64,000 nucleotides of DNA, taken from an uncultured Ruminococcus sp. Its GTDB lineage: Bacteria > Bacillota > Clostridia > Monoglobales > Monoglobaceae. Shown here one piece after another: positions 1 through 64,000 of the stretch. The DNA lies in the NCBI GenBank assembly GCA_902760955.1, contig CACWIG010000003.1, forward strand, positions 1 to 64,000, read 5' to 3'. The translations under genes were made by a program, and so were the position numbers. Numbering within the stretch: position 1 is the stretch's first letter; each line of letters opens with the position of its first letter. Below the pieces are notes generated by a model. The model had not been told where the DNA came from. It searched no databases and worked only from the letters and a program-made list of their open reading frames with translations.

Positions 1-744
1 AAACTGCTTGGTGCCGATGTGGTGCCTGTTACAACGGGTACAGCAACTCTTAAAGATGCGGTGTCAGAGGCTATGCGTGAGTGGACAAAGCGTATTGATG
101 ACACTCACTATTGCCTTGGCTCTGTTATGGGACCGCACCCATTCCCGACAATTGTCCGTGATTTTCAGGCGGTGATTTCAAGGGAAACAAAGGCACAGAT
201 TTTAGAAAAGGAAGGACGTTTGCCTGATACAGTGATTGCCTGTGTGGGCGGAGGCTCAAATGCAATCGGCAGTTTTTATCATTTTATTCCCGATGCGTCG
301 GTAAAGCTCATAGGCTGTGAGGCGGCAGGCAGAGGAATAGACACCTTTGAAACAGCCGCAACGGTCAATACAGGCAAATTGGGAATATTCCACGGAATGA
401 AGTCCTACTTCTGTCAGGACGAGTATGGTCAGATAGCACCTGTTTATTCCATATCGGCAGGACTTGACTATCCCGGTGTCGGACCCGAACACGCCAACCT
501 TCACGATATTGGCAGAGCGGAGTATGTTCCCGTAACAGACGAAGAAGCGGTTTGTGCTTTTGAATATCTATCCAGGGTTGAGGGTATTATACCTGCGATA
601 GAGTCTGCTCACGCGGTGGCACACGCGATTAAAATTGCACCAACAATGGATAAAGATAAAATAATAGTAATTACGATTTCGGGACGCGGAGACAAGGACT
701 GTGCCCAGATTGCAAGATACAGGGGGGTAGATATCTATGAGTAG
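1..744 (+). CDS. trpB: Tryptophan synthase beta chain, C-terminal part (start lies outside the window)
   Basis: TrpB joins indole, channelled from TrpA, to L-serine with pyridoxal phosphate to make tryptophan. The reading frame is open from base 1, so the N-terminal part with the PLP lysine is missing. The visible part has the PLP-phosphate loop GGGSNAIG and the C-terminal SGRGDKD segment typical of TrpB. It ends 8 bases inside trpA (ATGAGTAG overlap), which indicates translational coupling and the usual trpBA order at the end of a trp operon. Identification is firm; only the 5' end is lacking. Confidence 0.96.
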
Positions 745-1507
745 AATAAAATCAGCATTTGAAAACGGCAAGGCGTTTATTCCGTTTATAACCTGCGGAG
801 ATCCTGACCTTGAAACAACAGAAAAGGCAGTCCGTGCTGCTGCGGAAAACGGAGCCGATTTGATAGAGTTGGGAATTCCGTTTTCAGACCCGACGGCAGA
901 AGGCCCTGTTATTCAAGGTGCGAATTTCAGAGCCTTGGCAAACGGTACAACAACGGATAAGATTTTTGATATGGTAAAAAACATTCGCAAGGATATTAAT
1001 GTTCCTATGGTTTTTATGACTTATGCAAATGTGGTATTTTCCTACGGAGCGGAGAAGTTTATTTCAATATGCAATCAGATTGGTATTGACGGACTTATTT
1101 TACCTGATTTGCCCTTTGAAGAAAAAGACGAATTTTTACCAATATGCCGTAAATATGATGTAGACTTGATTTCACTTGTTGCACCTACATCAGCCAACCG
1201 CATTGAAATGATTAGCCGCCAGGCAGAAGGGTTTATTTACATAGTTTCAAGCCTTGGTGTAACAGGGACAAGAAGCGAAATATCAACGGACTTAGAAACG
1301 CTTGTATCTATGGTGCGTAAGAATACTGATGTTCCGTGTGCCATTGGGTTTGGAATATCAACACCTGAGCAAGCGAAAAAAATGGCAGACATAGCAGACG
1401 GGGCAATTGTCGGCTCGGCAGTTGTTAAAATAATTGAAGAATACGGCAGAGATGCCGCAAAACACGTAGGTGAATTTGTGAAGAGTATGAAGCAAGCCAT
1501 ATCCTAA
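737..1507 (+). CDS. trpA: Tryptophan synthase alpha chain
   Basis: TrpA cleaves indole-3-glycerol phosphate to indole and glyceraldehyde 3-phosphate and passes indole to TrpB. The 256-aa length is normal for the family. The TIM-barrel signature ELGIPFSDP (residues 44-52) contains the catalytic Glu44. The second catalytic residue, Asp60 of the Salmonella enzyme in the motif ADGP, is Glu55 here (AEGP). I believe this variant occurs in other gut Firmicutes. The phosphate-binding end GFGIS and GSAVV segments are present. Translation is coupled to trpB by an 8-base overlap. No T-run terminator follows directly; an inverted-repeat element begins one base after the stop. Confidence 0.97.
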
Positions 1508-1797
1508 GGGTGAAAGTACAAATCCGAACCTGCCAAAAACAATTAATTTAGGCATCTTTCGGCTTGTCGTCTTTGATAGGCGTCAGCCTATCTGCATCCT
1601 CCGCAGCCTATCTGCATCCTCCGCACCAAAATCTGCTCAAAATTACTATGTTTTTGGTCGGAGAATTTTGAAAGAGGAAATTTATGATTTATCAAGGCAA
1701 AAGCGGAGGTAATCCTGACGGATTGCCGAGCATTTTAACGCAGATAAAACGTAAATTTCCTCTTTCAAAATCACGGTTCGGGTTTATACTATCACCC
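1508..1797. repeat. ~290-bp inverted-repeat element downstream of trpA
   Basis: The ends are 23-bp inverted arms (1508-1530 and 1775-1797) matching at 20 of 23 positions. Two of the three mismatches could form G-U pairs in RNA. A second, perfect 20-bp inverted pair lies inside (1665-1684 and 1752-1771). Between them are smaller hairpins, including GATAGGC-GTCA-GCCTATC near 1575-1592 and GGTAATCC-TGAC-GGATTGCC near 1708-1727, and a short tandem duplication containing CTATCTGCATCCTCCGC. It holds no believable gene. It may be a miniature mobile element or a large structured RNA end of the trp transcript. Confidence 0.6.
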
Positions 1798-1867
1798 TAA
1801 TTGCCTGTGACAGCTGTGAATAAGGTAAAGCGATGATTTTGGTTTGAGTAATTGCCTAAAGCTCATA

Positions 1868-1895
1868 TGTAGGGGACGGCGTCCCCGACGTCCCG
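1868..1895 (+). repeat. TGTAGGG-type hairpin repeat (GGGACG family)
   Basis: After the constant leader TGTAGGG comes an imperfect hairpin, GGGACGGCG-TCCC-CGACGTCCC. The same unit recurs at 2102, 3468 and 4514 with one or two changes, so it is a dispersed intergenic repeat rather than unique sequence. Confidence 0.7.
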
Positions 1896-1943
1896 TAAAA
1901 TCGTACTGCAATAATTTTTTAATTGATGGGAAAACGAAATGGC

Positions 1944-2096
1944 GGCAGGAGCAAGCACCTGCCCTACAAAAATCGAAATAATTTTTTGAATTATTTGCCC
2001 AAAGCCCATACAGTCGCCAAGCCCGACTGATATGTGAAAAATTATTTCGGATTTTATGCATCATTGTACCTGGTAGGGCAGGGGCTTGCTCCTGCC
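1944..2096. repeat. Composite repeat: inverted GGCAGG hairpins flanking a structured core
   Basis: Two TGTAGGG-type units of the GGCAGG class (1944-1966 reversed, 2074-2096 forward) form 23-bp inverted arms with one mismatch. They enclose the structured core listed at 1974-2049. The same core is flanked by related hairpins near 11,030 and 20,630. The interval has no gene. Confidence 0.65.
1974..2049. repeat. Structured repeat core, copy 1
   Basis: An outer stem (CGAAATAATTTTT pairing with AAAAATTATTTCG) encloses the conserved string TGCCCAAAGCCCATA and an inner hairpin CAGTCG-CCAAGCC-CGACTG. The two other copies in this window keep the pairing while changing the bases, which supports a conserved folded structure. 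Confidence 0.6.
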
Positions 2097-2101
2097 TAAT
2101 T

Positions 2102-2129
2102 TGTAGGGGACGGCGTCCTCGACGTCCCG
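2102..2129 (+). repeat. TGTAGGG-type hairpin repeat (GGGACG family)
   Basis: This is a second copy of the unit at 1868. The downstream string CCCGTAAAA-CGTACTGCAATAA is shared with the first copy, so the repeated unit extends about 35 bp beyond the hairpin. Confidence 0.65.
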
Positions 2130-2234
2130 TAAAACCGTACTGCAATAATTTTTTCATTGCAGTACGGCTGTGTTAATTGCACAACATTATGTACGATAGT
2201 GCAAAAAATATTGAATATATGACAAGGCTGTAAC

Positions 2235-2263
2235 TTGAAAAGTATGTTGCAATGTGATAAAAT
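2235..2263 (+). promoter_or_regulatory. Predicted sigma-A promoter of the kinase-like gene
   Basis: TTGAAA (2235-2240) and TAAAAT (2258-2263) are separated by 17 bp. They lie about 35 bp upstream of the start codon of the gene at 2298, with no other gene between. Confidence 0.55.
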
Positions 2264-2297
2264 ACTAAAATGAATTTTATATAGAGGGGGAAGTGTG

Positions 2298-3371
2298 ATG
2301 AGCGTAGATTTTAACGCTGTCCTTTCAAAGTTTAGTATTGAGTCTAAAATAAGTGATTACGGCAATGGTCATATAAATGATACATATTGTACCGAAACAC
2401 CTAAATATATTTTGCAGAGAATAAATACGGATATATTTAAAAATCCTTATGAATTAATGGAAAATATAGAAAATGTTACTCAGTTTATTCGCAAGAAGGT
2501 GGAAGAGCGAGGCGGAGATCCCGACAGAGAAACCTTGACCATTATGAAGACCGTTTCAGGCGATAATTACTATAAATTGGACGACAACAACTTCTTCAGG
2601 GTATACAAATTTATAAGTGATACAAAAACAGTTGAGAATGATAAGACCTACGACGATTTATATAATGCAGGGATAGGCTTTGGCAGATTTCAGAGAATGC
2701 TTGATGATTTTCCCGTTGATGTATTGCACGAAACCATTGTGGACTTTCACAATACTCCCAAAAGGGTTGAGAACTTGAAAAAGGCGATTGCCGAAGACAA
2801 AATGGGACGTGTAAAGGAAGTGAAAGCAGATATAGATTTTGCACTTGAATGTGCAGAGTTTGCGGATGTTGTTACAAACGGAATTGCAAGCGGTGATATT
2901 CCTGTCAGGGTAACTCATAATGATACTAAAATAAACAATATACTATTTGATGCCAATACAGGTGAGGCTGTTGCTGTAATTGATTTGGATACAGTTATGC
3001 AGGGCAGTGCATTGTACGATTTTGGCGATGCATTGAGGATGGGTGCATCAACAGCGGCAGAAGATGAGGTTAATCTGGATATTGTCAATTTTGATATTGA
3101 GGCATTTGAGGCATTTGCAAAAGGTTTTTTAGCAGAGACCAAAGATGTATTGACAAAAACAGAAATTGAGCTTTTGCCCTTTTCCGTTAAGCTGTTGACC
3201 TATGAATGCGGAATAAGATTTTTGACAGACTACTTAGAGGGTGACACATATTTTAAAATACACAGACCTTCACACAATATTGACAGAGCAAGAAATCAGT
3301 TCAGGCTTGTAAGGGAAATGGCTGACAATGAAGCTCGTATGAGTGATGTAATTAGAGAAATATGCAAATAA
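2298..3371 (+). CDS. Phosphotransferase (aminoglycoside/choline kinase fold), NahK-like sugar kinase
   Basis: The protein has the APH-type kinase fold. It shows the catalytic Brenner motif THNDTKINN (about residues 206-214) and the metal-binding DLD at 230-232. The overall pattern, 357 aa with N-terminal GxGHINDTY, resembles N-acetylhexosamine 1-kinase (NahK), which phosphorylates GlcNAc/GalNAc at C1 in host-glycan salvage. The substrate here is an inference. The ATG at 2298 is preferred to a GTG at 2295 because GAGGGGG sits 7 bases upstream. It appears to be a single-gene unit with its own promoter and a terminator-like stem downstream. Confidence 0.75.
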   Translation: MSVDFNAVLSKFSIESKISDYGNGHINDTYCTETPKYILQRINTDIFKNPYELMENIENVTQFIRKKVEERGGDPDRETLTIMKTVSGDNYYKLDDNNFFRVYKFISDTKTVENDKTYDDLYNAGIGFGRFQRMLDDFPVDVLHETIVDFHNTPKRVENLKKAIAEDKMGRVKEVKADIDFALECAEFADVVTNGIASGDIPVRVTHNDTKINNILFDANTGEAVAVIDLDTVMQGSALYDFGDALRMGASTAAEDEVNLDIVNFDIEAFEAFAKGFLAETKDVLTKTEIELLPFSVKLLTYECGIRFLTDYLEGDTYFKIHRPSHNIDRARNQFRLVREMADNEARMSDVIREICK

Positions 3372-3372
3372 T

Positions 3373-3523
3373 AAAAAGAGGCTGTTTAAAAAGTTTAACA
3401 TAGCGGTATGTCAGAAACCGCCAATACCTACATTTTATATCATATTTAAATATGATACATAATATGTTGTAGGGGACGGCGTCCTCGACGTCCCGAAAAT
3501 TACTTTTTTAACAGCCTCTTTTT
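3373..3523. terminator. Bidirectional terminator split by a repeat
   Basis: The arms 3373-3394 and 3502-3523 (AAAAAGAGGCTGTTT... / ...AACAGCCTCTTTTT) pair over 22 bp with one mismatch and end in T-runs in both directions. This suits the convergent genes at 2298 and 3533. The ~107-bp loop contains a TGTAGGG hairpin unit, as if the repeat was inserted into the terminator loop. Confidence 0.65.
3468..3495 (+). repeat. TGTAGGG-type hairpin repeat (GGGACG family)
   Basis: Its sequence is nearly identical to the unit at 2102, and it sits within the loop of the terminator at 3373-3523. Confidence 0.65.
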
Positions 3524-3532
3524 TGGTGCTTG

Positions 3533-4339
3533 TTATTTTGCCTCTTTTGCAAACTCGCCCGATAAGTTAAAGGCGTGGTTCATAGGACCGCTGCCCTTGC
3601 CTAAATCAAGCATAGCATTGAGTGCACCCGATATGTATGCCTTAGCGCCTTTAACTGCGTCGCATATGTCAAAGCCCTTGGCAAGATTTGCGGCAATAGC
3701 ACTTGAAAGTGTGCAACCCGTTCCGTGTGTGTTGGGATTGTCAATCCTATCGCCCTTAAACCAAATAAGATTTTGGTTAATATACAATAAGTCGTTTGCA
3801 TCGTTTATACTGTGACCGCCCTTGCACAGAACAGCACAATTATATCTTTCGCCTATAAGTTTTGCGGCGGTTTCCATATCATTTATGTCTTTAATTTTTA
3901 TTCCTGACAGAACTTCTGCCTCAGGTATGTTTGGTGTGATGAGTGTTGCAATGGGCAACAATTTAGTTTTCAGAGTTTCAATTGCGTTGTCATTTATAAG
4001 TTTTGCTCCGCTGGTTGCAATCATTACAGGGTCAACAACAATGTTTTTGGCAGACAGAGCGGATAGACTGTCGGCTATGGTTTCAATCAGCTCAGATGAG
4101 GCGACCATACCGATTTTTACAGCATCAGGACGTATGTCGCTGAATACTGCGTCGATTTGCTTTTTTAAAAAGTCTGCAGGAACCTCCATAATTCCAGAAA
4201 CACCTGTTGTGTTTTGAGCAGTAAGTGCCGTTATGGCACTCATAGCATAAACGCCATTCATAGTCATAGTCTTTATATCTGCTTGAATACCTGCACCCCC
4301 GCAGGAGTCACTGCCTGCGATTGATAATGCTGTTTTCAT
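3533..4339 (-). CDS. thiD: Hydroxymethylpyrimidine/phosphomethylpyrimidine kinase
   Basis: ThiD phosphorylates HMP and HMP-phosphate to HMP-PP for thiamine synthesis; some homologues also act as pyridoxine kinases. The ribokinase-type fold is shown by SIAGSDSCGGAGIQAD near the N-terminus and the catalytic anion-hole motif THGTGCTLSSA near residue 210. The length of 268 aa is normal. The start at 4339 is chosen because AGAGGTG lies 5-6 bases upstream; the earlier in-frame GTG falls inside that ribosome binding site. No TPP riboswitch or other thi gene is seen next to it, so it may serve salvage. Confidence 0.92.
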   Translation of the reverse strand: MKTALSIAGSDSCGGAGIQADIKTMTMNGVYAMSAITALTAQNTTGVSGIMEVPADFLKKQIDAVFSDIRPDAVKIGMVASSELIETIADSLSALSAKNIVVDPVMIATSGAKLINDNAIETLKTKLLPIATLITPNIPEAEVLSGIKIKDINDMETAAKLIGERYNCAVLCKGGHSINDANDLLYINQNLIWFKGDRIDNPNTHGTGCTLSSAIAANLAKGFDICDAVKGAKAYISGALNAMLDLGKGSGPMNHAFNLSGEFAKEAK

Positions 4340-4579
4340 TTTTATCACCTCTTGTTTTTTCGGAACGATGTGGGCATCGTTGATAATTAATAATGAATAG
4401 TGAATAATTTAGGATAATTTTCGCTCTTGAGCGAAAATTCACAACAATTATTAATTATTCAATATTCATTTTTCATTATATTTTGTAGGGCAGGGGCTTG
4501 CTCCTGCCGAATTTGTAGGGGACGGCGTCCCCGACGTCCCGAATCGCCTGTTTGAAAAAATATTTTGAATTGTGGTTGA
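4340..4579. other. Gene-free interval with repeats
   Basis: The interval holds AT-rich inverted sequences around 4380-4470, including a small hairpin (ATTTTCGCTC-TT-GAGCGAAAAT), followed by the two TGTAGGG units at 4484-4541. I see no gene or clear promoter other than the thiD ribosome binding site. Confidence 0.5.
4484..4541 (+). repeat. Two adjacent TGTAGGG-type hairpins (GGCAGG and GGGACG classes)
   Basis: A GGCAGG-class unit (4484-4508) is followed after 5 bp by a GGGACG-class unit (4514-4541). Both keep the same leader and the same architecture: a 6-bp stem, one mismatch, then 2 bp and a short loop. Confidence 0.65.
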
Positions 4580-5242
4580 TTACTTTGAAGAAACACAATT
4601 CCAAAAAGAATTAAAGTCTGTGTAATCCTCCATAAAATAGTCTGCGGTTGCAATAATTTCACTTCTGTCGTTTATACTTGTGGCATCAGATACGCCAACC
4701 GTAATAAAACCTGCAGACTTCGCCGACTTAACTGCGAATATAACATCTTCAATCACAACTGTTTGATTTGGTGATGTATTCATATAATCGGCCACCTGAT
4801 GATATATATATGATTCCCGTTTGTTGGTGTTAAATTCTTTGCAAGAGAATATCCGCTTAAAGTATTTGTAAATATCAAGCCTTGTAAAAGCTGATTTTAA
4901 AAGCTCAATATCAGATGAGGTTGCAACGCACATAGGAATTTGACGTTGGTGCAGTTCCTCTAAAAATTCTTTTACTCCTTTTTTAAGCTTTACATCTTCT
5001 TTGTAAAACTGCGAAATAATTGCAAACATACCATCTTCAATTTCGCTTTTTGAAAAGCTTAGATTATAATGATTTTTAATATGTTCACAGCCCTCTTGCA
5101 TAGATAAATGAAATAACTCTTTTGCAAGAGTAGGTTCTGCCTCAATGTTCAGACTTTTCAAATACCGAACGCCGACCTCCTGCCAAATACCCATAGAGTC
5201 TATCAGTGTCCCATCAGCATCAAAAATTATTCCTTTAATCAT
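4580..5242 (-). CDS. HAD-superfamily hydrolase (beta-phosphoglucomutase/phosphatase-like)
   Basis: The catalytic motif I FDADGTLID (Asp8 nucleophile, Asp10), motif II Thr/Ser in CVATSSD and the motif IV region VIEDV identify a HAD subfamily I phosphatase or phosphoglucomutase with a helical cap (residues ~17-85). The length of 220 aa is typical. The substrate cannot be read from sequence. It lies 34 bp after the DUF4330-like gene on the same strand and is probably cotranscribed with it. Confidence 0.85.
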   Translation of the reverse strand: MIKGIIFDADGTLIDSMGIWQEVGVRYLKSLNIEAEPTLAKELFHLSMQEGCEHIKNHYNLSFSKSEIEDGMFAIISQFYKEDVKLKKGVKEFLEELHQRQIPMCVATSSDIELLKSAFTRLDIYKYFKRIFSCKEFNTNKRESYIYHQVADYMNTSPNQTVVIEDVIFAVKSAKSAGFITVGVSDATSINDRSEIIATADYFMEDYTDFNSFWNCVSSK

Positions 5243-5276
5243 AAATGTCTACCGCCTTTTCGGATTGGTGCCAAAT

Positions 5277-5696
5277 TTATCTTATATCATTTATATACAC
5301 GTCAAAAACAGAGTCACCGACAATCAGACTAAAGCTTGAGCCTTTCAGATATACAGTGTCCCGAACCGATATGCCGTGGTCATTTTTTATGCCCTCAACA
5401 GACAGAGTTATTATTCCCTTGGACTTGTCAGAAGTTTCATCAATCGGTTGAATTTCGGAACTTACAACCTTGCCAAGCTCTGTGCCTGAGGTACCATCTA
5501 TACATTCGCTGTCGGGCGATACACCATATAACAAATCATTCGGTGCCTCGTTACATACACATACTACCTCAAATTTTTTAACGTCATTGTTACTGCCTTG
5601 AACTATTTTATATACCAATGCTATCAGACTTAGTATAACCAAGGCTATTATAATTAAATCTATTAAGTTAAACTTCCATATAATTTTTTTATCCAT
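5277..5696 (-). CDS. Membrane-anchored DUF4330-like protein
   Basis: This 139-aa protein has one N-terminal transmembrane helix (about residues 11-30, FNLIDLIIIALVILSLIAL). A small beta-rich extracytoplasmic domain follows, with the closing pattern GDSVFDVYINDIR. The layout matches DUF4330-type proteins of unknown function. The ribosome binding site AGGAGA is 6 bases upstream. It leads a two-gene unit with the HAD hydrolase and is divergent from the ParB-like gene. Function is unknown. Confidence 0.65.
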   Translation of the reverse strand: MDKKIIWKFNLIDLIIIALVILSLIALVYKIVQGSNNDVKKFEVVCVCNEAPNDLLYGVSPDSECIDGTSGTELGKVVSSEIQPIDETSDKSKGIITLSVEGIKNDHGISVRDTVYLKGSSFSLIVGDSVFDVYINDIR

Positions 5697-5844
5697 AATT
5701 ATCTCCTATCTTTTTTATATTATAAACTATATTGTTTTTTATTACAAGTGTATTTTATTGTTTAATTTTATAATCTGCTGTCAATTTATATTATATATGG
5801 TAGGCACAAATGTGTATATGTCATAATTTGTATATGGAAATATT

Positions 5845-5874
5845 TTGCATTTATACCATATATTGTGATAAAAT
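5845..5874 (+). promoter_or_regulatory. Predicted promoter of the ParB-like gene
   Basis: TTGCAT (5845-5850) and TAAAAT (5869-5874) are spaced by 18 bp, about 65 bp upstream of the start codon. The region is very AT-rich, so chance matches are possible. Confidence 0.35.
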
Positions 5875-5939
5875 ATAGATAAAGATACAATAACATATGA
5901 AAAAACATCATAGGGATAAAATATAAGGAGGAAAATAAA

Positions 5940-6824
5940 ATGTTGTTAGATTACAAAGGAGAAACTGAAATCAGAGAGATAGAGAGGCGAAATCCTGTTG
6001 CGGAAATGGCGGTGGCAAGCCGAAACTTTACAAAGTGCGGAGATGTAAGAACCATACCCATTAAAAATATTGCCCCCAATCCAAATCAGCCCCGAAGGGA
6101 ATTTGATAAGGCGGCACTTCAGGACTTGGCGATATCTATTATGGAGTATGGGTTGATGCAGCCGATAACAGTAAGGCAGACAGGACCCTTTGATTATGAG
6201 CTTATTGCAGGGGAGAGAAGATTGACCGCGTGCAAAAGTCTTGGTATGACTTATATTCCTGCCATAGTTATGAAGGCCGATGATACAGATAGTGCAATTC
6301 TCGCTCTTGTGGAGAACATACAAAGAGAGAATTTGAATTACATAGAGGAGGCAGAGGCTTACTGTACACTGATAGAAGAACACGGACTTACTCAGGAGGA
6401 GCTTGCCGACAAGCTGGGAAAAGGACAGTCCACCATTGCAAATAAAATAAGAATACTGAGGTTATCGCCTGAGATACGAAAGATTTTATCAGAGAACTCA
6501 TTGACCGAGAGGCACGCAAGGGCTTTGCTTAAATTGCCCGAGGAAAGACAAAGGCTTAGAGTTTTAAAGATTATCACCGACAGGGGATTAAATGTTGCTA
6601 AAACAGAGGAGCTTATAGACAGGCTTTTAAGCAGTGATGAAATACCGAGGGTTGAGCCGAGAAATATGAAAGTCTTTAAGGACTTAAGAATATTTACCAA
6701 TACAATTAAGCAGGCGGTTGATATGATGAAGAAGTCGGGAATTGCGGCAAAGGCTAAAAAGTGTGAAAACGATAAGTTTATTGAATACACTATAATAATA
6801 CCTAAAAACACTGATGAAATGTAA
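5940..6824 (+). CDS. Orphan ParB/Noc-family DNA-binding CTPase
   Basis: ParB/Noc proteins bind a palindromic site, clamp on DNA using CTP and act in chromosome segregation or nucleoid occlusion. The N-terminal CTP-binding ParB domain has IAPNPNQPRREF (~40-52), the GERR box in AGERRLTACK (~90) and ENIQRENL (~123). A helix-turn-helix follows (LTQEELADKLGKGQSTIANKIRIL, ~145-168). Length is 294 aa and RBS GGAGG lies 8 bases before ATG. No parA is adjacent, which fits Noc or an orphan Spo0J better than a parAB pair. I saw no convincing parS or Noc site in the window. Confidence 0.82.
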   Translation: MLLDYKGETEIREIERRNPVAEMAVASRNFTKCGDVRTIPIKNIAPNPNQPRREFDKAALQDLAISIMEYGLMQPITVRQTGPFDYELIAGERRLTACKSLGMTYIPAIVMKADDTDSAILALVENIQRENLNYIEEAEAYCTLIEEHGLTQEELADKLGKGQSTIANKIRILRLSPEIRKILSENSLTERHARALLKLPEERQRLRVLKIITDRGLNVAKTEELIDRLLSSDEIPRVEPRNMKVFKDLRIFTNTIKQAVDMMKKSGIAAKAKKCENDKFIEYTIIIPKNTDEM

Positions 6825-6878
6825 AGGATTATAAATGTATATTATTTGTTAAAAAAGTTTGAAATTTTTTATTTTTGC

Positions 6879-6907
6879 TTGACATCGGGCAAATATTACC
6901 TTATGAT
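6879..6907 (+). promoter_or_regulatory. Strong sigma-A promoter of asnA with overlapping inverted repeat
   Basis: TTGACA (6879-6884) and TATGAT (6902-6907) are spaced by 17 bp. An inverted repeat TTACCT-N11-AGGTAA (6896-6901 and 6913-6918) straddles the -10 box and the likely start of transcription, a position where a repressor would block RNA polymerase. Confidence 0.7.
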
Positions 6908-6952
6908 AAATGAGGTAAGGTTTTTATCGCTAAAGTATCGGAGGTAATTATA

Positions 6953-7960
6953 GTGAGCAAGACAGTAATACCTGAGGGGTATAAATCATCACTTGAGATG
7001 TATGATACACAATCAGCCATAGAGTTCATAAAAAAGAATTTTGTTCAGCACTTTACACAGGCGTTGAACTTACGCAGAGTTACGGCACCGCTCTTTGTCA
7101 CAACAGATAGTGGATTAAACGATAACTTAAACGGAGTTGAAAGACCTGTGTCCTTTGATATTCCTGATGCCAATGCTGATGCACAGGTTGTTCATTCCCT
7201 TGCAAAGTGGAAGAGAATGGCACTTAAAAAATATGATTTCAATATGGGCAAGGGCCTTTATACGGATATGAATGCAATCAGACGTGATGAAGAACTTGAC
7301 AACGTCCATTCAATTTATGTTGACCAATGGGATTGGTGTAAGATTATATCAAGGGAACAGAGAAATGTTGACTTTTTAAAAGAAACAGTAAAGCAAATTG
7401 TGTTTGCCCTCTGTGACACTCTTGACGAGTTAAAGCGTTCTTACCCTGCGGTAAACGTCAATATAAACAGAAATATAAAGTTCATAACCACTCAAGAGCT
7501 TGAGGATATGTATCCTGACAAAACACCTAAGGAAAGAGAAAATCTGATTACAGAGAAGTATAAGACAGTATTTATTATGCAGATAGGCGACTTGCTTGAG
7601 TCAGGTGAAAAGCACGACGGACGCGCTCCTGACTATGATGATTGGAAGTTAAACGGCGATATTTTTGTTTGGAATGATGTTTTAAATTCAGCATTTGAAA
7701 TATCATCAATGGGAATAAGAGTAGACGAAGCCTCTCTTGCCGAACAGCTTAAAAAAGCAAACTGCGAAGAACGCAGAGAGCTACCATTCCATAAGGCGTT
7801 GCTAAAGGGCGAACTTCCTCTTACAATAGGCGGTGGAATAGGTCAATCCAGAGTATGTATGCTTCTTTTGGGAAAGGCACACATAGGCGAGGTTCAATGC
7901 TCAATCTGGGATGATGAAACAATCGAAATCTGTGAAAAAGCAGGGGTTGTTCTGCTTTAA
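6953..7960 (+). CDS. asnA: Aspartate-ammonia ligase (asparagine synthetase A)
   Basis: AsnA makes asparagine from aspartate, ammonia and ATP; it belongs to the class II aminoacyl-tRNA-synthetase-like fold. Characteristic segments include SFDIPDANADAQVVHSLAKW, KGLYTDMNAIRRDE, VDQWDWCK and the C-terminal GGGIGQSR. At 335 aa it is full length. It starts with GTG, 7 bases after GGAGGT. The PII-like protein downstream may form a nitrogen-related pair with it. Regulation by an unknown repressor is suggested by the inverted repeat on the promoter. Confidence 0.97.
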   Translation: MSKTVIPEGYKSSLEMYDTQSAIEFIKKNFVQHFTQALNLRRVTAPLFVTTDSGLNDNLNGVERPVSFDIPDANADAQVVHSLAKWKRMALKKYDFNMGKGLYTDMNAIRRDEELDNVHSIYVDQWDWCKIISREQRNVDFLKETVKQIVFALCDTLDELKRSYPAVNVNINRNIKFITTQELEDMYPDKTPKERENLITEKYKTVFIMQIGDLLESGEKHDGRAPDYDDWKLNGDIFVWNDVLNSAFEISSMGIRVDEASLAEQLKKANCEERRELPFHKALLKGELPLTIGGGIGQSRVCMLLLGKAHIGEVQCSIWDDETIEICEKAGVVLL

Positions 7961-8002
7961 TTTTCAGGGGCGGAGTTATGGTGTGATAAATCAATTTAAG
8001 CC

Positions 8003-8020
8003 GTGCGACATCTGTCGCAC
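8003..8020. other. Small perfect hairpin between asnA and the PII-like gene
   Basis: GTGCGACA-TC-TGTCGCAC is an 8-bp perfect stem with a 2-base loop and no T-run. It could be an attenuating or mRNA-stabilising stem, or the centre of an operator. Confidence 0.35.
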
Positions 8021-8051
8021 CATAATGAATATTTAAGTGCGGTGATAAAAT

Positions 8052-8408
8052 ATGATACAAGTAGTAATAGTTTTAAATAAGGTTGAATGTCTTGATGAGA
8101 TAATCAAGAAGTTTGTAGAAAATGATATTTCGGGCGGTACAATCATAGACAGCTATGGTATGGCAAGAAGTATCGGCAGAGAGGACGCGGAGATACCGCT
8201 GTTTTCTATGCTGAAATCTATGTTCGACTTTGATGATGCATCAAGCAAAATTATATTTATGATAGCCGAAGAGGCTCAGGTGAGAACAATATCCAAAATT
8301 GTAAATGAGGCAACAGGCGGATTGCAAAATCCCAATACGGGAATTATGTTCTGTACCCCTGTTGTTTACATAGAGGGATTGCGTAAGAATAAGCCTGAAA
8401 CCGAGTAA
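8052..8408 (+). CDS. PII-like (GlnB-superfamily) signalling protein
   Basis: This 118-aa protein has the ferredoxin-like beta-alpha-beta layout of PII proteins: MIQVVIVLNKVECLDEIIKKF at the start and a closing strand, FCTPVVYIEGL, that resembles the PII C-terminal signature. The T-loop region (~45-70) does not carry the classical uridylylation Tyr51 motif, so it is not a standard GlnB/GlnK. Its place after asnA suggests a nitrogen or amino-acid sensing role, which is inference. RBS GCGGTG is 7 bases upstream. An inverted-repeat terminator follows. Confidence 0.6.
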   Translation: MIQVVIVLNKVECLDEIIKKFVENDISGGTIIDSYGMARSIGREDAEIPLFSMLKSMFDFDDASSKIIFMIAEEAQVRTISKIVNEATGGLQNPNTGIMFCTPVVYIEGLRKNKPETE

Positions 8409-8426
8409 AAAATTAAAACAAAATCA

Positions 8427-8459
8427 ATTACGGGGCGGTGAAATCACCGTCCCGTAATT
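8427..8459. terminator. Terminator between convergent genes
   Basis: The stem AATTACGGG-(G)-CGGTG with loop AAAT pairs with CACCG-(T)-CCCGTAATT, one internal mismatch. It lies between the convergent PII-like gene and clpC and can serve both. Confidence 0.65.
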
Positions 8460-8478
8460 TGTCATAGTGTAAAATAAA

Positions 8479-10929
8479 TCAGTCTTTATCGCATATGAAT
8501 TTACCGTCTTTTACGGAAATTTTGATATTGTCACCTGATTTAACCTTGCCCTCAAGCATTTGTTCTGCAATCATATCCTCAACATCTGACTGGATAACAC
8601 GTCTGATTGGACGCGCACCATAAACAGGGTCAAAGCCCTCTGATGCGATTTGTGCTATTGCATCATCTGTAAATTCGGCTGTGATATTATTGCTTGCAAG
8701 CCTGTCTTTAAGCTGTTTAAGCATCTTGACAGAGATTGACTTTATGTCCTCGTTGGTTAATTGATGGAAAACAATCAATTCATCAATACGATTTAAGAAC
8801 TCAGGTCTGAATGCCTGCTTAACTTCGCTCATAACGTCTTCTTTGATTTGCTCGTAATCACGTTGGCCTTGTTCCTCGTCGCCTGCCGAGAAGCCGAGAC
8901 TTTTGCGAACATCTGTGATTTTACGGGCACCGAGGTTTGAAGTCATTATTATCACAGTATTTCTGAAGTCAACACGTCTGCCCTGAGAGTCGGTCAAAAT
9001 TCCGTCCTCTAATATCTGCAAAAGAATATTAAATACATCAGGATGTGCCTTCTCTATTTCGTCAAAGAGGACAACGGAGTATGGCTTTCTGCGTACCTTT
9101 TCGGTCAGTTGACCGCCCTCGTCATAGCCCACATATCCAGGGGGCGAACCCACAAGTCTTGATACTGTGTGCTTCTCCATATATTCGGACATATCAATTC
9201 TTATCATAGCGTCTTCGTCGCCGAACATAGCTTCTGCCAGAGCCTTTGAAAGCTCTGTCTTACCGACGCCTGTGGGACCTAAGAATATAAATGAACCGAT
9301 AGGCCTTTTCGGGTCTTTAAGTCCTACTCTGCCGCGGCGGATTGCCTTTGAAACGGCTGATACTGCCTCACTTTGACCTACAACTCTTTCGTGGAGAATT
9401 TCCTCAAGTTTTAACAATCTTTCACTTTCGGTTTCCTCTATGGACTTTACGGGGATACCTGTCCACATTGAAATAATTTCCGCAATCTCGTTTTCGGTTA
9501 CTACCGCCTCGTTAGAGCTGTTGTTCTTTTCCCAATCTTCTTTGGTTGAGTTCAGCTTGTCAACAAGGACCTTTTCGTCATCACGGAGCTTTGCTGCCTT
9601 TTCATAATCCTGGACAGTTATTGCGGCTTCTTTTTCCTTTTTGATATCGGCAATCTGATTTTCCAAATCTTTTACGTCAGGGGGAGCGGTAAGACTCTTA
9701 ATCCTGATTCTTGATGCGGCTTCGTCTACCAAATCGATAGCCTTATCGGGTAAAAATCTGTCAGAGATATATCTTGTTGACAATTTTACAGCAGACTCTA
9801 TTGCTTTGTCTGTGATTTTTACACGGTGGTGTGCCTCATACTTATCGCGTATACCGTGAAGTATCTGTATGCTCTCCTCCTCGGTTGGCTCGGAGAGGGT
9901 TATGGGTTGAAATCTTCTTTCAAGGGCAGCATCTTTTTCTACGTATTTTCTGTATTCTTCAAGGGTGGTAGCACCTATTACCTGAATTTCGCCTCTCGCA
10001 AGTGCAGGCTTTAAGATATTGGCGGCATCTATTGCACCCTCGGCGGCACCTGCACCAATGATGGTATGAAGTTCGTCAATAAACAGAATGATATTGCCTG
10101 CCTTATGGATTTCCTCCATAGCTTTTTTGAGCCTTTCCTCAAATTCGCCTCTGTACTTTGCGCCTGCAATCATAGACGACATATCAAGTGCAATAACCTT
10201 TTTGTTCTTCAGGATTTCAGGGACATTCCCCGAAACAATTTTTTGTGCAAGGCCTTCGGCAACAGCAGTTTTGCCCACACCAGGTTCACCGATAAGACAA
10301 GGATTGTTTTTGGTTCTCCTGCTCAATATCTGTACTACTCTTTCGATTGCCTCATCTCTGCCGATTACAGGGTCAAGTTTGTCCTCTTTTGCCATTTTAG
10401 TCAAATCTCTGCCGAACTTCATCAATGTGGGGACATTAGATGTTCCGTGACCGTGACCTTCGCCTGATGAACTCGGTGAAGTTTCCTGAGAGCCTTCGTT
10501 GAGAAGTCCTAAAATTTCGTTATACAGCTTTTGCGGTGATGTGCCAAGCTCTGCAAGAATTTTAACGGCAATGCTCTCACTTTCACGCAAAATGGCAATC
10601 AATAAATGTTCTGTACCAACGTAGTTGTGGCCTAAACGTCTTGCCTCAATATAGCTGTTTTGGATAACACGCTTTGTTCTCGGTGTGGCTTCGGGAGATA
10701 TACCTGTTATGGGTTCGCCTGTGCCGATAAGTGCGTCGATTTTTTCTATTACTTGTTCGTCTGTTATATTATTTGCCTCTAATATTTTGCCGGCTACACC
10801 GTCTGTTTCGCGGATAAGTCCCACAAGAAGATGTTCTGTTCCCACATAGTTCTGACCCATTTCAAGAGCCGCCTCTGCGGCATTGTTTAATGCGATTTTT
10901 GCTTTTTCTGTAAGTCTGTCTTCAAACAT
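8479..10929 (-). CDS. clpC: ATP-dependent Clp protease ATP-binding subunit ClpC
   Basis: ClpC is a HSP100 unfoldase that feeds substrates to ClpP. In this family it recognises proteins phosphorylated on arginine by McsB. Visible domains in order are two Clp-N repeats (1-145), AAA-1 with GEPGVGKTA (~205), a UVR-like coiled segment ([13 protein letters not shown], ~425), AAA-2 with GPTGVGKTE (~545) and the C-terminal D2 small domain. Length is 816 aa. The second ATG (10929) is chosen because AAGGAGG lies 8 bases upstream; the first ATG is only 2 bases from it. About 340 bp of repeat DNA separates it from mcsB. Regulation by CtsR is expected. Confidence 0.96.
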
Positions 10930-10985
10930 AGTCATAACCTCCTTATGTTATGTTAATTTTTCAATATACATTCTTCATTACACAT

Positions 10986-11234
10986 TGTAGGGCAGGGGCT
11001 TGCTCCTGCCGAATTCCACAATTTCCAAATTCAAAATAATTTTAATGAACGAATGCCCAACGCCCATACAGTTGCCAAGCCCAACTGCAATGAAAAAATT
11101 ATTTTGAATTTCACCCTCCTTTACCGGTGAAACAAGGCACCCTCGTACCCCTGTAGGGCAGGGGCTTGCTCCTGCCGAATGTGTACGGAACGATGCCCCC
11201 AACGTAATTGTAGGGGCGATTCACGAATCGCCCG
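10986..11234. repeat. Repeat cluster between mcsB and clpC
   Basis: Two direct TGTAGGG/GGCAGG hairpin units (10986-11010 and 11152-11176) flank the structured core at 11032-11106. A third hairpin of another class, GGGCGATTC-AC-GAATCGCCC, lies at 11209-11234. The ~345-bp interval between mcsB and clpC contains no gene. The cluster interrupts an otherwise compact operon and could uncouple clpC expression from mcsAB. Confidence 0.65.
11032..11106. repeat. Structured repeat core, copy 2
   Basis: The outer stem is CAAAATAATTTT with AAAATTATTTTG, the inner hairpin CAGTTG-CCAAGCC-CAACTG, and the conserved string TGCCCAACGCCCATA lies between. Relative to copies 1 and 3, both stems change on both sides so that pairing is kept. 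Confidence 0.6.
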
Positions 11235-11274
11235 TTTGTAAGGGAGCAGTTGTGATATTTCGCCACCTACAATG

Positions 11275-12291
11275 CTACTGCTTGGGTGTCAGCAGAAGTT
11301 CCTTGATAATTTCTGCCCTTTTTAAATCTCTGTCCGTTGCATCTAACGTGTTATAGCTTTTTACAATATTTGCAGGGAGAATTGAGTATAAAGCGGTGCT
11401 TAGCATCTTGTAGTCTATTGTGTCTATTATACCAAGCTCAACTGCAAATCTGACATCAGAAAGTCTTGTCATTGCTTCGCTTGATGAAAGTATAACCGCG
11501 TTGGTGAGAACACCATAGGAACGCATCAATTTGTCTTTTAAGCGATAGCTTTCGGACTCATATATCCGTTTGCGGATTTCTCTCTCTTTTTCAATGACCT
11601 CGGATATGATTTGCTCAAATCTTTCTATAATGTTTTCCTCGGTTTCGCCAAGGGTTTCCTGATTAGAGATTTGATATATGTTTCCGCTTGCCTTTGAACC
11701 CTCTCCGAATATTCCTCTGACAGTCATACCAAGCTGACTCAATGAGTCGATAATGCTGTTTATGTTCCTTGTCATTGTAAGTGCAGGAAGGTGAACCATA
11801 ACAGATGCGCGCATTCCTGTGCCAAGGTTTGTGGGACAACAGGTCAGATATCCAAACTGTCCGTCAAATGCAATGTCTGCATTTTTCTCAATCTCGTCAT
11901 CCACTTGATTGGCAGAGTCAAAACACTTTCTTATGTTAAAGCCTGCCTCCATACACTGTATTCTCAGGTGGTCCTCCTCGTTTACAAGAACACATATGGA
12001 ACTGTCATCATTGAGCAATAAACCTCTTTGTATGCTGTCGTCCATCATTTGCGGACTTATTAAGTGACATTCGGCAAGTGCCTGCTTTTCGTAGTCCTTC
12101 ATTGGTTTTAAGTCAACAAATTTTAAATTCATTTTGCTGGCACCTGCAACGTCTTTACACTTTTGGATTACCTGTTCTTGCTGTTCCTTGTCGGCTTTGA
12201 GGGGAAAGGGTATTCCCTTAAAGTTTCTTGCAAGTCTGATACGGCTTGACAAAACAACGTCGCTGTCGTTTCCGCTTTCTGTATACCACAT
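11275..12291 (-). CDS. mcsB: Protein-arginine kinase McsB
   Basis: McsB phosphorylates arginines of damaged proteins and of CtsR, marking them for ClpCP. It is homologous to phosphagen (creatine/arginine) kinases: VVLSSRIRLARN near residue 12, CPTNLGTGMRASVMVHLP near 170 and the RGIFGEGSKA segment near 195. Length is 338 aa. It starts 3 bases after mcsA, as in Bacillus, so the pair is translationally coupled. Confidence 0.95.
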   Translation of the reverse strand: MWYTESGNDSDVVLSSRIRLARNFKGIPFPLKADKEQQEQVIQKCKDVAGASKMNLKFVDLKPMKDYEKQALAECHLISPQMMDDSIQRGLLLNDDSSICVLVNEEDHLRIQCMEAGFNIRKCFDSANQVDDEIEKNADIAFDGQFGYLTCCPTNLGTGMRASVMVHLPALTMTRNINSIIDSLSQLGMTVRGIFGEGSKASGNIYQISNQETLGETEENIIERFEQIISEVIEKEREIRKRIYESESYRLKDKLMRSYGVLTNAVILSSSEAMTRLSDVRFAVELGIIDTIDYKMLSTALYSILPANIVKSYNTLDATDRDLKRAEIIKELLLTPKQ

Positions 12292-12294
12292 AGT

Positions 12295-12819
12295 TTACGC
12301 CTCCTTATTTGTGTCGGTTGATTTCAGCTCTTTGATTTCATCGCGAAGCTTTGCGGCGGTTTCAAAATCCTGTTTCAAAACAGCGGCGTTAAGCTCCGAC
12401 TCCAAAGCGGAAATCTTCTTGTTTCGCATAACTTTCTCGCCGCCTCTGCCCGGGGCTTTGCCGATATGCTCAAAAGTGCCGTGTATCTGCTTGAACGGTC
12501 TTTTAATTCTATTTCTGAATACTGAATAACATTCCCCGCAACCGAGCTTACCTTTCTGCAAAAATTCTGAGTACGGCATATGGCATACAGGACAAATATC
12601 CGCTTCAAGCTCATTGCCGATTGTTTGCTGTTGCTTTGCGGCTGAGAACATTCCGGGGAGAAAGTCGCTTATACTAAAGTTCATACTGTGCTTCATTTCG
12701 CTGTATTCAGGTGACTCTGCGGCACACTCGGAACACAGATGATGCTCTTCTTTATAACCATTTACGATTTTTGTCATATGCGTTGTAGCTTCGTTTTTGT
12801 TACATTTTTCACATTTCAT
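12295..12819 (-). CDS. mcsA: McsA, zinc-binding activator of McsB
   Basis: McsA activates the McsB kinase and takes part in heavy-metal and heat stress control. The 174-aa protein has four CxxC pairs: CEKC near the N-terminus, CSEC (~30), CPVC (~90) and CGEC (~107). They are followed by a C-terminal UVR motif (LNAAVLKQDFETAAKLRDEI, ~145-165). The start at 12819 is preferred over the upstream in-frame ATG at 12828, because that codon directly abuts the ribosome binding site AAAGGA. Confidence 0.93.
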   Translation of the reverse strand: MKCEKCNKNEATTHMTKIVNGYKEEHHLCSECAAESPEYSEMKHSMNFSISDFLPGMFSAAKQQQTIGNELEADICPVCHMPYSEFLQKGKLGCGECYSVFRNRIKRPFKQIHGTFEHIGKAPGRGGEKVMRNKKISALESELNAAVLKQDFETAAKLRDEIKELKSTDTNKEA

Positions 12820-12854
12820 ATATATCATCCTTTCTATATCTGTCTTTGATTTTG

Positions 12855-13301
12855 CTATGCAAGGGTTATCAGCATATTCTTTAATATGTTGGCTCTGAAT
12901 AAGTCCTGCTCAGGCTGTTTAAGCGGTATCGATTTTTCTGACATAGCCGCTGTAATAAGCTTTGCCTCTTTTTGTGAAATTAAATCATAGTCAGCACAAT
13001 TTCTGATAATTGCAACCGCATCGGTAAACGATAGGTATTTTCCAATTGAATTTACAACGTGCATAAGCCTATTGCCAGGGGTAGGAGTAACTCTTGTTAT
13101 CTTTATATACCCGCCGCCGCCGCGTCTGCTTTCAACTATGTATCCTCTCTCGGGTGAAAACCGCGTCGATATAACATAGTTTATCTGTGACGGAACACAG
13201 CCAAAATGATTTGCAAGTTCGTTTCGCTTTAACTCAATCGCACCATCTTCTTCGGACATCATCTCCTTGATAAATTCTTCAATTATGTTACTGAGTCCCA
13301 T
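12855..13301 (-). CDS. ctsR: Class III heat-shock repressor CtsR
   Basis: CtsR is a winged-helix dimer that represses clp genes and is inactivated by heat and McsB. The N-terminal DNA-binding part (1-70) has FGCVPSQINYVISTRFSPERGYIVESRRGGGGYI, where the glycine-rich wing GGGGY is the thermosensor. The C-terminal dimerisation/McsB-binding part follows. Length is 148 aa and RBS GAGGGTG lies upstream. It heads the ctsR-mcsA-mcsB-clpC operon and has its own operator at the promoter, giving autoregulation. Confidence 0.96.
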   Translation of the reverse strand: MGLSNIIEEFIKEMMSEEDGAIELKRNELANHFGCVPSQINYVISTRFSPERGYIVESRRGGGGYIKITRVTPTPGNRLMHVVNSIGKYLSFTDAVAIIRNCADYDLISQKEAKLITAAMSEKSIPLKQPEQDLFRANILKNMLITLA

Positions 13302-13347
13302 TTCTTAATCACCCTCTTTATCTGATTTGTCAAACTTCAAATTTGAC

Positions 13348-13364
13348 TTTGACTATCTTTGACC
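13348..13364 (-). promoter_or_regulatory. CtsR operator
   Basis: On the minus strand the sequence reads GGTCAAAGATAGTCAAA, an exact match to the known CtsR heptad repeat (A/G)GTCAAA-NAN-(A/G)GTCAAA. A further GTCAAA follows directly downstream and may act as a third half-site. It lies just after the -10 box. Confidence 0.88.
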
Positions 13365-13373
13365 TTTGATTAT

Positions 13374-13401
13374 ATTATAGCACGCATTTTGCATTTGTCA
13401 A
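13374..13401 (-). promoter_or_regulatory. Sigma-A promoter of the ctsR operon
   Basis: On the minus strand TTGACA (13401-13396) and TATAAT (13379-13374) are separated by 16 bp, immediately upstream of the CtsR operator. Confidence 0.82.
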
Positions 13402-13451
13402 TAGGTAATTTTAAAATTTTTAAAAAATTTTTGAGTTTGGGATAAGGTGAA

Positions 13452-14342
13452 TTACACACCTGTCAAGTCAAAGGGGGGAGTGTACTCGGTGGCGGCACTG
13501 CTCTTTTCCTGGATATAAGCATTGGTAAAGCCTAAAGCATATGCACAATCTGTTACAGATTTATATTCAAAAGATGTTATTTTGCGGTTTATCTCAGGAA
13601 AGCCGTTTAAGTTGTTGTTTGGTGTAAACTGACTCATTAAACTCAGAATAAATTTATCAGTACCATAATTAGTTTTGAGATATTTAAGAATTTCAATTGA
13701 GTCCTTGCGGTGTGATGGCAAGACAAGATGGCGGACAATAACGCCTTTTTGCATTAATCCGTCTTTGTCGAATGTGGGATTTCCCGTCTGCCGTATCATT
13801 TCGGACAGAGCATTGACCGCAATGCTGAAATAATTGTCAGCAAGGCTGTATTTTTTGGCAAGGGCATTGTCCATATATTTAATGTCTGTCAGATATATGT
13901 CTATAAGACCGTCAAGGGTGTTAAGACTATCGGAAAGCTCGTAACCGCCACAGTTATACACAATGGGAATACCGATATGGTTCTTTATTTCAGACAGAAC
14001 ATTTTTTATCTGAGGCAGGTAGTGGGTAGGTGTAACAAGGTTTATGTTGTGGGCGCCCTTTTCTTTAAGCTCGTAACATATCTGGGCAAGCCTGTCTTCT
14101 GATATTTCGGCACCATTGTTCTGACAACGGCTGATTTCTATGTTCTGACAGTAAACACATTTCAAGTTACAACCGCAAAAGAATATTGTACCGCTGCCGT
14201 GACTTCCGCTTATGCACGGCTCTTCCCAATGGTGCAGTGCCGCACGTACAATGTGTATTTTGTTATCTACACCGCAAAAGCCTTTTGATGTTGAACGGTC
14301 AATATTGCATTTGCGAGGGCAGATTTTGCATTGATTATCCAT
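13452..14342 (-). CDS. Radical SAM protein, PflX/COG1313-like
   Basis: The 296-aa protein has the radical SAM cluster motif CNLKCVYC (CxxxCxxC) near residue 58. An N-terminal CKICPRKCNID cysteine group resembles pyruvate-formate-lyase-activating-enzyme relatives of unknown substrate (PflX family). It would use a 4Fe-4S cluster and SAM to form a 5'-deoxyadenosyl radical. No glycyl-radical enzyme lies nearby, so the target is unknown. It lies upstream of ctsR on the same strand but is separated from it by the ctsR promoter. Confidence 0.82.
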   Translation of the reverse strand: MDNQCKICPRKCNIDRSTSKGFCGVDNKIHIVRAALHHWEEPCISGSHGSGTIFFCGCNLKCVYCQNIEISRCQNNGAEISEDRLAQICYELKEKGAHNINLVTPTHYLPQIKNVLSEIKNHIGIPIVYNCGGYELSDSLNTLDGLIDIYLTDIKYMDNALAKKYSLADNYFSIAVNALSEMIRQTGNPTFDKDGLMQKGVIVRHLVLPSHRKDSIEILKYLKTNYGTDKFILSLMSQFTPNNNLNGFPEINRKITSFEYKSVTDCAYALGFTNAYIQEKSSAATEYTPPFDLTGV

Positions 14343-14477
14343 AAATTGAATTTCACCAACTTATAATTTTTGTATAATAATATATTTTAACACATAAACT
14401 TTATCAGTTCAATATTATTTGAAGACTTAGCATATTTTTAGTATATTGAACGCCGTTATATTATTTAAATAATGTAC

Positions 14478-14506
14478 TTGACAATTTTTATTTTAAGAGG
14501 TACAAT
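14478..14506 (+). promoter_or_regulatory. Sigma-A promoter of the SLH gene unit
   Basis: TTGACA (14478-14483) and TACAAT (14501-14506) are spaced by 17 bp, about 70 bp before the gene at 14578. The leader up to the RBS GGAGAG has no obvious structure. Confidence 0.72.
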
Positions 14507-14577
14507 TATAGAATACTAAATAATGGGTGGTTTGTAACCTAAATTAGAATACTTATGTAATAATCAAGGAGAGAAAT

Positions 14578-15369
14578 ATGAAAAAAACGCTTAAAGTGGT
14601 GCTTATAATCTTATTGGTTTTGCTGTTATTATGTATTTCGCTGTTTGTATGGCAAAGAAAAAACATTTCTGCCTTGTATGGTGCAGTTAAATATTCTCAA
14701 GAAGATATATCAACGTTAATTGCCGATAATGAAAAGATTGTTTCTGAGGCCCTTGAAGAATATCCTGAGTTTGAAATTCCTGACATTTCCGAGAGCGAAA
14801 TGGAGGCTCTTGAAGAAGGAAAGATTACGCAAGATGATTTGGTTGAAATCGTATTGGGTAAAACCTCTTTGGAGGAGGCAATAGAGAAAAAGGAAGAAAC
14901 AACAAAAGCTGAACCTGAACAAAACGCAGATAGTAAGGAAACTCAACCTCCTGCCAAAACATCTGAACAGACATCTGAGAAGACTTCCGAGCAGCCCTCT
15001 GAACAGACAACTCCCTCTAAAAGCGGTGATGAGGAGATTAGTGCGTTAATTGCAAAAATATATATATTGAAACAATCCTATGGCAACAAACTTGATGCAC
15101 TTGTGCAGCAAACAAGGTCTGAGTATTGGGCAATGCCTAAGGAACAGAGAAAAGATATCTCAAAACAGAAGTTTGTTACAACAAAGGCAAGTCAGGCTTT
15201 GGCGTTGGAGAAAGAATGTGATGCTAAAGTAGAAGAGGTTATATCGGAACTTACAAGTGTGCTTAAAGCAAATAATAAAGACTTATCTTTGGTTGACTCT
15301 ATAAGAAAAGCCTATGATAATGAGAAGCAGTTGAAAAAGTCATATTATATAAGCGAATATTTAGATTAA
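14578..15369 (+). CDS. Membrane-anchored protein with Glu/Lys/Ser/Thr-rich stalk, unknown function
   Basis: This 263-aa protein has an N-terminal hydrophobic helix (residues 5-25, LKVVLIILLVLLLLCISLFVW). It probably serves as a signal anchor because no cleavage site is clear. A low-complexity stalk of repeated TSEQ/TSEK units (~110-145) follows, then a helical domain of about 110 aa. I recognise no family. It is 20 bp upstream of the giant SLH gene and shares its promoter, so a role in cell-surface assembly is plausible but unproven. Confidence 0.6.
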   Translation: MKKTLKVVLIILLVLLLLCISLFVWQRKNISALYGAVKYSQEDISTLIADNEKIVSEALEEYPEFEIPDISESEMEALEEGKITQDDLVEIVLGKTSLEEAIEKKEETTKAEPEQNADSKETQPPAKTSEQTSEKTSEQPSEQTTPSKSGDEEISALIAKIYILKQSYGNKLDALVQQTRSEYWAMPKEQRKDISKQKFVTTKASQALALEKECDAKVEEVISELTSVLKANNKDLSLVDSIRKAYDNEKQLKKSYYISEYLD

Positions 15370-15395
15370 AAGAGTATTAGGGAAGGAAGATGGTT

Positions 15396-18300
15396 ATGAA
15401 AAAAATTGGAAGACGCATTTTGTCATTAGTGTTGGTTGTGTGTATGATTGCACCGTCAATTATTGCTGTTGCGAAAGAAAGCAAGATTGAAAAATTTACG
15501 GATTTCCCCGACGATTGGTCTACACAGGCTGTTACTGCAGCAGTAAATAACGGCTTGTTGCACGGTTATGATGATAATACAATCCGTGCAGAAGGTCTTT
15601 TAACAAGAGCGGAAATGGCTACTGTTATTAACAATGCTTTTGGTGCTGTCATTAAAGCGGATATATCGGCATACAAGGACGTAAGCCCTGATGCCTGGTA
15701 TTATGACGAAATTGCAAAAGGTGTTAATATGGGTACCTTTATCGGTGCAGGGGACGGATATATGTACCCTGACAATCCGATTACAAGGGAAGAAACCTTT
15801 GTGGTAATCGCAAGAGCCTTGGTGTTGTCCGACGAAGATACAACCTCACTTGATAAATTTACAGATAAGAGTTCAGTTTCTTCCTGGGCAATAAACGCAA
15901 TTGCTGCCCTCGCCGCAAGAGGATATGTAAATGGTGATGAAGCTTCACGTGTGACCCCCAATAATAATATTACAAGAGCGGAGTTTGCAACTCTTATGGA
16001 TAATATTGTTAAAAAGTATTATTCAGCAGAGGGTACATATACAGGAACAATAGACGGCTCTGTAATGATAAATGTGGGCGGAGTAACCCTTTCCAATATG
16101 GTTATTAATGGCGACCTTATTATCGGTGATGGTGTTCACACAGGCGAAATACGTTTAGAGAACGTTAAAATAAACGGACGAATTATCGTGAGAGGTGCTC
16201 AAAAACCAGGTAAGATATACATTATTAGATCCTCTGTCAGAGACGGAGTAGTCGTTAACAACGTAAATGGTACAGTTTATTTTGATAACTATCAGTCAGA
16301 GGTTATCTTTAAGAATATGTTAAGCAATACTCCTGCAGAATTTAAAAAGCCGAGTAGCGGAGGCGGTAGCAGTAGTAGCAGTAGTAGTAGCAGGAATAAA
16401 TTGACAGTAACATTTGTGCTTGCTACTGATTTGAGCGGCAACCCCACAAATACTAAGGTTTATAAAGTATCCAAGGGCAAAACGCTTAAGGAACAAATGG
16501 GCGAAGATTTTGTAATGCCTACAGCTAATATAACATATACTCAAGACAGAGACTCAACAAATGAATACAGCCACGATGTTAGTCAAACAGGTTGGTTTAG
16601 CGAAGGAAGAAATGAGTATACAACAGATACAAAGATTGAGTCAGATGTTACTCTTTATCCTGGTTGGAAAGACTTTTCGGCAAAAGTTAAAACTGAAAGA
16701 TTTAATGTTCAGGGATTTAATGGAATTGATATCAGTACATATTACGAACCAAACGGCAGAGTAATAGATGCTGCAACCGACTTGGTGTTTGCCAACAGAG
16801 GACGTGTGATAAAGAGCTTATCTCTGGCTGAGGATAAGGTCTTTGAAAGACCTGAAATTCAAAGATTTATCACACCTGATAAACAGATAAAAATGACTAA
16901 TCTTGATATGTCCTTTAAGGATATATTTGGCAGTACGGCGAATTTCAAATCCTTATTCCAGACACAAATTGATGAGGCTATGAAAACAGTTCCTGAGTCT
17001 ATGAGAGCCGATGTTGAAGCAAAAATTGACGAAGCCTTGGTACAGATTGCTGAAAAAAAGGTATGGAATCTCAGACAAAACAACACGATTGGTATAAATA
17101 TGCCTTTGAGAGATATTTTCGGCGGTGCGGATAGTTTAAGGACTATGCTTAAGGACGCTACTGATGGGGCATTGGAATCCGTTCCTGATAGTATGAGAGA
17201 TCAAATTCAGGACGAACTTGACAATGTTATTGAATTTATTGTAGCAAGTGAGCCGAATGAGAGTTTGGACAAAGACAAATATACTAATATTGAAGACCGT
17301 TTGGCATTAAATGAATTCTTTGGCGGTAAAGATGATTTTGCTGATATGCTAAAGACTGAAGCTGAAGGTGTTATAACATCAAATGTTCCTGCAAATATGC
17401 AAGATGATGTCAGGACAGCTCTTTATGAGGTTATAGATGACTTGGCTGGAAAAACAGTGTGGGATATTAATGCCACCTATGCAACAAAGGGTATTTCAAC
17501 AAGCATTACTTTAAGTGAGTTGTTTGGCGGAGAAGCTGCTTTTGCTCAAATGATGAAGAAAGAGCTTGATGCGGCTATCGTAAATATTAATGATGAAGTA
17601 CTTAAGGCTCAAATTAAAAATAATGTAGGAAGTGTAATAGATGTACTTGCCAATAAAACAGAATGGAGTTTGAATGATGTTGACGGTAAGACTACTATTA
17701 ACATCAAAAAGTCTGTGCCTGAAATTTTGGGTGGCGTAGAAGCTATGCAGAGTCTTATCAAGGGCGAAATAAATGGCAAACTTGCAGATGTTCCTGAGGG
17801 TGTAAAGAATCACGTTACAACTCCTATTTATAGCGCTGTTGATACACTTGTCGGAAAGAACCAATGGCAAGTCGATGACCCTGAGGGTAAAACAGATGTT
17901 CAAATCGGCATCACATTAGATGATATATTCGGAGGCGATGGTGAATTTGCAGATGCCGTTAACGGTGCGATTGCAAACGATATAAGCGTCTTATCAGATG
18001 ATAATAAGGCTGCAATAAATGGTGCAATAGATAATATTGCAGCTGCAGGTCACTGGTCAAAGAATAGTCCAGAAGGTAATGTGAACCTGAAATTTGAGAT
18101 TTATCTTAGCGATGTTATTGGAAATGATAGGCTTGGGACGCTTGAAGGATTAGCTGTCGGTGACGATAATCGTGCCGTTATTGACGCAATTAGAAACGGA
18201 AGTGAATTTTCAGTTACAAATGAAAATAAAGATTTTGTACAAAATTATTTATTGACGGCAATCCAAAGTGCAACTGTTGAAGTAACAACCATTCCTGAGA

Positions 18301-20504
18301 TTAATAAAGCAATACAAGAAGGATTTGTTAGCGAAACAGAAGTTGCAGCTAAAATCAATGCAGCTAAATTGGATTACGAGCGAACACTTCAAAGTGCTAT
18401 TAACAATGCACAATTAGGCGATCCTGTAAAAACTGTAATCAGTGTACCCGAAAGGATTAACATAAGCGAGCGGTTCCTTAAAGGTATGGAAGTTGAAATT
18501 AGTGCCATAGTCTATGATGCTGATGTAAAACCTAAATTAGATAATTTGTTGGGAACAGACCTTATTGAAATGGTAGGGGCAAGCAACATAAAGACTGCGT
18601 TTGACTCAGCTAAAGTCAGCTATCTGCAAGATATTCAGTTAGCGATTGAGAATCCTGACAATAGTGTAGGTGACACTATTTCGATTGAAATAAAAGTTGA
18701 TGTTACCAAACTTTTGCTTGAAGGTTTAAGTGCAAAAATTGAAGATTATAAGTATGATAGACTTAAGAAAGATGGCTATATACAGGAGGCGCTTATAGCT
18801 GTTGTTGGTGAAGAAACATTAAAAACAGCAGTTAATGGTGCAATTAGTGCATATAAGGATGCTATTGATGCTGCGCTTGAAAACAGTAGCCAAACATTAA
18901 CCAATGAAATTTCAATTGATGTTGATGTTAATGTAAACAAAATCATTCTTGTGCAAATGGAAACAAAGATTTCTGACATATCGTTTGATGATGTAAAAGA
19001 TTATGAGGCTATAAAGAACATATTGGATTCAGGTCTTATCGACAAAACTACACTTGAAGGTGCATTCAAAGATGCAAGAGATGCATATGCCGCTAAGGTG
19101 TCTGAGGTTGTTAATGGAACGCCAACTACTCTTGATAACGAGGTTGCACTTGAAGTAAAGGTTAATATGGTTGACCTTATCATAAAAGCTCTTGGTGATT
19201 GGCTTACAGATAAAACATATGATGATGTGAAAGACAAAATTAATGTTGATTCTTCAATTGAGGAAGCTCTTGGTGATAAGCTCGAAGAAGAAGTTAATAA
19301 AGCACTTGATGAATACCGTAAACGCATTAAAGATATCAATGACGGAAGAAGCACAAAATTTGACACTTCTTATACGTTGACCATAGATATAAATATTACT
19401 GAGCTTGTAATTAATGGTTTAATCGGAGAACTTGACCCTCTTACATATGCTGATATTAAAGATGATCTCGGAGAGGATATGGTTAAACTTTTAGGAGATG
19501 ATTATCTCAGCGATCAGTTTGACATTGTTAAGAAAAATATGATTAAGGGAATTGAAGAAGCAATTGACCCTGAATCAGATAAAGGGTTAACAGGCGATAT
19601 CTTCCGTTTAAAACTCGGACTTGATGTATATAGCTTGCTTTTGAAGCAAATAGATAAGCAAATTGGCAATATGAGTTATGGTTTAGTCAGCGATAAAATT
19701 CCTGAACAAATCAAGAAAGTGCTTGGCGAAGAAATTATCAAAGCTCAATACGACAAGGTAATTAATGATTTTGGAGCACGTGTAGATGATGCTGTTGCTG
19801 CTATAGAGCGTGGTGATGCTGAAGTTATTCTTGATTGTACGTTAAGGATATCTATTAATCTCATTGATGAAATTATAAAGCCATTATATGAAAGATATTT
19901 GGCAAAAGCAGAGGATAAGCTTGGCACGTATTATACAGAAAACGAATACCTTGTGGCTATTAAAGAACTCTTAACCCCTGACAATCTTCTTGATGTAGAT
20001 GGAGTTGCTACCGATGAACTTTCGGGATACAAACTCAGGGATTATGATGATTACTATGATATCTTAGAAAAAGTAGTATTGTTAAGCGATAAAGCTATAA
20101 CTCAATTCTCGACAGATGTATCGAGTGAAAAGAAAGAAGAACTTGTATCAACTTATGTAGATTTAAGTTATGATTATTATGACAGAATAGTTGAATTAGC
20201 AAGGACGGCTCTTACCTACATTGACAAAGTTGAAATAGATATTGACTCAGTTCTTCCAAGCAGAGAAGCAATGGAGGAGAAAAAGCAGAGCATCAAGGAT
20301 AACGCAGTTCTGATTGTTAAAAATCCTGATTTGACAGCTAAGGAAGCGTTTGAAAAAGCATTTGAATATATTGATGTTATTGACGGACGTGACGGAATAG
20401 AAATAAGTGCGAATGCTACCTGGGGTAATTTTGTAATTACAATCAAAAAAGCTGAGGAAACAATAACAATCAAAAACAGAACGAGTATCCCTGAAATAGA
20501 ATAG
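15396..20504 (+). CDS. Giant SLH surface protein with two families of tandem repeats
   Basis: The 1,702-aa secreted protein starts with a signal peptide ending AVA. Numbering below counts from the in-frame ATG two codons upstream. Three SLH domains (~36-85, 95-143, 157-207) carry LTRAE, ITREE and ITRAE motifs for binding pyruvylated cell-wall polymer. Next are a beta-helix-like segment (215-310), a poly-Ser linker (~323-334) and a short beta-repeat domain (~337-430). Seven repeats of 63-68 aa follow, keyed by (D/E)(I/F/L)FGG at 511, 575, 642, 710, 778, 845 and 908. Then come seven repeats of ~77 aa starting near 1021, 1101, 1177, 1255, 1331, 1407 and 1484, and a 200-aa tail. I do not recognise either repeat. 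ATG 15396 is preferred to 15390 by RBS spacing. Confidence 0.85.
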   Translation: MKKIGRRILSLVLVVCMIAPSIIAVAKESKIEKFTDFPDDWSTQAVTAAVNNGLLHGYDDNTIRAEGLLTRAEMATVINNAFGAVIKADISAYKDVSPDAWYYDEIAKGVNMGTFIGAGDGYMYPDNPITREETFVVIARALVLSDEDTTSLDKFTDKSSVSSWAINAIAALAARGYVNGDEASRVTPNNNITRAEFATLMDNIVKKYYSAEGTYTGTIDGSVMINVGGVTLSNMVINGDLIIGDGVHTGEIRLENVKINGRIIVRGAQKPGKIYIIRSSVRDGVVVNNVNGTVYFDNYQSEVIFKNMLSNTPAEFKKPSSGGGSSSSSSSSRNKLTVTFVLATDLSGNPTNTKVYKVSKGKTLKEQMGEDFVMPTANITYTQDRDSTNEYSHDVSQTGWFSEGRNEYTTDTKIESDVTLYPGWKDFSAKVKTERFNVQGFNGIDISTYYEPNGRVIDAATDLVFANRGRVIKSLSLAEDKVFERPEIQRFITPDKQIKMTNLDMSFKDIFGSTANFKSLFQTQIDEAMKTVPESMRADVEAKIDEALVQIAEKKVWNLRQNNTIGINMPLRDIFGGADSLRTMLKDATDGALESVPDSMRDQIQDELDNVIEFIVASEPNESLDKDKYTNIEDRLALNEFFGGKDDFADMLKTEAEGVITSNVPANMQDDVRTALYEVIDDLAGKTVWDINATYATKGISTSITLSELFGGEAAFAQMMKKELDAAIVNINDEVLKAQIKNNVGSVIDVLANKTEWSLNDVDGKTTINIKKSVPEILGGVEAMQSLIKGEINGKLADVPEGVKNHVTTPIYSAVDTLVGKNQWQVDDPEGKTDVQIGITLDDIFGGDGEFADAVNGAIANDISVLSDDNKAAINGAIDNIAAAGHWSKNSPEGNVNLKFEIYLSDVIGNDRLGTLEGLAVGDDNRAVIDAIRNGSEFSVTNENKDFVQNYLLTAIQSATVEVTTIPEINKAIQEGFVSETEVAAKINAAKLDYERTLQSAINNAQLGDPVKTVISVPERINISERFLKGMEVEISAIVYDADVKPKLDNLLGTDLIEMVGASNIKTAFDSAKVSYLQDIQLAIENPDNSVGDTISIEIKVDVTKLLLEGLSAKIEDYKYDRLKKDGYIQEALIAVVGEETLKTAVNGAISAYKDAIDAALENSSQTLTNEISIDVDVNVNKIILVQMETKISDISFDDVKDYEAIKNILDSGLIDKTTLEGAFKDARDAYAAKVSEVVNGTPTTLDNEVALEVKVNMVDLIIKALGDWLTDKTYDDVKDKINVDSSIEEALGDKLEEEVNKALDEYRKRIKDINDGRSTKFDTSYTLTIDINITELVINGLIGELDPLTYADIKDDLGEDMVKLLGDDYLSDQFDIVKKNMIKGIEEAIDPESDKGLTGDIFRLKLGLDVYSLLLKQIDKQIGNMSYGLVSDKIPEQIKKVLGEEIIKAQYDKVINDFGARVDDAVAAIERGDAEVILDCTLRISINLIDEIIKPLYERYLAKAEDKLGTYYTENEYLVAIKELLTPDNLLDVDGVATDELSGYKLRDYDDYYDILEKVVLLSDKAITQFSTDVSSEKKEELVSTYVDLSYDYYDRIVELARTALTYIDKVEIDIDSVLPSREAMEEKKQSIKDNAVLIVKNPDLTAKEAFEKAFEYIDVIDGRDGIEISANATWGNFVITIKKAEETITIKNRTSIPEIE

Positions 20505-20511
20505 TAAACGA

Positions 20512-20550
20512 GTTAAGAAATGGGTGAAATAACTTCACCCATTTCTTAAC
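20512..20550 (+). terminator. Stem-loop after the giant SLH gene
   Basis: A perfect 17-bp stem (20512-20528 with 20534-20550) with a 5-base loop starts 8 bases after the stop codon. No T-run follows, so it may end or stabilise the message. Confidence 0.65.
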
Positions 20551-20583
20551 TGAGATTAGCCCTCCTTGTATGTGTTATGCATC

Positions 20584-20761
20584 TGTAGGGGACGATGCCC
20601 ACATTGTCCCGTTCATTGTTCCGCAAAACCGAAATAATTTTAATGAATAATTGCCCAAGGCCCATACGGTTGCCAAGCCCAACCGCAATGAAAAAATTAT
20701 TTCGCTTTTATGCGGTTGCATAAATCGTATTTGTGTAGGGGACGATGCCCACATCGTCACG
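20584..20761. repeat. Repeat cluster upstream of the second SLH gene
   Basis: Two direct TGTAGGG units of a GACGATG class (20584-20611 and 20734-20761; GACGATG-CCCA-CATCGTC in the second) flank the structured core at 20630-20704. The interval between the two SLH genes is otherwise gene-free. The second hairpin ends 28 bp before the next start codon. Confidence 0.65.
20630..20704. repeat. Structured repeat core, copy 3
   Basis: The outer stem is CGAAATAATTTT with AAAATTATTTCG, the inner hairpin CGGTTG-CCAAGCC-CAACCG, and the conserved string TGCCCAAGGCCCATA lies between. The loop CCAAGCC is identical in all three copies while the stem changes in paired fashion. Confidence 0.6.
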
Positions 20762-20788
20762 AAAAATAGATTTAGAAAGGACAAAATT

Positions 20789-21913
20789 ATGAAAAGAATT
20801 TTAAGTATTTTACTTGCGGCAACATTAATTTTTACCGCTGTCGGAACTGCATTTGCAACCGAAGACGGCACTGAAACCAAAAATGAAATTGTTTTCTCTG
20901 ATGTTAATGAGGATACTCCTGGTGCCGAAGCAATTAAAAAACTTGTAAATGCAGGAATTATTAATGGATATGGTGACGGAACATTCGGACCGAACAACTT
21001 TCTTACCAGAGCAGAACTTACAAAAATGGTAAATCTTGCTTATGGTTATACTGAGCCTGCAGACGAAAACTTTTGGGACGTTACCGAAAGTGATTGGTAT
21101 TATGACCAGGTGCTTATTGCAAAAAAAGCAGGTTATATCGTAGGCTTTGAAGATGGTAGCTTTGGCGGAGAAAGACCGCTTACCAGAGAAGAAGTATGTG
21201 TTGTTATAAATCGCTGTGTTGAATTGATGCCGCTTGATACGGGAATTACAATAAGTGATGAAGTGTCTGATTGGGCAGTGGAAGCCGTAAACAAAGTAGT
21301 TTCTAACTTCCTTATGCCATTAGGTGAAAACAATACTTTCCGTGCTACCGAGAATATTACAAGAACAGAGCTTGCACAGGTTGTTTCATACTTTGTAAAA
21401 GAAGAAACACCTGAACCTGCTGACAAGCCTGATACCAGCGGCGGTAGTGGCAGTGGCGGTGGCGGCAGCAGCAGCGGCGGTAGCAGTGGTGGTAGCAGTG
21501 GTGGCAGCAGTGGTGGCAGCAGTGGTGGCAGCAGTGGCGGTGGCGGAGGTGGAGGTTCTACTCCATCTACAAAACCTGATAATAAAGAAGTGGTAACATA
21601 TCTTAATAAAGTAGTTACTGAAGTTAACTCAATTAGTGGCTTAACAGGCACTGAAAAAACTGTCCTCAGTCCTGTTGTTGCTGGAATAAATAAGGCACTT
21701 GCCAAAGCTGATAAGGTTAAAATCACAACGGAATATGTTGAAGTGTTATGTAAAAATGAGATTAAGGAAGCAAAAGATGCATATTATAGTATGGATAAGG
21801 ATCAACAAGACAGCTTTGTAAGCAAAATTGTTAACGATGTTGATACAGATACATTGCAGTTCTTAATTAATTTCTTTATGCCTGATGCGGATATTGATTT
21901 GGATTCGAAATAG
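20789..21913 (+). CDS. SLH surface protein with Gly/Ser-rich linker and small C-terminal domain
   Basis: This 374-aa secreted protein has a signal peptide ending AFA (~residue 23). Three SLH domains follow (~35-85, 94-145, 153-203, with FLTRAEL, LTREEV and ITRTEL). Next is a 40-residue Gly/Ser linker (217-257) coded by near-identical GGTGGCAGCAGT repeats, then a ~110-aa helical domain of unknown type. The ATG at 20789 has AGAAAGGA upstream and gives the signal peptide; an upstream in-frame extension runs back into the repeat DNA and is rejected. It may display its C-terminal domain on the cell wall beside the giant SLH protein. Confidence 0.85.
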   Translation: MKRILSILLAATLIFTAVGTAFATEDGTETKNEIVFSDVNEDTPGAEAIKKLVNAGIINGYGDGTFGPNNFLTRAELTKMVNLAYGYTEPADENFWDVTESDWYYDQVLIAKKAGYIVGFEDGSFGGERPLTREEVCVVINRCVELMPLDTGITISDEVSDWAVEAVNKVVSNFLMPLGENNTFRATENITRTELAQVVSYFVKEETPEPADKPDTSGGSGSGGGGSSSGGSSGGSSGGSSGGSSGGSSGGGGGGGSTPSTKPDNKEVVTYLNKVVTEVNSISGLTGTEKTVLSPVVAGINKALAKADKVKITTEYVEVLCKNEIKEAKDAYYSMDKDQQDSFVSKIVNDVDTDTLQFLINFFMPDADIDLDSK

Positions 21914-21973
21914 AGATGAACTAACAATCTCTAAAATCCACAAAGATTGATGTGCAAATAGTGTAAAATAATC

Positions 21974-22022
21974 CTCCTTGGTGAAAATTATTGTTAAGAT
22001 AATTTTTATCAGGGAGTTTTTT
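21974..22022 (+). terminator. Intrinsic terminator
   Basis: CTCCTTGGTGAAAATTAT pairs, with G-U pairs, to ATAATTTTTATCAGGGAG and is followed by TTTTTT. It lies 60 bp after the SLH gene. Confidence 0.8.
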
Positions 22023-22088
22023 GTGTGATAATGTCAAAAAGGCTGTTAATAACTACGTCATTTTAACATATTTTTAAAGGATTAATTC

Positions 22089-22117
22089 TTGACATAGCTG
22101 AAGTTTTCCTATATACT
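22089..22117 (+). promoter_or_regulatory. Sigma-A promoter of proS
   Basis: TTGACA (22089-22094) and TATACT (22112-22117) are spaced by 17 bp. The leader to the start is only about 40 bases, too short for a T-box. Confidence 0.8.
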
Positions 22118-22158
22118 TATATTAAGTATATATACCATTTGGAAGGAATGAATTTAAG

Positions 22159-23595
22159 TTGGCTGACAATAAGAAATTAGTAGAAGAAATCACACCTATG
22201 GGCGAGGATTTTGCCCGTTGGTATACCGATATAATTAAGAAAACACAGCTTTGTGAATATTCAAGTGTTCGCGGTTGTATGGTGATACAGCCATACGGCT
22301 ATGCAATATGGGAGAATATTCAAAAGGGTCTTGATGCAAGATTTAAAAAGACGGGCGTAGAGAATGTGTATATGCCTATGTTTATTCCCGAAAGTCTGTT
22401 GCAGAGAGAGAAAGATCACGTAGAGGGTTTTGCTCCTGAGGTTGCGTGGGTTACTCACGGCGGAAATGATGAACTTCAGGAAAGACTGTGTGTAAGACCT
22501 ACCTCTGAAACACTTTTCTGCGAACATTATTCAAATATAATTCGTTCATACCGCGATTTGCCTAAGCTGTATAATCAATGGTGCAGTGTTGTTCGCTGGG
22601 AAAAGACCACAAGACCTTTCCTCAGAAGTATGGAATTTTTATGGCAGGAGGGGCATACTGCTCACGCAACGGCTGAAGATGCACAGGAACGCACAATTCA
22701 GATGCTCAATGTATACGCTGACTTCTGCGAAAAGGAGCTTGCTATTCCTGTTATCAAAGGACAAAAGACGGAAAAAGAAAAGTTTGCAGGCGCAAACGAA
22801 ACATATACAATAGAGAGTCTTATGCACGACGGCAAGGCTTTACAGTCAGGAACAAGCCATAACTTTGGCGATGGCTTTGCAAAAGCGTTTGGTATTCAAT
22901 ACTTAAATGACAACAATGAGCTTGCGTATGTTCATCAGACATCCTGGGGAATGTCAACACGTATTATTGGTGCAATCATTATGGTTCACGGCGATGATGC
23001 AGGACTTAAACTTCCGCCGAGAATTGCTCCTACTCAGGCTGTTATCGTTCCCATTGCACAGCATAAGGAGGGTGTTTTAGATGCCGCAGGCAAGCTGTAT
23101 GAAAGACTTTCCGACAAGTTCCGTGTTAAACTTGACGACAGCGACAAGTCACCTGGCTGGAAGTTCAGCGAATATGAAATGAGAGGTGTTCCTGTTCGTA
23201 TAGAATTGGGACCTAAGGATATTGAGAAAAATCAGGCTGTATTGGTCAGCAGATTTGACAGAAGCAAAACATTTGTTTCGCTTGATAATATCGAGGAGGA
23301 ACTCAGTAATCTCCTTGATAAAATACAACAGCAGATGTATGATGCCGCTCTCCAGAACAGAGAGAGCAAGACAAGCAGTGCTGTTTCATATGATGAATTT
23401 AAGAGCATCATAGAGGAAAAGGGCGGTTTTGTCAAAGCTATGTGGTGCGGTGACGAGGAATGTGAAAATAAGATAAAAGAAGACACAACCGCTACCTCAA
23501 GATGTATACCTTTTGAGCAGGAAGAACTTTCCGACAAGTGTGTATGCTGTGGAAAGCCTGCTAAAAAGATGGTATATTGGGGTAAGGCATATTAA
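22159..23595 (+). CDS. proS: Prolyl-tRNA synthetase, short (archaeal/eukaryotic-type) form
   Basis: The 478-aa class II synthetase charges tRNA-Pro. Motif 2 ([26 protein letters not shown]) and motif 3 ([17 protein letters not shown]) are clear, the editing insertion of long bacterial ProS is absent, and the C-terminus has the Cys-rich domain ([18 protein letters not shown]) of the short form. It begins with TTG at 22159; GGAAGGA is 11 bases upstream and no in-frame ATG is better placed. It has its own promoter. Confidence 0.96.
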
Positions 23596-23633
23596 TATTT
23601 GATTTAAAGTTATTTTGAAGGGAGTGCATATAA

Positions 23634-24494
23634 ATGTGGTGGCAAAACTTTATTCATAGTGCAATAAATCAGTTGTCCTTGTTCAGAGTTAATGATATCA
23701 TAGATATTGCACTCGTTTCTTATATAGTATATAAGGCTCTTAAGTTTATAAGAGATACACGTACAATTCAACTGTTAAAGGGAATTGTGCTTGTAATTGT
23801 AGTGACTCAGGTCAGCTATTTTGCAAAGCTCAACACTATGTACTATATTTTAAGCAACTTTTTGCAGATGGGTGTTATTGCGTTGTTGATTGTGTTTCAG
23901 CCTGAACTCAGACGTGTGCTTGAACACGTGGGTAGAACAACAGGGGAGAAGTTATTTGTATCTCATAACGAGTTCGGCGCAGAGGCATTGCAGGTGCTCA
24001 GAGAGGTTTCCAAGGCGGCACAGGCTATGTCTGATACGAGAACAGGAGCCTTAATAGTAATTGAAAATAAGGACAATATTGACAGCTTAATAAGTTCAGG
24101 GGTGGCTATATCCGCAAAGGTTTCAAGTCAGCTCCTTGAAAACATTTTTGTTCCCGATACGCCGTTGCACGATGGTGCCGCCGTTATCAGAAATCACAGG
24201 GTTGAGGTGGCAAGCTGTGTATTGCCTCTGTCGCAAAATCCAAAGATAAGCACATCTTACGGAACAAGACATCGCGCAGGCATTGGAATTTCAGAGGAGT
24301 CGGACGCAGTATCAGTTATTGTATCAGAGGAAACAGGTAAGATTTCTGTTGCTTACAAAGGCGATTTTACCACAGGATATAATGAGGATACTCTCAGAAA
24401 GAAGTTGATTGATTTAATCAGCATAAACGAAAATGACAGAGATGCAAAGGGCAAATTCAAAATGCCGAGTCTCTCTAAAAGGAGGCATAACTGA
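23634..24494 (+). CDS. cdaA: Diadenylate cyclase CdaA (membrane-bound)
   Basis: CdaA joins two ATP to c-di-AMP, the signal for K+ and osmotic control and cell-wall balance. Three N-terminal transmembrane helices (~15-85) are followed by the DAC domain with the catalytic DGA (LHDGAAVI) and RHR (GTRHRAG) motifs. Length is 286 aa. Its stop overlaps the start of cdaR by one base pair group (CTGATG). Confidence 0.95.
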   Translation: MWWQNFIHSAINQLSLFRVNDIIDIALVSYIVYKALKFIRDTRTIQLLKGIVLVIVVTQVSYFAKLNTMYYILSNFLQMGVIALLIVFQPELRRVLEHVGRTTGEKLFVSHNEFGAEALQVLREVSKAAQAMSDTRTGALIVIENKDNIDSLISSGVAISAKVSSQLLENIFVPDTPLHDGAAVIRNHRVEVASCVLPLSQNPKISTSYGTRHRAGIGISEESDAVSVIVSEETGKISVAYKGDFTTGYNEDTLRKKLIDLISINENDRDAKGKFKMPSLSKRRHN

Positions 24495-25444
24495 TGAAAA
24501 AGTTTCTTGCATCTGACAATGCATTAAGAGCGATTTCGGTATTGATTGCCATTATAATATGGATGTATATTACCATAGTAATGAACCCGACAATTGAGGT
24601 TACAGTCAGAGATTTGCCCATTCAATTTGTCGGTCAGGAGGAGCTTGCTTCAAGAGGCCTTGCTGTTATAAGCGAGTCTGTGACAACTGTTAATGTTAAA
24701 ATTAAGGGCAACAGAAAGAAGATGGGCAACAATGATATGAAGTCCATAATCGTCAGGGCTGATGAGTCCGTTATTACTTCAGAGGGAACACAATCTGTTC
24801 CGATTGAGGTTATTGTGCCTTTTGAAAGTCAAGGGATTAGCTCGCAGAGTCATTATTCGGTTGATGTTAAGGTTGAAGAACTCGTTGAAAAATCTTTGGA
24901 CATTGAGGTAGACCGCAAAGGAACTCTTGCACAGGATTATGCGGCAGGAGATATTAAGGTTGAGCCTGAAAATGTTACTGTTAAAGGACCAAAATCTGCT
25001 GTTGAAAAAATAGGCAAGGCGGTAGTGACCCTCAACTTCAATGGTGAGGATGTGGATATAGATACAGAATTACCCATTGAATATCTCGGGGCAGACAATA
25101 AGGAGATTTCGTCATTAGATGCGATTTTAACACGTATAAGTTCATCTGCCAACAAGGCTAAAATACATTGCCCTGTTCTGAAAACAAGAAAGATTGATAT
25201 AAAGGCGAACTTTGGTTATCAGACTTTGCCTGAAGATTTTTCATACAAGATAGAGCCTATGTCTGTATATGTTTACGGCGATAATCACAATGCCGCAAGC
25301 ATTATGGAAATCCGCACAGAGGAAATACATTTAGATAAGCTCTTGGACAACCGAAAGGTTAAGGTAAAGCTGAATGTTCCGAATGACGTGAAGATTATCG
25401 ATGATATATATGAGGTTGAAATATCTGTAGATGAAAATAAATAA
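24494..25444 (+). CDS. cdaR: CdaR, YbbR-domain regulator of CdaA
   Basis: CdaR is a membrane-anchored extracellular protein that modulates CdaA. One N-terminal transmembrane helix (residues ~11-32, ALRAISVLIAIIIWMYITIVM) is followed by about three to four YbbR repeats, each with the VxxKGPKSxVxxI-like pattern (for example VTVKGPKSAVEKI). Length is 316 aa. The start codon overlaps the cdaA stop. Confidence 0.92.
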   Translation: MKKFLASDNALRAISVLIAIIIWMYITIVMNPTIEVTVRDLPIQFVGQEELASRGLAVISESVTTVNVKIKGNRKKMGNNDMKSIIVRADESVITSEGTQSVPIEVIVPFESQGISSQSHYSVDVKVEELVEKSLDIEVDRKGTLAQDYAAGDIKVEPENVTVKGPKSAVEKIGKAVVTLNFNGEDVDIDTELPIEYLGADNKEISSLDAILTRISSSANKAKIHCPVLKTRKIDIKANFGYQTLPEDFSYKIEPMSVYVYGDNHNAASIMEIRTEEIHLDKLLDNRKVKVKLNVPNDVKIIDDIYEVEISVDENK

Positions 25445-25459
25445 AATCAGGTGAGATTG

Positions 25460-27010
25460 TTGCAGATAGTTATAAATAACATTAAATTACCGATTAAACA
25501 TAACAACGATATGGTAATAACGGCCGCACGAGAAATTGTGCGGTCTAATTGCATTTCGGCAAAAAATTATAAGATATATAAGCAGTCCATTGATGCAAGA
25601 CGAAAAAACAACATACACTATGTCTATTCGGTAACGGCAGAAACATCTGATAAAATAACCGAAAGTAAGGATATAGCCATATTAAAAGCGGTGTCAGACC
25701 TTGATGTTACTAAAAAGACTATAAAGGGCAGACCCGTTGTTGTAGGAATGGGTCCTTGCGGACTGTTTGCGGCTTATGTGCTTGCCTTGTCGGGCAATCC
25801 GCCGATTGTACTTGAAAGGGGCAAACCCGTAGCAGAGAGAGAAGAACTTGTGAACAAGTTTTGGAGAACGGGTGAACTTGACAAAAATTCAAATATTCAA
25901 TTCGGCGAGGGCGGAGCAGGTACATTTTCGGACGGAAAATTGAATACAAGGATAAGTGACCCAAGACAGAGATTTGTGTTAAAAACCTTTACTGACTTTG
26001 GTGCACCTGAGGATATTATGTATAAGGCAAAGCCTCATATCGGCACAGATGAACTAAAAAAGGTTATTAAGAATATGCGAAACAAGCTGATTGAGCTTGG
26101 TTGTGATATTAGGTTTGACTCTTGTGTTACGGATATTATTATAGAGGACAACAGGATAAGCGGTGTAGAGGTAAATGGCGGAGAGGTTATTACCTGCAAT
26201 GATTTGATTATGGCCATAGGCCACAGCAGCCGTGATACTTATGAAATTATTACAAGACACAGAGTTGCAGTTGAGCCAAAACCCTTTGCTGTGGGTGTGA
26301 GAATTGAACATTCACAGAAGTTTATAGACAGATTACAGTACGGCAGGATTGAAGGCTTGCCGCCTGCTGATTACCGCGTTGTATATAACGGAAAGGACAG
26401 AAGCTGTTATTCATTTTGTATGTGCCCGGGCGGAACTGTAGTAAATGCGTCAAGTGAGGACGGAATGTTGACAGTAAACGGAATGAGTGAACATCTGCGT
26501 GACGGAGAAAATGCCAACAGTGCGCTTGTTGTTTCGGTAAGGCCATCAGACTTTGAAAAAGGTCTGCTGGGCGGTGTTGAATTTCAAAGAAAGTACGAAA
26601 GGCTTGCCTTTAAGTTGGGCGGCGGTGACAATCGTGCACCTGTTCAGTTGGCGGAGGACTTCATCAAAGATATGCCGTCACATCAAATAAGAGATGTTGC
26701 CCCAAAAGTGACAAGCGGATATACACTTGCAGAACTCAAGAATTGTCTGCCGATATTTGTGTGTGATACCTTAAAAGAGGGATTGTGCGACTTTGAAAGG
26801 CGTATACACGGCTTTTCGACAGGCGGTGCTGTTCTTACGGGAATAGAGGCAAGAACGTCAGCACCTATCAGAATATTGAGAAACGAAAATTTACAGAGCA
26901 TAAATGTTGCAGGGCTTTACCCGTCGGGTGAGGGGGCAGGCTACGCAGGCGGAATTGTGAGTGCGGCGGTTGACGGCATAAAATCTGCTCTTGCTGTATT
27001 AGCTATATGA
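25460..27010 (+). CDS. FAD-dependent oxidoreductase of the COG2509 type
   Basis: This 516-aa flavoprotein has no known substrate. An N-terminal domain (~1-85) precedes the FAD-binding site VVVGMGPCGLFAAYVLA (~95-110). NIQFGEGGAGTFSDGKLNTR (~145-165) is a hallmark of the family, and the FAD-closing segment GLYPSGEGAGYAGG lies near the end. TTG at 25460 is favoured because AGGTGAG lies just upstream; a GTG at 25451 overlaps that RBS. It is inserted between cdaR and glmM; the promoter at 27011 then drives glmM. Confidence 0.85.
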   Translation: MQIVINNIKLPIKHNNDMVITAAREIVRSNCISAKNYKIYKQSIDARRKNNIHYVYSVTAETSDKITESKDIAILKAVSDLDVTKKTIKGRPVVVGMGPCGLFAAYVLALSGNPPIVLERGKPVAEREELVNKFWRTGELDKNSNIQFGEGGAGTFSDGKLNTRISDPRQRFVLKTFTDFGAPEDIMYKAKPHIGTDELKKVIKNMRNKLIELGCDIRFDSCVTDIIIEDNRISGVEVNGGEVITCNDLIMAIGHSSRDTYEIITRHRVAVEPKPFAVGVRIEHSQKFIDRLQYGRIEGLPPADYRVVYNGKDRSCYSFCMCPGGTVVNASSEDGMLTVNGMSEHLRDGENANSALVVSVRPSDFEKGLLGGVEFQRKYERLAFKLGGGDNRAPVQLAEDFIKDMPSHQIRDVAPKVTSGYTLAELKNCLPIFVCDTLKEGLCDFERRIHGFSTGGAVLTGIEARTSAPIRILRNENLQSINVAGLYPSGEGAGYAGGIVSAAVDGIKSALAVLAI

Positions 27011-27039
27011 TTGACAAAAATACAAAAGTAGCATATAAT
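27011..27039 (+). promoter_or_regulatory. Consensus sigma-A promoter of glmM
   Basis: TTGACA (27011-27016), 17 bp, then TATAAT (27034-27039): a full consensus match beginning directly after the stop codon of the oxidoreductase gene. Confidence 0.85.
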
Positions 27040-27116
27040 TATATTTAGAATATTGTAATATTTTGATATATGATTTAATCATATGTTAAATTAAACAGTT
27101 CGGAGGAAATATAATT

Positions 27117-28472
27117 ATGGGAAGATTATTTGGTACAGATGGAGTGAGAGGCATAGCAAATAAAGAACTGACACCTGAGCTTGCTTTTAAAATCGGGCAG
27201 GCGGGAGCCTATGTTTTAACTGAGAATACGGGAGAAAGACCAACAATTCTTGTGGGAAAGGATACGAGAATTTCGGGTGACATATTAGAATGTGCATTAA
27301 CTGCAGGACTTTGCAGTGTTGGTGCAAAGGTTGTAAGTGCAGGGGTTATTCCGACGCCTGCTATTGCTTACCTTGTCAGAGAATGTGGATTTTCCGCAGG
27401 CGTTATTATTTCTGCGTCACACAATCCATACGAGCATAACGGCATTAAATATTTCAGCGGAAGCGGTTATAAGCTGAGCGATGAAATCGAGGCGAGAATA
27501 GAGGCAATTATTCTTGATGGTGCTGAAGAAGTTGAACTGCCGACTCACGATAAAATCGGATATTGCAGAACAGATAAAAGCCTTGTTGATAAGTACATAG
27601 ACTTTTCGGTATCCACAACAGATATAAAGTTTGATGGACTTAAAATTGCCATAGATTGCGCAAACGGTGCATCAAGTGTTACGGCAAAGAATGCACTTGA
27701 AAGGTTGGGAGCAGAGGTTGTTGTAATAAATGATAAGCCAAACGGCATTAACATAAACGCAAATTGCGGTTCTACACATATTGAGGCATTGTCGGAGTTT
27801 GTCAAAAAATCTGATGCAGATGCAGGACTTGCCTTTGATGGTGATGCTGACAGAGTGTTGGCAGTTGACGAAAACGGTAATCTTGTAGACGGAGATAAGA
27901 TAATGGCGATTTGTGCCCTTGATATGAAAAACAGAGGGTTATTGCCTGATAATACTGTTGTTGCAACTGTTATGAGTAATCTTGGATTCTTTAAAATGGG
28001 CGAAAAGTATGGCTTGAATATAAAGAAAACAAAGGTTGGCGACAGGTATGTTCTTGAAGAAATGCTCAAGTGCGGACATAAAATCGGCGGTGAGCAATCA
28101 GGTCACGTTATACTTATTGACCAAAACACAACAGGTGACGGTCTTGTAACAGGTATTACGCTTTTGTCTGTTATTGCAAGGAGCGGTGAAAGTTTGTCAA
28201 AGCTCGCATCTGTTATGGAAATTTATCCTCAGGTCCTTATAAATGCTACAGTTAAAAATGAGTATAAGAGCGAAGATAAGTATATGCAGTTTGAGGAAAT
28301 CAAACAGAAGATAAATGAGTTAAATGAAGAGTTCAAGGACAGCGGCAGAGTTCTTATCCGCCCGTCAGGCACAGAGCCTCTTGTTCGTGTTATGATTGAG
28401 GGACAGGATATTGATTTGATAACTGAGCGTGCAAAGGAACTTGCAGATTTAATGGAAGAAAAGCTGGGTTAA
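27117..28472 (+). CDS. glmM: Phosphoglucosamine mutase
   Basis: GlmM converts glucosamine 6-phosphate to glucosamine 1-phosphate for peptidoglycan precursors. The phosphoserine motif ISASHNPYEHNG has the active Ser at about 101. The metal loop DGDADR lies near 240 and the sugar-phosphate loop RPSGTEPLVRVM near the C-terminus. Length is 451 aa and RBS GGAGG lies upstream. Linkage to cdaA/cdaR is conserved in Firmicutes and joins wall synthesis to c-di-AMP control. Confidence 0.97.
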   Translation: MGRLFGTDGVRGIANKELTPELAFKIGQAGAYVLTENTGERPTILVGKDTRISGDILECALTAGLCSVGAKVVSAGVIPTPAIAYLVRECGFSAGVIISASHNPYEHNGIKYFSGSGYKLSDEIEARIEAIILDGAEEVELPTHDKIGYCRTDKSLVDKYIDFSVSTTDIKFDGLKIAIDCANGASSVTAKNALERLGAEVVVINDKPNGININANCGSTHIEALSEFVKKSDADAGLAFDGDADRVLAVDENGNLVDGDKIMAICALDMKNRGLLPDNTVVATVMSNLGFFKMGEKYGLNIKKTKVGDRYVLEEMLKCGHKIGGEQSGHVILIDQNTTGDGLVTGITLLSVIARSGESLSKLASVMEIYPQVLINATVKNEYKSEDKYMQFEEIKQKINELNEEFKDSGRVLIRPSGTEPLVRVMIEGQDIDLITERAKELADLMEEKLG

Positions 28473-28531
28473 TAATATAATTCAGAATAAAACACATATA
28501 AAATACGCAAAATGAAAAGAGGAAAATTAAT

Positions 28532-29629
28532 ATGAAATTAGGAATAGTCGGTTTGCCGAATGTAGGAAAGAGCACATTGTTTAATGCTATAACACAGGCA
28601 GGAGCGGAGTCGGCAAACTATCCATTCTGCACAATAGAGCCTAATGTGGGAACGGTTATTGTTCCTGATTATCGCATAGATAAGCTTGTTGAGATGTACG
28701 AGCCTGATAAAACGACTTACGCTGTAATAGAATTTGTTGATATTGCAGGTCTTGTAAAAGGTGCCAGCAAGGGCGAGGGACTCGGAAACAAGTTTTTGTC
28801 TAATATTCGTGAGGTTGATGCCATAGTTCACGTTGTACGTGCGTTTGAGGACGACAACATAGTACACGTTGAAGGCAGTGTTGACCCCGTTCGTGATATA
28901 GAAACCATTAACTTAGAACTCATTATGTCTGACCTTGAGATTTTGGACAGACGTATTGACAAAACAAAGAAGGCATTAAAGGGCGGCGAAAAGAAGTTCC
29001 AAAAGGAGCTTGATTTTTTTGAGAGAGTACACAGCGTTTTGGAAAGCGGAAAATGTGCAAGAACAATGGATATATCCGAAGAAGAAATGGAAATGTTGAG
29101 CGATGTATCATTGCTTACATTAAAGCCTGTTATCTATGCGGCAAATGTTTCTGAAGATGACTATTCCGTACCAGAAGACGAAAACGAATATGTGTGCAAG
29201 ATAAAAGAGTTTGCCAAGACCGAAAATTCAGAAGTTATGGTTATCTCTGCAAAAATCGAAGAGGAAATTTCAGCCCTTGAAAAGGACGAAAAGAAAGTCT
29301 TTTTAGAGGAACTTGGAGCATCAGAATCGGGTCTTGATAAGCTGATAAAGGCAAGCTATAAGTTGTTGGGATTAATCAGTTACCTTACCGCAGGCAAGCC
29401 TGAGGTAAGGGCGTGGACTATAAAAGAGGGAACTAAGGCGCCTCAGGCTGCGGGAAAAATTCATACAGACTTTGAACGCGGTTTTATCAGGGCAGAAGTT
29501 GTTGCCTTTGACGATTTAATGGAGTGCGGTTCTATGAATGCGGCAAAGGAAAAGGGACTTGTTCGCTCAGAGGGCAAGGAATATGTTATGAAAGACGGAG
29601 ATATTGTTCTGTTCAGATTTAATGTATAA
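28532..29629 (+). CDS. ychF: YchF/OLA1-type redox-regulated ATPase
   Basis: YchF is a translation-factor-like P-loop ATPase that binds ribosomes. The Walker [10 protein letters not shown] (~6-14), switch II region [17 protein letters not shown], and a C-terminal TGS-like domain ([30 protein letters not shown]) define it. The NxxE motif typical of the ATPase form (AANVSEDD) is present instead of NKxD. Length is 365 aa, full size. Confidence 0.96.
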
Positions 29630-29658
29630 ATATATATATAAAAAGTGAGGTTGTAAAA

Positions 29659-30048
29659 ATGAATTTTTTAGAAAACGTAAAGGAAGTCGTTGCGGACACA
29701 GCGCAAACTGTTGCAAAAAAATCAGGAGAGCTTGTTGATAAGACTAAGACATCTTATGCGATTTATGACTTGAATAATGATATCAAAAAGCTTTACAACG
29801 AGATTGGCAGACTCACATATCTTTCAATTGAGGAAGAAGAGGACCATACGGACAGCATCAAAATGAAGTGTGATATCATAAAGTCAAAGCTTGCGAGAAT
29901 AGAAACCCTTAAGACACAGACTAACTTTGGCGGTTTTAAATGCCCTGTTTGCGGAAAGCCGTCAGACAGCAGTGCGGATTTCTGTCCTTCCTGCGGTGCA
30001 AATATGACAGTTGATGTAGAATGTGACGTTCAAGACGGAGAAGAATAA
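29659..30048 (+). CDS. Small helical protein with C-terminal zinc ribbon, unknown function
   Basis: This 129-aa protein has a helical N-terminal part (1-85) resembling stress-response coiled proteins. A zinc ribbon follows: CPVC at about 95 and CPSC at about 112. It has no signal peptide and its function is unknown. Its stop codon overlaps the start of the next gene (TAATG), so the two are cotranslated. Confidence 0.7.
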   Translation: MNFLENVKEVVADTAQTVAKKSGELVDKTKTSYAIYDLNNDIKKLYNEIGRLTYLSIEEEEDHTDSIKMKCDIIKSKLARIETLKTQTNFGGFKCPVCGKPSDSSADFCPSCGANMTVDVECDVQDGEE

Positions 30049-30782
30049 TGATAATGATTTTATCAGACGGCGGTGCAAATACTGCCGAAGTCGAAAAACA
30101 ATTAAAGCTGCACGGCGATGAATATTGTCTGTTTTTTTCAGACGTAATTTCTGCTTCCAGATATGCAAAGGGAAACGTTTTGATAGGAATGGCTACAAGA
30201 TGGAGTATGGCAAAAGTATATGCCGAGAATAACATAACGGCTGTAATTGATATTACCGAAACGCCAGATTCCAAATTATCACGTGCGGCTCTTTTGGCTT
30301 GCTCGAAAAACATTAAGTATGTCAAATGTGTAAGATGCGAAGCTGTGGAGGGAGCAAAGAGCTGTCTTTCTTATAAACAGCTTGCAGACAGAATTAAAAA
30401 TTCCAAAGGTAACGCATTAATATATGCACGTCCTGAAACAGTAAGTGAAATATCAAGGCTTGCAGGTGAGTTTTCGTCAAAGATATATGTTGTTTTGCCT
30501 AAGGATATTGTCTTTGATGTGGACAGAGCACTTAAATATTCAATTCCCCTGCTCAATGTGATAGAGATGGATATTACAGACGAAAAGGAGTCTGTTGCTT
30601 TAGCCGTAGAGAAGGTTGGTGCAGGTATGGTAATTTTCTCGGCCGAAACAGAGGAGGTTGAAGAAAAGGCGACGTCGGCACGTTCTGTCGGTGCGGAAGT
30701 CATTGTTACACATTCAATGGGGGTTGAGTATCCGAAGATTTTTTCAAATGTGAGAGATGCTGTTATTGAGATACATACTTAA
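30048..30782 (+). CDS. Diverged CobK/CbiJ-like (precorrin-6A reductase fold) protein
   Basis: The 244-aa protein follows the order of segments seen in CobK/CbiJ: an initial beta-strand with a glycine turn (MILSDGGANTAEV), an AVIDITETPDSKLSRAA segment where CobK has the DATHPYA motif, KYVKCVR for the YLR.R segment, and a C-terminal VIFSAETEEVEEKATSA block. The His-Pro of the motif is lost, and no other cobalamin gene is present. This suggests a new role or loss of reductase activity. The start is either 30048 or 30054. Assignment is by pattern only. Confidence 0.45.
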   Translation: MIMILSDGGANTAEVEKQLKLHGDEYCLFFSDVISASRYAKGNVLIGMATRWSMAKVYAENNITAVIDITETPDSKLSRAALLACSKNIKYVKCVRCEAVEGAKSCLSYKQLADRIKNSKGNALIYARPETVSEISRLAGEFSSKIYVVLPKDIVFDVDRALKYSIPLLNVIEMDITDEKESVALAVEKVGAGMVIFSAETEEVEEKATSARSVGAEVIVTHSMGVEYPKIFSNVRDAVIEIHT

Positions 30783-30802
30783 TAAACAGGAGATGAATGT
30801 AT

Positions 30803-31471
30803 ATGAAGATAGCAATAGACGGACCTGCAGGTGCAGGCAAAAGTACAATATCCAAGGCGGCGGCAAAAAAACTTGGGTTTATTTATATAGACACAGGGGC
30901 TATGTACCGTGCGGTAGGGCTTGCGGCTGTCAGACAAGGCGTTGATACAACAGACACAGAGGGTGTTACCTCTATATTAGACAATATTGAAATTTCTATT
31001 TCCTATGACGAGAGCGGTCAGCAGATTTTTTTAAACGACGAAAATGTTTCTGCCGATATAAGACTGCCTGAGATTTCGGTGGCGGCATCAAATGTTGCTG
31101 TAATCCCTGCTGTCAGATTAAAGCTTGTTGAATTGCAGAGAGAGCTTGCGGCACATAATGATGTTCTTATGGACGGCAGGGATATAGGAACATATGTATT
31201 GCCTGATGCCGAGGTTAAGATTTTTCTTACTGCCTCTGTTGAAGAGCGTGCAATGCGGCGTTACAGGGAACTTGCCGAAAAGGGCATACAGGCTGATTTT
31301 GATGAGGTTAAGGCGGATATGGAATACAGAGATAAGAACGACTCCGAGCGTGAGTTTGCACCCCTTAAACCTGCAGAGGACAGCATAATTTTAGATAATA
31401 CCGATTTAAGTCTTGAGCAATCAGTTGATAAGATTTGTGAGATTGCTGAGGCACGAAAGGCGGAAAAGTAA
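30803..31471 (+). CDS. cmk: Cytidylate kinase
   Basis: Cmk phosphorylates CMP and dCMP. Walker A is GPAGAGKST, followed by YIDTGAMYRAV and the DGRDIGTYVLPDA segment. Length is 222 aa. ATG 30803 is preferred to 30797 because AGGAG is 10 bases upstream. The order cmk-plsC-ispH/S1 is a conserved clostridial cluster; the stop overlaps plsC by 1 base. Confidence 0.95.
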   Translation: MKIAIDGPAGAGKSTISKAAAKKLGFIYIDTGAMYRAVGLAAVRQGVDTTDTEGVTSILDNIEISISYDESGQQIFLNDENVSADIRLPEISVAASNVAVIPAVRLKLVELQRELAAHNDVLMDGRDIGTYVLPDAEVKIFLTASVEERAMRRYRELAEKGIQADFDEVKADMEYRDKNDSEREFAPLKPAEDSIILDNTDLSLEQSVDKICEIAEARKAEK

Positions 31472-32103
31472 TGAGTTTTTATGGTTTTGCAAGAGGTCTG
31501 GTCAATGGAGTGGCACACCTGCTGTTCAGAGTTAAAATAGTGGGAGTTGAAAATGTGCCAAAAGATGAGAACTTTGTTATATGTTCTAATCACAAGAGCA
31601 ATTTTGATCCCATTATGGTTGGCATAAGTATGCCTGTTGAGCTTAAGTTTATGGCAAAGGAGGAGCTTTTCCGTTTTAAGCCTGTTGCTAAGCTAATCAG
31701 TGCTCTCGGTGCTTTTCCTGTCAAAAGAGGGAAAAGTGATGTGGCTGCTCTTAAAAGTGCCATAGGTGCGTTAAAGTCAGGCGGAAGCCTGGCTGTATTT
31801 CCTGAGGGCAGACGCTCGCCCAAGACTCATTTGGGGCAGGGAAAGGGCGGCGCCGCACTTATTGCCCTTAAGGCAGGTGTAAATATTCTGCCTGTGGGTA
31901 TTAACGGAAGATACGGACTGTTCTCAAAAATTACTGTAAACATAGGCAAACCTATAGATTTGTCACAGTATTTTGGCACAAAGGTTGACTCGGATACCAT
32001 AAAGTCAATTACTGACGATATGCTGATGCCTGCAATTTCAATGTTGTCAGGCGTTCCTACATACGAAGAAGCGGTACAAAAAGAATTAAGAGGTAGCTTT
32101 TAA
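31471..32103 (+). CDS. plsC: 1-acyl-sn-glycerol-3-phosphate acyltransferase
   Basis: PlsC makes phosphatidic acid in membrane-lipid synthesis. It has the acyltransferase motifs NHKSNFDP (NHx4D, ~37), KRGKSD (~86) and FPEGRRSP (~110). Length is 210 aa. It overlaps cmk (TAATG) and is followed after 2 bases by ispH-S1, so one transcript is likely. Confidence 0.94.
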   Translation: MSFYGFARGLVNGVAHLLFRVKIVGVENVPKDENFVICSNHKSNFDPIMVGISMPVELKFMAKEELFRFKPVAKLISALGAFPVKRGKSDVAALKSAIGALKSGGSLAVFPEGRRSPKTHLGQGKGGAALIALKAGVNILPVGINGRYGLFSKITVNIGKPIDLSQYFGTKVDSDTIKSITDDMLMPAISMLSGVPTYEEAVQKELRGSF

Positions 32104-32105
32104 CT

Positions 32106-34376
32106 ATGAAAATAGAGATTGCAGATAAAGCAGGGTTTTGTTTCGGCGTTGCAAGGGCGGTAAAAATTGCATATGAAAATGCAGAAACACAGGGAAAAAC
32201 AGCCTGCTTTGGAATGTTGATACACAACAGAGATGTTACGGGCGGTCTTGAAAACAGGGGAGTATATACAATAGATGATGTTACTGATGCAAAGTCTGAT
32301 ATGAATATAATTATCAGAGCGCACGGTATACCAAAAGCCACTCAAGAGGCACTTGAGGCAAAGGGAGCAAACATAATTGATGCAACCTGTCCTTTTGTAA
32401 AGAAAATTCATTCAATAGTGAATGAGGCGTATGCAAAAGGGAATACTGTTATAATTGTAGGCGACCCTAATCATCCTGAAGTAAAAGGGATAAACGGATG
32501 GTGCGAAAATTCTGCTTATATTATATCTTCTGAGGAAGATGTTGAGCACTTTGCCCAAAAAACAGACATAAAATTTGTTACTGTTGTCGCTCAAACCACC
32601 ATCAGAAAAGATTTTTTTAAAAAAATTATAAATTTTTTAAAAAAACATTTTACAAATGTAGAAATATTTGATACAATATGTAGTGCGACCGATGAACGTC
32701 AAAAGGCGGCGGAGGATTTGGCATCCCGAGCGGACTTTATGATTGTAATCGGCGGAGCAGAAAGCTCAAATACCCGCAAGCTGTACGAGCTGTGCATAGA
32801 GCATTGCGAAAATACTGTTTGCGTTGAAAATGCCAAAGAATTAAAAAATTATATAAACAAGGGGATAATCCCCGAAACAAAAAAATTAGTGGGTATTACC
32901 GCAGGGGCGTCAACGCCTGATACGGTAATCAAGGAGGTCTATTTAACCATGGCGGAAAACAATGAAATGAACTTTGCAGAGGCGTTAGAGGAAACTTTAA
33001 AGCCGATCAAATCGGGTGAGGTTGTAAAAGGTGTCGTAATCGGTGTTACACCTACTGAGGTACGTGTTGATATCGGTAATAAGTACGACGGTGTTATACC
33101 TGTTGATGAACTTACAGATGAGGTAAACCCTGACGTAGAGAGCCTTGTTAAGATTGGCGAAGAGGTTGAGGTTTATGTTGTTCACGTAAGTGACAGAGAC
33201 GGCGTTGTTACTCTTTCAAAGAAGAAGATTGACGCTGTTAAAGGTATGGAAGAACTTAAAGTTGATTTTGAAAACAGCGAAATTCTTACAGGTCGCGTTA
33301 TCGAATTAGTTAAGGGCGGCGTTGTTACCATCGTAAAGGGTGTACGCGTGTTTATTCCTGCTTCAGAATGTGCTGAAAGATATATAAATGATTTAGGTGT
33401 GTTGCTTGGCACTGAGCAGAAGTTCAGAATTATAAAAATGGACGTTGACAGACGCGGCAGACAGAAGGTTGTCGGCTCAATCAAGTCTGTTGCAAAAGAA
33501 GAGAGCGAAAAGGCTGCTGCTGAGTTCTGGGCATCTGCTGAAGAGGGCAAGCAGTATAAGGGCGTAGTTAAGTCACTCACATCATTCGGTGCGTTTGTTG
33601 ACTTAGGCGGTGTTGATGGTCTTATCCATATTTCTGAGCTTGCTCCTACAAGAATTTCTCATCCTTCTGAGGCTGTTAAGGTTGGCGACGAAATTGAGGT
33701 TTACATTAAGGAACTTGACAAGGAAAAGAACAGAATTTCTCTTGTTAAAGAACTTAAAGAGCAGAAAGCTGCTGAGTTCTGGGCATCTGCAGAAGTTGGT
33801 AAGCAGTATGTCGGAACTGTTAAGTCACTTACATCATTCGGTGCATTTGTTGACTTGGGCGGTGTTGACGGATTAGTTCATATTTCTGAACTTTCGTGGC
33901 AGAGAGTTTCACATCCTTCTGAGGTTGTTAAGGTTGGCGACCAGATAGAAGTTTATATCAAAGAACTCAACCAGGAAACAGGTAAGGTTTCTCTCGGTTA
34001 CAAAAAGGAGCAGGATAGTCCTTGGGTTAAGGCTACAAGCAATTTAACTGTAGGTGTTGACATTAAGTGTAAGATTGTTCGTATTCTTCCTTTCGGTGCA
34101 TTTGCTGAAGTTGCACCTTATGTTGACGGACTTATCCATATTTCACAGATTTCAAACGAGAGAATAGGCAAGCCGTCTGATGTACTTGCTATCGGTGACG
34201 TTGTTGATGCAAAGGTTGTTGAAATCAATAACGAAACAAAGCAAATCGGTCTTTCTATGAAGGCGCTTATGGCTCCTGTTGAGGAAGAAGAGGCTGCTCC
34301 TGCAGAGGAAGAAGCTCCTGTATCTTATACAGAGGACAGCTCGTTCACTCTCGGTGATATTCTTGACGCTGAATAA
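32106..34376 (+). CDS. ispH-rpsA: Fused IspH (HMBPP reductase) and ribosomal protein S1
   Basis: Residues 1-281 form IspH, the 4Fe-4S enzyme that makes IPP and DMAPP in the MEP pathway; the cluster ligands Cys12, Cys95 and Cys192 are all present. Residues 303-720 hold five S1 RNA-binding domains (about 303-372, 393-458, 481-546, 565-633, 648-720), then an acidic tail. Domains 3 and 4, with their preceding AAEFWASAE linkers, are near-identical at protein and DNA level, indicating recent duplication. The fusion is common in Clostridia. An internal ribosome binding site lies exactly at the junction (see 32931). Confidence 0.96.
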   Translation: MKIEIADKAGFCFGVARAVKIAYENAETQGKTACFGMLIHNRDVTGGLENRGVYTIDDVTDAKSDMNIIIRAHGIPKATQEALEAKGANIIDATCPFVKKIHSIVNEAYAKGNTVIIVGDPNHPEVKGINGWCENSAYIISSEEDVEHFAQKTDIKFVTVVAQTTIRKDFFKKIINFLKKHFTNVEIFDTICSATDERQKAAEDLASRADFMIVIGGAESSNTRKLYELCIEHCENTVCVENAKELKNYINKGIIPETKKLVGITAGASTPDTVIKEVYLTMAENNEMNFAEALEETLKPIKSGEVVKGVVIGVTPTEVRVDIGNKYDGVIPVDELTDEVNPDVESLVKIGEEVEVYVVHVSDRDGVVTLSKKKIDAVKGMEELKVDFENSEILTGRVIELVKGGVVTIVKGVRVFIPASECAERYINDLGVLLGTEQKFRIIKMDVDRRGRQKVVGSIKSVAKEESEKAAAEFWASAEEGKQYKGVVKSLTSFGAFVDLGGVDGLIHISELAPTRISHPSEAVKVGDEIEVYIKELDKEKNRISLVKELKEQKAAEFWASAEVGKQYVGTVKSLTSFGAFVDLGGVDGLVHISELSWQRVSHPSEVVKVGDQIEVYIKELNQETGKVSLGYKKEQDSPWVKATSNLTVGVDIKCKIVRILPFGAFAEVAPYVDGLIHISQISNERIGKPSDVLAIGDVVDAKVVEINNETKQIGLSMKALMAPVEEEEAAPAEEEAPVSYTEDSSFTLGDILDAE
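32931..32951 (+). promoter_or_regulatory. Ideal internal ribosome binding site and in-frame ATG at the IspH/S1 junction
   Basis: AAGGAGGT (32931-32938), 10 bases, then ATG (32949-32951), which is codon 282 of the fused gene and in frame. Initiation here would give a free 475-aa S1 protein. The position between the last IspH residues and the S1 part makes coincidence unlikely. Confidence 0.65.
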
Positions 34377-34401
34377 GTCAAAGAATAGTTTTTGATGAAC
34401 T

Positions 34402-34439
34402 TAAATGGGCTGTTGCGTTAAAAAGCAACAGCCCATTTA
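34402..34439 (+). terminator. Stem-loop terminator after ispH-S1
   Basis: TAAATGGGCTGTTGC pairs perfectly with GCAACAGCCCATTTA across an 8-base loop; a short T/A tract follows. Confidence 0.75.
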
Positions 34440-34465
34440 TTAATATTGTTAAGGGAATGGTTTGA

Positions 34466-35845
34466 TTGACTATACAAGAATTTAAAAAAAGTATAAAATC
34501 TAAAAAAACGGCTGTTATCGGTGTTGGTGTCAGCAATATGCCACTTGTTCACCTTTTGGCTGAATGTGGTGCCGATATAACAATTCACGATAAAAGAACT
34601 CCCGATAAGTTAGAGGGAGACTACGCCGAACTGAAAAAGCTCGGTGTAAAGATGATATTGGGTGAGCACTATCTTGATAAGATTGATGACGGCACAGACT
34701 ATGTGTTTAAGACCCCGGGTGTCAGATTTGATGTTCCTGCTCTGGTTGAGGCGAAGAATAATGGTGCGGTAATCACTTCGGAAATGGAGCTTTTCTTTGA
34801 GGTTTGCCCTGCAAAAATTATCGCTGTTACAGGCAGTGACGGTAAGACAACAACAACCAGCCTTATATATGATATGCTTAAAAGAGCAGGGCATACCTGT
34901 CATTTGGGCGGCAATATCGGACACCCGTTGCTTGCGGAAGCAGAGAGCATCAAACCTGATGATATTGTTGTTGTGGAACTGTCAAGCTTTCAGCTTCATA
35001 CTATGAAGAAGAGTGCGGATATTGCTGTTGTGACAAATGTTACACCAAATCATCTTGATTGGCATACTGATTTTGATGAATATGCAAACTCCAAAAAAGC
35101 TGTTTTTGCATATCAGAGTGAAAACGGCAGGGTTGTATTGAATTATGAAAACGATATAACCCGTGGGTTTGGAGAAGGTCTTGACGGTGCTGTATATTTC
35201 AGTTCTAAGACAGAACTTGATAATGGCTACTCTTTAAGAGGAAATATGATAGTGCGTTCAAAAAACGGCGTTGAGGAGAATGTGCTTGATATAAACACAA
35301 TCTATATCCCTGGGATGCACAATGTTGAGAATTATATGGCGGCTGCTGCCGCTGTTGAGGGACTTGTCAGCGACGAGGTTATCCGTGAAACAGCGGTTGA
35401 ATTTAAGGGGGTTCCTCACAGAATAGAATTTGTAAGAGAGCTTGATGGTGTTAAATATTACAATGATTCCATTGCCAGCAGTCCTGCAAGAACAACGGCA
35501 GGTCTTGTGTCATTCGGAGAGGAAAAGGTGATATTGATTGCAGGCGGTTATGATAAAAAAATACCGTTTGACGATTTTGGCAAGGTCGTAAACGACCACG
35601 TAAAAAAACTTGTCCTTGTGGGATTGACCTCTGAGAAGATAAAAACTGCGGTACTAAATGCGGATAACTATGATGGTTTGCCTGTCTATGTATGCTCTGA
35701 ATTTGAGGAGGCTGTAAATAAGGCGAGAGAGGTTTCAGAAAGCGGTGATGTTGTAATATTGTCGCCTGCTTGTGCAAGTTTTGATTTATTCAAGAATTTT
35801 GAGGTCCGCGGCGATACGTTTAAAAATATAGTTAAAAATTTTTAA
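34466..35845 (+). CDS. murD: UDP-N-acetylmuramoylalanine-D-glutamate ligase
   Basis: MurD adds D-Glu to UDP-MurNAc-L-Ala in peptidoglycan synthesis. It has an N-terminal Rossmann domain, ATP loop GSDGKTTTTS (~126), the NxTPNHLDWH segment (~195) and NDSIASSPART (~335). Length is 459 aa. It starts with TTG at 34466, 9 bases after AAGGGA. No other mur gene is adjacent. Confidence 0.96.
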   Translation: MTIQEFKKSIKSKKTAVIGVGVSNMPLVHLLAECGADITIHDKRTPDKLEGDYAELKKLGVKMILGEHYLDKIDDGTDYVFKTPGVRFDVPALVEAKNNGAVITSEMELFFEVCPAKIIAVTGSDGKTTTTSLIYDMLKRAGHTCHLGGNIGHPLLAEAESIKPDDIVVVELSSFQLHTMKKSADIAVVTNVTPNHLDWHTDFDEYANSKKAVFAYQSENGRVVLNYENDITRGFGEGLDGAVYFSSKTELDNGYSLRGNMIVRSKNGVEENVLDINTIYIPGMHNVENYMAAAAAVEGLVSDEVIRETAVEFKGVPHRIEFVRELDGVKYYNDSIASSPARTTAGLVSFGEEKVILIAGGYDKKIPFDDFGKVVNDHVKKLVLVGLTSEKIKTAVLNADNYDGLPVYVCSEFEEAVNKAREVSESGDVVILSPACASFDLFKNFEVRGDTFKNIVKNF

Positions 35846-35868
35846 CAACTATTTGAGAGGTAACATAA

Positions 35869-36348
35869 ATGGGTTTTATATTAGGTTTGAATATGATTTT
35901 TACAATAGCTTATAATGTTGCTATTTATGCTGCGTGTGCTTATAGCTTATTTGTTATTGGAAAAAAGAATAATGTCAGTAATGCTTGGCTTGCATTTGTG
36001 CCGATTTTGCAATATTATATAATCGGTTCCATATGCGAGGAGTATGAACTGCTTGGGTTCAGAATTAAAAACTTGCAGTGGGTTTTGTGTATTATTGCCG
36101 CTGTTCAGGTATTGGCAAGTGTTTCAACTGTTTTCGGTGCAGGGATAATAGGTCTTATTGCAGGAATACTGATGGCACTTATTCTGCATAAGTTTTTCTA
36201 TTTGTTCGACCCGTCAAAAGCGACGATTTATGCTATATTATGTTTGTTCGGCAGATTGCCTTTGGCAATTATACTATTCTTGGTAAAAAATATGTATATC
36301 CAAATGTCAGCAGGTGCATATCCGTACCCGTTTGCAAATAAGTTATAG
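35869..36348 (+). CDS. Four-helix membrane protein, unknown function
   Basis: This 159-aa protein is mostly hydrophobic, with about four transmembrane helices (~8-28, 40-56, 68-105, 118-140) and a short Pro/Tyr-containing tail. It has no catalytic motif that I recognise. It lies 23 bp after murD with RBS GAGAGG and may be cotranscribed. Confidence 0.6.
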   Translation: MGFILGLNMIFTIAYNVAIYAACAYSLFVIGKKNNVSNAWLAFVPILQYYIIGSICEEYELLGFRIKNLQWVLCIIAAVQVLASVSTVFGAGIIGLIAGILMALILHKFFYLFDPSKATIYAILCLFGRLPLAIILFLVKNMYIQMSAGAYPYPFANKL

Positions 36349-36399
36349 TGTTGATATAATCAAGATGTTAAAGCGTGAGTAAAAGAAGGGGAGTTTGTT

Positions 36400-38001
36400 A
36401 TGAAGTATAAGAAGATAATAGCAGGTGTTATACTGACTTTGTTTGTTGCAGGTACCTTCTTGCCCACATTTGCGGCAACACCGCCGATTGCGACAACGCA
36501 TATCTTAGAAATTAATATTGATGCAACTGATTTTGCGGGCAATTCTTCTGGGTTGAAAATCAAAGAAAATTCAGATTTTAACCTATTCGGTCAGAGCAAT
36601 AATGCTGGGATTACTCCTGTTTCTTCCGATGAATATTATGGACGTCAGGCATTGGCAAAAACTGAAAGAGGTGTAATTCGCACCGCTATTTATGACAGTA
36701 TTGTAGATGCAGTTGAGAACAATAAGGAAAAAGCGGAATTTAGTAACATAGAAGCGCAAGTAACTGAAGAGGATTGTGACGCTGCGTGGAATGCGGTCAG
36801 ATATGATTATCCACAACTTTTTTACTATGATTCATACAAGATTGGGTACGATGTAATTATATCAGGTGGTGTAACAGACTATGTTGCTTTGACGATTAGT
36901 TATTACACTTTTGCGGACTTGGAGAGTGAGAAAAAAGAGTTTGAGGAAACAGCAGATTACATAATTGAAAGTGCAGGGATAACGTCAGCAAATTCTGATT
37001 ACGAAAAGGCAAAAAAACTGCACAATGTTTTAATTGGCTGGGTTGAGTATGACCACAAAGCAGCAGAAGAAAATTCAGCAAATTCACTCTCACACACAGC
37101 ATATAATGCGATTGTCAATCACAGCGCTGTCTGTGACGGATATGCAAGGGCATATCAATACCTATTGTATAAGGTTGGAATTTTATCCCATATTATAACA
37201 GGATATGGTCAATCAGGAACTTCGCCCGAAAATCACGCGTGGAATATGGTATGGCTTGACGGAAAGCCATATTATACAGATGTAACCTGGGATGATATGC
37301 AATCGCAGGATGGTACAAACATAGGAATATCTTACAGATATTTTAATATTAATGATGAACTTTTAGAAAAGGACCATCATATTAACAAAAAGATAGACCA
37401 TAATAACAGCGATGCGATTGTAACTGAGAACTTAGGTTATGAGTTGCCGAAATGTACTGCCACTGATGACTGGTATTATAATATTGATGGTATAAGACTT
37501 ACGGCTGAAAATAAAAATGATGAAGAAATAATCAATAATGTTGCAACACTTTTAGCATATGATATAAAGGCAAGAATATTTATTGATGATGGTGTAAGTT
37601 TTTATGAGTGGTGGAATAATAACAGAAAAAATATAATTTCGACATACAGAGATATAACCTCGTATAATGATACATTAGTATTTAGTAACAGTTCGAGGAG
37701 TAATGAAGTCTCATTGTTCTGTTTAGAACTCGGAACAATAAAAGTAAATGATGACTATGAGCTTATAATGTATCATAACAAAGACCATTCAGGTAAGCTG
37801 TGTCAAATGGTATATGACGAAAACGAGGTAGGTGCTTATTGTGATATGATAGATATAGGTTCGTCGTCGGGAGATGAGATTATAAGCCTTATGATGTATC
37901 CATGGAAAAAGAATTTAAAATGTAAGAACGCAAGATATATGTTTTTGGATTTTGATAATAACTTCAGACCATTAATGAAAAAATGCGATATAGAATTTTA
38001 G
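36400..38001 (+). CDS. Secreted transglutaminase-like (TgpA/DUF-type cysteine peptidase fold) protein
   Basis: This 533-aa exported protein has a signal peptide ending TFA (~residue 25). A central transglutaminase-core domain follows, with the triad Cys245 (HSAVCDGYARAY), His279 (ENHAWNM) and Asp294 (YYTDVTWDD). The N-terminal ~190 residues and C-terminal ~230 residues have no recognised domain. Such proteins may cleave or cross-link wall or surface proteins. The mature form would act outside the cell; SLH proteins encoded upstream are possible partners, which is speculation. Confidence 0.8.
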   Translation: MKYKKIIAGVILTLFVAGTFLPTFAATPPIATTHILEINIDATDFAGNSSGLKIKENSDFNLFGQSNNAGITPVSSDEYYGRQALAKTERGVIRTAIYDSIVDAVENNKEKAEFSNIEAQVTEEDCDAAWNAVRYDYPQLFYYDSYKIGYDVIISGGVTDYVALTISYYTFADLESEKKEFEETADYIIESAGITSANSDYEKAKKLHNVLIGWVEYDHKAAEENSANSLSHTAYNAIVNHSAVCDGYARAYQYLLYKVGILSHIITGYGQSGTSPENHAWNMVWLDGKPYYTDVTWDDMQSQDGTNIGISYRYFNINDELLEKDHHINKKIDHNNSDAIVTENLGYELPKCTATDDWYYNIDGIRLTAENKNDEEIINNVATLLAYDIKARIFIDDGVSFYEWWNNNRKNIISTYRDITSYNDTLVFSNSSRSNEVSLFCLELGTIKVNDDYELIMYHNKDHSGKLCQMVYDENEVGAYCDMIDIGSSSGDEIISLMMYPWKKNLKCKNARYMFLDFDNNFRPLMKKCDIEF

Positions 38002-38011
38002 CTAAACAAAA

Positions 38012-38034
38012 GCCCTCTTTTATATAAGGAGGGT
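38012..38034. terminator. Bidirectional terminator between convergent genes
   Basis: GCCCTC...GGAGGGT forms a short stem with a T-rich flank on each side (AAAAGCCCTC / GAGGGTTTAATTTTTT). Confidence 0.7.
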
Positions 38035-38391
38035 TTAATTTTTTGTCTTTATGCCTTTGTACACTTCTCGTATGCCGATCAGACCCAAAAATATTCCAAA
38101 CATTTTTCTCAGTAACTCGTTGTTTAAATTCATAGCTGTTATCGAGCCGATAATCGCACCGACAATACCACATACTCCGATTACTAATGCGGTTTTGATA
38201 ACTACGTTTTTATTTTTTATATGAACAATTAATGCAAACACAGCGGTTGGAAGAAAGTACACTAAGTTTATTCCCTGTGCGAGTTTTTGTTCTATGCCTG
38301 AGGTCAGTATGAGGGCAGGAATTAAAATGGCACCGCCGCCGATACCCATACCACTTATTATACCGCTTAAAAAACCTAGTATAATTGACAT
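38035..38391 (-). CDS. TauE/SafE (TSUP) family half-transporter, C-terminal-type half
   Basis: The 118-aa protein has about four transmembrane helices and the family's glycine-rich loop (GFLSGIISGMGIGGGAILIP). A full TSUP transporter is about 250 aa with two such halves; this is one half as a separate gene. It starts 12 bp after the neighbouring half gene with RBS GAGGTG, so both are cotranslated and probably pair in the membrane. The family moves sulfite, sulfonates or related anions; the substrate is unknown here. Confidence 0.8.
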   Translation of the reverse strand: MSIILGFLSGIISGMGIGGGAILIPALILTSGIEQKLAQGINLVYFLPTAVFALIVHIKNKNVVIKTALVIGVCGIVGAIIGSITAMNLNNELLRKMFGIFLGLIGIREVYKGIKTKN

Positions 38392-38403
38392 ATACGCACC
38401 TCA

Positions 38404-38766
38404 TTAGAATATAAGTTTAATAGCTGTTATGATAATGACAGAGCCAAATATAATCTTAAGCCACTTAACAGAGATTTTTGACAGAATCTTTGCTCCCAGC
38501 AGACCGCCGACGACACCGCCTATTGTGACAGGTATCCATAGTTTAAAATCGAAAAAACCGTTTTTTACATAAAAGTAAGAGCTTACAATGGACATAAGAA
38601 AGATTATGGCGATGGCTGTTGCGTGTGATTTTTTTTCGTCAATATCCAAAAAGGCTTCCATAGCAGGTACGACTATACTTCCGCCTCCTGCTCCGAACAG
38701 ACCATTGAGAATACCGCTTACCAGACCTATTAAGATATGTTTATAATATTTTTTTATAAATCTCAT
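38404..38766 (-). CDS. TauE/SafE (TSUP) family half-transporter, N-terminal-type half
   Basis: The 120-aa protein has four transmembrane helices and the loop GLVSGILNGLFGAGGGSIVVP, parallel to the partner gene. The start at 38766 is chosen because AAAGGA is 7 bases upstream; an earlier in-frame ATG lacks one. The two half genes appear intact, so this is a two-gene transporter rather than a frameshifted pseudogene. Confidence 0.8.
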   Translation of the reverse strand: MRFIKKYYKHILIGLVSGILNGLFGAGGGSIVVPAMEAFLDIDEKKSHATAIAIIFLMSIVSSYFYVKNGFFDFKLWIPVTIGGVVGGLLGAKILSKISVKWLKIIFGSVIIITAIKLIF

Positions 38767-38898
38767 ATAAAATTCCTTTGCTGTGCACAATTTATGTTAG
38801 TTTTAGTAAATTTATATATTTTATTCAAAAAAAATAAAGCTGCCTGTGGGCAACTTTATTTCTGGAAAATCAGAACATAGAGATATTTTAAAAATGAA

Positions 38899-39053
38899 AT
38901 CGTTCACTTTGTTCACGATGAAATCCAAACAAGTTTGGATGAAATCCTCGCTATACTCGGTTGAAATTAAATCCGTCTTTTATCCGCCGCAGGCGATTTC
39001 ATCTGCGTAGCAGATTTCATCCACGAAGTAGATTTCTTCCGTCACAAGACGGA
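38899..39053. repeat. Cluster of small hairpins separated by GAAAT/ATTTC spacers
   Basis: Successive hairpins include ATCCAAAC-AA-GTTTGGAT (38923-38940), ATCCGCC-GCA-GGCGAT (~38982-38997), ATCTGC-GTA-GCAGAT (39001-39015) and TCCGTC-ACAA-GACGGA (39038-39053), each bounded by ATGAAAT or ATTTCAT. The ~500-bp gap between the half-transporter and the integrase holds this cluster, the tRNA terminator and the attachment site, but no gene. Similar arrays are familiar from other gut Clostridia. Confidence 0.6.
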
Positions 39054-39061
39054 TTTAGTTG

Positions 39062-39091
39062 AAAAAAGCACTTCCGAAGAAGTGCTTTTTT
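39062..39091. terminator. Strong bidirectional terminator beyond the tRNA 3' end
   Basis: AAAAAAGCACTTC-CGAA-GAAGTGCTTTTTT is a perfect 13-bp stem. It sits 1 base beyond the CCA end of the tRNA remnant (minus strand), where the tRNA terminator would be. Confidence 0.85.
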
Positions 39092-39092
39092 C

Positions 39093-39109
39093 TGGTCGGA
39101 GTGACTGGA
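39093..39109 (-). other. Prophage attachment site: duplicated tRNA 3' end (probably tRNA-Pro)
   Basis: The minus strand reads TCCAGTCACTCCGACCA. From its 3' end this gives CCA, discriminator A, seven acceptor bases CACTCCG and T-stem bases CCAGT. Upstream the T-loop sequence is lost, so only the 3' end of a tRNA is present. The implied 5' acceptor CGGAGTG suits tRNA-Pro. Next to an integrase gene this is the expected left attachment site; the intact tRNA should lie at the far prophage end outside the window. Confidence 0.7.
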
Positions 39110-39265
39110 ACTAATTTAGCCTTTTTTTAGTGTATTTTTATCTTTGTTTAAATTCGCTCAACCCATTGATACAAATGTGTTTACAAGTGTTTGTGCGGTG
39201 AAAACAATTTTTTAAAAAATCGGAGTTTTTTCAAAAATCGTGTAATAATCGTGTATACTTTTAAA
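39110..39265. other. Left prophage end, possible integrase arm sites
   Basis: This AT-rich, gene-free stretch contains repeated short strings such as ATCGTGTA (twice around 39236-39256) and GTGTTTACAAGTGTTTGTG. Integrase arm-type sites are expected here but cannot be assigned with confidence. Confidence 0.3.
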
Positions 39266-40411
39266 CTAAATCTTATTTAATATCTCAACCGCACGTTCTT
39301 CCTCACGTGGATATAAATGTGAGTATGTATTCCACGTCATTTCTATATTTGCATGACCTAAACGTCGAGCGATTTCTTGAATATTTATACCCTCATTTGC
39401 CAACAATGATACGTGTGAGTGTCTGAAATCGTGTATACGTATTTTTTTAATGCCTGCTGCTTTGGCAAATTTTCCGTTTGCGTTCTGTACCGACGTATCG
39501 CGAACAGGACGAATTCCACCGCATATTCTGAAATCATCAGTAAAATTAGGATAACTTTTATAGCGCTCTTTGTGTTCGTTCAAAATATCAATTAAAGGTT
39601 TAGGCATTTGAAGTGTCCGAATTGATGATTTATTTTTCGGCGGTGTTTCTCTATCGTCACCCTTAAGCTTCTGGGTAATACTTCTTGTTACAGATAAAAA
39701 GTCGCCATTTATATCAGACCACTTCAGTGCGAATATTTCGCCCTTACGCAAGCCTGTGTAAAAGGCTATGGAAAAGAATACATAATAATCCCAATCGACA
39801 AATTTACCGGTATTTTTAGCTGTGGAAAGTGCAGCTGACGAGAACTTTTTATATTCATCGGCTGTGTAATAATCCATTTCCTTTTTGTGCTCAGTGCTTG
39901 ACCTAAAATTACCTACTTTTTTTAACGGATTTTGAGAAATGTAATCCATCTTCACGCCATAATTAAGCATAGTGCGAAAGCAACTATATATATTTTGTTT
40001 TGTACGCAAGGATAATTTATGAGTTTTTTCAGATGTTTTTACCTCGTATTCATCTATTTGGTTCTTCCAATTCTGCATTACCGGAGCGGTTAGCTTTTTA
40101 AGAGAAACATCTCCTAAATATTCCAATACATATGTGGATAATATTTTTTTGTTTTTGGATAATGATGTTTCACGTAATTCATTTTTTGCAGATGAAATAT
40201 ATTCATCATATAAGGTTTTAACCGTCATTCTTGCTGCAGGGGTTTGTTCTTTTATTTCGTATTGCATACGCCTTTCTAAGTCTTTGGCTTCGGACATTCC
40301 GTATGCCACACGGTCAGTTTGACGATTATTGCCGAGATTATCAATATAATTTATTCGGACACGATATCTTTGTTTGCCGTCCTTGCTGCCTTTCATTTTA
40401 TATATAGGCAT
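39266..40411 (-). CDS. Phage integrase (tyrosine recombinase)
   Basis: The 381-aa recombinase has an N-terminal arm-binding domain (1-60), a SAM-like core-binding domain (62-165) and a catalytic domain with Arg222 (TGLRKGEI), His327-x-x-Arg330 (HDFRHSH), His353 (LGHANIEMT) and nucleophile Tyr363. It lies 156 bp from the tRNA remnant it would have used for integration. RBS AAGGT is upstream of ATG. Confidence 0.96.
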   Translation of the reverse strand: MPIYKMKGSKDGKQRYRVRINYIDNLGNNRQTDRVAYGMSEAKDLERRMQYEIKEQTPAARMTVKTLYDEYISSAKNELRETSLSKNKKILSTYVLEYLGDVSLKKLTAPVMQNWKNQIDEYEVKTSEKTHKLSLRTKQNIYSCFRTMLNYGVKMDYISQNPLKKVGNFRSSTEHKKEMDYYTADEYKKFSSAALSTAKNTGKFVDWDYYVFFSIAFYTGLRKGEIFALKWSDINGDFLSVTRSITQKLKGDDRETPPKNKSSIRTLQMPKPLIDILNEHKERYKSYPNFTDDFRICGGIRPVRDTSVQNANGKFAKAAGIKKIRIHDFRHSHVSLLANEGINIQEIARRLGHANIEMTWNTYSHLYPREEERAVEILNKI

Positions 40412-40444
40412 ATGCGTTACCTTCTTTCGATGAAAGTTTTTTTC

Positions 40445-40473
40445 TTGACAAATATCAGAATTGTGTGTATAAT
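40445..40473 (+). promoter_or_regulatory. Consensus promoter of the predicted antitoxin RNA
   Basis: TTGACA (40445-40450), 17 bp, TATAAT (40468-40473). No coding gene with an RBS follows before the terminator at 40523-40563, so it drives a short untranslated RNA. Confidence 0.8.
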
Positions 40474-40479
40474 AAAAGC

Positions 40480-40565
40480 AGATAAGAGGTATACCGTTGA
40501 ACGGTTAGCCAAAGTTTCAATTAAAAAATAACTGCTGCTTTGGAGTGTGGGCAGTTATTTTTTTA
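40480..40565 (+). ncRNA. Predicted antitoxin small RNA of a type I toxin-antitoxin locus
   Basis: An RNA of about 85 nt is expected from the consensus promoter at 40445-40473 to the stem-loop with T-run at 40523-40563. It contains the hairpin ACCGTT-G-AACGGT near 40493-40505. Its 3' half is antisense to the 3' end of the toxin message, including the last toxin codons and the shared terminator. Convergent overlap at a bidirectional terminator is the arrangement of known type I systems of Firmicutes such as those of C. difficile. Confidence 0.6.
40523..40563. terminator. Shared bidirectional terminator of toxin and antitoxin RNAs
   Basis: AAAAAATAACTGC (40523-40535) pairs with GCAGTTATTTTTT (40551-40563), giving A/T tracts on both sides. 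The toxin stop codon lies within the stem. Confidence 0.8.
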
Positions 40566-40623
40566 TGGTCACTATAATGAGCAACAGTAAAATCATAAAA
40601 GAAATTATGTACTCCGTTTGCAT
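40555..40623 (-). CDS. Predicted type I toxin: 22-residue hydrophobic membrane peptide
   Basis: The peptide is 22 residues long: a polar start (MQTEY), one unbroken hydrophobic segment (IISFMILLLLIIVTI) and a Lys-Lys end. This is the layout of type I (holin-like/BsrG/Fst-like) toxins that insert in the membrane. A strong RBS, GGGGGTG, lies 7 bases before the ATG, and an in-frame stop two codons upstream fixes the start. A promoter (40706-40734) sits 83 bp upstream, giving a long structured leader as in other type I toxins. No database comparison was possible. Confidence 0.6.
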   Translation of the reverse strand: MQTEYIISFMILLLLIIVTIKK

Positions 40624-40705
40624 AAATTATCACCCCCAATCCCGACTTAAAATCACGAGATTTGAGAGGCTAACCGTCCACTTATACCTTTTATATGCAA
40701 ATGGT

Positions 40706-40734
40706 ATCATATCACATATTTATTGGCTTGTTAA
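40706..40734 (-). promoter_or_regulatory. Promoter of the toxin message
   Basis: On the minus strand TTAACA (40734-40729), 17 bp, TATGAT (40711-40706). The predicted leader is about 75 nt. Confidence 0.6.
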
Positions 40735-40864
40735 TGATTCGATTATTCAAAATGAGTTTAGCAATATCCTTTTCGAAGTGTCATTTTATCACAAAGCAGA
40801 ACGCATTTTCTGAGATATTCTATACTGTTCTGCATCAGCTATTTCTATAAATTCAACTTTTGTA

Positions 40865-40954
40865 TCAAAAGTCGGTGCTGTAAAAGTAGACTTTCTTTCC
40901 GTTTATTGTTTTTGAATTGCACCAACGCCCGTCAGCACGTTTAGTAAGTGCCAT
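40865..40954 (-). pseudogene. Short ORF resembling a truncated integrase arm-binding domain
   Basis: A 29-codon frame with RBS AAAGGGTG encodes MALTKRADGRWCNSKTINGK followed by KVYFYSTDF and a stop. This looks like the first strand pair of an AP2-like arm-binding domain. Downstream, after the stop, another open stretch (VEFIEIADAEQYRISQKM) continues to about 40790. I read it as a decayed gene, but a genuine small protein is possible. Confidence 0.35.
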
Positions 40955-41010
40955 TAGGCTCACCCTTTCTGAATTTATGTCTTTATGCTTTTAGTATATC
41001 TTTTATTACC

Positions 41011-41601
41011 CTACCTTGCACGCTCAAAAACTCGACCGTTGTTTATATCGTAGTTGTTGTTATTATAATCTTCCTCGCTGCATTCTGTAAGTATGATTTT
41101 GCCTTGCTCAAATAGCAAAATATATATCATTTTTGTTGGCTTGGCAAAATCAGAATATACTGTACCTTTTGCAACTGCAACATCCATATCGGTAAATGTT
41201 CCCATAAGTATGTCGTATCCGAAACCGGGCTTGTCGTACATATATGAAAATGTGATATTCCTATCATCTGCATCATATATTGCGAGCCTAAAATCAAAAC
41301 CAAGAGAACCACCCTTGCTGTTATAAGCACCTATATATGATTTATATGATGATGTATCTCTGTTGTTGATAAAAATTGTATCATCATGGAAATCTACACT
41401 AAAACTATTATCAAGTGCATCCGATATATCTCTTAGCTTAAAATAGGTGCTGTCGTTTATATTATATCCTTTTATATCCTTATCCACATAGTTTACCCTT
41501 ATAGGATAAGGATTTTCATATATATTTAGTTCATTTATTCCAAAAGCAATTGTCCCGGACAATATGATTCCGGTCAATAGACCAATTACAAATCTTTTCA
41601 T
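41011..41601 (-). CDS. Secreted/anchored protein with a stalk (copper amine oxidase N-terminal-like) domain
   Basis: The 196-aa protein has an N-terminal hydrophobic signal segment (residues 4-22). A small beta/alpha domain follows (~32-85) whose pattern YxLRDI-ALD...DD-TIFIN (here YFKLRDISDALD) is that of the stalk domain often called copper amine oxidase N-terminal-like. The rest is unrecognised. It lies leftward of the K+ channel and repressor genes and may be expressed in the lysogen. RBS GAGGT is upstream. Confidence 0.6.
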   Translation of the reverse strand: MKRFVIGLLTGIILSGTIAFGINELNIYENPYPIRVNYVDKDIKGYNINDSTYFKLRDISDALDNSFSVDFHDDTIFINNRDTSSYKSYIGAYNSKGGSLGFDFRLAIYDADDRNITFSYMYDKPGFGYDILMGTFTDMDVAVAKGTVYSDFAKPTKMIYILLFEQGKIILTECSEEDYNNNNYDINNGRVFERAR

Positions 41602-41667
41602 ACAAATACCTCACATGATTTTAAAATTGAACATAAATAGAATAAATTTATGTATATAGATTTAAAA

Positions 41668-42369
41668 TTACTTCTTTTTATTAACTTCATTCATATAGCC
41701 AGCAGTGATTATGCCGGTGGGGAGTGCAACAATTGCAATGCCCATAAAAGAAGATAGCATACTCACAATCCTACCTACATCAGATGTTGGATATATATCT
41801 CCGTAACCAACAGTAGTTAAAGTAACAACTGCCCAGTATATGGCATCAAAGAAGTTATCAAAAGTATTTGGCTCAACTTGGAATAGGATGAGTGCGGACA
41901 GAATTATGTATCCGCCAGCTAATACACATACGGCAAACAATGCTTTTTTTTCTCTTTTTATTACAGAAATAATTAAATTAAAACTTTTTGAATACCTGAG
42001 TAGACGAAGCGTTCTGAACGCTTTACCAAGTCTGAAAAGTTTTAACATCCTTAGGCCGTTGTTTAAAAGCGTAAACGCAGGAAGTATAGAGAGTAAATCT
42101 ATTATCGCAAATATTCCAAAAGGATATCGTATAAATGCCATTTTTGAGTTATCATATTTGAAATCAGCAGTACACCAGCGAAGAATATAGTCTATAATAA
42201 ATATAATAACTGTTATATTATTTACCCATTCAAATATAAAATTTGTCTGTTTAAAGAAAAGGGGTATAATGCTCAAAATTATACATATAAGCATAAATCG
42301 GTCGTAGATTAGGCTTATTATGTCGTTGGTCTCGGCAATTTCAATTACATCATAAATTCGCTTTCGCAC
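41668..42369 (-). CDS. Voltage-gated potassium channel homologue encoded by the prophage
   Basis: This 233-aa protein has six predicted helices. The S4 segment carries a positive residue at every third position (Arg107, Lys110, Arg113, Lys116, Arg119, Arg122, Arg125). The pore loop holds the K+ selectivity filter TVGYGD (186-191) between S5 and S6. No cytoplasmic RCK domain is present. It starts at GTG 42369, 18 bp after the repressor stop, so it is probably cotranscribed with the repressor and expressed in the lysogen. A superinfection-exclusion or membrane-potential role is inference. Confidence 0.88.
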   Translation of the reverse strand: MRKRIYDVIEIAETNDIISLIYDRFMLICIILSIIPLFFKQTNFIFEWVNNITVIIFIIDYILRWCTADFKYDNSKMAFIRYPFGIFAIIDLLSILPAFTLLNNGLRMLKLFRLGKAFRTLRLLRYSKSFNLIISVIKREKKALFAVCVLAGGYIILSALILFQVEPNTFDNFFDAIYWAVVTLTTVGYGDIYPTSDVGRIVSMLSSFMGIAIVALPTGIITAGYMNEVNKKK

Positions 42370-42387
42370 ATTATCATCTTCTTTTGT

Positions 42388-43017
42388 TTATTTTCTTTTA
42401 CTTCGTCTAAGCTCCCAAAATACACCTTTTACTTCTACAGGAAGTTCGATGCACTCTTGACGGGTGAAAAATCGGCTCTCATAAGACGGATTTAGAGGTT
42501 TAATTAATATTCCGTTTGACATCTTTTCCACTCTTTTAAAAGTCCAATCATCACCATTGATAGCAACAGCACAGTCTTCATTGTTTTCGCAATCACTTTG
42601 ACGTAAAAATATAATGATGTCGCCATTACGATACTCGGGTTCCATACTGTCGCCTTTTATTTTCAATCCAAAAAACTCTTTGCCGCCAATAGTCCATTCT
42701 TCAGGTGCTTCCTCATAATCAATGATATCTTCTATTGCTTCCATAGGTACACCTGCAGGAATATACCCGTATATCGGAATTTTAATAACACGTGAGGTAT
42801 TGTAGCTAAATGGCTCAGCGTTTGTGGAATACATAAGATCATTAACGGTAACATTAAGTATTTCAGCTATTTTTTCTAATGTTTTTGCTCTGGGACTATT
42901 AGTCCCATTTTCCCACATACCAACAGTGCTCTGCTTAACACCTACAAGTTGAGCTAATTGTTCTTGTGTTAATCCTTGGTGCTCTCTGTATTTTGGCAAG
43001 TTTAATCTTAAAGACAT
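42388..43017 (-). CDS. CI/LexA-like phage repressor (XRE HTH plus S24 peptidase)
   Basis: The 209-aa repressor has an N-terminal helix-turn-helix (residues 7-60: LTQEQLAQLVGVKQSTVGMWENG). A C-terminal S24 domain follows, with cleavage site Ala88-Gly89, Ser124 (GDSMEP) and Lys161 (TFKRV). It should hold the prophage silent and self-cleave upon RecA activation. Three ATCA-N7-TGAT operators lie in the divergent control region. RBS GGAGGTGG precedes the ATG. Confidence 0.94.
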   Translation of the reverse strand: MSLRLNLPKYREHQGLTQEQLAQLVGVKQSTVGMWENGTNSPRAKTLEKIAEILNVTVNDLMYSTNAEPFSYNTSRVIKIPIYGYIPAGVPMEAIEDIIDYEEAPEEWTIGGKEFFGLKIKGDSMEPEYRNGDIIIFLRQSDCENNEDCAVAINGDDWTFKRVEKMSNGILIKPLNPSYESRFFTRQECIELPVEVKGVFWELRRSKRK

Positions 43018-43036
43018 TTTTCCACCTCCATACTTT

Positions 43037-43065
43037 AGAATATCACTAAAAATGATTTTTGTAAA
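43037..43065 (-). promoter_or_regulatory. Promoter of the repressor (lysogeny) operon
   Basis: On the minus strand TTTACA (43065-43060), 17 bp, TATTCT (43042-43037). Operator 1 occupies the spacer. Confidence 0.65.
43042..43056. promoter_or_regulatory. Phage operator 1 (ATCA-N7-TGAT)
   Basis: ATCACTAAAAATGAT is a dyad with 4-bp arms between the -10 and -35 boxes of the repressor promoter. Confidence 0.6.
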
Positions 43066-43091
43066 TATAAATAAAAAATATTTAGAAAAAT

Positions 43092-43106
43092 ATCATCTAA
43101 AATGTT
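43092..43106. promoter_or_regulatory. Phage operator 2 (ATCA-N7-TGTT)
   Basis: ATCATCTAAAATGTT matches operators 1 and 3 with one arm change and overlaps the start of the rightward -35 box. Confidence 0.55.
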
Positions 43107-43133
43107 GACAAACAAAATTTATTGTGCTATTAT
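43105..43133 (+). promoter_or_regulatory. Rightward early promoter
   Basis: TTGACA (43105-43110), 17 bp, TATTAT (43128-43133), firing toward the Cro-like gene. Confidence 0.72.
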
Positions 43134-43134
43134 A

Positions 43135-43149
43135 ATCATAATAAATGAT
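43135..43149. promoter_or_regulatory. Phage operator 3 (ATCA-N7-TGAT)
   Basis: ATCATAATAAATGAT lies at the start of transcription of the rightward promoter and shares the dyad of operators 1 and 2. Confidence 0.6.
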
Positions 43150-43175
43150 AATGATGGGAGGCTGAACTATTTAAA

Positions 43176-43358
43176 ATGATTAAGATACGCGAGTTGCGAC
43201 AAAAAGTTGGAATTACTCAGCTTGAGTTATCGGAGAGGTTAAGAGTAGGACAAAGTACTGTTGCAATGTGGGAAAATGGCAGTAATATGCCGAGGTCGGA
43301 CAAGTTGCCGGAACTTGCAAAAGCACTTAAGTGTGAAGTATCGGATTTATTTGAATGA
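43176..43358 (+). CDS. Cro-like XRE-family regulator
   Basis: This 60-aa protein is a single helix-turn-helix domain (ITQLELSERLRVGQSTVAMWENG). Its recognition region is very similar to that of the repressor (KQSTVGMWENG versus GQSTVAMWENG), so both should read the same operators. It is the first gene of the rightward transcript. RBS GGGAGG is about 13 bases before the ATG. Confidence 0.85.
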   Translation: MIKIRELRQKVGITQLELSERLRVGQSTVAMWENGSNMPRSDKLPELAKALKCEVSDLFE

Positions 43359-43374
43359 AAGAGAGGTGATAAAA

Positions 43375-43680
43375 ATGGGAAGACGTTTACAGTTAAAGGC
43401 GGACATAGAAACAATACTGAGGATATATTATTCAAATCCGGAACTTGGAACAGCGGAAATTAAAGAGTTGTTTGGTGATATAGCGCCATCAACAATTACT
43501 AAGCTCAGAAATGAGGCGAGAGCTGAAACAGCAAGGCAGGAAGAGAAAATTTTGACTTTCGGTAGTTATACGGTAAATACTGAAATGGCTTTTAAAGCGT
43601 GGCATATTGATATAGAGGATTTGGAAAAACGGCACCAAAAGATTCGAAGGTTAAAATTATCATCCACAAAGGAGGCGTGA
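43375..43680 (+). CDS. Phage HTH-like protein
   Basis: This 101-aa protein contains a possible helix-turn-helix (LGTAEIKELFGDIAPSTITKLRNEA, ~24-48) followed by a charged helical tail. The start is chosen by RBS GAGAGGTG. It may be an early regulator; I do not recognise a named family. Confidence 0.55.
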   Translation: MGRRLQLKADIETILRIYYSNPELGTAEIKELFGDIAPSTITKLRNEARAETARQEEKILTFGSYTVNTEMAFKAWHIDIEDLEKRHQKIRRLKLSSTKEA

Positions 43681-43685
43681 TACAA

Positions 43686-43913
43686 ATGACAAAACTCGAA
43701 AAAATTATTTATTTGATAGTTCACGGGTTGGTATTTACGGGAATATATTTCATATTATCGGCAGTTGAAGGATATTCGGTTGGACTATGGCTATGGCGGC
43801 AGGCGTTGATATTGGGCTTAAGCGGAGTCGCTATGGTAAGTATTTTTGGTTATGCAGTGTTACACATAAATACAATTTTAGATATGCGGAGGAAAGAAAA
43901 TGAAAGGATATAA
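43686..43913 (+). CDS. Small phage membrane protein with two helices
   Basis: The 75-aa protein has two predicted transmembrane helices (~8-26 and 38-60) and a charged tail. AAAGGAGG lies 8 bases upstream. It overlaps the next gene by 14 bases. Function is unknown. Confidence 0.5.
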   Translation: MTKLEKIIYLIVHGLVFTGIYFILSAVEGYSVGLWLWRQALILGLSGVAMVSIFGYAVLHINTILDMRRKENERI

Positions 43914-44574
43914 GGCGTTTAGTAAAGGGATGATTTGCAGAGGTAAACAGTATGCCGAAAATACTGTATTTGAAGAAGAAAACGCAGAAATATGCAACAG
44001 CGGTATGCACTTCTGCAAAAGTCCGCTTGGGGTTCTTAACTATTATCCGTTGGTAGACGAAAATTGTAATGTTTCGGAATTTGCAGAGGTTGAAGCGTTA
44101 GACAAATGCAAAACAGATGACAATGAGAAGTATTGTACAAAAAAATTAAAAATTGGTAAAAAAATAAGTTTTGAGCAATTAGTGCAAGCAAGTGTAAATT
44201 TTGAATATGAAAATGGACCGAAAGATACTAAAGTTAAAACCACAAGTAAAGACAATGCACGGATAGGCTCAAGCGGTAATTATGCACAGATAGGCTCAAG
44301 CGGTAATTATGCACAGATAGGCTCAAGCGGTAATTATGCACAGATAGGCTCAAGTGGTGATTATTCTGTTATATGCTGTGCCGGGGATAACTCAAAAGTA
44401 AAAGCTAAAAAAGGCAGTTGGATTACACTTGCGGAATGGGAGTACAGTGAAGAAAAGAACGCATATATACCGATATGTGTTAAAACCGAACAGGTTGACG
44501 GCGAGAAAATTAAAGAAGATACGTTCTATACACTTAAAAACGGAGAGTTTGTTGAAGCTTATGCAGAGGAATAA
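43900..44574 (+). CDS. Phage protein with a DUF7666-like N-terminus and 9-residue tandem repeats
   Basis: This 224-aa protein begins YKAFSKGMICRGKQY and continues with a conserved GMHFCKSP segment, as in DUF7666-type phage proteins. Residues ~120-155 are four tandem AxIGSSGNY repeats that probably form one side of a small beta-helix. It then has a compact C-terminal domain (ITLAEWEYSEEKNAYIP). Function is unknown. The DNA of the repeat is almost perfect, so copy number may vary. Confidence 0.65.
   Translation: MKGYKAFSKGMICRGKQYAENTVFEEENAEICNSGMHFCKSPLGVLNYYPLVDENCNVSEFAEVEALDKCKTDDNEKYCTKKLKIGKKISFEQLVQASVNFEYENGPKDTKVKTTSKDNARIGSSGNYAQIGSSGNYAQIGSSGNYAQIGSSGDYSVICCAGDNSKVKAKKGSWITLAEWEYSEEKNAYIPICVKTEQVDGEKIKEDTFYTLKNGEFVEAYAEE
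44257..44364 (+). repeat. 27-bp tandem repeat, four copies, in-frame
   Basis: The unit begins GCACAGATAGGCTCAAGC and continues to AATTAT. Copies start at 44257, 44284, 44311 and 44338. The first differs by one base, the last by two. The near-identity indicates recent expansion. Confidence 0.9.
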
Positions 44575-44578
44575 AAAA

Positions 44579-44630
44579 TGTCCGCTGCAGGATATACAGC
44601 GGACAAGCCCTTTTGACAACCAAATGTCAA
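44579..44630 (+). terminator. Hairpin and palindrome in a small phage gap
   Basis: TGTCCGCTG-N9-CAGCGGACA (44579-44605) is a 9-bp stem followed by CCCTTTT. TTGACA-ACCAAA-TGTCAA (44613-44630) is a perfect short palindrome just after it. They may be a terminator and an operator. Confidence 0.45.
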
Positions 44631-44701
44631 TCAACATAGGGCACAAACAATCACACCATAAGTATAGCACAAACAATCATATTTGTAAAGGGGTAATTAA
44701 G

Positions 44702-44884
44702 ATGAATGTAGAAAGAAATGCCAAGTGTGAAGAATGCAGTAATATGGATATCTGCAAATATCGGAGCGAGTTTATAAATGGCTGCAATCAGATAAAGCAG
44801 ACAGCTACAAGTATGGGAAAGGGTGCAGATATAGTGATAGGGTGTAAATTTTATGCTTGCACGGAGGAATTGGTGCGAAAGTAG
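44702..44884 (+). CDS. Small Cys-rich phage protein
   Basis: This 60-aa protein has five cysteines, including CEEC and CNQ/CKFYAC groups, and may bind a metal. RBS AAAGGGG is 8 bases upstream. It has the length and style of phage accessory proteins; no family is recognised. Confidence 0.5.
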   Translation: MNVERNAKCEECSNMDICKYRSEFINGCNQIKQTATSMGKGADIVIGCKFYACTEELVRK

Positions 44885-45030
44885 TTTTTGATGTTGGCAC
44901 AAAGGGTATATATTTCTATAATGGGAGCGGAATGGCGGATTTTTACGGATATGAGGAGCTGGGTAAAACCATATTTCTCACAAAGAAAGAAGCTGAAAAA
45001 GAATTGTTATGCATTATTGCAAGGGGGTAG
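44875..45030 (+). pseudogene. Remnant of a small phage protein (C-terminal part)
   Basis: A frame with no good start codon encodes VVFDVGTKGIYFYNG, then YEELGKTIFLTKKEAEKELL and a stop. The ending ...FLTKKEAEKEL matches the C-terminus of the protein at 47885 (LFLTKSEAEKALKG). It looks like the 3' end of a paralogous gene whose 5' part was lost. Confidence 0.35.
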
Positions 45031-45034
45031 AAGA

Positions 45035-45295
45035 ATGAAGTGGATAAGTGTAAAAGACAGACTGCCCAAAAGACCGCCAAGCCGTATAAACGAAAACGGA
45101 CAGAAAATTTTTAAATCAAGTGATAGATTTATTGTGACGGATAGTGATGGACGGGTTTTTGAAGCCGATTATACTTATTGTAATAAAAGTTTTTGGAACG
45201 GCAACAGTTTGAATGAAATTAAAGTTGTGGCTTATATGCCGCTGCCGAAACCGTATAAACCAAAAGAGGAGGTAAACGAAAATGAAAGCAATTAA
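45035..45295 (+). CDS. DUF551-type phage protein
   Basis: This 86-aa protein begins MKWISVKDRLPKRPPS, the hallmark of DUF551, and ends with VAYMPLPKPYKP, also typical of that domain. Its function is unknown; it is common in phage accessory regions. RBS AGGGGGT. Confidence 0.75.
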   Translation: MKWISVKDRLPKRPPSRINENGQKIFKSSDRFIVTDSDGRVFEADYTYCNKSFWNGNSLNEIKVVAYMPLPKPYKPKEEVNENESN

Positions 45296-45608
45296 AATTT
45301 ATGGATGTAGTGATGATTTAGTAGAAATCGAAAATTCGCAGTATAAGAAAGATGAAATTGATTGTTATAATAGCGATGTAAGAATTAGATTTGTTGACGG
45401 CACAGTAATTCGCATCGGTTATCCAAAGAAAACACTTTTAGGCGAATTTGTGGCTATTTGGTGGATTGAGGTTGAAAAGAAAGGTGTAGCATATTCAAAA
45501 CTAACATTGTGTGAAGATGAAGATGCTGAAATTTATAGTGATGTGTTTGAAATTGAAGCCGAAATCAAAAGCTATTCTATCATAAAGCAAAAATATCCTT
45601 GCGAATGA
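45282..45608 (+). CDS. Phage protein of unknown function
   Basis: The 108-aa soluble protein is probably beta-rich (VRIRFVDGTVIRIGYPK, WWIEVEKKGVAYSKLTL). It overlaps the DUF551 gene by 14 bases, with RBS GAGGAGGT inside it. No family is recognised. Confidence 0.55.
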   Translation: MKAIKIYGCSDDLVEIENSQYKKDEIDCYNSDVRIRFVDGTVIRIGYPKKTLLGEFVAIWWIEVEKKGVAYSKLTLCEDEDAEIYSDVFEIEAEIKSYSIIKQKYPCE

Positions 45609-45623
45609 GAAAGGAAAACGAAA

Positions 45624-46253
45624 ATGACAGATAATGAGATTATAAAGGCTTTGGAGTGTTGTAATGGGTGGAACGGCAGATGTTTGAATTGCCCTCTAAA
45701 TCGTGAGGGGACTAATTGTAAGGAAAAATTAAACAGTTATACCCTTGACCTCATCAACCGCCTTAAAATGAAAAACAAAGAACTTGATGAAAGAAATGTA
45801 ATTTATAGAGGCACTGTTGAATGGCAAGCCAAAGAAATCAACCGCCAAAAGGCAGAGATTGAGAGGTTGAATGTAGAACTTCAATCTATGAGAAACGCGG
45901 CTAATTCTTATAAAATGGAACTTGAGCGGTTAAAATCGGAAATTGAAGAAACAAATGAAGCAGATAGAGAAGCAGAAGTACAGGCATTAAAAGAAAATAA
46001 AGAAAATGCTAAGTTATTTTGCGAAGCTATTAACCACGCAACATCCAAAGCAATAAAAGAGTTTGCGGAAGAGCTTGAATATTTCGTATTGAACGAGGAC
46101 ATTGAAGTTGTCGAGCCTAAGTGCAAAGACTACGAAAGTTATATCAATGGAGCAAATCAGTTTCGACATCAAATTAAAAACGGCATAAACAACCTTGTAA
46201 AAGAAAGGACGGAGGTAGAAACAAATCAGAGAAAGGAAGATGAGGAGGAATGA
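45624..46253 (+). CDS. Coiled-coil phage protein with N-terminal Cys cluster
   Basis: The 209-aa protein has an N-terminal CCNGWNGRCLNCPL...NC group (~11-31, possible zinc site). A long coiled coil (~40-125) and a helical C-terminal half follow. Proteins of this type are frequent in Firmicutes phages, with no known role. It overlaps the next gene by 4 bases. Confidence 0.6.
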   Translation: MTDNEIIKALECCNGWNGRCLNCPLNREGTNCKEKLNSYTLDLINRLKMKNKELDERNVIYRGTVEWQAKEINRQKAEIERLNVELQSMRNAANSYKMELERLKSEIEETNEADREAEVQALKENKENAKLFCEAINHATSKAIKEFAEELEYFVLNEDIEVVEPKCKDYESYINGANQFRHQIKNGINNLVKERTEVETNQRKEDEEE

Positions 46254-46750
46254 AACCGATACTTGATGCTTGTTGCGGAAGTAGAATGTTTTGGTTTGAC
46301 AAAGAAAACAAAAATGTTGACTTTTGCGATTTGAGGATTTTGGAAGATACTCTTTGCGATGGCCGAACATTAGAAATTAAGCCTGATATTGTTTGCGACT
46401 TTACAAGTTTGCCGATGAAAGATAATACATATTACCTTGTTGTTTTTGACCCTCCGCATTTGATTAAAGTTGGAGATAATTCTTGGTTGGCCAAAAAGTA
46501 CGGAAAGTTGCCGAAGGATAATTGGCAGGAAATTCTGCAAAAAGGCTTTTCTGAATGTATGAGAGTATTGAAACCATATGGAACGCTCATTTTCAAATGG
46601 AATGAAGCCGATATTTATGTTTCAAAAATTATTGATATTATCGGGCAAGTTCCATTGTTCGGCCACAAAAGCGGAAAAAGAGAAAAGACACATTGGTTAT
46701 GCTTTATGAAGCAAGACCACCCAACTGAGAAAGGCGGTGAGCAGGAATGA
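46250..46750 (+). CDS. Phage SAM-dependent methyltransferase (DNA-methylase-like)
   Basis: This 166-aa protein has the SAM-binding start (ILDACCGSRMFW) and the catalytic DPPH motif (VVFDPPHL, ~65-72), where adenine or cytosine amino-methylases have DPPY. It may methylate phage DNA to avoid host restriction, or a small molecule. Start and stop overlap neighbours by 4 bases (ATGA). Confidence 0.72.
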   Translation: MKPILDACCGSRMFWFDKENKNVDFCDLRILEDTLCDGRTLEIKPDIVCDFTSLPMKDNTYYLVVFDPPHLIKVGDNSWLAKKYGKLPKDNWQEILQKGFSECMRVLKPYGTLIFKWNEADIYVSKIIDIIGQVPLFGHKSGKREKTHWLCFMKQDHPTEKGGEQE

Positions 46751-47220
46751 GATGTGACTATTGCCCTTTGAGTTCAGATGAAGATGTTTGTCCGGAAGCG
46801 GAAGGAAAATACGGTATAGAACATAAAGACGGAGTTTTAGGTTGTACTCACCCTCGAAATTGGGTTAACAAGCGAGATAATGATTATTGCAATTATCGTG
46901 GTGAGATGGGTATAGATATGGGTATTGAAATGAGTTTTACAACGGAAGAATTAAACCAAGCAATAGAGTTATGCAAGCATATGATAGGGCTTGACCGTAA
47001 AAGTCCATATCACCGTCACGGCAAAGCTTTTTATAAGCCTTATCGCAATTATTACTGTGCATTGGCAATAGGAATAGAAATTTTAGATAGGCTGCCAAAA
47101 GATATCATGAAAGTAGATAAGAGTGAGAAATATTCTTGGTACTATCTAAGCAATGACGGACTTAGGTGGTTAGGTAGACAGCTTGACATAATTATCAAAA
47201 GTGAGGAGGTAGAGGAATGA
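46747..47220 (+). CDS. Phage protein with N-terminal Cys-rich motif, unknown function
   Basis: The 157-aa protein begins with CDYCPL...CPEAEG...C (possible metal site), followed by a helical domain. It overlaps the methyltransferase by 4 bases and the next gene by 4 bases, in a tightly packed operon. Confidence 0.55.
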   Translation: MRCDYCPLSSDEDVCPEAEGKYGIEHKDGVLGCTHPRNWVNKRDNDYCNYRGEMGIDMGIEMSFTTEELNQAIELCKHMIGLDRKSPYHRHGKAFYKPYRNYYCALAIGIEILDRLPKDIMKVDKSEKYSWYYLSNDGLRWLGRQLDIIIKSEEVEE

Positions 47221-47396
47221 GAGAACGAGATAATTATATGCTTTGCTGTGATTGCGGATATGCAGTAAAAGAGAAAAACATATTCAAAAAGGCTTACAAA
47301 AACACTGCAATTTGTTTGTGTAAGAAATGTGCTGAGAAACTTACTAAAGAGATTAAAGATTGGAGTGATATGAATGTTAATACCTGCAATAGTTAA
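47217..47396 (+). CDS. Small zinc-finger phage protein
   Basis: A 59-codon frame has RBS GAGGAGGTAGAGG just upstream. The protein has CCDC near residue 10 and CLCKKC near 34, a likely four-Cys zinc finger, so it may bind DNA or protein. It overlaps the acetyltransferase-like gene by 23 bases. Confidence 0.55.
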   Translation: MRERDNYMLCCDCGYAVKEKNIFKKAYKNTAICLCKKCAEKLTKEIKDWSDMNVNTCNS

Positions 47397-47856
47397 AAAA
47401 GATGAAATATTAAATGCGTTTAAAAGGTATTGTTACACAGAAGATATGTTTCTCGAAACAGGTGCTTTGTATAATTGGATACCGAATATTCAGGAAGAGC
47501 CAGACGAGGGGTGTTTTCAATATGCTATTGTTGACGGAAAAGAAAATCTCATTGGGTATCTTGCATATAAGGTTAATTGGTATTCGTCTTGTGCTTCTTG
47601 TTTTGGACTTATTTCTTTTGATAGAGGAAATCCGATAGTTGGTAAAGATTTATTTGCTGAATTAAAAAAGCTTATATACGAATATAAACTTCACCGTATC
47701 GAGTGGAGAATGGTAGGCGGTAATCCCGTAGAAAGACATTATGATAAATTTTGTCAAAAATTTAATGGAACAAAACATATCTTAAAAGATGCAATTAAAG
47801 ATAAATATGGTCGGTATCGTGATGATATTATCTACGAGATTATAAATAATCAATAA
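47374..47856 (+). CDS. GNAT-like acetyltransferase encoded by the phage
   Basis: The 160-aa protein shows a GNAT-type layout: an N-terminal helix pair, FQYAIVDGKENLIGYLAYKV strands, and a later helix-strand (LKKLIYEYKLHRIEWRMV) followed by NPVERHYDKFCQKFNG, where GNAT proteins have N..a..lYeklGF. The target is unknown. Assignment is by pattern. Confidence 0.6.
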   Translation: MLIPAIVKKDEILNAFKRYCYTEDMFLETGALYNWIPNIQEEPDEGCFQYAIVDGKENLIGYLAYKVNWYSSCASCFGLISFDRGNPIVGKDLFAELKKLIYEYKLHRIEWRMVGGNPVERHYDKFCQKFNGTKHILKDAIKDKYGRYRDDIIYEIINNQ

Positions 47857-47884
47857 AATCGCAATTCAAAATGGAGGAAAGAAA

Positions 47885-48229
47885 ATGACAGAGCGTGAAA
47901 GATTGATTGAGTTGTTGAAAAATGTACCGAGAAACACAAGAGCATTTTACGACCAATTTGCCGATTATCTTCTTGCAAATGGTGTTATAGTACCGCCGTG
48001 CAAGGTTGGGGATAAAGTGTATTTCGTTCACAGAGGCAGGATTAAATTGCTTGAAGTACATAACATTGCCTATTCAACCAAATATAGAGACTATTATGTA
48101 TATTTTAAAAATGATGAAGATGGTAGCACCTCCAGCATCAATTATAATCTGTTTATAGGATATAAATTATTTTTAACAAAATCGGAAGCAGAAAAAGCAT
48201 TGAAAGGAGGAGCGGATGATGACAAATGA
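47885..48229 (+). CDS. Phage protein of unknown function (channel-like PPCKVGDKVY motif)
   Basis: The 114-aa protein has a helical start (TERERLIELL), the phage-typical segment PPCKVGDKVYFVHRGRI and the closing FLTKSEAEKAL. This family occurs in many Clostridia phages without known function. RBS GGAGGAAAG. It overlaps the next gene by 14 bases. Confidence 0.6.
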   Translation: MTERERLIELLKNVPRNTRAFYDQFADYLLANGVIVPPCKVGDKVYFVHRGRIKLLEVHNIAYSTKYRDYYVYFKNDEDGSTSSINYNLFIGYKLFLTKSEAEKALKGGADDDK

Positions 48230-48479
48230 AGAAGCACTTGAAATAATTACAAATGCTATACAGACGGATAAAATAACAGTTGAGCAGGATATAGCATTGG
48301 CATTAGCTCAAAAGGCACTTGAAAAACAGATACTGAAAAAACCTATACTTGATAAAGGGCAAACAATGAGGTATGTAACGACATTCACTTGTCCTATGTG
48401 TGGTAAAGGGTTTACGGGAATAAAAGTATGCAGTTATTGCTATCACTGCGGACAGGCTTTAGATTGGGGTGAGGAGTAA
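48216..48479 (+). CDS. Small zinc-ribbon phage protein
   Basis: The 87-aa protein has an N-terminal helical part (TNEEALEIITNAI) and a C-terminal zinc ribbon (CPMCGKG and CSYCYHCG). RBS GGAGGAG. The next gene starts in its stop codon (TAATGG). Confidence 0.6.
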   Translation: MMTNEEALEIITNAIQTDKITVEQDIALALAQKALEKQILKKPILDKGQTMRYVTTFTCPMCGKGFTGIKVCSYCYHCGQALDWGEE

Positions 48480-48751
48480 TGGCTGAATACATAGACAAAG
48501 ATTTATTGCTCAAAGACGTTGGAGATAAACTGTCACCAATATACGAGGCGTTCAGGAGGGTTATAAACAGTCAACCAATCGCCGATGTTGCGATGAAGCA
48601 CGGGAAGTGGCTTGACAATGTGGAATATGTTACTACTCTCGCAGGTGTGAAAATGAGATGCGTAGTCGGCTACAAATGTTCTCTATGTGGTAGGACTGAG
48701 ATAAAAAAAGAACCATATTGTAACTGCGGTGCTAAAATGGATTTGGAATAG
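48479..48751 (+). CDS. Small zinc-ribbon phage protein
   Basis: The 90-aa protein begins AEYIDKDLLLKDV, a common phage accessory start. It ends with a ribbon (YKCSLCGRTEIKKEPYCNCGAKM). Function is unknown. Confidence 0.6.
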   Translation: MAEYIDKDLLLKDVGDKLSPIYEAFRRVINSQPIADVAMKHGKWLDNVEYVTTLAGVKMRCVVGYKCSLCGRTEIKKEPYCNCGAKMDLE

Positions 48752-48765
48752 GAGTGATTTAAGGA

Positions 48766-48903
48766 GTGTTTAAGACAGAGGCACAGAAAGTTTTACAAAA
48801 TGCAATACATTGTGTGACATACGACATAGAAGATGTTGATTATGATATTTTGCTTGAGGCGTGCCAAGCTGTGTGCCTTAAATCGAATGATGTTTTTGAA
48901 TAA
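48766..48903 (+). CDS. Very small phage protein
   Basis: A 45-codon frame starting with GTG encodes MFKTEAQKVLQNAIHCVTYD and a helical remainder. A weak GGAG lies upstream. Coding status is uncertain but it fills an otherwise empty gap. Confidence 0.4.
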   Translation: MFKTEAQKVLQNAIHCVTYDIEDVDYDILLEACQAVCLKSNDVFE

Positions 48904-48963
48904 GATGGACTATAGAAATTAAGCCGTGATTATAAATATACTGAAAATTAAGGAGCTGCAAAG

Positions 48964-49701
48964 ATGAATAAAGCTAACGAAAACAAATCAAGTGAATACA
49001 TTATTATTCAAGATTGGATGATAACTGAACTGCATTTAAAAGGTGTATCCTTGCTTATATATGCTGTTATATATGGATTTTCAAGAATTGAGAATCAATA
49101 TTATACCGGATCCATTAATTATCTTGCCCAATGGTGTAACAGTTCCAGACAAGGTGTACACAAGGCATTGTCAGCGTTAATAAAAGATGGTTTGATAGAA
49201 CTTGTAATTAATAGTGGTATAACAGTTGGGTACAAAGCCGAGAGAATATTATGTAATAACGACGTAAACTCAGTTGACACAGATGTAAACTCAGTTGACA
49301 CAGATGTAAACTCAGTTGACACGGATAATATAGATATAATATATAATAATATATATATAAATAATATAATTAAAGTCTGCAAAACTTATGAGAAGGAATT
49401 TCACTCACTTGTGCCTACAAGAGTTCGAGATGAAATTGAAACATACATAAATGACGGCATAGAGGATAGATTGATATGTGAAGTTATAAAACGTGCGGCC
49501 TTAAAGAACATTTTCAATTGGAATTATGTTAATAAAATAATTATTTCAAGTCAGAGCAAGGGGATAAAGACATATGATGATTTTGTTAGAAATTCAAAGT
49601 TAAACTATAAAGCAAGTAATCGAATAGATTACGGCGAGGTCATTACTTCAGCAATAGACTTACAAGCTTATATGTGTGATCCGGAGGTGAAACGACAATG
49701 A
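48964..49701 (+). CDS. Phage replication initiator (winged HTH plus DnaD-like C-terminus) with internal origin
   Basis: The 245-aa protein has an N-terminal winged helix (~15-75, with SINYLAQWCNSSRQGVHKAL). A low-complexity linker with three DVNSVDT repeats (~100-120) and a polar stretch NIDIIYNNIYINNII follow, then a helical C-terminal part. The DNA of the linker is three 21-bp iterons next to a pure A/T tract, the arrangement of the lambda origin inside gene O. The helicase gene starts in its end (4-base overlap), supporting a role in loading it. Confidence 0.78.
   Translation: MNKANENKSSEYIIIQDWMITELHLKGVSLLIYAVIYGFSRIENQYYTGSINYLAQWCNSSRQGVHKALSALIKDGLIELVINSGITVGYKAERILCNNDVNSVDTDVNSVDTDVNSVDTDNIDIIYNNIYINNIIKVCKTYEKEFHSLVPTRVRDEIETYINDGIEDRLICEVIKRAALKNIFNWNYVNKIIISSQSKGIKTYDDFVRNSKLNYKASNRIDYGEVITSAIDLQAYMCDPEVKRQ
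49261..49375 (+). repeat. Predicted phage replication origin: 3 iterons and AT-rich unwinding region
   Basis: Three direct 21-bp repeats (49261-49281, 49282-49302, 49303-49323; core GTAAACTCAGTTGACAC) differ at only two positions. They are followed by about 50 bp that is nearly all A and T (49324-49375). Confidence 0.72.
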
Positions 49702-51011
49702 AGCTTCCTGTTAACGTCGAAGCTGAACGAGCACTTATCGGTTGTATATATCTTGACTCAGAGACATATGGAAATGTAAAAGAAATTATAAGTGCAGATG
49801 ATTTTTCGGACAAGTATAACAGAGAATTATGGAAAGCAGAAGTAAAATGTATTCTTAACGGTCAACTTGATTTAGTTACCTTAAAGGCTGAACTTGATAA
49901 AGGGACGGTGCTGCTTGGAGATGAAGCCATAAAGATTCTTGTGAAGATTGCGAATGAGCTTCCAACAACAGAAGGTGCTGTGAGATATGCTGAAATAGTT
50001 GCAAATTATGCAGAACGACGCAGAAAGATTATCGGAATACAAGAGGCGGCTAAGAAGTATTCGGATTTGTCAGATGAGCCGGAAAATGTGGATAGTTTCG
50101 TGCAGAACGTAATTCTTGCACCTACCGGAAGAAGAAAAAACATTTCGTTTGCGGAGGCTTTCAAAGACTTTTCGGCTAATTATACTGCTAAGAAAGCAAA
50201 AGGTTCATTTCTTAGTGGCATACCTACCGGATTTACAGAATTAGATATTGCACTTGGCGGATTAGAACCGGGCAAGATGTATGTAATAGGAGCCAGACCC
50301 GGAATCGGCAAATCTGCATATGCTTTAAATATCGCCAGTAATATGGCTGTTAATCATCATACAATTTTGTATTTCAGCTTAGAAATGAGAACGTATGAGA
50401 TTACGAACAGAATATCAGCATATATGGCAAAAGTTGATTTAAGAAAAATTAAAACATTTCGTCTTTCGGATGATGAATTAAAAAAAATTGAAAAATTCAA
50501 CAAGATAATTGGAGAAAATTTGATAATTAACGATGATTCATACCAAACTGTCCAAACGATTATGTTGAATGTGATTCAAACCAATGCTGAACTTAAGCGA
50601 ATAGGGGAAAAAGTTGAATGTATAATAATTGACCATATGCACTTATTGGCATCTGATTCAAAATATACAGATCGCAGACATCAGATAGACGAGGCATCAA
50701 GAATGTGCAAGCTACTTGCTGAAAAATTAGAATGTCCGGTTATAGTTTTATCTCAGTTGAACAGAGCGAATACTGTAAGGAGTGATAATGTACCACACCT
50801 TTCTGACTTGAGAGAGTCGGGGGCTATAGAGCAGGATGCAGATGTTGTATTGCTCCTGCACCGAGAAGGATATTACAGTAAAACAGCAGACCAAAATCAA
50901 GCAGAAGTCATTATAGCAAAGAACAGAGACGGTATGACCGGAACATTAAAATATAAGTGGTATTCGACAATAACAGAATGGTCAGAACTACCACGAAGAA
51001 AATTATCATAG
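49698..51011 (+). CDS. dnaB: Replicative DNA helicase (DnaB family)
   Basis: This 437-aa protein has the N-terminal DnaB domain (VEAERALIGCIYLDSETY), the RecA-type domain with Walker A GARPGIGKSAYAL (~192-204), YFSLEM, Walker B IIIDHMHLL and the DnaB C-terminal LSDLRESGAIEQDADVV segment. As a phage copy it would replace the host helicase at the adjacent origin. Confidence 0.96.
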   Translation: MKLPVNVEAERALIGCIYLDSETYGNVKEIISADDFSDKYNRELWKAEVKCILNGQLDLVTLKAELDKGTVLLGDEAIKILVKIANELPTTEGAVRYAEIVANYAERRRKIIGIQEAAKKYSDLSDEPENVDSFVQNVILAPTGRRKNISFAEAFKDFSANYTAKKAKGSFLSGIPTGFTELDIALGGLEPGKMYVIGARPGIGKSAYALNIASNMAVNHHTILYFSLEMRTYEITNRISAYMAKVDLRKIKTFRLSDDELKKIEKFNKIIGENLIINDDSYQTVQTIMLNVIQTNAELKRIGEKVECIIIDHMHLLASDSKYTDRRHQIDEASRMCKLLAEKLECPVIVLSQLNRANTVRSDNVPHLSDLRESGAIEQDADVVLLLHREGYYSKTADQNQAEVIIAKNRDGMTGTLKYKWYSTITEWSELPRRKLS

Positions 51012-51045
51012 GGAATGATATAGACTTAGCTCAGGAGGAAAAATA

Positions 51046-51333
51046 ATGGATAGAGAGATAATTTTAGATAAGGCAAAAGAATGCGTGTGTGGCCAAAGGG
51101 AGCAAGACTATGGTTCTCCCGAAGATAATTTCAATGTAATTGCGGATTTATGGAGCGTGTACAAAGATGTTAATATAACCGCACAAGATGTTGCTGTTAT
51201 GATGTCATTGCTTAAAATTGCACGAATAAAAGCCGGCGGAACGCTTGATTCATTCGTTGATATTGCAGGGTATGCTGCATGTGCCGGAGAAATATTTATA
51301 AAAGCTAATGATAAGATAAATATTGAAAAATAG
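51046..51333 (+). CDS. DUF6378-type phage protein
   Basis: The 95-aa helical protein with QREQDYGSPEDNF and DVAVMMSLLKIARI...DSFVDIAGYAACA segments matches a widespread phage family related to the MazG/dUTPase-like helical fold. Role unknown. RBS AGGAGG. Confidence 0.7.
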   Translation: MDREIILDKAKECVCGQREQDYGSPEDNFNVIADLWSVYKDVNITAQDVAVMMSLLKIARIKAGGTLDSFVDIAGYAACAGEIFIKANDKINIEK

Positions 51334-51350
51334 TTTACCGGAGGGATATG

Positions 51351-51767
51351 ATGACGACACAAGAATGGCTTGAAGGTTATAAATATTATGAAAAGCTGCT
51401 CATAATGCTCAAAGAAAGAAAAAAAGAATTACTTTGGGATAATATACATATAACATCATATCCCAAGGATATTGCTATAAGGAGCAGCCAAAGAAATTTA
51501 TCTGAGGAAAAAAACATTAAATATCTCAGTGCTATTGAAGAAATTGATAATCAGATAGATGAGATATCAAAAGAGATTGCGAATACAAGAAAAGTTATAT
51601 GGTCTGTAACAAAACCGAAATATAAAATGTTACTTATTGCAAGGTATATTGAGGGAAAGTCGTGGGAAGATATTGCTGAAATTATGGACTGTTCCGAAAA
51701 GTGGCTCAGAGAAACTTTAAACAGCAGAGCAATTAAGGAAGTTGAAAAAATTAGAAAGCTGAGTTAA
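51351..51767 (+). CDS. ArpU/RinA-like late transcription regulator (sigma-70 region-4-like HTH)
   Basis: The 138-aa protein has a helical N-terminal part and a C-terminal helix-turn-helix (ARYIEGKSWEDIAEIMDCSEKWLRETL) like sigma-70 region 4. Proteins at this place in Firmicutes phages (ArpU, RinA, DUF1492) switch on late genes. The second ATG is preferred for RBS spacing (GGAGGG). A possible late promoter begins 17 bp after its stop. Confidence 0.75.
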   Translation: MTTQEWLEGYKYYEKLLIMLKERKKELLWDNIHITSYPKDIAIRSSQRNLSEEKNIKYLSAIEEIDNQIDEISKEIANTRKVIWSVTKPKYKMLLIARYIEGKSWEDIAEIMDCSEKWLRETLNSRAIKEVEKIRKLS

Positions 51768-51784
51768 TATTATGAATGCAAATA

Positions 51785-51814
51785 TTGTAACAGGTCATAG
51801 AATTCAGGTATAAT
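51785..51814 (+). promoter_or_regulatory. Possible late-gene promoter
   Basis: TTGTAA (51785-51790), 18 bp, TATAAT (51809-51814). The poor -35 box would suit a promoter that needs the ArpU-like activator encoded just upstream. Confidence 0.5.
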
Positions 51815-51916
51815 ACAATAGTATATGAAAGAGAGTCTGTAAATTCGCTTGGGGTTGCTTGTCTTCAAGTGCACCAAAATATCCCTATCATTTTTATGGT
51901 TGAGCTTCAAACATAT

Positions 51917-51992
51917 ACTTCCGTTTTATTCCGTTTTGTTCCGCTGACTTCCGTTTTGTTCCGTTTTGTTCCGCTGACTTCCGTTTTGTTCC
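51917..51992 (+). repeat. TTCCGTTTTG phased repeat (30-bp unit)
   Basis: Two 30-bp units (51917-51946 and 51947-51976) differ at one base and are followed by a partial third (to 51992). Each unit has two TTCCGTTTTG-like decamers and TTCCGCTG, so the motif recurs every ~10 bp, one DNA turn. Confidence 0.75.
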
Positions 51993-52031
51993 TTGAAGTT
52001 ACTTAAATTATGTGATATAGTTCATAATGGA

Positions 52032-52086
52032 ATCAATGTAATTTAGAACTGTAGTTTTACTGCTCTGAATTACATTGATATTTTTT
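52032..52086 (+). terminator. Intrinsic terminator before the second recombinase
   Basis: ATCAATGTAATT (52032-52043) pairs perfectly with AATTACATTGAT (52068-52079), followed by ATTTTTT. Confidence 0.75.
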
Positions 52087-52140
52087 ATGAATAATTATGG
52101 AGGGCAGGGACAAGCGGTGAAAAAGAAAGATGGTGATTAA

Positions 52141-52683
52141 ATGGTATCGGTAGAACCTATTCGAGATAAGAATATGTACAACAAGATTAAGAAGGAACTG
52201 AAGGATTGGAACGAAAAGTATTACATAATGTTTTTAATTGGATGTTTACTTGGACTTCGTATAAATGAGATATTAGCGTTAAGAGTTCAGGATGTCGCCG
52301 GTAAAGAAGAGCACACATTTGTACAAACAAAAACCGGAAAGAAGATAACAATAGCATTTAATCCTGAATTATCCAAAGCATTAAAAGAATATTGCCGTGG
52401 ACGAGATCCACAAGAAGCATTAATACCATGTCGTGATAATGAGTATAAGCCTATATCAAAGTGTAGAGCATGGGAGGTAATGAATACGATAGGCAATAAG
52501 CATGGATTGCATCTTGGAACACATTCGCTCCGCAAGACGTGTGGATATCATTATTATGAACAAACCAAGGATCTTGCAACACTTAAGGTATGGTTCAACC
52601 ATACTGCAATGAGGGATACTTTGACATATATCGGAGTGACCCAAGAGAGAGTTAAGTCGGCAATGCTACATTTTAAAATATGA
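52141..52683 (+). CDS. Second tyrosine recombinase, catalytic-domain only
   Basis: The 180-aa protein contains the full catalytic set: Arg40 (LGLRINEIL), His128-x-x-Arg131 (HSLRKT), His154 (FNHTAM) and Tyr163 (TLTYIG). It lacks the arm- and core-binding domains of the integrase. It lies between late control region and packaging genes. Similar proteins exist in some Firmicutes phages, but their role (multimer resolution, inversion, packaging) is not known to me. Confidence 0.88.
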   Translation: MVSVEPIRDKNMYNKIKKELKDWNEKYYIMFLIGCLLGLRINEILALRVQDVAGKEEHTFVQTKTGKKITIAFNPELSKALKEYCRGRDPQEALIPCRDNEYKPISKCRAWEVMNTIGNKHGLHLGTHSLRKTCGYHYYEQTKDLATLKVWFNHTAMRDTLTYIGVTQERVKSAMLHFKI

Positions 52684-52837
52684 TAATACAGATATAATTT
52701 TCTTACATCTGTATTATTTTTTTAAAACTTCATCAAAGCTTGATTATTCTAAGGTCAAATTGGCTTTTTAATATACAGATACAATATGTTTTTTATTTGG
52801 GTCGCAGACAGAGAAACAGAGGGGAATTTTTCGAGAA

Positions 52838-53200
52838 ATGAGCTTAAAACCTTTACGAGAATGTCGAAAGATAGGGTGTCACAACCTAACACGCAATACA
52901 TATTGCAACGAGCATTTAATAGCCAAAAATGAAAGCGAGAAACACCGTCAACATTATTATGATAAACACAGAAGAAATAAGAAGTCAACAACATTTTATA
53001 AATCGAGTGCATGGATAAATGCAAGAGCGGTATCAATGGCGAAACACTATGGATTATGCCAAGACTGTAAGGATAAAGGAATATTAAAGGCAGCGGATAT
53101 GGTTCATCATATCAAGCCGTTGAAAGATTATCCTGAGCTCGCGCTTGTACAAAGCAATTTGAGACCATTGTGCAATAAATGCCATGCTCAGTACAAATAG
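52838..53200 (+). CDS. HNH endonuclease
   Basis: This 120-aa protein has two Cys pairs and the HNH motif (MVHHIKPL... SNLRPLCNKCHAQ). HNH nucleases next to the terminase are needed with terminase for cos cleavage in many Gram-positive phages. A C-rich stretch that could be the cos site follows its stop. Confidence 0.93.
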   Translation: MSLKPLRECRKIGCHNLTRNTYCNEHLIAKNESEKHRQHYYDKHRRNKKSTTFYKSSAWINARAVSMAKHYGLCQDCKDKGILKAADMVHHIKPLKDYPELALVQSNLRPLCNKCHAQYK

Positions 53201-53347
53201 CCCCCCACCATTCAAAAAAAATGTGAAACGCTACAAGACCGCAGCCATACTTATCTATGTGTTGTCGCAAGTTTTAAGGAGGGGGTTAAGAACGAAATGT
53301 TTATAATAATTGGAATTATTAAATTATAGGAAGATGACTCTGAAAGG
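53200..53347 (+). other. Gap after the HNH gene, candidate cos region
   Basis: The gap starts with AGCCCCCCACCATTC, a rare run of C in AT-rich DNA and the kind of sequence found at cos ends of HNH-containing Firmicutes phages. It also has AAGGAGGGGG (53276-53285) before a 10-codon frame (53297-53329) that may be a leader or chance. Confidence 0.35.
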
Positions 53348-53356
53348 GTGAGTTTA

Positions 53357-53623
53357 TTGGATTATGTATTATTAAATCGAATTAAGACATATGGCAAGAT
53401 TTCGGGGAATGAAGAGGATGAGTTAATTCTTCAGCTCATTGAGGCCGCAAAAGATACGTTAAATGCTTCAGGAGTTCCTCGTTATAGTGACAGCGAATTG
53501 TACAGTTTAGCTATTGAACGACTTGTAATGCATTATTACGAAAATAGAGAAGAAATCGGAGCTAATCAGCAAGTTCCAATGGGTATGAATTGGATGATAA
53601 ATCATCTTAAATATGGAATTTAG
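53357..53623 (+). CDS. Head-tail connector (gp6-like) protein
   Basis: The 88-aa protein resembles HK97 gp6-type connectors: helices with EDELILQLIEAAKDTLNASGVP, then ELYSLAIERLVMHYYENREE. It starts at TTG 53357, 8 bases after AAAGGG. It would form the ring between portal and head-closure protein. Its place before the terminase rather than after the capsid gene is unusual. Confidence 0.72.
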   Translation: MDYVLLNRIKTYGKISGNEEDELILQLIEAAKDTLNASGVPRYSDSELYSLAIERLVMHYYENREEIGANQQVPMGMNWMINHLKYGI

Positions 53624-53664
53624 GAATATGACAATAGTTATATTCCGTTTTTTATGGAGGAAAT

Positions 53665-54150
53665 ATGGGAAAAAGAGGACCACAGCCAACACCTACAGCA
53701 TTAAATCTACTCAAGGGTAATCCGGGGAAAAGAGAAATAAATAATAATGAGCCGAAATTTGATTTAACCGAAAAAACTGAAAAACCGCCATCATGGTTAG
53801 GAGCTGTCGCAAAAAAAGAATGGAAAAGGATATTTCCGCAACTTAAAAAGAATGGCATAATCACTGATGCCGATTATATTGCACTCTCAGCTTATTGTCA
53901 GAATGTAGATACATGGGTTCAAGCTGAGAAGCTTAAAAGAATCGAAGGACTTGTAACAGTGACATCTAAAGGTATGGAAATTCAGCACCCGGCTGTTGGC
54001 ATTGCAAACACCGCACTTGCAAATATATTAAAATTTGGCAGAGAGTTTGGTCTTACTCCTGCATCAAGAACCAATATAACAGCAAATGATGTTGAATATG
54101 GGGAAAGCCCATTTTTAACACTTATGAAAAAGGTGAATGATAATGGATAG
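53665..54150 (+). CDS. terS: Terminase small subunit, P27 family
   Basis: The 161-aa protein has the family start GKRGPQPTPTALNLLKGNPGKR and the central DADYIALSAYCQNVDTW segment. TerS recognises phage DNA and guides the large subunit. RBS GGAGG. It overlaps terL by 8 bases. Confidence 0.92.
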   Translation: MGKRGPQPTPTALNLLKGNPGKREINNNEPKFDLTEKTEKPPSWLGAVAKKEWKRIFPQLKKNGIITDADYIALSAYCQNVDTWVQAEKLKRIEGLVTVTSKGMEIQHPAVGIANTALANILKFGREFGLTPASRTNITANDVEYGESPFLTLMKKVNDNG

Positions 54151-55804
54151 GGCAACAAAATATGCAAAAATGGTACTCGCCGGAGAAATTGTTGCCGGAA
54201 AATATGTTAAATTAGCTTGTGAACGTCATCTAAACGATTTGAAATTATCAAAAAATAAATCATTTCCATACTATTACGACACTGAAAGTGCCGAACTTAG
54301 GCTAAATTTTTATAAGTTTTGTCATCATTATAAGGGCGATTGTGCCGGAAAACCTATTGAACCTGAGCTCTGGCAATGCTTTATACAGGGCTCTGTATTT
54401 GGTTGGAAGAGAAAAGAAGATAAAAAGAGACGATATTCAGAAGTATATGAGCAAATAGGGAAAAAAAACGGCAAGAGTACAGATGCTGCAACAACAGCAC
54501 TTTACTGTATTACACTTGATGGTGAAAGCGGCGCCGAAGTGTATTCGGCTGCTACATCAAGAGACCAAGCAAAAATTATTTTTGAATCAGCTCGACAAAT
54601 GATACGTAAATCTCCAGATTTGCAGCAATTTGTAAACGTATATACGAATAATATTAATGTACCAACGACCGCATCAAAGTTTGAACCGGTATCAGCAGAA
54701 GCCGGAACACTTGACGGCAAAGATGTATATGTAGGTTTGATAGATGAATTGCACGCACATAAGAATAGAGAAGTATATGACATACTTAAGGGTGGAACTG
54801 CAGCAAGAACACAGCCAATAATTTGGGTAGTTACCACTGCGGGATATGACAGCAACGGTATATGTCATGAAAGATATGATTATGCAGTTAAAGTTCTTGA
54901 GGGCGTAATCGACGATCCAACATTATTTGCTTATATCGCACAACCTGATGATGGTGATGACATACTAAATCCGATTAACTTTATAAAAGCAAATCCTAAT
55001 TTGGGAATTTCTGTTAAACTTAAAGATTTAGAAATTAAAGCGAAACAAGCACAAGAGATAGCGGCAGCTTATAATCAGTTTGCTTGTAAACATATGAATC
55101 TTTGGGTATCGTCATCAGTTAAGTGGATGAACATGGATAAATGGAATAAAAGTGGAGCGGATATTGATGTTGATTTAGGACATAAACGTTGTTACTGTGG
55201 CGTTGACTTATCTGCAAAGCTTGATTTAACATCTGTAACATTAGATTTTCCGCTTGACAACGGTGTATACGCAGTTATATCACATAGCTTTATCCCCGAG
55301 TCAACAATGATGGAAAAAGAGCATAAGGATAATGTTCCATATTCAGCATGGGTAAGGCAGGGATATATAACCTCTATTCCCGGAGAAGTAATAGAGCAAC
55401 AATGGATTATTGATTATATACAAAGTCTTTCAAAGAAATATAATATCGTTGAGATATGTTATGACCCGTGGAATGCATCAGAGTTTGGCCAGAGAATGGA
55501 GAATGAAGGGTTTACCTGTGTAGAAGTAAGACAAGGTATATATAGCTTATCTGAACCGATGAAAGACATTGAGAGACTTGCGGTACAAGGAAAGATAATA
55601 CATTTTGATAATCCGGTGTTAAGATGGGCAATGTCAAATGTAGTCGCTACAGCCGACTCTAACGGTAATATTAAGCCCGACAAATCCAAAGCAACGCAGA
55701 GAATTGACCCTGTTGCAGCGTTAATTACGGCACATAGCCGTGCAATCACGGATAAATATGTTGATTTGGAAAAATTGATAATGTCAAGCGATTATATCTT
55801 ATAG
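54143..55804 (+). CDS. terL: Terminase large subunit
   Basis: The 553-aa packaging motor and nuclease has a Walker A-like site GKKNGKST (~112), Walker B VGLIDELHAH (~200), the coupling motif TTAGY and a C-terminal RNase H-type nuclease with acidic residues (GVDLSAKLDLT, EICYDPWNA). ATG 54143 is chosen over 54137 on RBS spacing (AGGTGA). Confidence 0.95.
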   Translation: MDRATKYAKMVLAGEIVAGKYVKLACERHLNDLKLSKNKSFPYYYDTESAELRLNFYKFCHHYKGDCAGKPIEPELWQCFIQGSVFGWKRKEDKKRRYSEVYEQIGKKNGKSTDAATTALYCITLDGESGAEVYSAATSRDQAKIIFESARQMIRKSPDLQQFVNVYTNNINVPTTASKFEPVSAEAGTLDGKDVYVGLIDELHAHKNREVYDILKGGTAARTQPIIWVVTTAGYDSNGICHERYDYAVKVLEGVIDDPTLFAYIAQPDDGDDILNPINFIKANPNLGISVKLKDLEIKAKQAQEIAAAYNQFACKHMNLWVSSSVKWMNMDKWNKSGADIDVDLGHKRCYCGVDLSAKLDLTSVTLDFPLDNGVYAVISHSFIPESTMMEKEHKDNVPYSAWVRQGYITSIPGEVIEQQWIIDYIQSLSKKYNIVEICYDPWNASEFGQRMENEGFTCVEVRQGIYSLSEPMKDIERLAVQGKIIHFDNPVLRWAMSNVVATADSNGNIKPDKSKATQRIDPVAALITAHSRAITDKYVDLEKLIMSSDYIL

Positions 55805-55815
55805 GAGGTGAGTAA

Positions 55816-57111
55816 ATGGGTTTTTTTAGCAATATAGTTGATAATCTATTTAAAAATTCAACTGAGCAAGTGAATGAAACATCAAATTTAAGCGATGAAG
55901 CATCTGAAATAGTAGATGATACATCGGAAATATCAGGTTGGTATACGCTTAATAGTCTGTTGCAATGGTATGATGATAACCAAGAAGGATATCAATCAAG
56001 CTTGTTTAGAGTAGGAATTGTATATGCATGCATAAACTATCGAGCAAGAATGCTTGCTAAATTGCCGTTTCAGGTATTCCATAAGGAAATATCGGTTACG
56101 AACGGTGAAGAAAGAGAGCAAAGGTACAGAGCTGACATATCAAATAATATGAGATATTTGCTTGAACGAAGGCCAAATAAGTATCAAAGCCCTTATTCGT
56201 ATAAGATGTTTATAATGACTCAACTGCTTAGTCGTGGATACGCTGTAATATACAAAAAGTATGATATAGCCGGAAACATTATTGAACTTATACCGTGGAA
56301 GTCAAACGAGGTTGCTATTGAAAAAGTGTATGGAGAAGACGAATATCTATATTCATACAAAGGCAAGATGTATACCGAGGATGAGGTAATATATATACCA
56401 TATATATCAACAGACGGAAAAAGGGGTGTATCGCCTCTTTCGATTGCAAGGCGAAATATAATGTCAGTCGAACAAATGGACAAGCATTTACAAAGGTTTT
56501 ATAAAAATGGTGCGTTTAAGCAAGGTGCTCTAAAAATGACTCAGCCATTGTCAGTACAAGCCAAAAGAAAAATAAAACAAGAATGGAATGAATTGTACGG
56601 CAACAACTCAACAACCGGAAATCTTGCTGTGCTTGATAACGGAATTGATTTTGTTGACATTTCATTGCCGATGAATGATCTGCAATTCGTTGAGAGCAAG
56701 CAGTTATCCGCACGAGAGATAGCGGCAATTTTTGATGTGCCTCCGTCTGTACTTGGATTAACTCAGGAAAAATATTCAAATCTGCAGGAGATTAATGATA
56801 GATTTATACAGGATGTAGTAGCTCCGGACTGCATCAACATTGAGGAAGCTCACAACTTCTCATGCTTTATGAAAAATGAAGTCAATTATTACACAAAGTT
56901 TAATCTTGCTGCCGGAATGAGAGGAAGCAATGAAAAACGTATGGCATATTATGAAAAGCTTCTTTCAACAGGTGTTGCAACTATTAACGAGGTTAGAGCA
57001 TGGGAAGATATGAACGACATCGGAGAACTTGGGGACAAGCATTATTCAAGTTTAAATTATACAACGCTTGAAACACTTGAAAAACATGAAAGAATCAGAG
57101 AGGATGAGTGA
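55816..57111 (+). CDS. Phage portal protein (HK97 family)
   Basis: The 431-aa protein forms the dodecameric portal ring. Recognisable segments are LFRVGIVYACINYRARMLAKLPFQVF, SRGYAVIYKKYDIAGNIIELIPW and the conserved REIAAIFDVPPSVLGL (~305-320). RBS GGAGGTGA. Its stop overlaps the protease start region. Confidence 0.94.
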   Translation: MGFFSNIVDNLFKNSTEQVNETSNLSDEASEIVDDTSEISGWYTLNSLLQWYDDNQEGYQSSLFRVGIVYACINYRARMLAKLPFQVFHKEISVTNGEEREQRYRADISNNMRYLLERRPNKYQSPYSYKMFIMTQLLSRGYAVIYKKYDIAGNIIELIPWKSNEVAIEKVYGEDEYLYSYKGKMYTEDEVIYIPYISTDGKRGVSPLSIARRNIMSVEQMDKHLQRFYKNGAFKQGALKMTQPLSVQAKRKIKQEWNELYGNNSTTGNLAVLDNGIDFVDISLPMNDLQFVESKQLSAREIAAIFDVPPSVLGLTQEKYSNLQEINDRFIQDVVAPDCINIEEAHNFSCFMKNEVNYYTKFNLAAGMRGSNEKRMAYYEKLLSTGVATINEVRAWEDMNDIGELGDKHYSSLNYTTLETLEKHERIREDE

Positions 57112-57113
57112 TT

Positions 57114-57851
57114 ATGAAAATTGATTTTTGTCAAATAAAGAACAGCGGTGAAGATACAGTAGAAGTTTATTTCTATGGAGATATCGTATCAGATGAATGG
57201 TCCAGATGGGGTAAAGATGATGTATGCCCGTCTAATATTATCGAACTCACAAAGGAAATTGGAAACGGTAATGTTAATATTCATATTAATTCAGGTGGTG
57301 GCGATGTATTTGCCGGCTTTGCAATTTATAATATTTTAAAAAATTGTAAAGGAAAGAAGACGGTATACATAGACGGTCTTGCAGCCTCCATTGCATCGGT
57401 AATAGCAATGGCAGGCGATGAGATTATTGTCCCTGAAAATGCATATTTGATGATTCATAATGCATGGACTGTTGGAATGGGTAACTCTGCAGATATGAGA
57501 AAACTTGCAGAAACTCTTGATACTATTGATGATGGAATCGTAGATACATACCTTTCTCGTACATGCGAAGGGATAGACGAGTCAATGATTCGAGAATATA
57601 TGAGCAAAGAAACATGGTTTCGTGGTTCTGAAATAGCGGATATATTTAACAATATTCGTATTGATGAGCCTGTAAATGCGGTTGCTTCTATATCTAACAA
57701 ATTTAAGGCAAGTTATATTAACTTGCCGAATGAACTCAATGAAAGCTTCAAAAATGATGTTATTAGACGTCCGGACAACGCAAATGTTCCGGAAGAGCTT
57801 ATGGATATTGCCAATTATGCAAAATGCGTAAAGGCAGCAATAGGTTTGTAA
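57114..57851 (+). CDS. ClpP-type head maturation protease
   Basis: The 245-aa serine protease has the ClpP fold: GGGDVFAGFAIYN oxyanion region, nucleophile Ser92 (GLAASIAS) and His115 (LMIHNAW). It should process the capsid protein delta domain. ATG 57114 is preferred over GTG 57108, which abuts the portal stop. Confidence 0.93.
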   Translation: MKIDFCQIKNSGEDTVEVYFYGDIVSDEWSRWGKDDVCPSNIIELTKEIGNGNVNIHINSGGGDVFAGFAIYNILKNCKGKKTVYIDGLAASIASVIAMAGDEIIVPENAYLMIHNAWTVGMGNSADMRKLAETLDTIDDGIVDTYLSRTCEGIDESMIREYMSKETWFRGSEIADIFNNIRIDEPVNAVASISNKFKASYINLPNELNESFKNDVIRRPDNANVPEELMDIANYAKCVKAAIGL

Positions 57852-57889
57852 AAAAATAAAATTTATAAATATAAGAAGGAGGTTACTCT

Positions 57890-59293
57890 ATGAGAATGAG
57901 TAATGAAATGAGAGAAATTAGAAATCAGCTTAATACAGCCTTAGATGTTTTAGAAGAAGCTGTAGCAAGCCAAGACGTTGAAAAGGCACAGAACATGCGT
58001 AATGAGGTAGAAAAGCTTAAAAACCTCTATGCAATCGCAGAGAAGACATTCAATGACAGACAGGCTATGAAAATTGATGATGATGGAGAAAAAGGGGAAA
58101 AAGGTACATCATATAATTCACAGTTGTTCTATAAAGCCGTATCAGGAGGTAATCTTTCGGATGATGAAATAAATGCTATGGTAAAGGCAAAGAATGATTA
58201 CAAAAATACATATACCGAAGGCAATAAAAAAGATGGCGGATATACTGTTCCTGACGAATTATCTGAGGAGATTTTCTCCTCAATCAAGAGTGAAGAGTCT
58301 GTAAGAAACCTTGTTGGCGTTGAAAACGTTAATAGTATTACCGGAACAAGAATTTTCCGCAAAGGTACAGCAAACAAGCTATATAATACTGCTGAAGCAT
58401 CTGAAATTAAGGCTATGAATCAAGCGGAATATGCACCAACAACATATAAACAACACAAGTTTGCAGGCATTATGTCGATATCTAATGAGTTGCTTGAGGA
58501 TAGTTTTGTTAACTTTATAAATGAAATAACCTCATGGCTTGCTGAAGCTGCAAGGGCTACAGAAAATGCAGAAATTCTTTATGGTGCCGGCGGTGAAAAC
58601 CATGCTCAAGGCCTTATTTCAACAAGCGGAGCATATCAGGAAATTACTGCTCCTAAAACACTAACAATAGATTTCTTCAGAGCTGTAACTCTTTCAATTA
58701 AATCGGGATATCGTGCAAATTCATCTTGGACAATGAATTCGCTTGCATTTGATAAGATTTCAGCTCTTAAAGACCAGAATGGACGCAGTTTTATTCAGCC
58801 AGATCCAAGAACACCGGATGCTTATATGCTTCTCGGGTATCCAATTAACGTTTATGACATTATATTAACCGATGAAGACAATAATACGGTAATTTTGTTT
58901 GGCGATGCAAAAAAAGCGTACAGAATGTTTACACGTAAAGATTTAGGAATCGAGTTTACAAACATCGGTGCCGGAGCGTTCGAGTCGGATACACTCAAAG
59001 CTAAGGGGATAGAAAGATTTGATGGTAAGGTATTCGATAGAGATGCGTTAGCAATTATAAGAAATTTTGTTGTCACTCCGCTCAGTATTACTTCTGTTAA
59101 TAATACGCTTGGCGACGATATAACAGAGGCTTCTCTCAAAAATCTTACAAAGGCACAGCTTATGGAACTTGTTGAGGAATTCGAAGTTACTGGAATAACT
59201 GAAAGCAGTACAAAGAATCAGATAGTAGCTGCTATATTAGAAAAGATTTATCCTTCTGCTGATAGTAGCAGTGTTGCAAATGCTGAAGCCTAA
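57890..59293 (+). CDS. Major capsid protein (HK97 fold) with C-terminal HeH/SAP-like extension
   Basis: The 467-aa protein has an N-terminal coiled-coil delta domain (1-~65), a polar cleavage region near residue 62-80, then the HK97 core (VPDELSEEIFSSIKSEESVRN onward). The last ~53 residues (LTKAQLMELVEEFEVTGITESSTKNQIVAAI) form a helix-extended-loop-helix (HeH/SAP/LEM-like) domain, usually nucleic-acid binding. RBS AAGGAGG. It is followed by head-closure, not connector, genes. Confidence 0.93.
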   Translation: MRMSNEMREIRNQLNTALDVLEEAVASQDVEKAQNMRNEVEKLKNLYAIAEKTFNDRQAMKIDDDGEKGEKGTSYNSQLFYKAVSGGNLSDDEINAMVKAKNDYKNTYTEGNKKDGGYTVPDELSEEIFSSIKSEESVRNLVGVENVNSITGTRIFRKGTANKLYNTAEASEIKAMNQAEYAPTTYKQHKFAGIMSISNELLEDSFVNFINEITSWLAEAARATENAEILYGAGGENHAQGLISTSGAYQEITAPKTLTIDFFRAVTLSIKSGYRANSSWTMNSLAFDKISALKDQNGRSFIQPDPRTPDAYMLLGYPINVYDIILTDEDNNTVILFGDAKKAYRMFTRKDLGIEFTNIGAGAFESDTLKAKGIERFDGKVFDRDALAIIRNFVVTPLSITSVNNTLGDDITEASLKNLTKAQLMELVEEFEVTGITESSTKNQIVAAILEKIYPSADSSSVANAEA

Positions 59294-59317
59294 CTGATTT
59301 TGTTTGAGTAAGAGATT

Positions 59318-59782
59318 ATGAATTTCAGCAGAATGAGAAATAAAGTTTTTTTGATGAAACCAAGCGGGATGACAACAAATTCTATGGGCGAACAAGTGCC
59401 AAAGTATGAAGTATATCATCCGGGGTTAAAGTTGCTTGTTGTATATCAAGAAAATGATGGTGAAAAAGTTTATTGGAGAACAAAAGAAAACGGAAATGCG
59501 GAAAAAACATATGATGCTGAAGGTAACGTATACGCCCACTTACTGACTGACAGTGAGTGGGCGTATTGGGCAGAAGTTAAGCCTATGACAGGTCGTGAAT
59601 ATGAAGAAATGCAAAAAATCCGTGCAGAAACCACTTACAATGTGTATATGAGATTTTTGCCAGGAATCACATACGATATGTTTATTTCATATAACGGGAA
59701 AAAACTAAAGATTGAGTCGATAATTGACGTTGAAGAACGCCATAAAATTATCAACTTGGTATGCTCGGAGGAGATGAGGTAA
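59318..59782 (+). CDS. Head-closure (head-tail joining) protein
   Basis: This 154-aa protein resembles SPP1 gp16-type closure proteins, with a start (MRNKVFLMKPSG) and WAEVKPMTGREYEEMQKIRAE typical of the family. It contains an unusual 15-bp stem-loop in its coding DNA (59531-59565). Its stop overlaps the next start (TAATGG). Confidence 0.8.
   Translation: MNFSRMRNKVFLMKPSGMTTNSMGEQVPKYEVYHPGLKLLVVYQENDGEKVYWRTKENGNAEKTYDAEGNVYAHLLTDSEWAYWAEVKPMTGREYEEMQKIRAETTYNVYMRFLPGITYDMFISYNGKKLKIESIIDVEERHKIINLVCSEEMR
59531..59565 (+). other. 15-bp stem-loop inside the head-closure gene
   Basis: TACGCCCACTTACTG-ACTGA-CAGTGAGTGGGCGTA pairs over 15 bp with one mismatch that can be a G-U pair. It is far more stable than the surrounding coding DNA. 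Confidence 0.7.
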
Positions 59783-60300
59783 TGGCAAGACAATCAAAAG
59801 GTGCTGACACGTCAGCAGAGTTCGGTGTTGATGAGCTTGAAAAAGCTCTCACCCGTATGGGTAAAAAATATGATGATAAAGTTGACGCTTTGCTTATGGC
59901 ACAAGGTCGTGTTGTTACCAACAAGATAAAAGCTCGAACGCCTACGGGCAAAACAAAAAAGCTCAAAGGCAGTTGGAGATTAAAGCCTGTCAAGGAGTAC
60001 GGCAAAACAAAGGTTGTCCGTATACAGTCGCAAGCCCCACACGCTCACCTTGTAGAACAGGGACACAAAATCGTAACTCGTGAGCGTTCACGGATAAACG
60101 GTAGATATACAAAAGAAGCTGTTAAGCTCGGAAAAACAAGCAAGCTCACTGTCGGAGGCAGAAAGGCTTTCGGCGTAAAAAGTGGCGGTCGTGTTGAGGG
60201 AAAGAAAATGCTTGAAGATACTATGAAAGAATACGAAAGCAAATTTTTCTCACAGGCTCAAAAAATACTTGACGATATAACAAGTGAGGTGGAATTATGA
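59782..60300 (+). CDS. Tail completion protein, HK97 gp10-like
   Basis: The 172-aa basic protein has the HK97-gp10 pattern: FGVDELEKALTRMGKKYDDKV, a KARTPTGKTKKLKGSWR segment and HAHLVEQGH (~92-100). It joins head and tail. The ATG at 59782 follows GAGATGAGGT. It overlaps the next gene by 4 bases. Confidence 0.85.
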   Translation: MARQSKGADTSAEFGVDELEKALTRMGKKYDDKVDALLMAQGRVVTNKIKARTPTGKTKKLKGSWRLKPVKEYGKTKVVRIQSQAPHAHLVEQGHKIVTRERSRINGRYTKEAVKLGKTSKLTVGGRKAFGVKSGGRVEGKKMLEDTMKEYESKFFSQAQKILDDITSEVEL

Positions 60301-60746
60301 CTATCAAAGAAATCAAAACAGCAGTAAATAACGTCCTCATTAAACACGGTCAGCGTGTGGTATCAAATGAGACTGACGAGGGTTATGACAAGCCTGCTTT
60401 TTTTGTAAGAGTTATACCTATCTCACACGAACGAATAACTCCGGTCTATGAAGATATAGAACTTGAAATAGAGCTGCATTATGAGCCTGCGATACAGACC
60501 GATGAAGAATGTATGCGTATGGCAGATAATATAGACGATTGGTTTTCAGAGCCGTTCTCTGTCGGAGATAGAATGATAAAGCCGCCGGAGGACATTCAAC
60601 ACACTACCGATGACGATATTGTACTGTATTCTACATTCTCTATTGTCATTACCCGTATTTTTAACGAGGACAGTTATGACTGTCAAGAAACTCTGCTTGA
60701 AGAAATGGAATTAAACCTAAATATATTACAAGGAGGTAAACAATAA
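60297..60746 (+). CDS. Tail terminator-like protein (DUF6838 type)
   Basis: The 149-aa protein has TIKEIKTAVNNVLIKHG and FFVRVIPISHERITP, followed by a beta-rich part; position and style match DUF6838/phage tail terminator proteins upstream of the sheath. It overlaps the sheath gene by 1 base. Confidence 0.75.
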   Translation: MTIKEIKTAVNNVLIKHGQRVVSNETDEGYDKPAFFVRVIPISHERITPVYEDIELEIELHYEPAIQTDEECMRMADNIDDWFSEPFSVGDRMIKPPEDIQHTTDDDIVLYSTFSIVITRIFNEDSYDCQETLLEEMELNLNILQGGKQ

Positions 60747-61822
60747 TGGGATTGCCCAAAATTACAATTTCCCTTTCAAAAAAGGCTTCTACGCTGATAA
60801 AAAGGAGCAGTCGTGGAGTCGTAGTTCTTCTGCTCAAAGATGATACTAACGATGATATCACAACAGCTGTATATACATCAGCGGACGATGCCGGAATTTC
60901 TGCCGATAATTGGACGGCAGCAAACATTGATTATATCCAAAAAGCGTTTCTCGGAAGTCCTGCAAAGGTTATTTGTGAGAGAATTGGAGCGTCGACAAGT
61001 GAAGAAACATATACTTTAGACGATGCACTTAAAAGATTATCTACGATAAAATTCAATTATCTTGCTATGCCTGAAGCGGATACCGAAGACGTAACGGCTA
61101 TATCAGATTGGATAAAGACACAGCGTTCTGCAAAGCGATATTGTAAAGCCGTACTTGCAAACTGTGATGCTAATGACTTTGGTATTATTAACTTCACTAC
61201 AGAGGGCATTATGGTTGGAACAAAATCTTATTCAACCGCAGAATATACCGCACGGCTTGCAGGCATTTTTGCAGGTATTTCACTTGACAGAAGTGCCACA
61301 TATTTCGTGCTTGATGAGGTAACTTCAATTACGAGCAGCACTACACCCGATACAGACGTTGACAATGGAGAGCTTATCTTAATCAACGACTTTGAAAAAA
61401 TCAAAATTGGTAGAGCTGTCAATTCTAAAAAGACGCTTTCCGCCGGAGAGATTGAGGATATGAAGAAAATCAAGCTCACAGAAGCAGCTGATATGATTAA
61501 AGAGGACATCAGCACAGCATTTGCAGATGAATATGTAGGCAAGGTCGGCAACTCTTACGATAACAAAGTTGCTTTTTGTGCAGCAATAAATTCTTATCTG
61601 AAAGACATTACGTCCGAGGGCGTTCTCTATGATAAGTTTGATAACTCCGTATCGGTTGATATTGCCGCACAGGCTGCATATTTGAAATCGCAGGACGTTG
61701 ATACTTCGGAGATGTCTGATGAAGAAATCAAAAATTACAACACAGGTTCGCAGGTATTCATAAGCGGAAACATTCAGTTTCAAGACGCTATGGAGGACTT
61801 GACGCTTGCGTTGTCGATGTAA
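60746..61822 (+). CDS. Contractile tail sheath protein (XkdK-like)
   Basis: The 358-aa protein has the sheath pattern: GLPKITISLSKKASTLIKRSSRGVV at the N-terminus and a C-terminal YLKDITSEGVLYDKFDNSVSVDI... VFISGNIQFQDAMEDLTL. It identifies the phage as myovirus-type. It is shorter than T4 gp18 and of PBSX XkdK size class. Confidence 0.9.
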   Translation: MGLPKITISLSKKASTLIKRSSRGVVVLLLKDDTNDDITTAVYTSADDAGISADNWTAANIDYIQKAFLGSPAKVICERIGASTSEETYTLDDALKRLSTIKFNYLAMPEADTEDVTAISDWIKTQRSAKRYCKAVLANCDANDFGIINFTTEGIMVGTKSYSTAEYTARLAGIFAGISLDRSATYFVLDEVTSITSSTTPDTDVDNGELILINDFEKIKIGRAVNSKKTLSAGEIEDMKKIKLTEAADMIKEDISTAFADEYVGKVGNSYDNKVAFCAAINSYLKDITSEGVLYDKFDNSVSVDIAAQAAYLKSQDVDTSEMSDEEIKNYNTGSQVFISGNIQFQDAMEDLTLALSM

Positions 61823-61836
61823 GGAGGTAGCTTATT

Positions 61837-62274
61837 ATGGCAAAGAAACCTAATGCTCCGAGAGTAATGAGCGGCACGTTCGGTATGTTTTATTGGGGCG
61901 GTGAGCCTGTTTATGAGGTAAACTCTTTTGAAGCAAAGCTCAAAGTAAATCGTGAAACCGTTACTTTTGCCGGAGATATGACAGAGGACTCTAAACTTAT
62001 GGGAACAGCCGGAGAATGGAGCGTCAAGATTAAAAAAATCTATTCGAGAGGTGCAGAGCTTGCGAAGCAAATCAAGCAGGGACTTGACCCTCGTATGACG
62101 TTTATCGGAAAAGTCGATGACCCGGACGCTTTCGGCAGCGAGAGATGCGTTCTCTATAATTGTTGGTTTGGGGATATTTCTCTGATGTCGTTTGAAACAG
62201 GCAAAGTCCTTGAAGAAGAATATTCGGGCGGATTTACTGATTTCGACTTCCCCGATACCGTTGACGTTCAGTAA
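61837..62274 (+). CDS. Tail tube protein (XkdM-like)
   Basis: This 145-aa protein has VNRETVTFAGDMTEDSKLMGTAGEWSVKIKKIYSRG, the XkdM signature region. It forms the inner tube under the sheath and follows the sheath gene after 14 bp with RBS AAGGAGG. Confidence 0.92.
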   Translation: MAKKPNAPRVMSGTFGMFYWGGEPVYEVNSFEAKLKVNRETVTFAGDMTEDSKLMGTAGEWSVKIKKIYSRGAELAKQIKQGLDPRMTFIGKVDDPDAFGSERCVLYNCWFGDISLMSFETGKVLEEEYSGGFTDFDFPDTVDVQ

Positions 62275-62300
62275 TTAAAAATTAAGAAAGGAGTTTTACT

Positions 62301-62699
62301 ATGAATAAAAACACAAAAATAACACTTAAAGCACTTTTGGATAAGAAAGAGCAGTTACTCAATGCAAATAAAACTCGTAGAACCGCCGAATTGTATGTAA
62401 AATCTCTTGATGGCACAATTACGGTAGTCGCTCCAGATAGAGCTATCATTACCGATTCTGCTGAAATGGGCGGTAATGACGGCATCATGGGCGATATATA
62501 TGTTGTTTATCAGTGTGTTACAGAGCCTGCATTAAAGAGTAAGGAGCTGCAAGATGCATTTGAATGCGTTGAACCTATGGAAATTGTTGAAAAGATATTT
62601 TTGCCGGGTGAAATAAGTGCAATAGCAAAAGAACTTTTGGAGCTTGCAGGATATGATCAAGATGGAGTCAAAAAGGTTACTGATGACGTAAAAAACTGA
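62301..62699 (+). CDS. Tail assembly chaperone (XkdN-like), short product
   Basis: The 132-aa protein lies between tube and tape-measure genes, the classic place of the chaperone pair. It is helical with acidic segments (VEPMEIVEKIFLPGEISAIAKELLEL). It ends GTA AAA AAC TGA, where A-AAA-AAC is a slippery heptamer; a -1 shift gives a longer fusion with the frame at 62696-62872. RBS AAAGGAG. Confidence 0.88.
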   Translation: MNKNTKITLKALLDKKEQLLNANKTRRTAELYVKSLDGTITVVAPDRAIITDSAEMGGNDGIMGDIYVVYQCVTEPALKSKELQDAFECVEPMEIVEKIFLPGEISAIAKELLELAGYDQDGVKKVTDDVKN

Positions 62700-62741
62700 T
62701 AAAAGCAGATAAGGAATTGTATATGCTACATCATTATCTGC
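62690..62741 (+). promoter_or_regulatory. Programmed -1 ribosomal frameshift signal
   Basis: The slippery site A AAA AAC (62690-62696) lies directly before the 0-frame stop. After an 8-base spacer comes a stem GCAGATAA (62705-62712) with TTATCTGC (62734-62741), a perfect 8-bp match. Heptamer, spacer and stem follow the standard -1 signal. Confidence 0.82.
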
Positions 62742-62872
62742 AACGTGGTTTTTCTGATGAGTTTTTACTCAATCTATCTCCTGTGCAAAAAGTATTTTAT
62801 ATGTCAAGTATGGAGCTTTACTACGAAGAAGAAGCAGCGAAATACAAGGCATTAACAGGAGGTGAAAGCTAA
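62696..62872 (+). CDS. Tail chaperone extension, translated by -1 frameshift
   Basis: The -1 frame is open for 58 codons from the slip site (LIKADKELYMLHHYLQRGFS... ) to TAA at 62870-62872. It starts with no stop between and has no RBS of its own. The fusion of about 190 aa corresponds to lambda gpGT-type products, which recruit tail-tube subunits to the tape measure. The tape-measure ATG overlaps its stop. Confidence 0.82.
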   Translation: MIKADKELYMLHHYLQRGFSDEFLLNLSPVQKVFYMSSMELYYEEEAAKYKALTGGES

Positions 62873-64000
62873 TGGCAAAAAAGAATATTGGGGCAACTTT
62901 ATCCCTTAAAGACGGTGGGTTTAAGTCCGGCATAAAAAGTGCCGTATCGCAGCTTGGAACGTTCAAAAAAAATACCGAAAGTGCTACATCGAGTCTCAAA
63001 AAGATGAACTCTCAAAACGGCACAGTCGGTCAAAGTCTCGGAAACCTTGCAAAAAAAGTTGTTGGCGTAGTGGCCGCTTATGCAGGATTTAGGCAAATCG
63101 TCAGTTTCACAAAAGATTGCGTTGCAGCTGCCAATGTACAAGCTGCCGCCGAAAAACGTCTTGAAACAACAATGTCAAATGTAAAAGGAACGACTTTGGA
63201 GAGTATAAGTGCCATTAAGCAATATGCAGCAGAGCTTCAAGGCGTAACAACTATCGGCGATGAAGCTACCATTCAAGGTGCTTCACAGCTTGCAACATTT
63301 CAGTTGCAGTCAGACACAATAAAAAAACTACTCCCGTCTTTACAAGATTTAGCCGTTGCACAGTATGGAACAGCGGTAAGCGGAGACCAAATGCAGCAAA
63401 TGGCTAACCTTGTCGGAAAGGTTATGACCGGCAATGTATCGTCTTTGTCAAGGTACGGCGTTATTATGGACGATACGCAGAAAAAAATCTTGCAAACCGG
63501 AACGGAGAGCGAGAGAGCAGCAATGCTTATAAACGTCCTCGGTCAAAATTTTGGTGGACTTGCTCAATCAATGGCAAATACGCCGGAGGGACGTGTTCAG
63601 CAGCTCAAAAATGCTTGGGGCGATATGCAGGAAGTTATCGGTGCAAAGTTGTACCCGGTAATAACAAATGTATTGACCTATATGACAGCTAAACTGCCGT
63701 CAATTCAGAGTGCTTTTGAGGGCGTAGTAAACAGAGTATCACCACTTTTAGAGACGGCTGTAAATGGTATTAAGACCGCATTTGACGGCGCAAGTCAAGC
63801 GGTATCTTGGTTAAGGGATAATTGGGACGCTCTTTCTCCTGTGATATATGGAGTGGTGGGAGCAATTACCGCTTATAACGTTATTACGGGAATTAAAAAC
63901 GGTTTGACAGCTATATCTGTTGCTACAACAGGACTTGAAGCAGGAGCTTTTTCGGGCTTGACGATTGCACAGTTGGCTTCGGTTGCAGCGACAGGAGCTT
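62872..64000 (+). CDS. Tail tape measure protein, N-terminal part (runs off the window)
   Basis: The frame starts at ATG 62872, overlapping the chaperone extension stop (TAATG), with RBS AGGAGGTG upstream. It stays open for 376 codons to the window end. It has the tape-measure layout: helical start (KKNIGATLSLKDGGFKSGI), small-residue-rich coiled regions and hydrophobic segments (VVGVVAAYAGF, VIYGVVGAITAYNVI). It sets tail length and enters the host envelope. Confidence 0.9.
   Translation, partial: MAKKNIGATLSLKDGGFKSGIKSAVSQLGTFKKNTESATSSLKKMNSQNGTVGQSLGNLAKKVVGVVAAYAGFRQIVSFTKDCVAAANVQAAAEKRLETTMSNVKGTTLESISAIKQYAAELQGVTTIGDEATIQGASQLATFQLQSDTIKKLLPSLQDLAVAQYGTAVSGDQMQQMANLVGKVMTGNVSSLSRYGVIMDDTQKKILQTGTESERAAMLINVLGQNFGGLAQSMANTPEGRVQQLKNAWGDMQEVIGAKLYPVITNVLTYMTAKLPSIQSAFEGVVNRVSPLLETAVNGIKTAFDGASQAVSWLRDNWDALSPVIYGVVGAITAYNVITGIKNGLTAISVATTGLEAGAFSGLTIAQLASVAATGA

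What the first reader, a model, noticed from the sequence alone, without database searches (positions are those of the whole stretch)
40445..40734. Predicted type I toxin-antitoxin locus in the prophage, with a 22-residue toxin
Seen: a 22-codon hydrophobic peptide (40555-40623, minus) with RBS GGGGGTG, a 17-bp-spaced promoter upstream and a long leader. Facing it is a consensus promoter (40445-40473, plus) that can only make a short RNA. Both RNAs end at the same bidirectional stem-loop (40523-40563), so their 3' ends are complementary, including the last toxin codons. Known: convergent peptide and antisense RNA pairs of this kind stabilise plasmids and prophages in Firmicutes (Fst, TxpA, BsrG, C. 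difficile prophage systems). The peptide is shorter than those I know, and standard gene finders would miss it.
Basis: partly seen in the sequence, partly recalled or inferred. Interest (0 to 1): 0.8.

Follow-up and report, generated by a model that had tools for sequence, protein, structure and literature searches.

The report
New prophage mini-toxin and antisense RNA
A prophage, probably of a gut bacterium, carries a 22-residue membrane peptide facing a small RNA that very probably silences it, and this pair belongs to a large unannotated family of toxin-antidote pairs whose two RNAs oddly begin with the same sequence.

Summary
One copy alone is weak evidence; conservation carries it. In 51 genomes of the order (Monoglobales, by named relatives) an RNA model finds the antisense RNA in 35, up to 18 copies each. 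Peptide profiles on the other strand give 126 hits at E<=0.001; 125 abut such an RNA, as do 70 of the 71 hits outside the 58 copies first collected. Peptides are under purifying selection (pN/pS 0.38-0.46). Of 80 RNAs, 13 face a lost or damaged toxin; 1 of 126 toxin hits lacks the RNA. [quoted passage not shown] toxicity is untested. Peptides match no known family, the RNA no Rfam family. The same rule appears in 16 of 30 Hol_Tox loci, and the one Hol_Tox gene found in the order abuts an RNA of this family. New variant of a known kind.

The parts
40445..40473 (+). promoter of the antisense RNA, TTGACA-17-TATAAT
   Evidence: 12 of 12 positions
40474..40566 (+). antisense RNA (antitoxin), about 86-93 nt; 5' end inferred from the -10 box
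   Evidence: model R1, 91.9 bits, own genome (the model was built with this copy); family of 52 aligned copies
40478..40510 (+). 5' twin element of the antisense RNA; folds GGU..ACCGU-UGA-ACGGU..GCC
40523..40563 (.). shared bidirectional terminator stem-loop; 3' ends of both RNAs are complementary here
   Evidence: stem covaries in the family, 8 of 9 pairs with changes on both sides
40555..40623 (-). 22-residue toxin frame MQTEYIISFMILLLLIIVTIKK
40631..40637 (-). ribosome-binding site GGGGGTG, predicted sequestered in the leader
   Evidence: unpaired probability 0.11 here
40617..40624 (-). start-codon side of a predicted helix with the mRNA 5' end (TTTGCATA at 40701-40694)
   Evidence: fold; arms also (I6). 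Looked at in this locus only
40668..40701 (-). 5' twin element of the toxin mRNA, same sense as that of the antisense RNA
40706..40734 (-). promoter of the toxin mRNA, TTAACA-17-TGnTATGAT
   Evidence: many homologues have TTGAC(A/T)-17-TATAAT

Best explanation
A type I toxin-antitoxin module in the lysogeny region of a prophage. Shown by comparison: a conserved 19-28 residue hydrophobic peptide is encoded opposite a conserved small RNA with a consensus promoter, the two meet at one bidirectional terminator, and the toxin leader is predicted to hide its own ribosome-binding site. Inferred: the toxin mRNA is made but kept silent by its own leader; the antisense RNA, from the better promoter, pairs with it first through the terminator loops and the roughly 43-nt overlap, then at the 5' twin element, where the antisense RNA's C-G rich 5' arm takes over the 3' arm that the mRNA holds with weaker A-U and G-U pairs. 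The duplex is degraded or left untranslated. If the prophage is lost and the antisense RNA runs out, the peptide inserts into the membrane and stops growth.
For: RNA model R1 and peptide profiles A2/A3, made from opposite strands, converge: 125 of 126 peptide hits at E<=0.001 abut the RNA in the expected place. 55 of the 126 are copies that had been collected before the models were built; of the 71 others 70 have the RNA (two of the 71, L086 and L110, were rows of A3 and had been found through R1). Coding: pN/pS 0.39, 0.46, 0.38 in three length classes, third codon positions change most. Terminator stem covaries. RBS unpaired probability 0.18 against 0.39 with shuffled leaders, lower in 43 of 47. 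Decay: 13 of 80 RNAs face a lost, broken, extended or leaderless toxin, 1 of 126 toxin hits lacks the RNA. The sRNA 5' arm pairs with the mRNA arm better than the mRNA does with itself in 43 of 49. Mobile context: prophage here, six IMG/VR contigs L174-L178 and L286. Type I systems contribute to keeping a C. difficile prophage (PMC7699646, passages).
Against: No transcript, translation or toxicity data. At least three own-genome copies lie next to core genes (alaS, V-ATPase D, yicC), where prophage addiction cannot be the reason. Predicted pairing of the sRNA 5' domain with the leader is only moderately above shuffles (mean z -1.3) and not cognate-specific (mean rank 20 of 47). The invariant IKK tail of group A is the complement of the RNA's U tract, so that part of the conservation may be the terminator's. 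In the 23-residue group a shifted frame also gives a low pN/pS (0.46 against 0.38). The sequences are related, so z and p values overstate independence. No match in 50,697 phage records by blastn at E<=0.001.
Confidence: 0.85

Rival explanations
1. The peptide is a small membrane regulator, for instance of superinfection, lysis timing or envelope stress, and the antisense RNA tunes it; it is not an addiction toxin.
For: Core-chromosome copies and up to 18 copies per genome; on phage contigs the module sits inside a tail gene cluster.
Against: Antidote without intact toxin is seen in 13 of 80, toxin hit without antidote in 1 of 126, as expected if the peptide alone is harmful.
Confidence: 0.1
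2. The two RNAs do not act on each other through the 5' element; the twin element binds one shared factor (a protein or an RNase) or only records an inverted duplication. This concerns the twin element only and is compatible with a type I system.
For: The element is same-sense in both RNAs, and predicted pairing at the 5' end is not cognate-specific.
Against: Motif variants match within a locus (40 of 49 identical; median cognate rank 2 of 49), and the arm exchange is energetically favoured in 43 of 49.
Confidence: 0.4
3. A chance open frame over a bidirectional terminator between integrase and its neighbour.
For: Promoter and terminator counts in this stretch are near shuffle level.
Confidence: 0.01

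Closest known systems
par of pAD1 (Fst/Ldr family)
   Same: Convergent promoters, bidirectional terminator, sequestered RBS, repeats near both 5' ends, mobile elements (PMC7472228, passages).
   Different: par repeats are direct in DNA, so the RNAs are complementary there; here they are inverted and the RNAs are alike. No Fst hit in Pfam. Peptide 22, not 33 aa.
TxpA/RatA, BsrG/SR4, BsrE/SR5 and Pfam Hol_Tox (PF16935)
   Same: Convergent, 3' overlap, short hydrophobic toxins, prophages. R1 matches abut Hol_Tox toxins in L285 (51 bits), L271 (42) and L275 (35.5); same-sense twin in 16 of 30 Hol_Tox loci.
   Different: Overlap about 43 nt against 100-140 bp in the B. subtilis systems (PMC6562991, passages); toxins without Hol_Tox signature.
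Ibs/Sib of E. coli
   Same: Very short (19 aa, passage) hydrophobic peptide.
   Different: No Ibs hit in Pfam. The gene arrangement of Ibs/Sib is recalled and was not tested.
C. difficile CD0956.2/RCd10 and related
   Same: Convergent, overlapping, prophage-borne, Clostridia (PMC6563280, passages).
   Different: Toxins 34-59 aa with charged C-terminal tail; no direct comparison with our peptides was made beyond the Pfam and NCBIfam scans.

Membership tests
type I toxin-antitoxin system (functional class) | short hydrophobic peptide, under selection as protein | tested here: met
type I toxin-antitoxin system (functional class) | antisense RNA overlapping the toxin mRNA | tested here: met
   layout; transcription itself not shown
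type I toxin-antitoxin system (functional class) | peptide toxic, RNA neutralises it | not testable with these tools
   needs expression; only the decay asymmetry bears on it
Fst/Ldr (par) | toxin homology (Pfam PF13955) | tested here: not met
   no Fst hit up to E 10 for 9 peptides (three other, sub-threshold hits, E 0.35-2.7); PF13955 in 0 of 249 genomes, own included
Fst/Ldr (par) | direct repeats giving complementary RNA 5' regions | tested here: not met
   same sense, complementary z>3 in 0 of 49
Fst/Ldr (par) | shared bidirectional terminator and sequestered RBS | tested here: met
   (prediction)
Hol_Tox PF16935 (BsrE-like) | toxin above the curated Pfam score | tested here: not met
   (9 peptides of this family); own genome 0 hits
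Hol_Tox PF16935 (BsrE-like) | same antisense RNA and leader scaffold | tested here: inconclusive
   R1 abuts Hol_Tox clearly in L285 and L271, weakly in several others; twin element in 16 of 30
known RNA family (Rfam 15) | covariance model match | tested here: not met
   Searches (window, gathering threshold; 13 loci, E<=0.1): no match on the module
Ibs/Sib | toxin homology in Pfam | tested here: not met
   one search gave no Ibs hit; RNA layout of Sib not tested

The most novel reading that the evidence does not exclude
The twin 5' element is a general, unrecognised rule of convergent type I systems in Bacillota: toxin mRNA and antitoxin RNA open with the same hairpin in the same sense, the antitoxin's being tighter, and silencing runs by hairpin exchange between two look-alike RNAs rather than by simple antisense pairing. 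Different toxins (EYIISF..IKK, K-x-I-L-R..KAI and Hol_Tox types) are then interchangeable cargo on one RNA chassis.
Probability: 0.35. Interest if true: 0.75.

Novelty: new variant of a known kind. Interest (0 to 1): 0.6.

Why it matters
It adds two unannotated toxin peptide groups and an RNA family found in 35 of 51 genomes of an order of gut bacteria, up to 18 times per genome, in prophages, phage tail operons and the core chromosome. It also offers a testable mechanism: two RNAs of one locus that begin alike, a feature shared with many Hol_Tox systems and opposite to par. The search recipe (RNA model on one strand, peptide profile on the other) can expose further such systems that gene finders miss.

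Tried and rejected
RNAalifold on the MAFFT alignment saw only the terminator: the 5' hairpin is split over columns because its arms differ between subgroups, so I folded it per locus. Cognate specificity of 5' pairing was looked for and not found. Fst as a contrast: PF13955 found 0 of 249 genomes, so the par contrast rests on the literature. Automatic choice of the toxin -10 box is plainly wrong in several loci (for example L023, L024, L058, L067-L070, L079); motif and leader tests use the part next to the start codon. The first Hol_Tox same-sense test (12 of 30 above z 3) took in promoter sequence; the repeat with 75-nt leaders is the one I count, and even there the matched stretches of L257, L259 and L265 include TATAAT-like letters. 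A plasmid record of Monoglobus pectinilyticus with 3 matching places has the same array and neighbours as the chromosome of G022, so I do not count it as proof of plasmid carriage; the blastn search of phage records found nothing. Chance frame and orphan terminator were rejected on conservation. Exact-pattern hits in Bacteroidota, an actinobacterium and Alcaligenaceae are taken as chance: of the five examined with R1 (L160, L162, L163, L164, L169) only L162 gave a weak 29.8-bit match.

Rows dropped before counts: one search used 80 of the 84 matches (two in L100 and one in L115 are duplicates, one in L052 is weak); and the own-family part use 49 of 58 loci: L044 and L073 were left out by hand, and in 7 (L028p3136, L046, L047m1479, L053, L054, L055, L056) the script found no leader motif, either because the leader is altered or because the motif differs, so these count against the rule; one search uses 47 of those 49 (L065, L077 left out) and 47 (an RBS string was found); Hol_Tox tests use 30 of 31 loci (L274, a partial match, left out).

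Full report
CHECK. The finding is there as described. The plus promoter matches the consensus at all 12 positions. The 22-codon frame runs from 40623 to 40555 on the minus strand, and the stem-loop at 40523-40563 can end both RNAs. By count alone such signals are expected here (12 promoter-like sites, 11.9 in shuffles), so one locus would not carry the claim.

RELATIVES. One DNA search hit 33 of 60 genomes, own included. From 60 fetched stretches and the window, 58 copies pass a script's test for sRNA -10 box, a motif CGGTT(A)GCC or variant, and a facing hydrophobic frame with an RBS-like string. Peptides fall in two groups: A, M-x2-EYII-x-FMI-x-LLLL-x-(I/V)-(S/T)-IKK, as in the window; and B, for example MWKYLLKVIVSIIIIFVIVSIKAV. 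Named records place the family in Monoglobus and neighbours: contig lengths tie G002, G010 and G019 to public MAGs, and NCBI puts Monoglobus in Monoglobales, Monoglobaceae.

DISTRIBUTION. Covariance model R1 (52 sRNAs) finds matches at E<=0.01 in 35 of 51 genomes of the order, own included: up to 18 in G010, 16 in G027 and 14 in G031, 6 in the own genome. In 299 genomes drawn from the phylum it matches 23, own included; 11 of these 23 have a best E above 0.001, and several weak ones show no peptide, so that figure includes chance matches. Peptide profiles, which use only the other strand, give 48 A and 78 B hits at E<=0.001 in the same 51 genomes. Of these 126, 109 abut an sRNA in the listed top 150. 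Sixteen of the other 17 were fetched: 15 have the sRNA (26-42 bits) and one, L239, lacks it; the 17th, L032, has it. So 125 of 126. The models were built from copies already known to have both parts: 55 of the 126 are such copies, and of the 71 others 70 have the sRNA (two of the 71, L086 and L110, were rows of A3 first found through R1). Of the 150 listed sRNAs, 41 have no A or B profile hit; they include orphans and other toxins.

CODING AND DECAY. pN/pS is 0.39 (26 unique A genes, 123 pairs), 0.46 (14, 36) and 0.38 (10, 13), with third positions changing most; start and last three codons were left out because the latter lie over the sRNA terminator. Shifted frames give 0.90 and 3.8, 0.89 and 1.7, 0.46 and 1.3, so the last class is the least telling. 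Among 80 sRNA matches, 66 face an intact toxin by the script's test; one is cut by a contig end; 13 do not: 5 with no recognisable frame, 4 with the leader or first half gone, 1 frameshifted, 3 running past the usual stop (my reading of the printed sequences). Two Monoglobus sequences, G022 and a M. pectinilyticus record with the same neighbours, differ in array size, five against four copies, and one of the five has lost its stop. This is the pattern expected if losing the toxin is harmless and losing the antidote is not; the sample is not free of search bias.

ANATOMY OF CONTROL. The toxin leader is predicted to fold so that the RBS is mostly paired: 0.18 unpaired against 0.39 with shuffled leaders, lower in 43 of 47. 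In the window the mRNA 5' end is also predicted to pair over the start codon. The sRNA ends in a terminator whose stem covaries. The RNAs overlap over about 43 nt, that is the terminator and the last codons.

TWIN ELEMENT. Both RNAs begin alike: GCAGATAAAAGG..CGGTTAGCC or a locus variant (ATGCC, GTC). In 49 loci the same-sense similarity of sRNA and leader has mean z 5.7, above 3 in 41; the complementary sense has mean z -0.4, above 3 in none. The motif after CGGTT is identical in both RNAs of the locus in 40 of 49, and cognate pairs are more alike than non-cognate ones (12.4 against 8.7, median rank 2 of 49). The sRNA's 5' arm pairs with the mRNA's 3' arm better than the mRNA's own arm does in 43 of 49. 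Seven more loci had no leader motif that the script could find. I infer a hairpin exchange; predicted pairing over the whole 5' domain is only mildly above shuffles and not cognate-specific, which speaks for restraint.

KNOWN SYSTEMS. In par of pAD1 the RNAs run across DNA direct repeats and are complementary there (PMC7472228, passages); here the repeats are inverted. Nine of our peptides pass no Pfam or NCBIfam cut-off (weak sub-threshold hits only, E 0.11 or worse), four match no PHROG at E<=0.001, and the RNA matches no Rfam family. But R1 led to loci in other families that encode Hol_Tox (L137, the same place as L275: Pfam E 3.2e-12), and the only Hol_Tox gene found in 51 genomes of the order (L285) abuts an R1 match of 51 bits. 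Among 30 Hol_Tox loci, 16 have a same-sense twin above z 3 and 1 a complementary one; the BsrE-like L255 is among the 16. Toxin exchange on a conserved RNA pair has a precedent: bsrG/SR4-like loci of some Bacillus encode BsrH/E instead (PMC6562991, passages). I found no mention of a same-sense twin element in the passages seen of PMC7472228, PMC6562991, PMC6563280, PMC8309996 and PMC7699646, nor of this family in the listings; most subscription papers and all supplements were out of reach, and PMC8040213, which lists candidate structured RNAs of human microbiomes, was seen only in a listing and may hold this RNA.

CONTEXT. The window copy lies between the prophage integrase and the S24 repressor of a phage with terminase, portal, head protease, major head protein and tail sheath genes. 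On IMG/VR contig L176 the module lies beside the tail tape-measure gene; L174 looks the same by eye, but its neighbour had no Pfam match. Three other copies of the own genome lie next to alaS, the V-ATPase D subunit and yicC, so the family is not only a prophage device. Blastn found no relative in 50,697 phage records.

VERDICT. A real, conserved and unannotated type I-like module, 0.85; a new variant of a known kind; interest 0.6.

Noticed in passing
38991-39061 minus: Gut-1 RNA (RF01706, 51.3 bits against 50 gathering) just beyond the integrase stop; may mark the prophage edge.
   Followed up: no
L028 1667-3236; L287 1935-3100: Arrays of the module, all in one direction, in Monoglobus: five copies in one sequence and four in another; pairs in L045, L047, L050.
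   Followed up: partly
L066, L071, L078, L242, L243 (toxin leaders): A repeated hairpin-rich stretch (GGGAAAAGGAACAATCGC...GCGCATTGTG) has replaced the toxin leader in several Monoglobus copies.
   Followed up: no
L241-L243, L250-L254 (sRNA promoters): Palindrome over the -35 box of the sRNA promoter (such as TTCCCCTTTG..CTTGACAAAGGGGAA), possibly an operator.
   Followed up: no
L176 1090-1416; L174 13381-13681: Module placed inside a phage tail gene cluster, beside the tape-measure gene, in IMG/VR contigs (PHROG match for L176 only).
   Followed up: partly
40555-40563: The invariant IKK end of group A toxins is the complement of the sRNA U tract, so a terminator and a toxin tail share the same bases.
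   Followed up: partly
41668-42369 minus: Frame that looks like an ion channel (selectivity motif TTVGYGD, recognised by eye) in the lysogeny region.
   Followed up: no
L124, L126, L140, L145: R1 matches in other families face further peptide types (for example ..FAIACFSLGYALGKD..; two of them scanned, no Pfam match over cut-off), still with a twin motif.
   Followed up: partly

Follow-up and report, generated by a model that had tools for sequence, protein, structure and literature searches.

The window (the whole 64,000-nucleotide stretch of DNA analyzed here) carries the gene of a Kv-type voltage-gated K+ channel in the lysogeny region of a prophage (Table 1). The order on the minus strand is an S24-type cI repressor, the channel, a second gene encoding the protein P0003, and a tyrosine integrase. 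We refer to the space between the repressor and the integrase as the slot. The prophage spans 36.8 kb and is located at a tRNA-Pro gene, as the second copy of its att core (contig positions 75896-75912) is the 3' end of tRNA-Pro(GGG). Terminase, portal and major head protein genes were identified between the att cores by PHROG matches, and tail and endolysin-type genes, assigned by eye, are also present. Read from these genes, the prophage looks whole. The channel therefore has the placement expected of a moron gene, between a cI repressor and an integrase on one strand of an apparently complete prophage. Just beyond the left att site, a Gut-1 RNA (Rfam RF01706) was detected at 38991-39061 of the window, minus strand, with 51.3 bits against a gathering threshold of 50. 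An early-region protein of the prophage, encoded at 43900-44574 of the window on the plus strand, contains tandem IGSSGNYAQ repeats.

Table 1. Features of the repressor-channel-integrase region (positions in the window).
Feature	Position	Strand	Evidence or remark
att core TGGTCGGAGTGACTGGA, 17 bp	39093..39109	.	recurs at contig 75896-75912
Tyrosine integrase gene, 381 aa	39266..40411	-	Pfam, PHROG; end of the repressor-channel-integrase slot
P0003 gene, 196 aa, hydrophobic segment at N-terminus, no family match	41011..41601	-	second gene of the slot
Kv-type voltage-gated K+ channel gene, 233 aa, 6 TM	41668..42369	-	Pfam, PDB matches, S4/filter, AF2 model, Foldseek
Gap from repressor stop to channel GTG, 18 nt	42370..42387	-	sequence; terminator scan
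cI/LexA-type phage repressor gene (HTH_3 + Peptidase_S24), 209 aa	42388..43017	-	Pfam; phrog_4 1.6e-44
Divergent repressor/cro control region	43018..43175	.	promoter-like sites 43065-43037 minus and 43105-43133 plus (consensus matches only; region total hardly above shuffled sequences)
Cro-like HTH protein gene, 60 aa, divergent from repressor	43176..43358	+	

The initial annotation placed the start of the channel gene 18 nt past the repressor stop on the same strand, and the coordinates bear this out; the start codon is GTG. No terminator-like match was found on their strand between the two genes. Since the gap is so short and lacks such a match, the gene layout suggests that the lysogen probably expresses the channel.

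The channel matches the Pfam families Ion_trans (PF00520, E=1.9e-28) and Ion_trans_2 (PF07885, E=7.9e-17), and its best sequence matches in the PDB are KCNQ2/5, Kv1-Kv4, Shaker, KvAP and MlotiK1. An AF2 model of the channel, built from relatives (mean pLDDT 82.5, pTM 0.66) has the helical layout of a 6-TM channel, with six TM helices and the re-entrant pore helix of Kv channels. Foldseek comparison of this model with the PDB returned Kv channels with E-values down to 8.3e-9; among the matches listed, TMq reaches 0.72 (Kv4.2), and Kv2.1 and KCNQ are also present. The S4 segment (RMLKLFRLGKAFRTLRLLRYSK) has Lys or Arg at every third residue, giving eight charges in register, and the selectivity filter reads TTVGYGD, conforming to the T(V/I)GYGD pattern of Kv channels; the charge ladder and filter reported in the initial annotation are thus indeed intact. 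Four residues (Phe57, Asp60, Arg64 and Asp91) are invariant or nearly so among relatives and, judged by their position, are the S2/S3 partners of S4, so that the S4 charges and their acidic partners are both in place. A cytoplasmic signalling domain is absent from this protein and from most of its relatives. The protein looks like a complete Kv-type channel, and is predicted to be functional from its intact sensor and filter. Its best match among phage families is PHROG 7872 (E=2.6e-38), a family of phage proteins without assigned function, which it matches almost end to end.

Scans of viral contigs, together with the window, gave 123 phage or viral loci with relatives of the channel, which fall into three subfamilies. 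Subfamily A includes the window channel, subfamily B is found in Lactobacillus phage PLE2 and in Enterococcus and Listeria phage contigs, and subfamily C comprises a further type of channel found in the window's family. We counted a channel as slot-borne if the gene of a cI-like HTH protein (85 aa or longer) was present no more than 2.5 kb upstream and an integrase gene no more than 3 kb downstream, both on the strand of the channel; these genes were called with profiles made from seed genes and spot-checked with Pfam. The arrangement was found in 87 of the 123 loci. Some contigs are represented twice, as two scans fetched the same place, and counts by cluster are therefore safer: at 90% identity the arrangement is present in 38 of 65 clusters, and at 70% in 31 of 54. 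The survey of other prophages for repressor-channel pairs proposed in the initial annotation has thus revealed a recurrent order: HTH repressor, in some cases ImmA, channel and integrase. The repressor and channel genes overlap or abut in L004, L005, L025 and L213, and the deposited annotations of Dulem virus 33 and PLE2 give the identical gene order. In 19 of the 65 clusters the channel has neither neighbor, some being cut by contig ends and others lying elsewhere in the phage (L002/L026/L031 and L003). As a rough baseline, inferred and not a formal control, only the channel and P0003 occupy the slot of the window prophage, so a gene inserted at random would seldom end up in it; by this reasoning, the repressor-channel order recurs beyond chance.

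The integrase of the window phage retrieved no close relatives of this phage from the viral contigs. Two further channel matches, in Acinetobacter phage MD-2021a (which resembles host DNA) and Halorubrum Humcor1, were set aside because their contexts differ. A limited literature search for papers on prophage K+ channels gave nothing relevant, which does not prove their absence. Several other genes were observed near channels. An HSDR_N (PD-(D/E)XK-type) gene is located just upstream of the Kv channel at two distant loci (L129:3576-4646 and L059:4834-5928), the second of which also has a GmrSD gene nearby; two loci are too few to regard HSDR_N and the channel as a system. A small basic protein (core approximately VRKPSxKKSxKARTTGKxKR...YGKKGxGxIKxP) occurs beside the channel or within the slot in L036, L044, L136 and L264, and the L044 copy, the only one checked, matched no Pfam family. 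The gene of a DUF4236 protein adjoins that of the channel at both phage-borne and chromosomal loci (L010, L037 and L041 by Pfam, L216 by eye).

The slot exchanges its contents. In one set of prophages with a 94-100% identical integrase, some carry the channel there and others carry different genes, mostly for lipoproteins and small membrane proteins. A search of genomes from the family of the window's host gave a sister prophage in the host's genus (repressor 75% and integrase 66% identical to those of the window), where a membrane-anchored DEDDh exonuclease replaces both the channel and P0003. Its gene (L263:1496-2242, minus strand) follows immediately downstream of the repressor; the protein has an N-terminal hydrophobic stretch, an RNase_T match (3.1e-36), and PADLOC matches to DEDDh and PDC-S48. 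Such an anchored exonuclease would suit an attack on incoming DNA and is a candidate exclusion gene. On a viral contig, an AbiD/Abi_2 gene (L025:6840-7913, plus strand; PADLOC AbiD E=9e-61) separates the Kv channel gene from that of the integrase. A motif, NQDGGAHxD, is common to two slot proteins, L230:4025-4822 (plus strand) and PLE2 gp25 (L006:6138-6899), one of which occupies the usual place of the channel while the other follows it; no Pfam family was found for the L230 protein. Morons are commonly located next to the repressor (PMC7067206). The recurrence, the exchange with envelope genes and an exonuclease, the AbiD neighbor and the precedents discussed below support the view that this is an exclusion or moron slot. 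As it carries morons generally, position alone suggests expression in the lysogen, and not defense.

The close homologues of the channel in Clostridia are ordinary chromosomal genes without fixed neighbors. In a tree of subfamily A, slot-borne channels are interspersed with chromosomal ones, and the starred branches force at least six changes, an uncertain number given the quick search, the short sequences and groups that were set after the survey. A single clade of slot-borne channels was rejected (AU p=3.5e-6), as was a single clade of all phage-borne channels (AU p=1.2e-4). The change counts do not tell whether phages gained the channels or lost them to chromosomes. On this tree, Kv channels appear to have been recruited into the slot repeatedly and independently. 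The prophage channels are under purifying selection: dN/dS is ∼0.04-0.15 in the pairs with enough change (for example, dN 0.05 and dS 0.71 for L137/L140, 0.03 and 0.72 for L147/L160, and 0.013 and 0.187 for L019/L020), whereas several other pairs were too close or saturated. TTxGYGD is retained in 116 of 120 channels and at least six S4 charges in register in 115 of 120, and the exceptions include truncated ORFs.

The initial annotation also suggested that the adjacent protein, described as a stalk-domain protein, belongs to the same module. This could not be upheld. P0003 has no Pfam match even at E<0.1 and is not conserved with the channel, and we reject it as a constant partner. L016 is the only other channel locus with a clear stalk-domain gene nearby, and the product of that gene matches P0003 weakly (E=0.003, in a single comparison). 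No RexA-like sensor or other conserved partner gene was found in the slot, which at several loci consists of the repressor, channel and integrase genes only.

We favor superinfection exclusion as the function of the channel, based on the exchange of slot contents, the AbiD neighbor and the literature precedents, and consider the chances about even that it is a moron expressed in the lysogen, whose product excludes superinfecting phages or aborts their infection from the membrane, in the manner of RexB or the putative channel CarolAnn gp43. Read-through from the repressor promoter would supply the channel in the lysogen, where it would assemble into a tetrameric, K+-selective, voltage-gated pore, as its S4, S2/S3 partners, filter and fold suggest. 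The pore would be mostly shut at resting potential and so impose little cost. Depolarization of the membrane by an incoming phage, during DNA injection or takeover, would then open the pore; K+ would leave, the potential would be pinned near the K+ equilibrium (E_K), and DNA entry or macromolecular synthesis might stall. The initial idea, drawn from chlorella-virus channels that depolarize host membranes, is here refined on grounds of general physiology: a K+-selective pore brings the membrane potential to E_K, and the cell would be depolarized only at sufficient external K+. The role of the channel need not be specific to phages, as its close homologues are chromosomal Clostridia genes in varied contexts.

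The main rival is a role in host fitness, in which the channel would aid the stress, osmotic, biofilm or sporulation behavior of the lysogen, as YugO-type channels of hosts do, and would have no action on other phages. We regard this as possible, though less probable than exclusion. A normal cellular job is plausible since the nearest homologues are chromosomal channels of Clostridia; lysogenic conversion genes are typical of the repressor-integrase slot, and a study of gut phages counts the K+ channel gene yugO among phage-carried sporulation genes (PMC10294663). However, a membrane exonuclease, lipoproteins and other envelope genes, and not metabolic genes, take the place of the channel in the slot, and AbiD shares the slot with it; recurrence in hosts as different as Clostridia, Lactobacillus and Enterococcus also argues for a phage-related pressure, although neither point is decisive. 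We consider it improbable that the channel tunes phage decisions, by coupling membrane potential to lysogeny or by helping to depolarize the cell at induction or lysis. The closeness of the channel gene to the repressor gene (18 nt in the window, and overlap or abutment in L004, L005 and L025) and the S24-type repressor, which ties the operon to stress induction, would fit such a role, but the operon is expected to be off during lytic growth, a cytoplasmic signalling domain is lacking in the window protein and in most relatives, and a role in lysis would favor the holin/endolysin cluster, where only a minority of the channels (L002/L026/L031) is located. Least probable, and already disfavored, is a passenger without selected function in the prophage, gathered by a slot that merely collects host genes; repeated recruitment from host-like channels and variable slot contents would agree with it, whereas the purifying selection between prophage copies, the intact sensor and filter, and the return of one channel family to the same slot argue against it.

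Superinfection exclusion, the reading that we favor, could extend beyond this prophage. We put forward, tentatively and with less confidence than for the window channel itself, that Kv channels have been taken up into the repressor-integrase slot by temperate Firmicutes phages, several times and independently, as a one-gene exclusion device. Its voltage sensor would itself register the disturbance that an arriving phage causes in the membrane. If so, complete Kv channels would be recurrent phage accessory genes and a minimal, one-gene form of electrical infection sensing. Exclusion of the RexB type would gain a tractable form, as much is known of how Kv channels are built, select K+ and gate, and many natural channel variants would be on offer for testing. 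A role would also be suggested for PHROG 7872.

KvAP, MlotiK1 and the chromosomal Kv channels of Clostridia share the fold, S4 and filter of the prophage channel and are homologous to it by sequence and structure searches. Their genes are chromosomal, whereas that of the window channel is in a prophage lysogeny operon. No defense model in PADLOC matches the channel, and this comparison thus assigns it to no described defense or exclusion protein. The Kcv channels of chlorella viruses are 2-TM proteins without a voltage sensor that have been linked to depolarization and exclusion. The initial annotation drew this parallel, which holds at best at the level of function, both being K+ channels encoded by viruses. 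It fails for molecular type, as Kcv is short, lacks the sensor and acts at infection, in contrast to a 6-TM channel encoded in a lysogeny operon. A fold search of BFVD with the channel gave mostly short, pore-only viral K+ channels as best matches, none at E<=0.001.

The rexAB genes are located behind lambda cI, and bstA is a further precedent for an exclusion or moron slot. In the cI-rexA-rexB operon, as in the window, the gene of a channel-type membrane protein follows that of the repressor on one strand and is predicted to be expressed in the lysogen; RexAB has been associated with depolarization (PMC11436027). However, RexB is small, is not related to the window protein and acts together with RexA, while the window protein is a Kv channel of six TM helices that contains a voltage sensor and lacks a RexA-like partner, and its role in exclusion is a proposal. 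The lipoprotein Ltp, from the lysogeny module of Streptococcus phages, blocks DNA injection (PMC3952083). It is likewise an envelope protein of a Firmicutes phage lysogeny module and is expressed in the prophage, but it is a surface lipoprotein and not a channel (PMC3952083). In Gordonia phage CarolAnn, gp43 and gp44 are cotranscribed with the repressor and defend against other phages (PMC6426606). CarolAnn gp43 is a 4-TM protein outside the K+ channel family, with a partner that matches DUF4747; like the window channel, however, it is a putative ion channel linked to an immunity repressor, and in CarolAnn the defense has been shown (PMC6426606).
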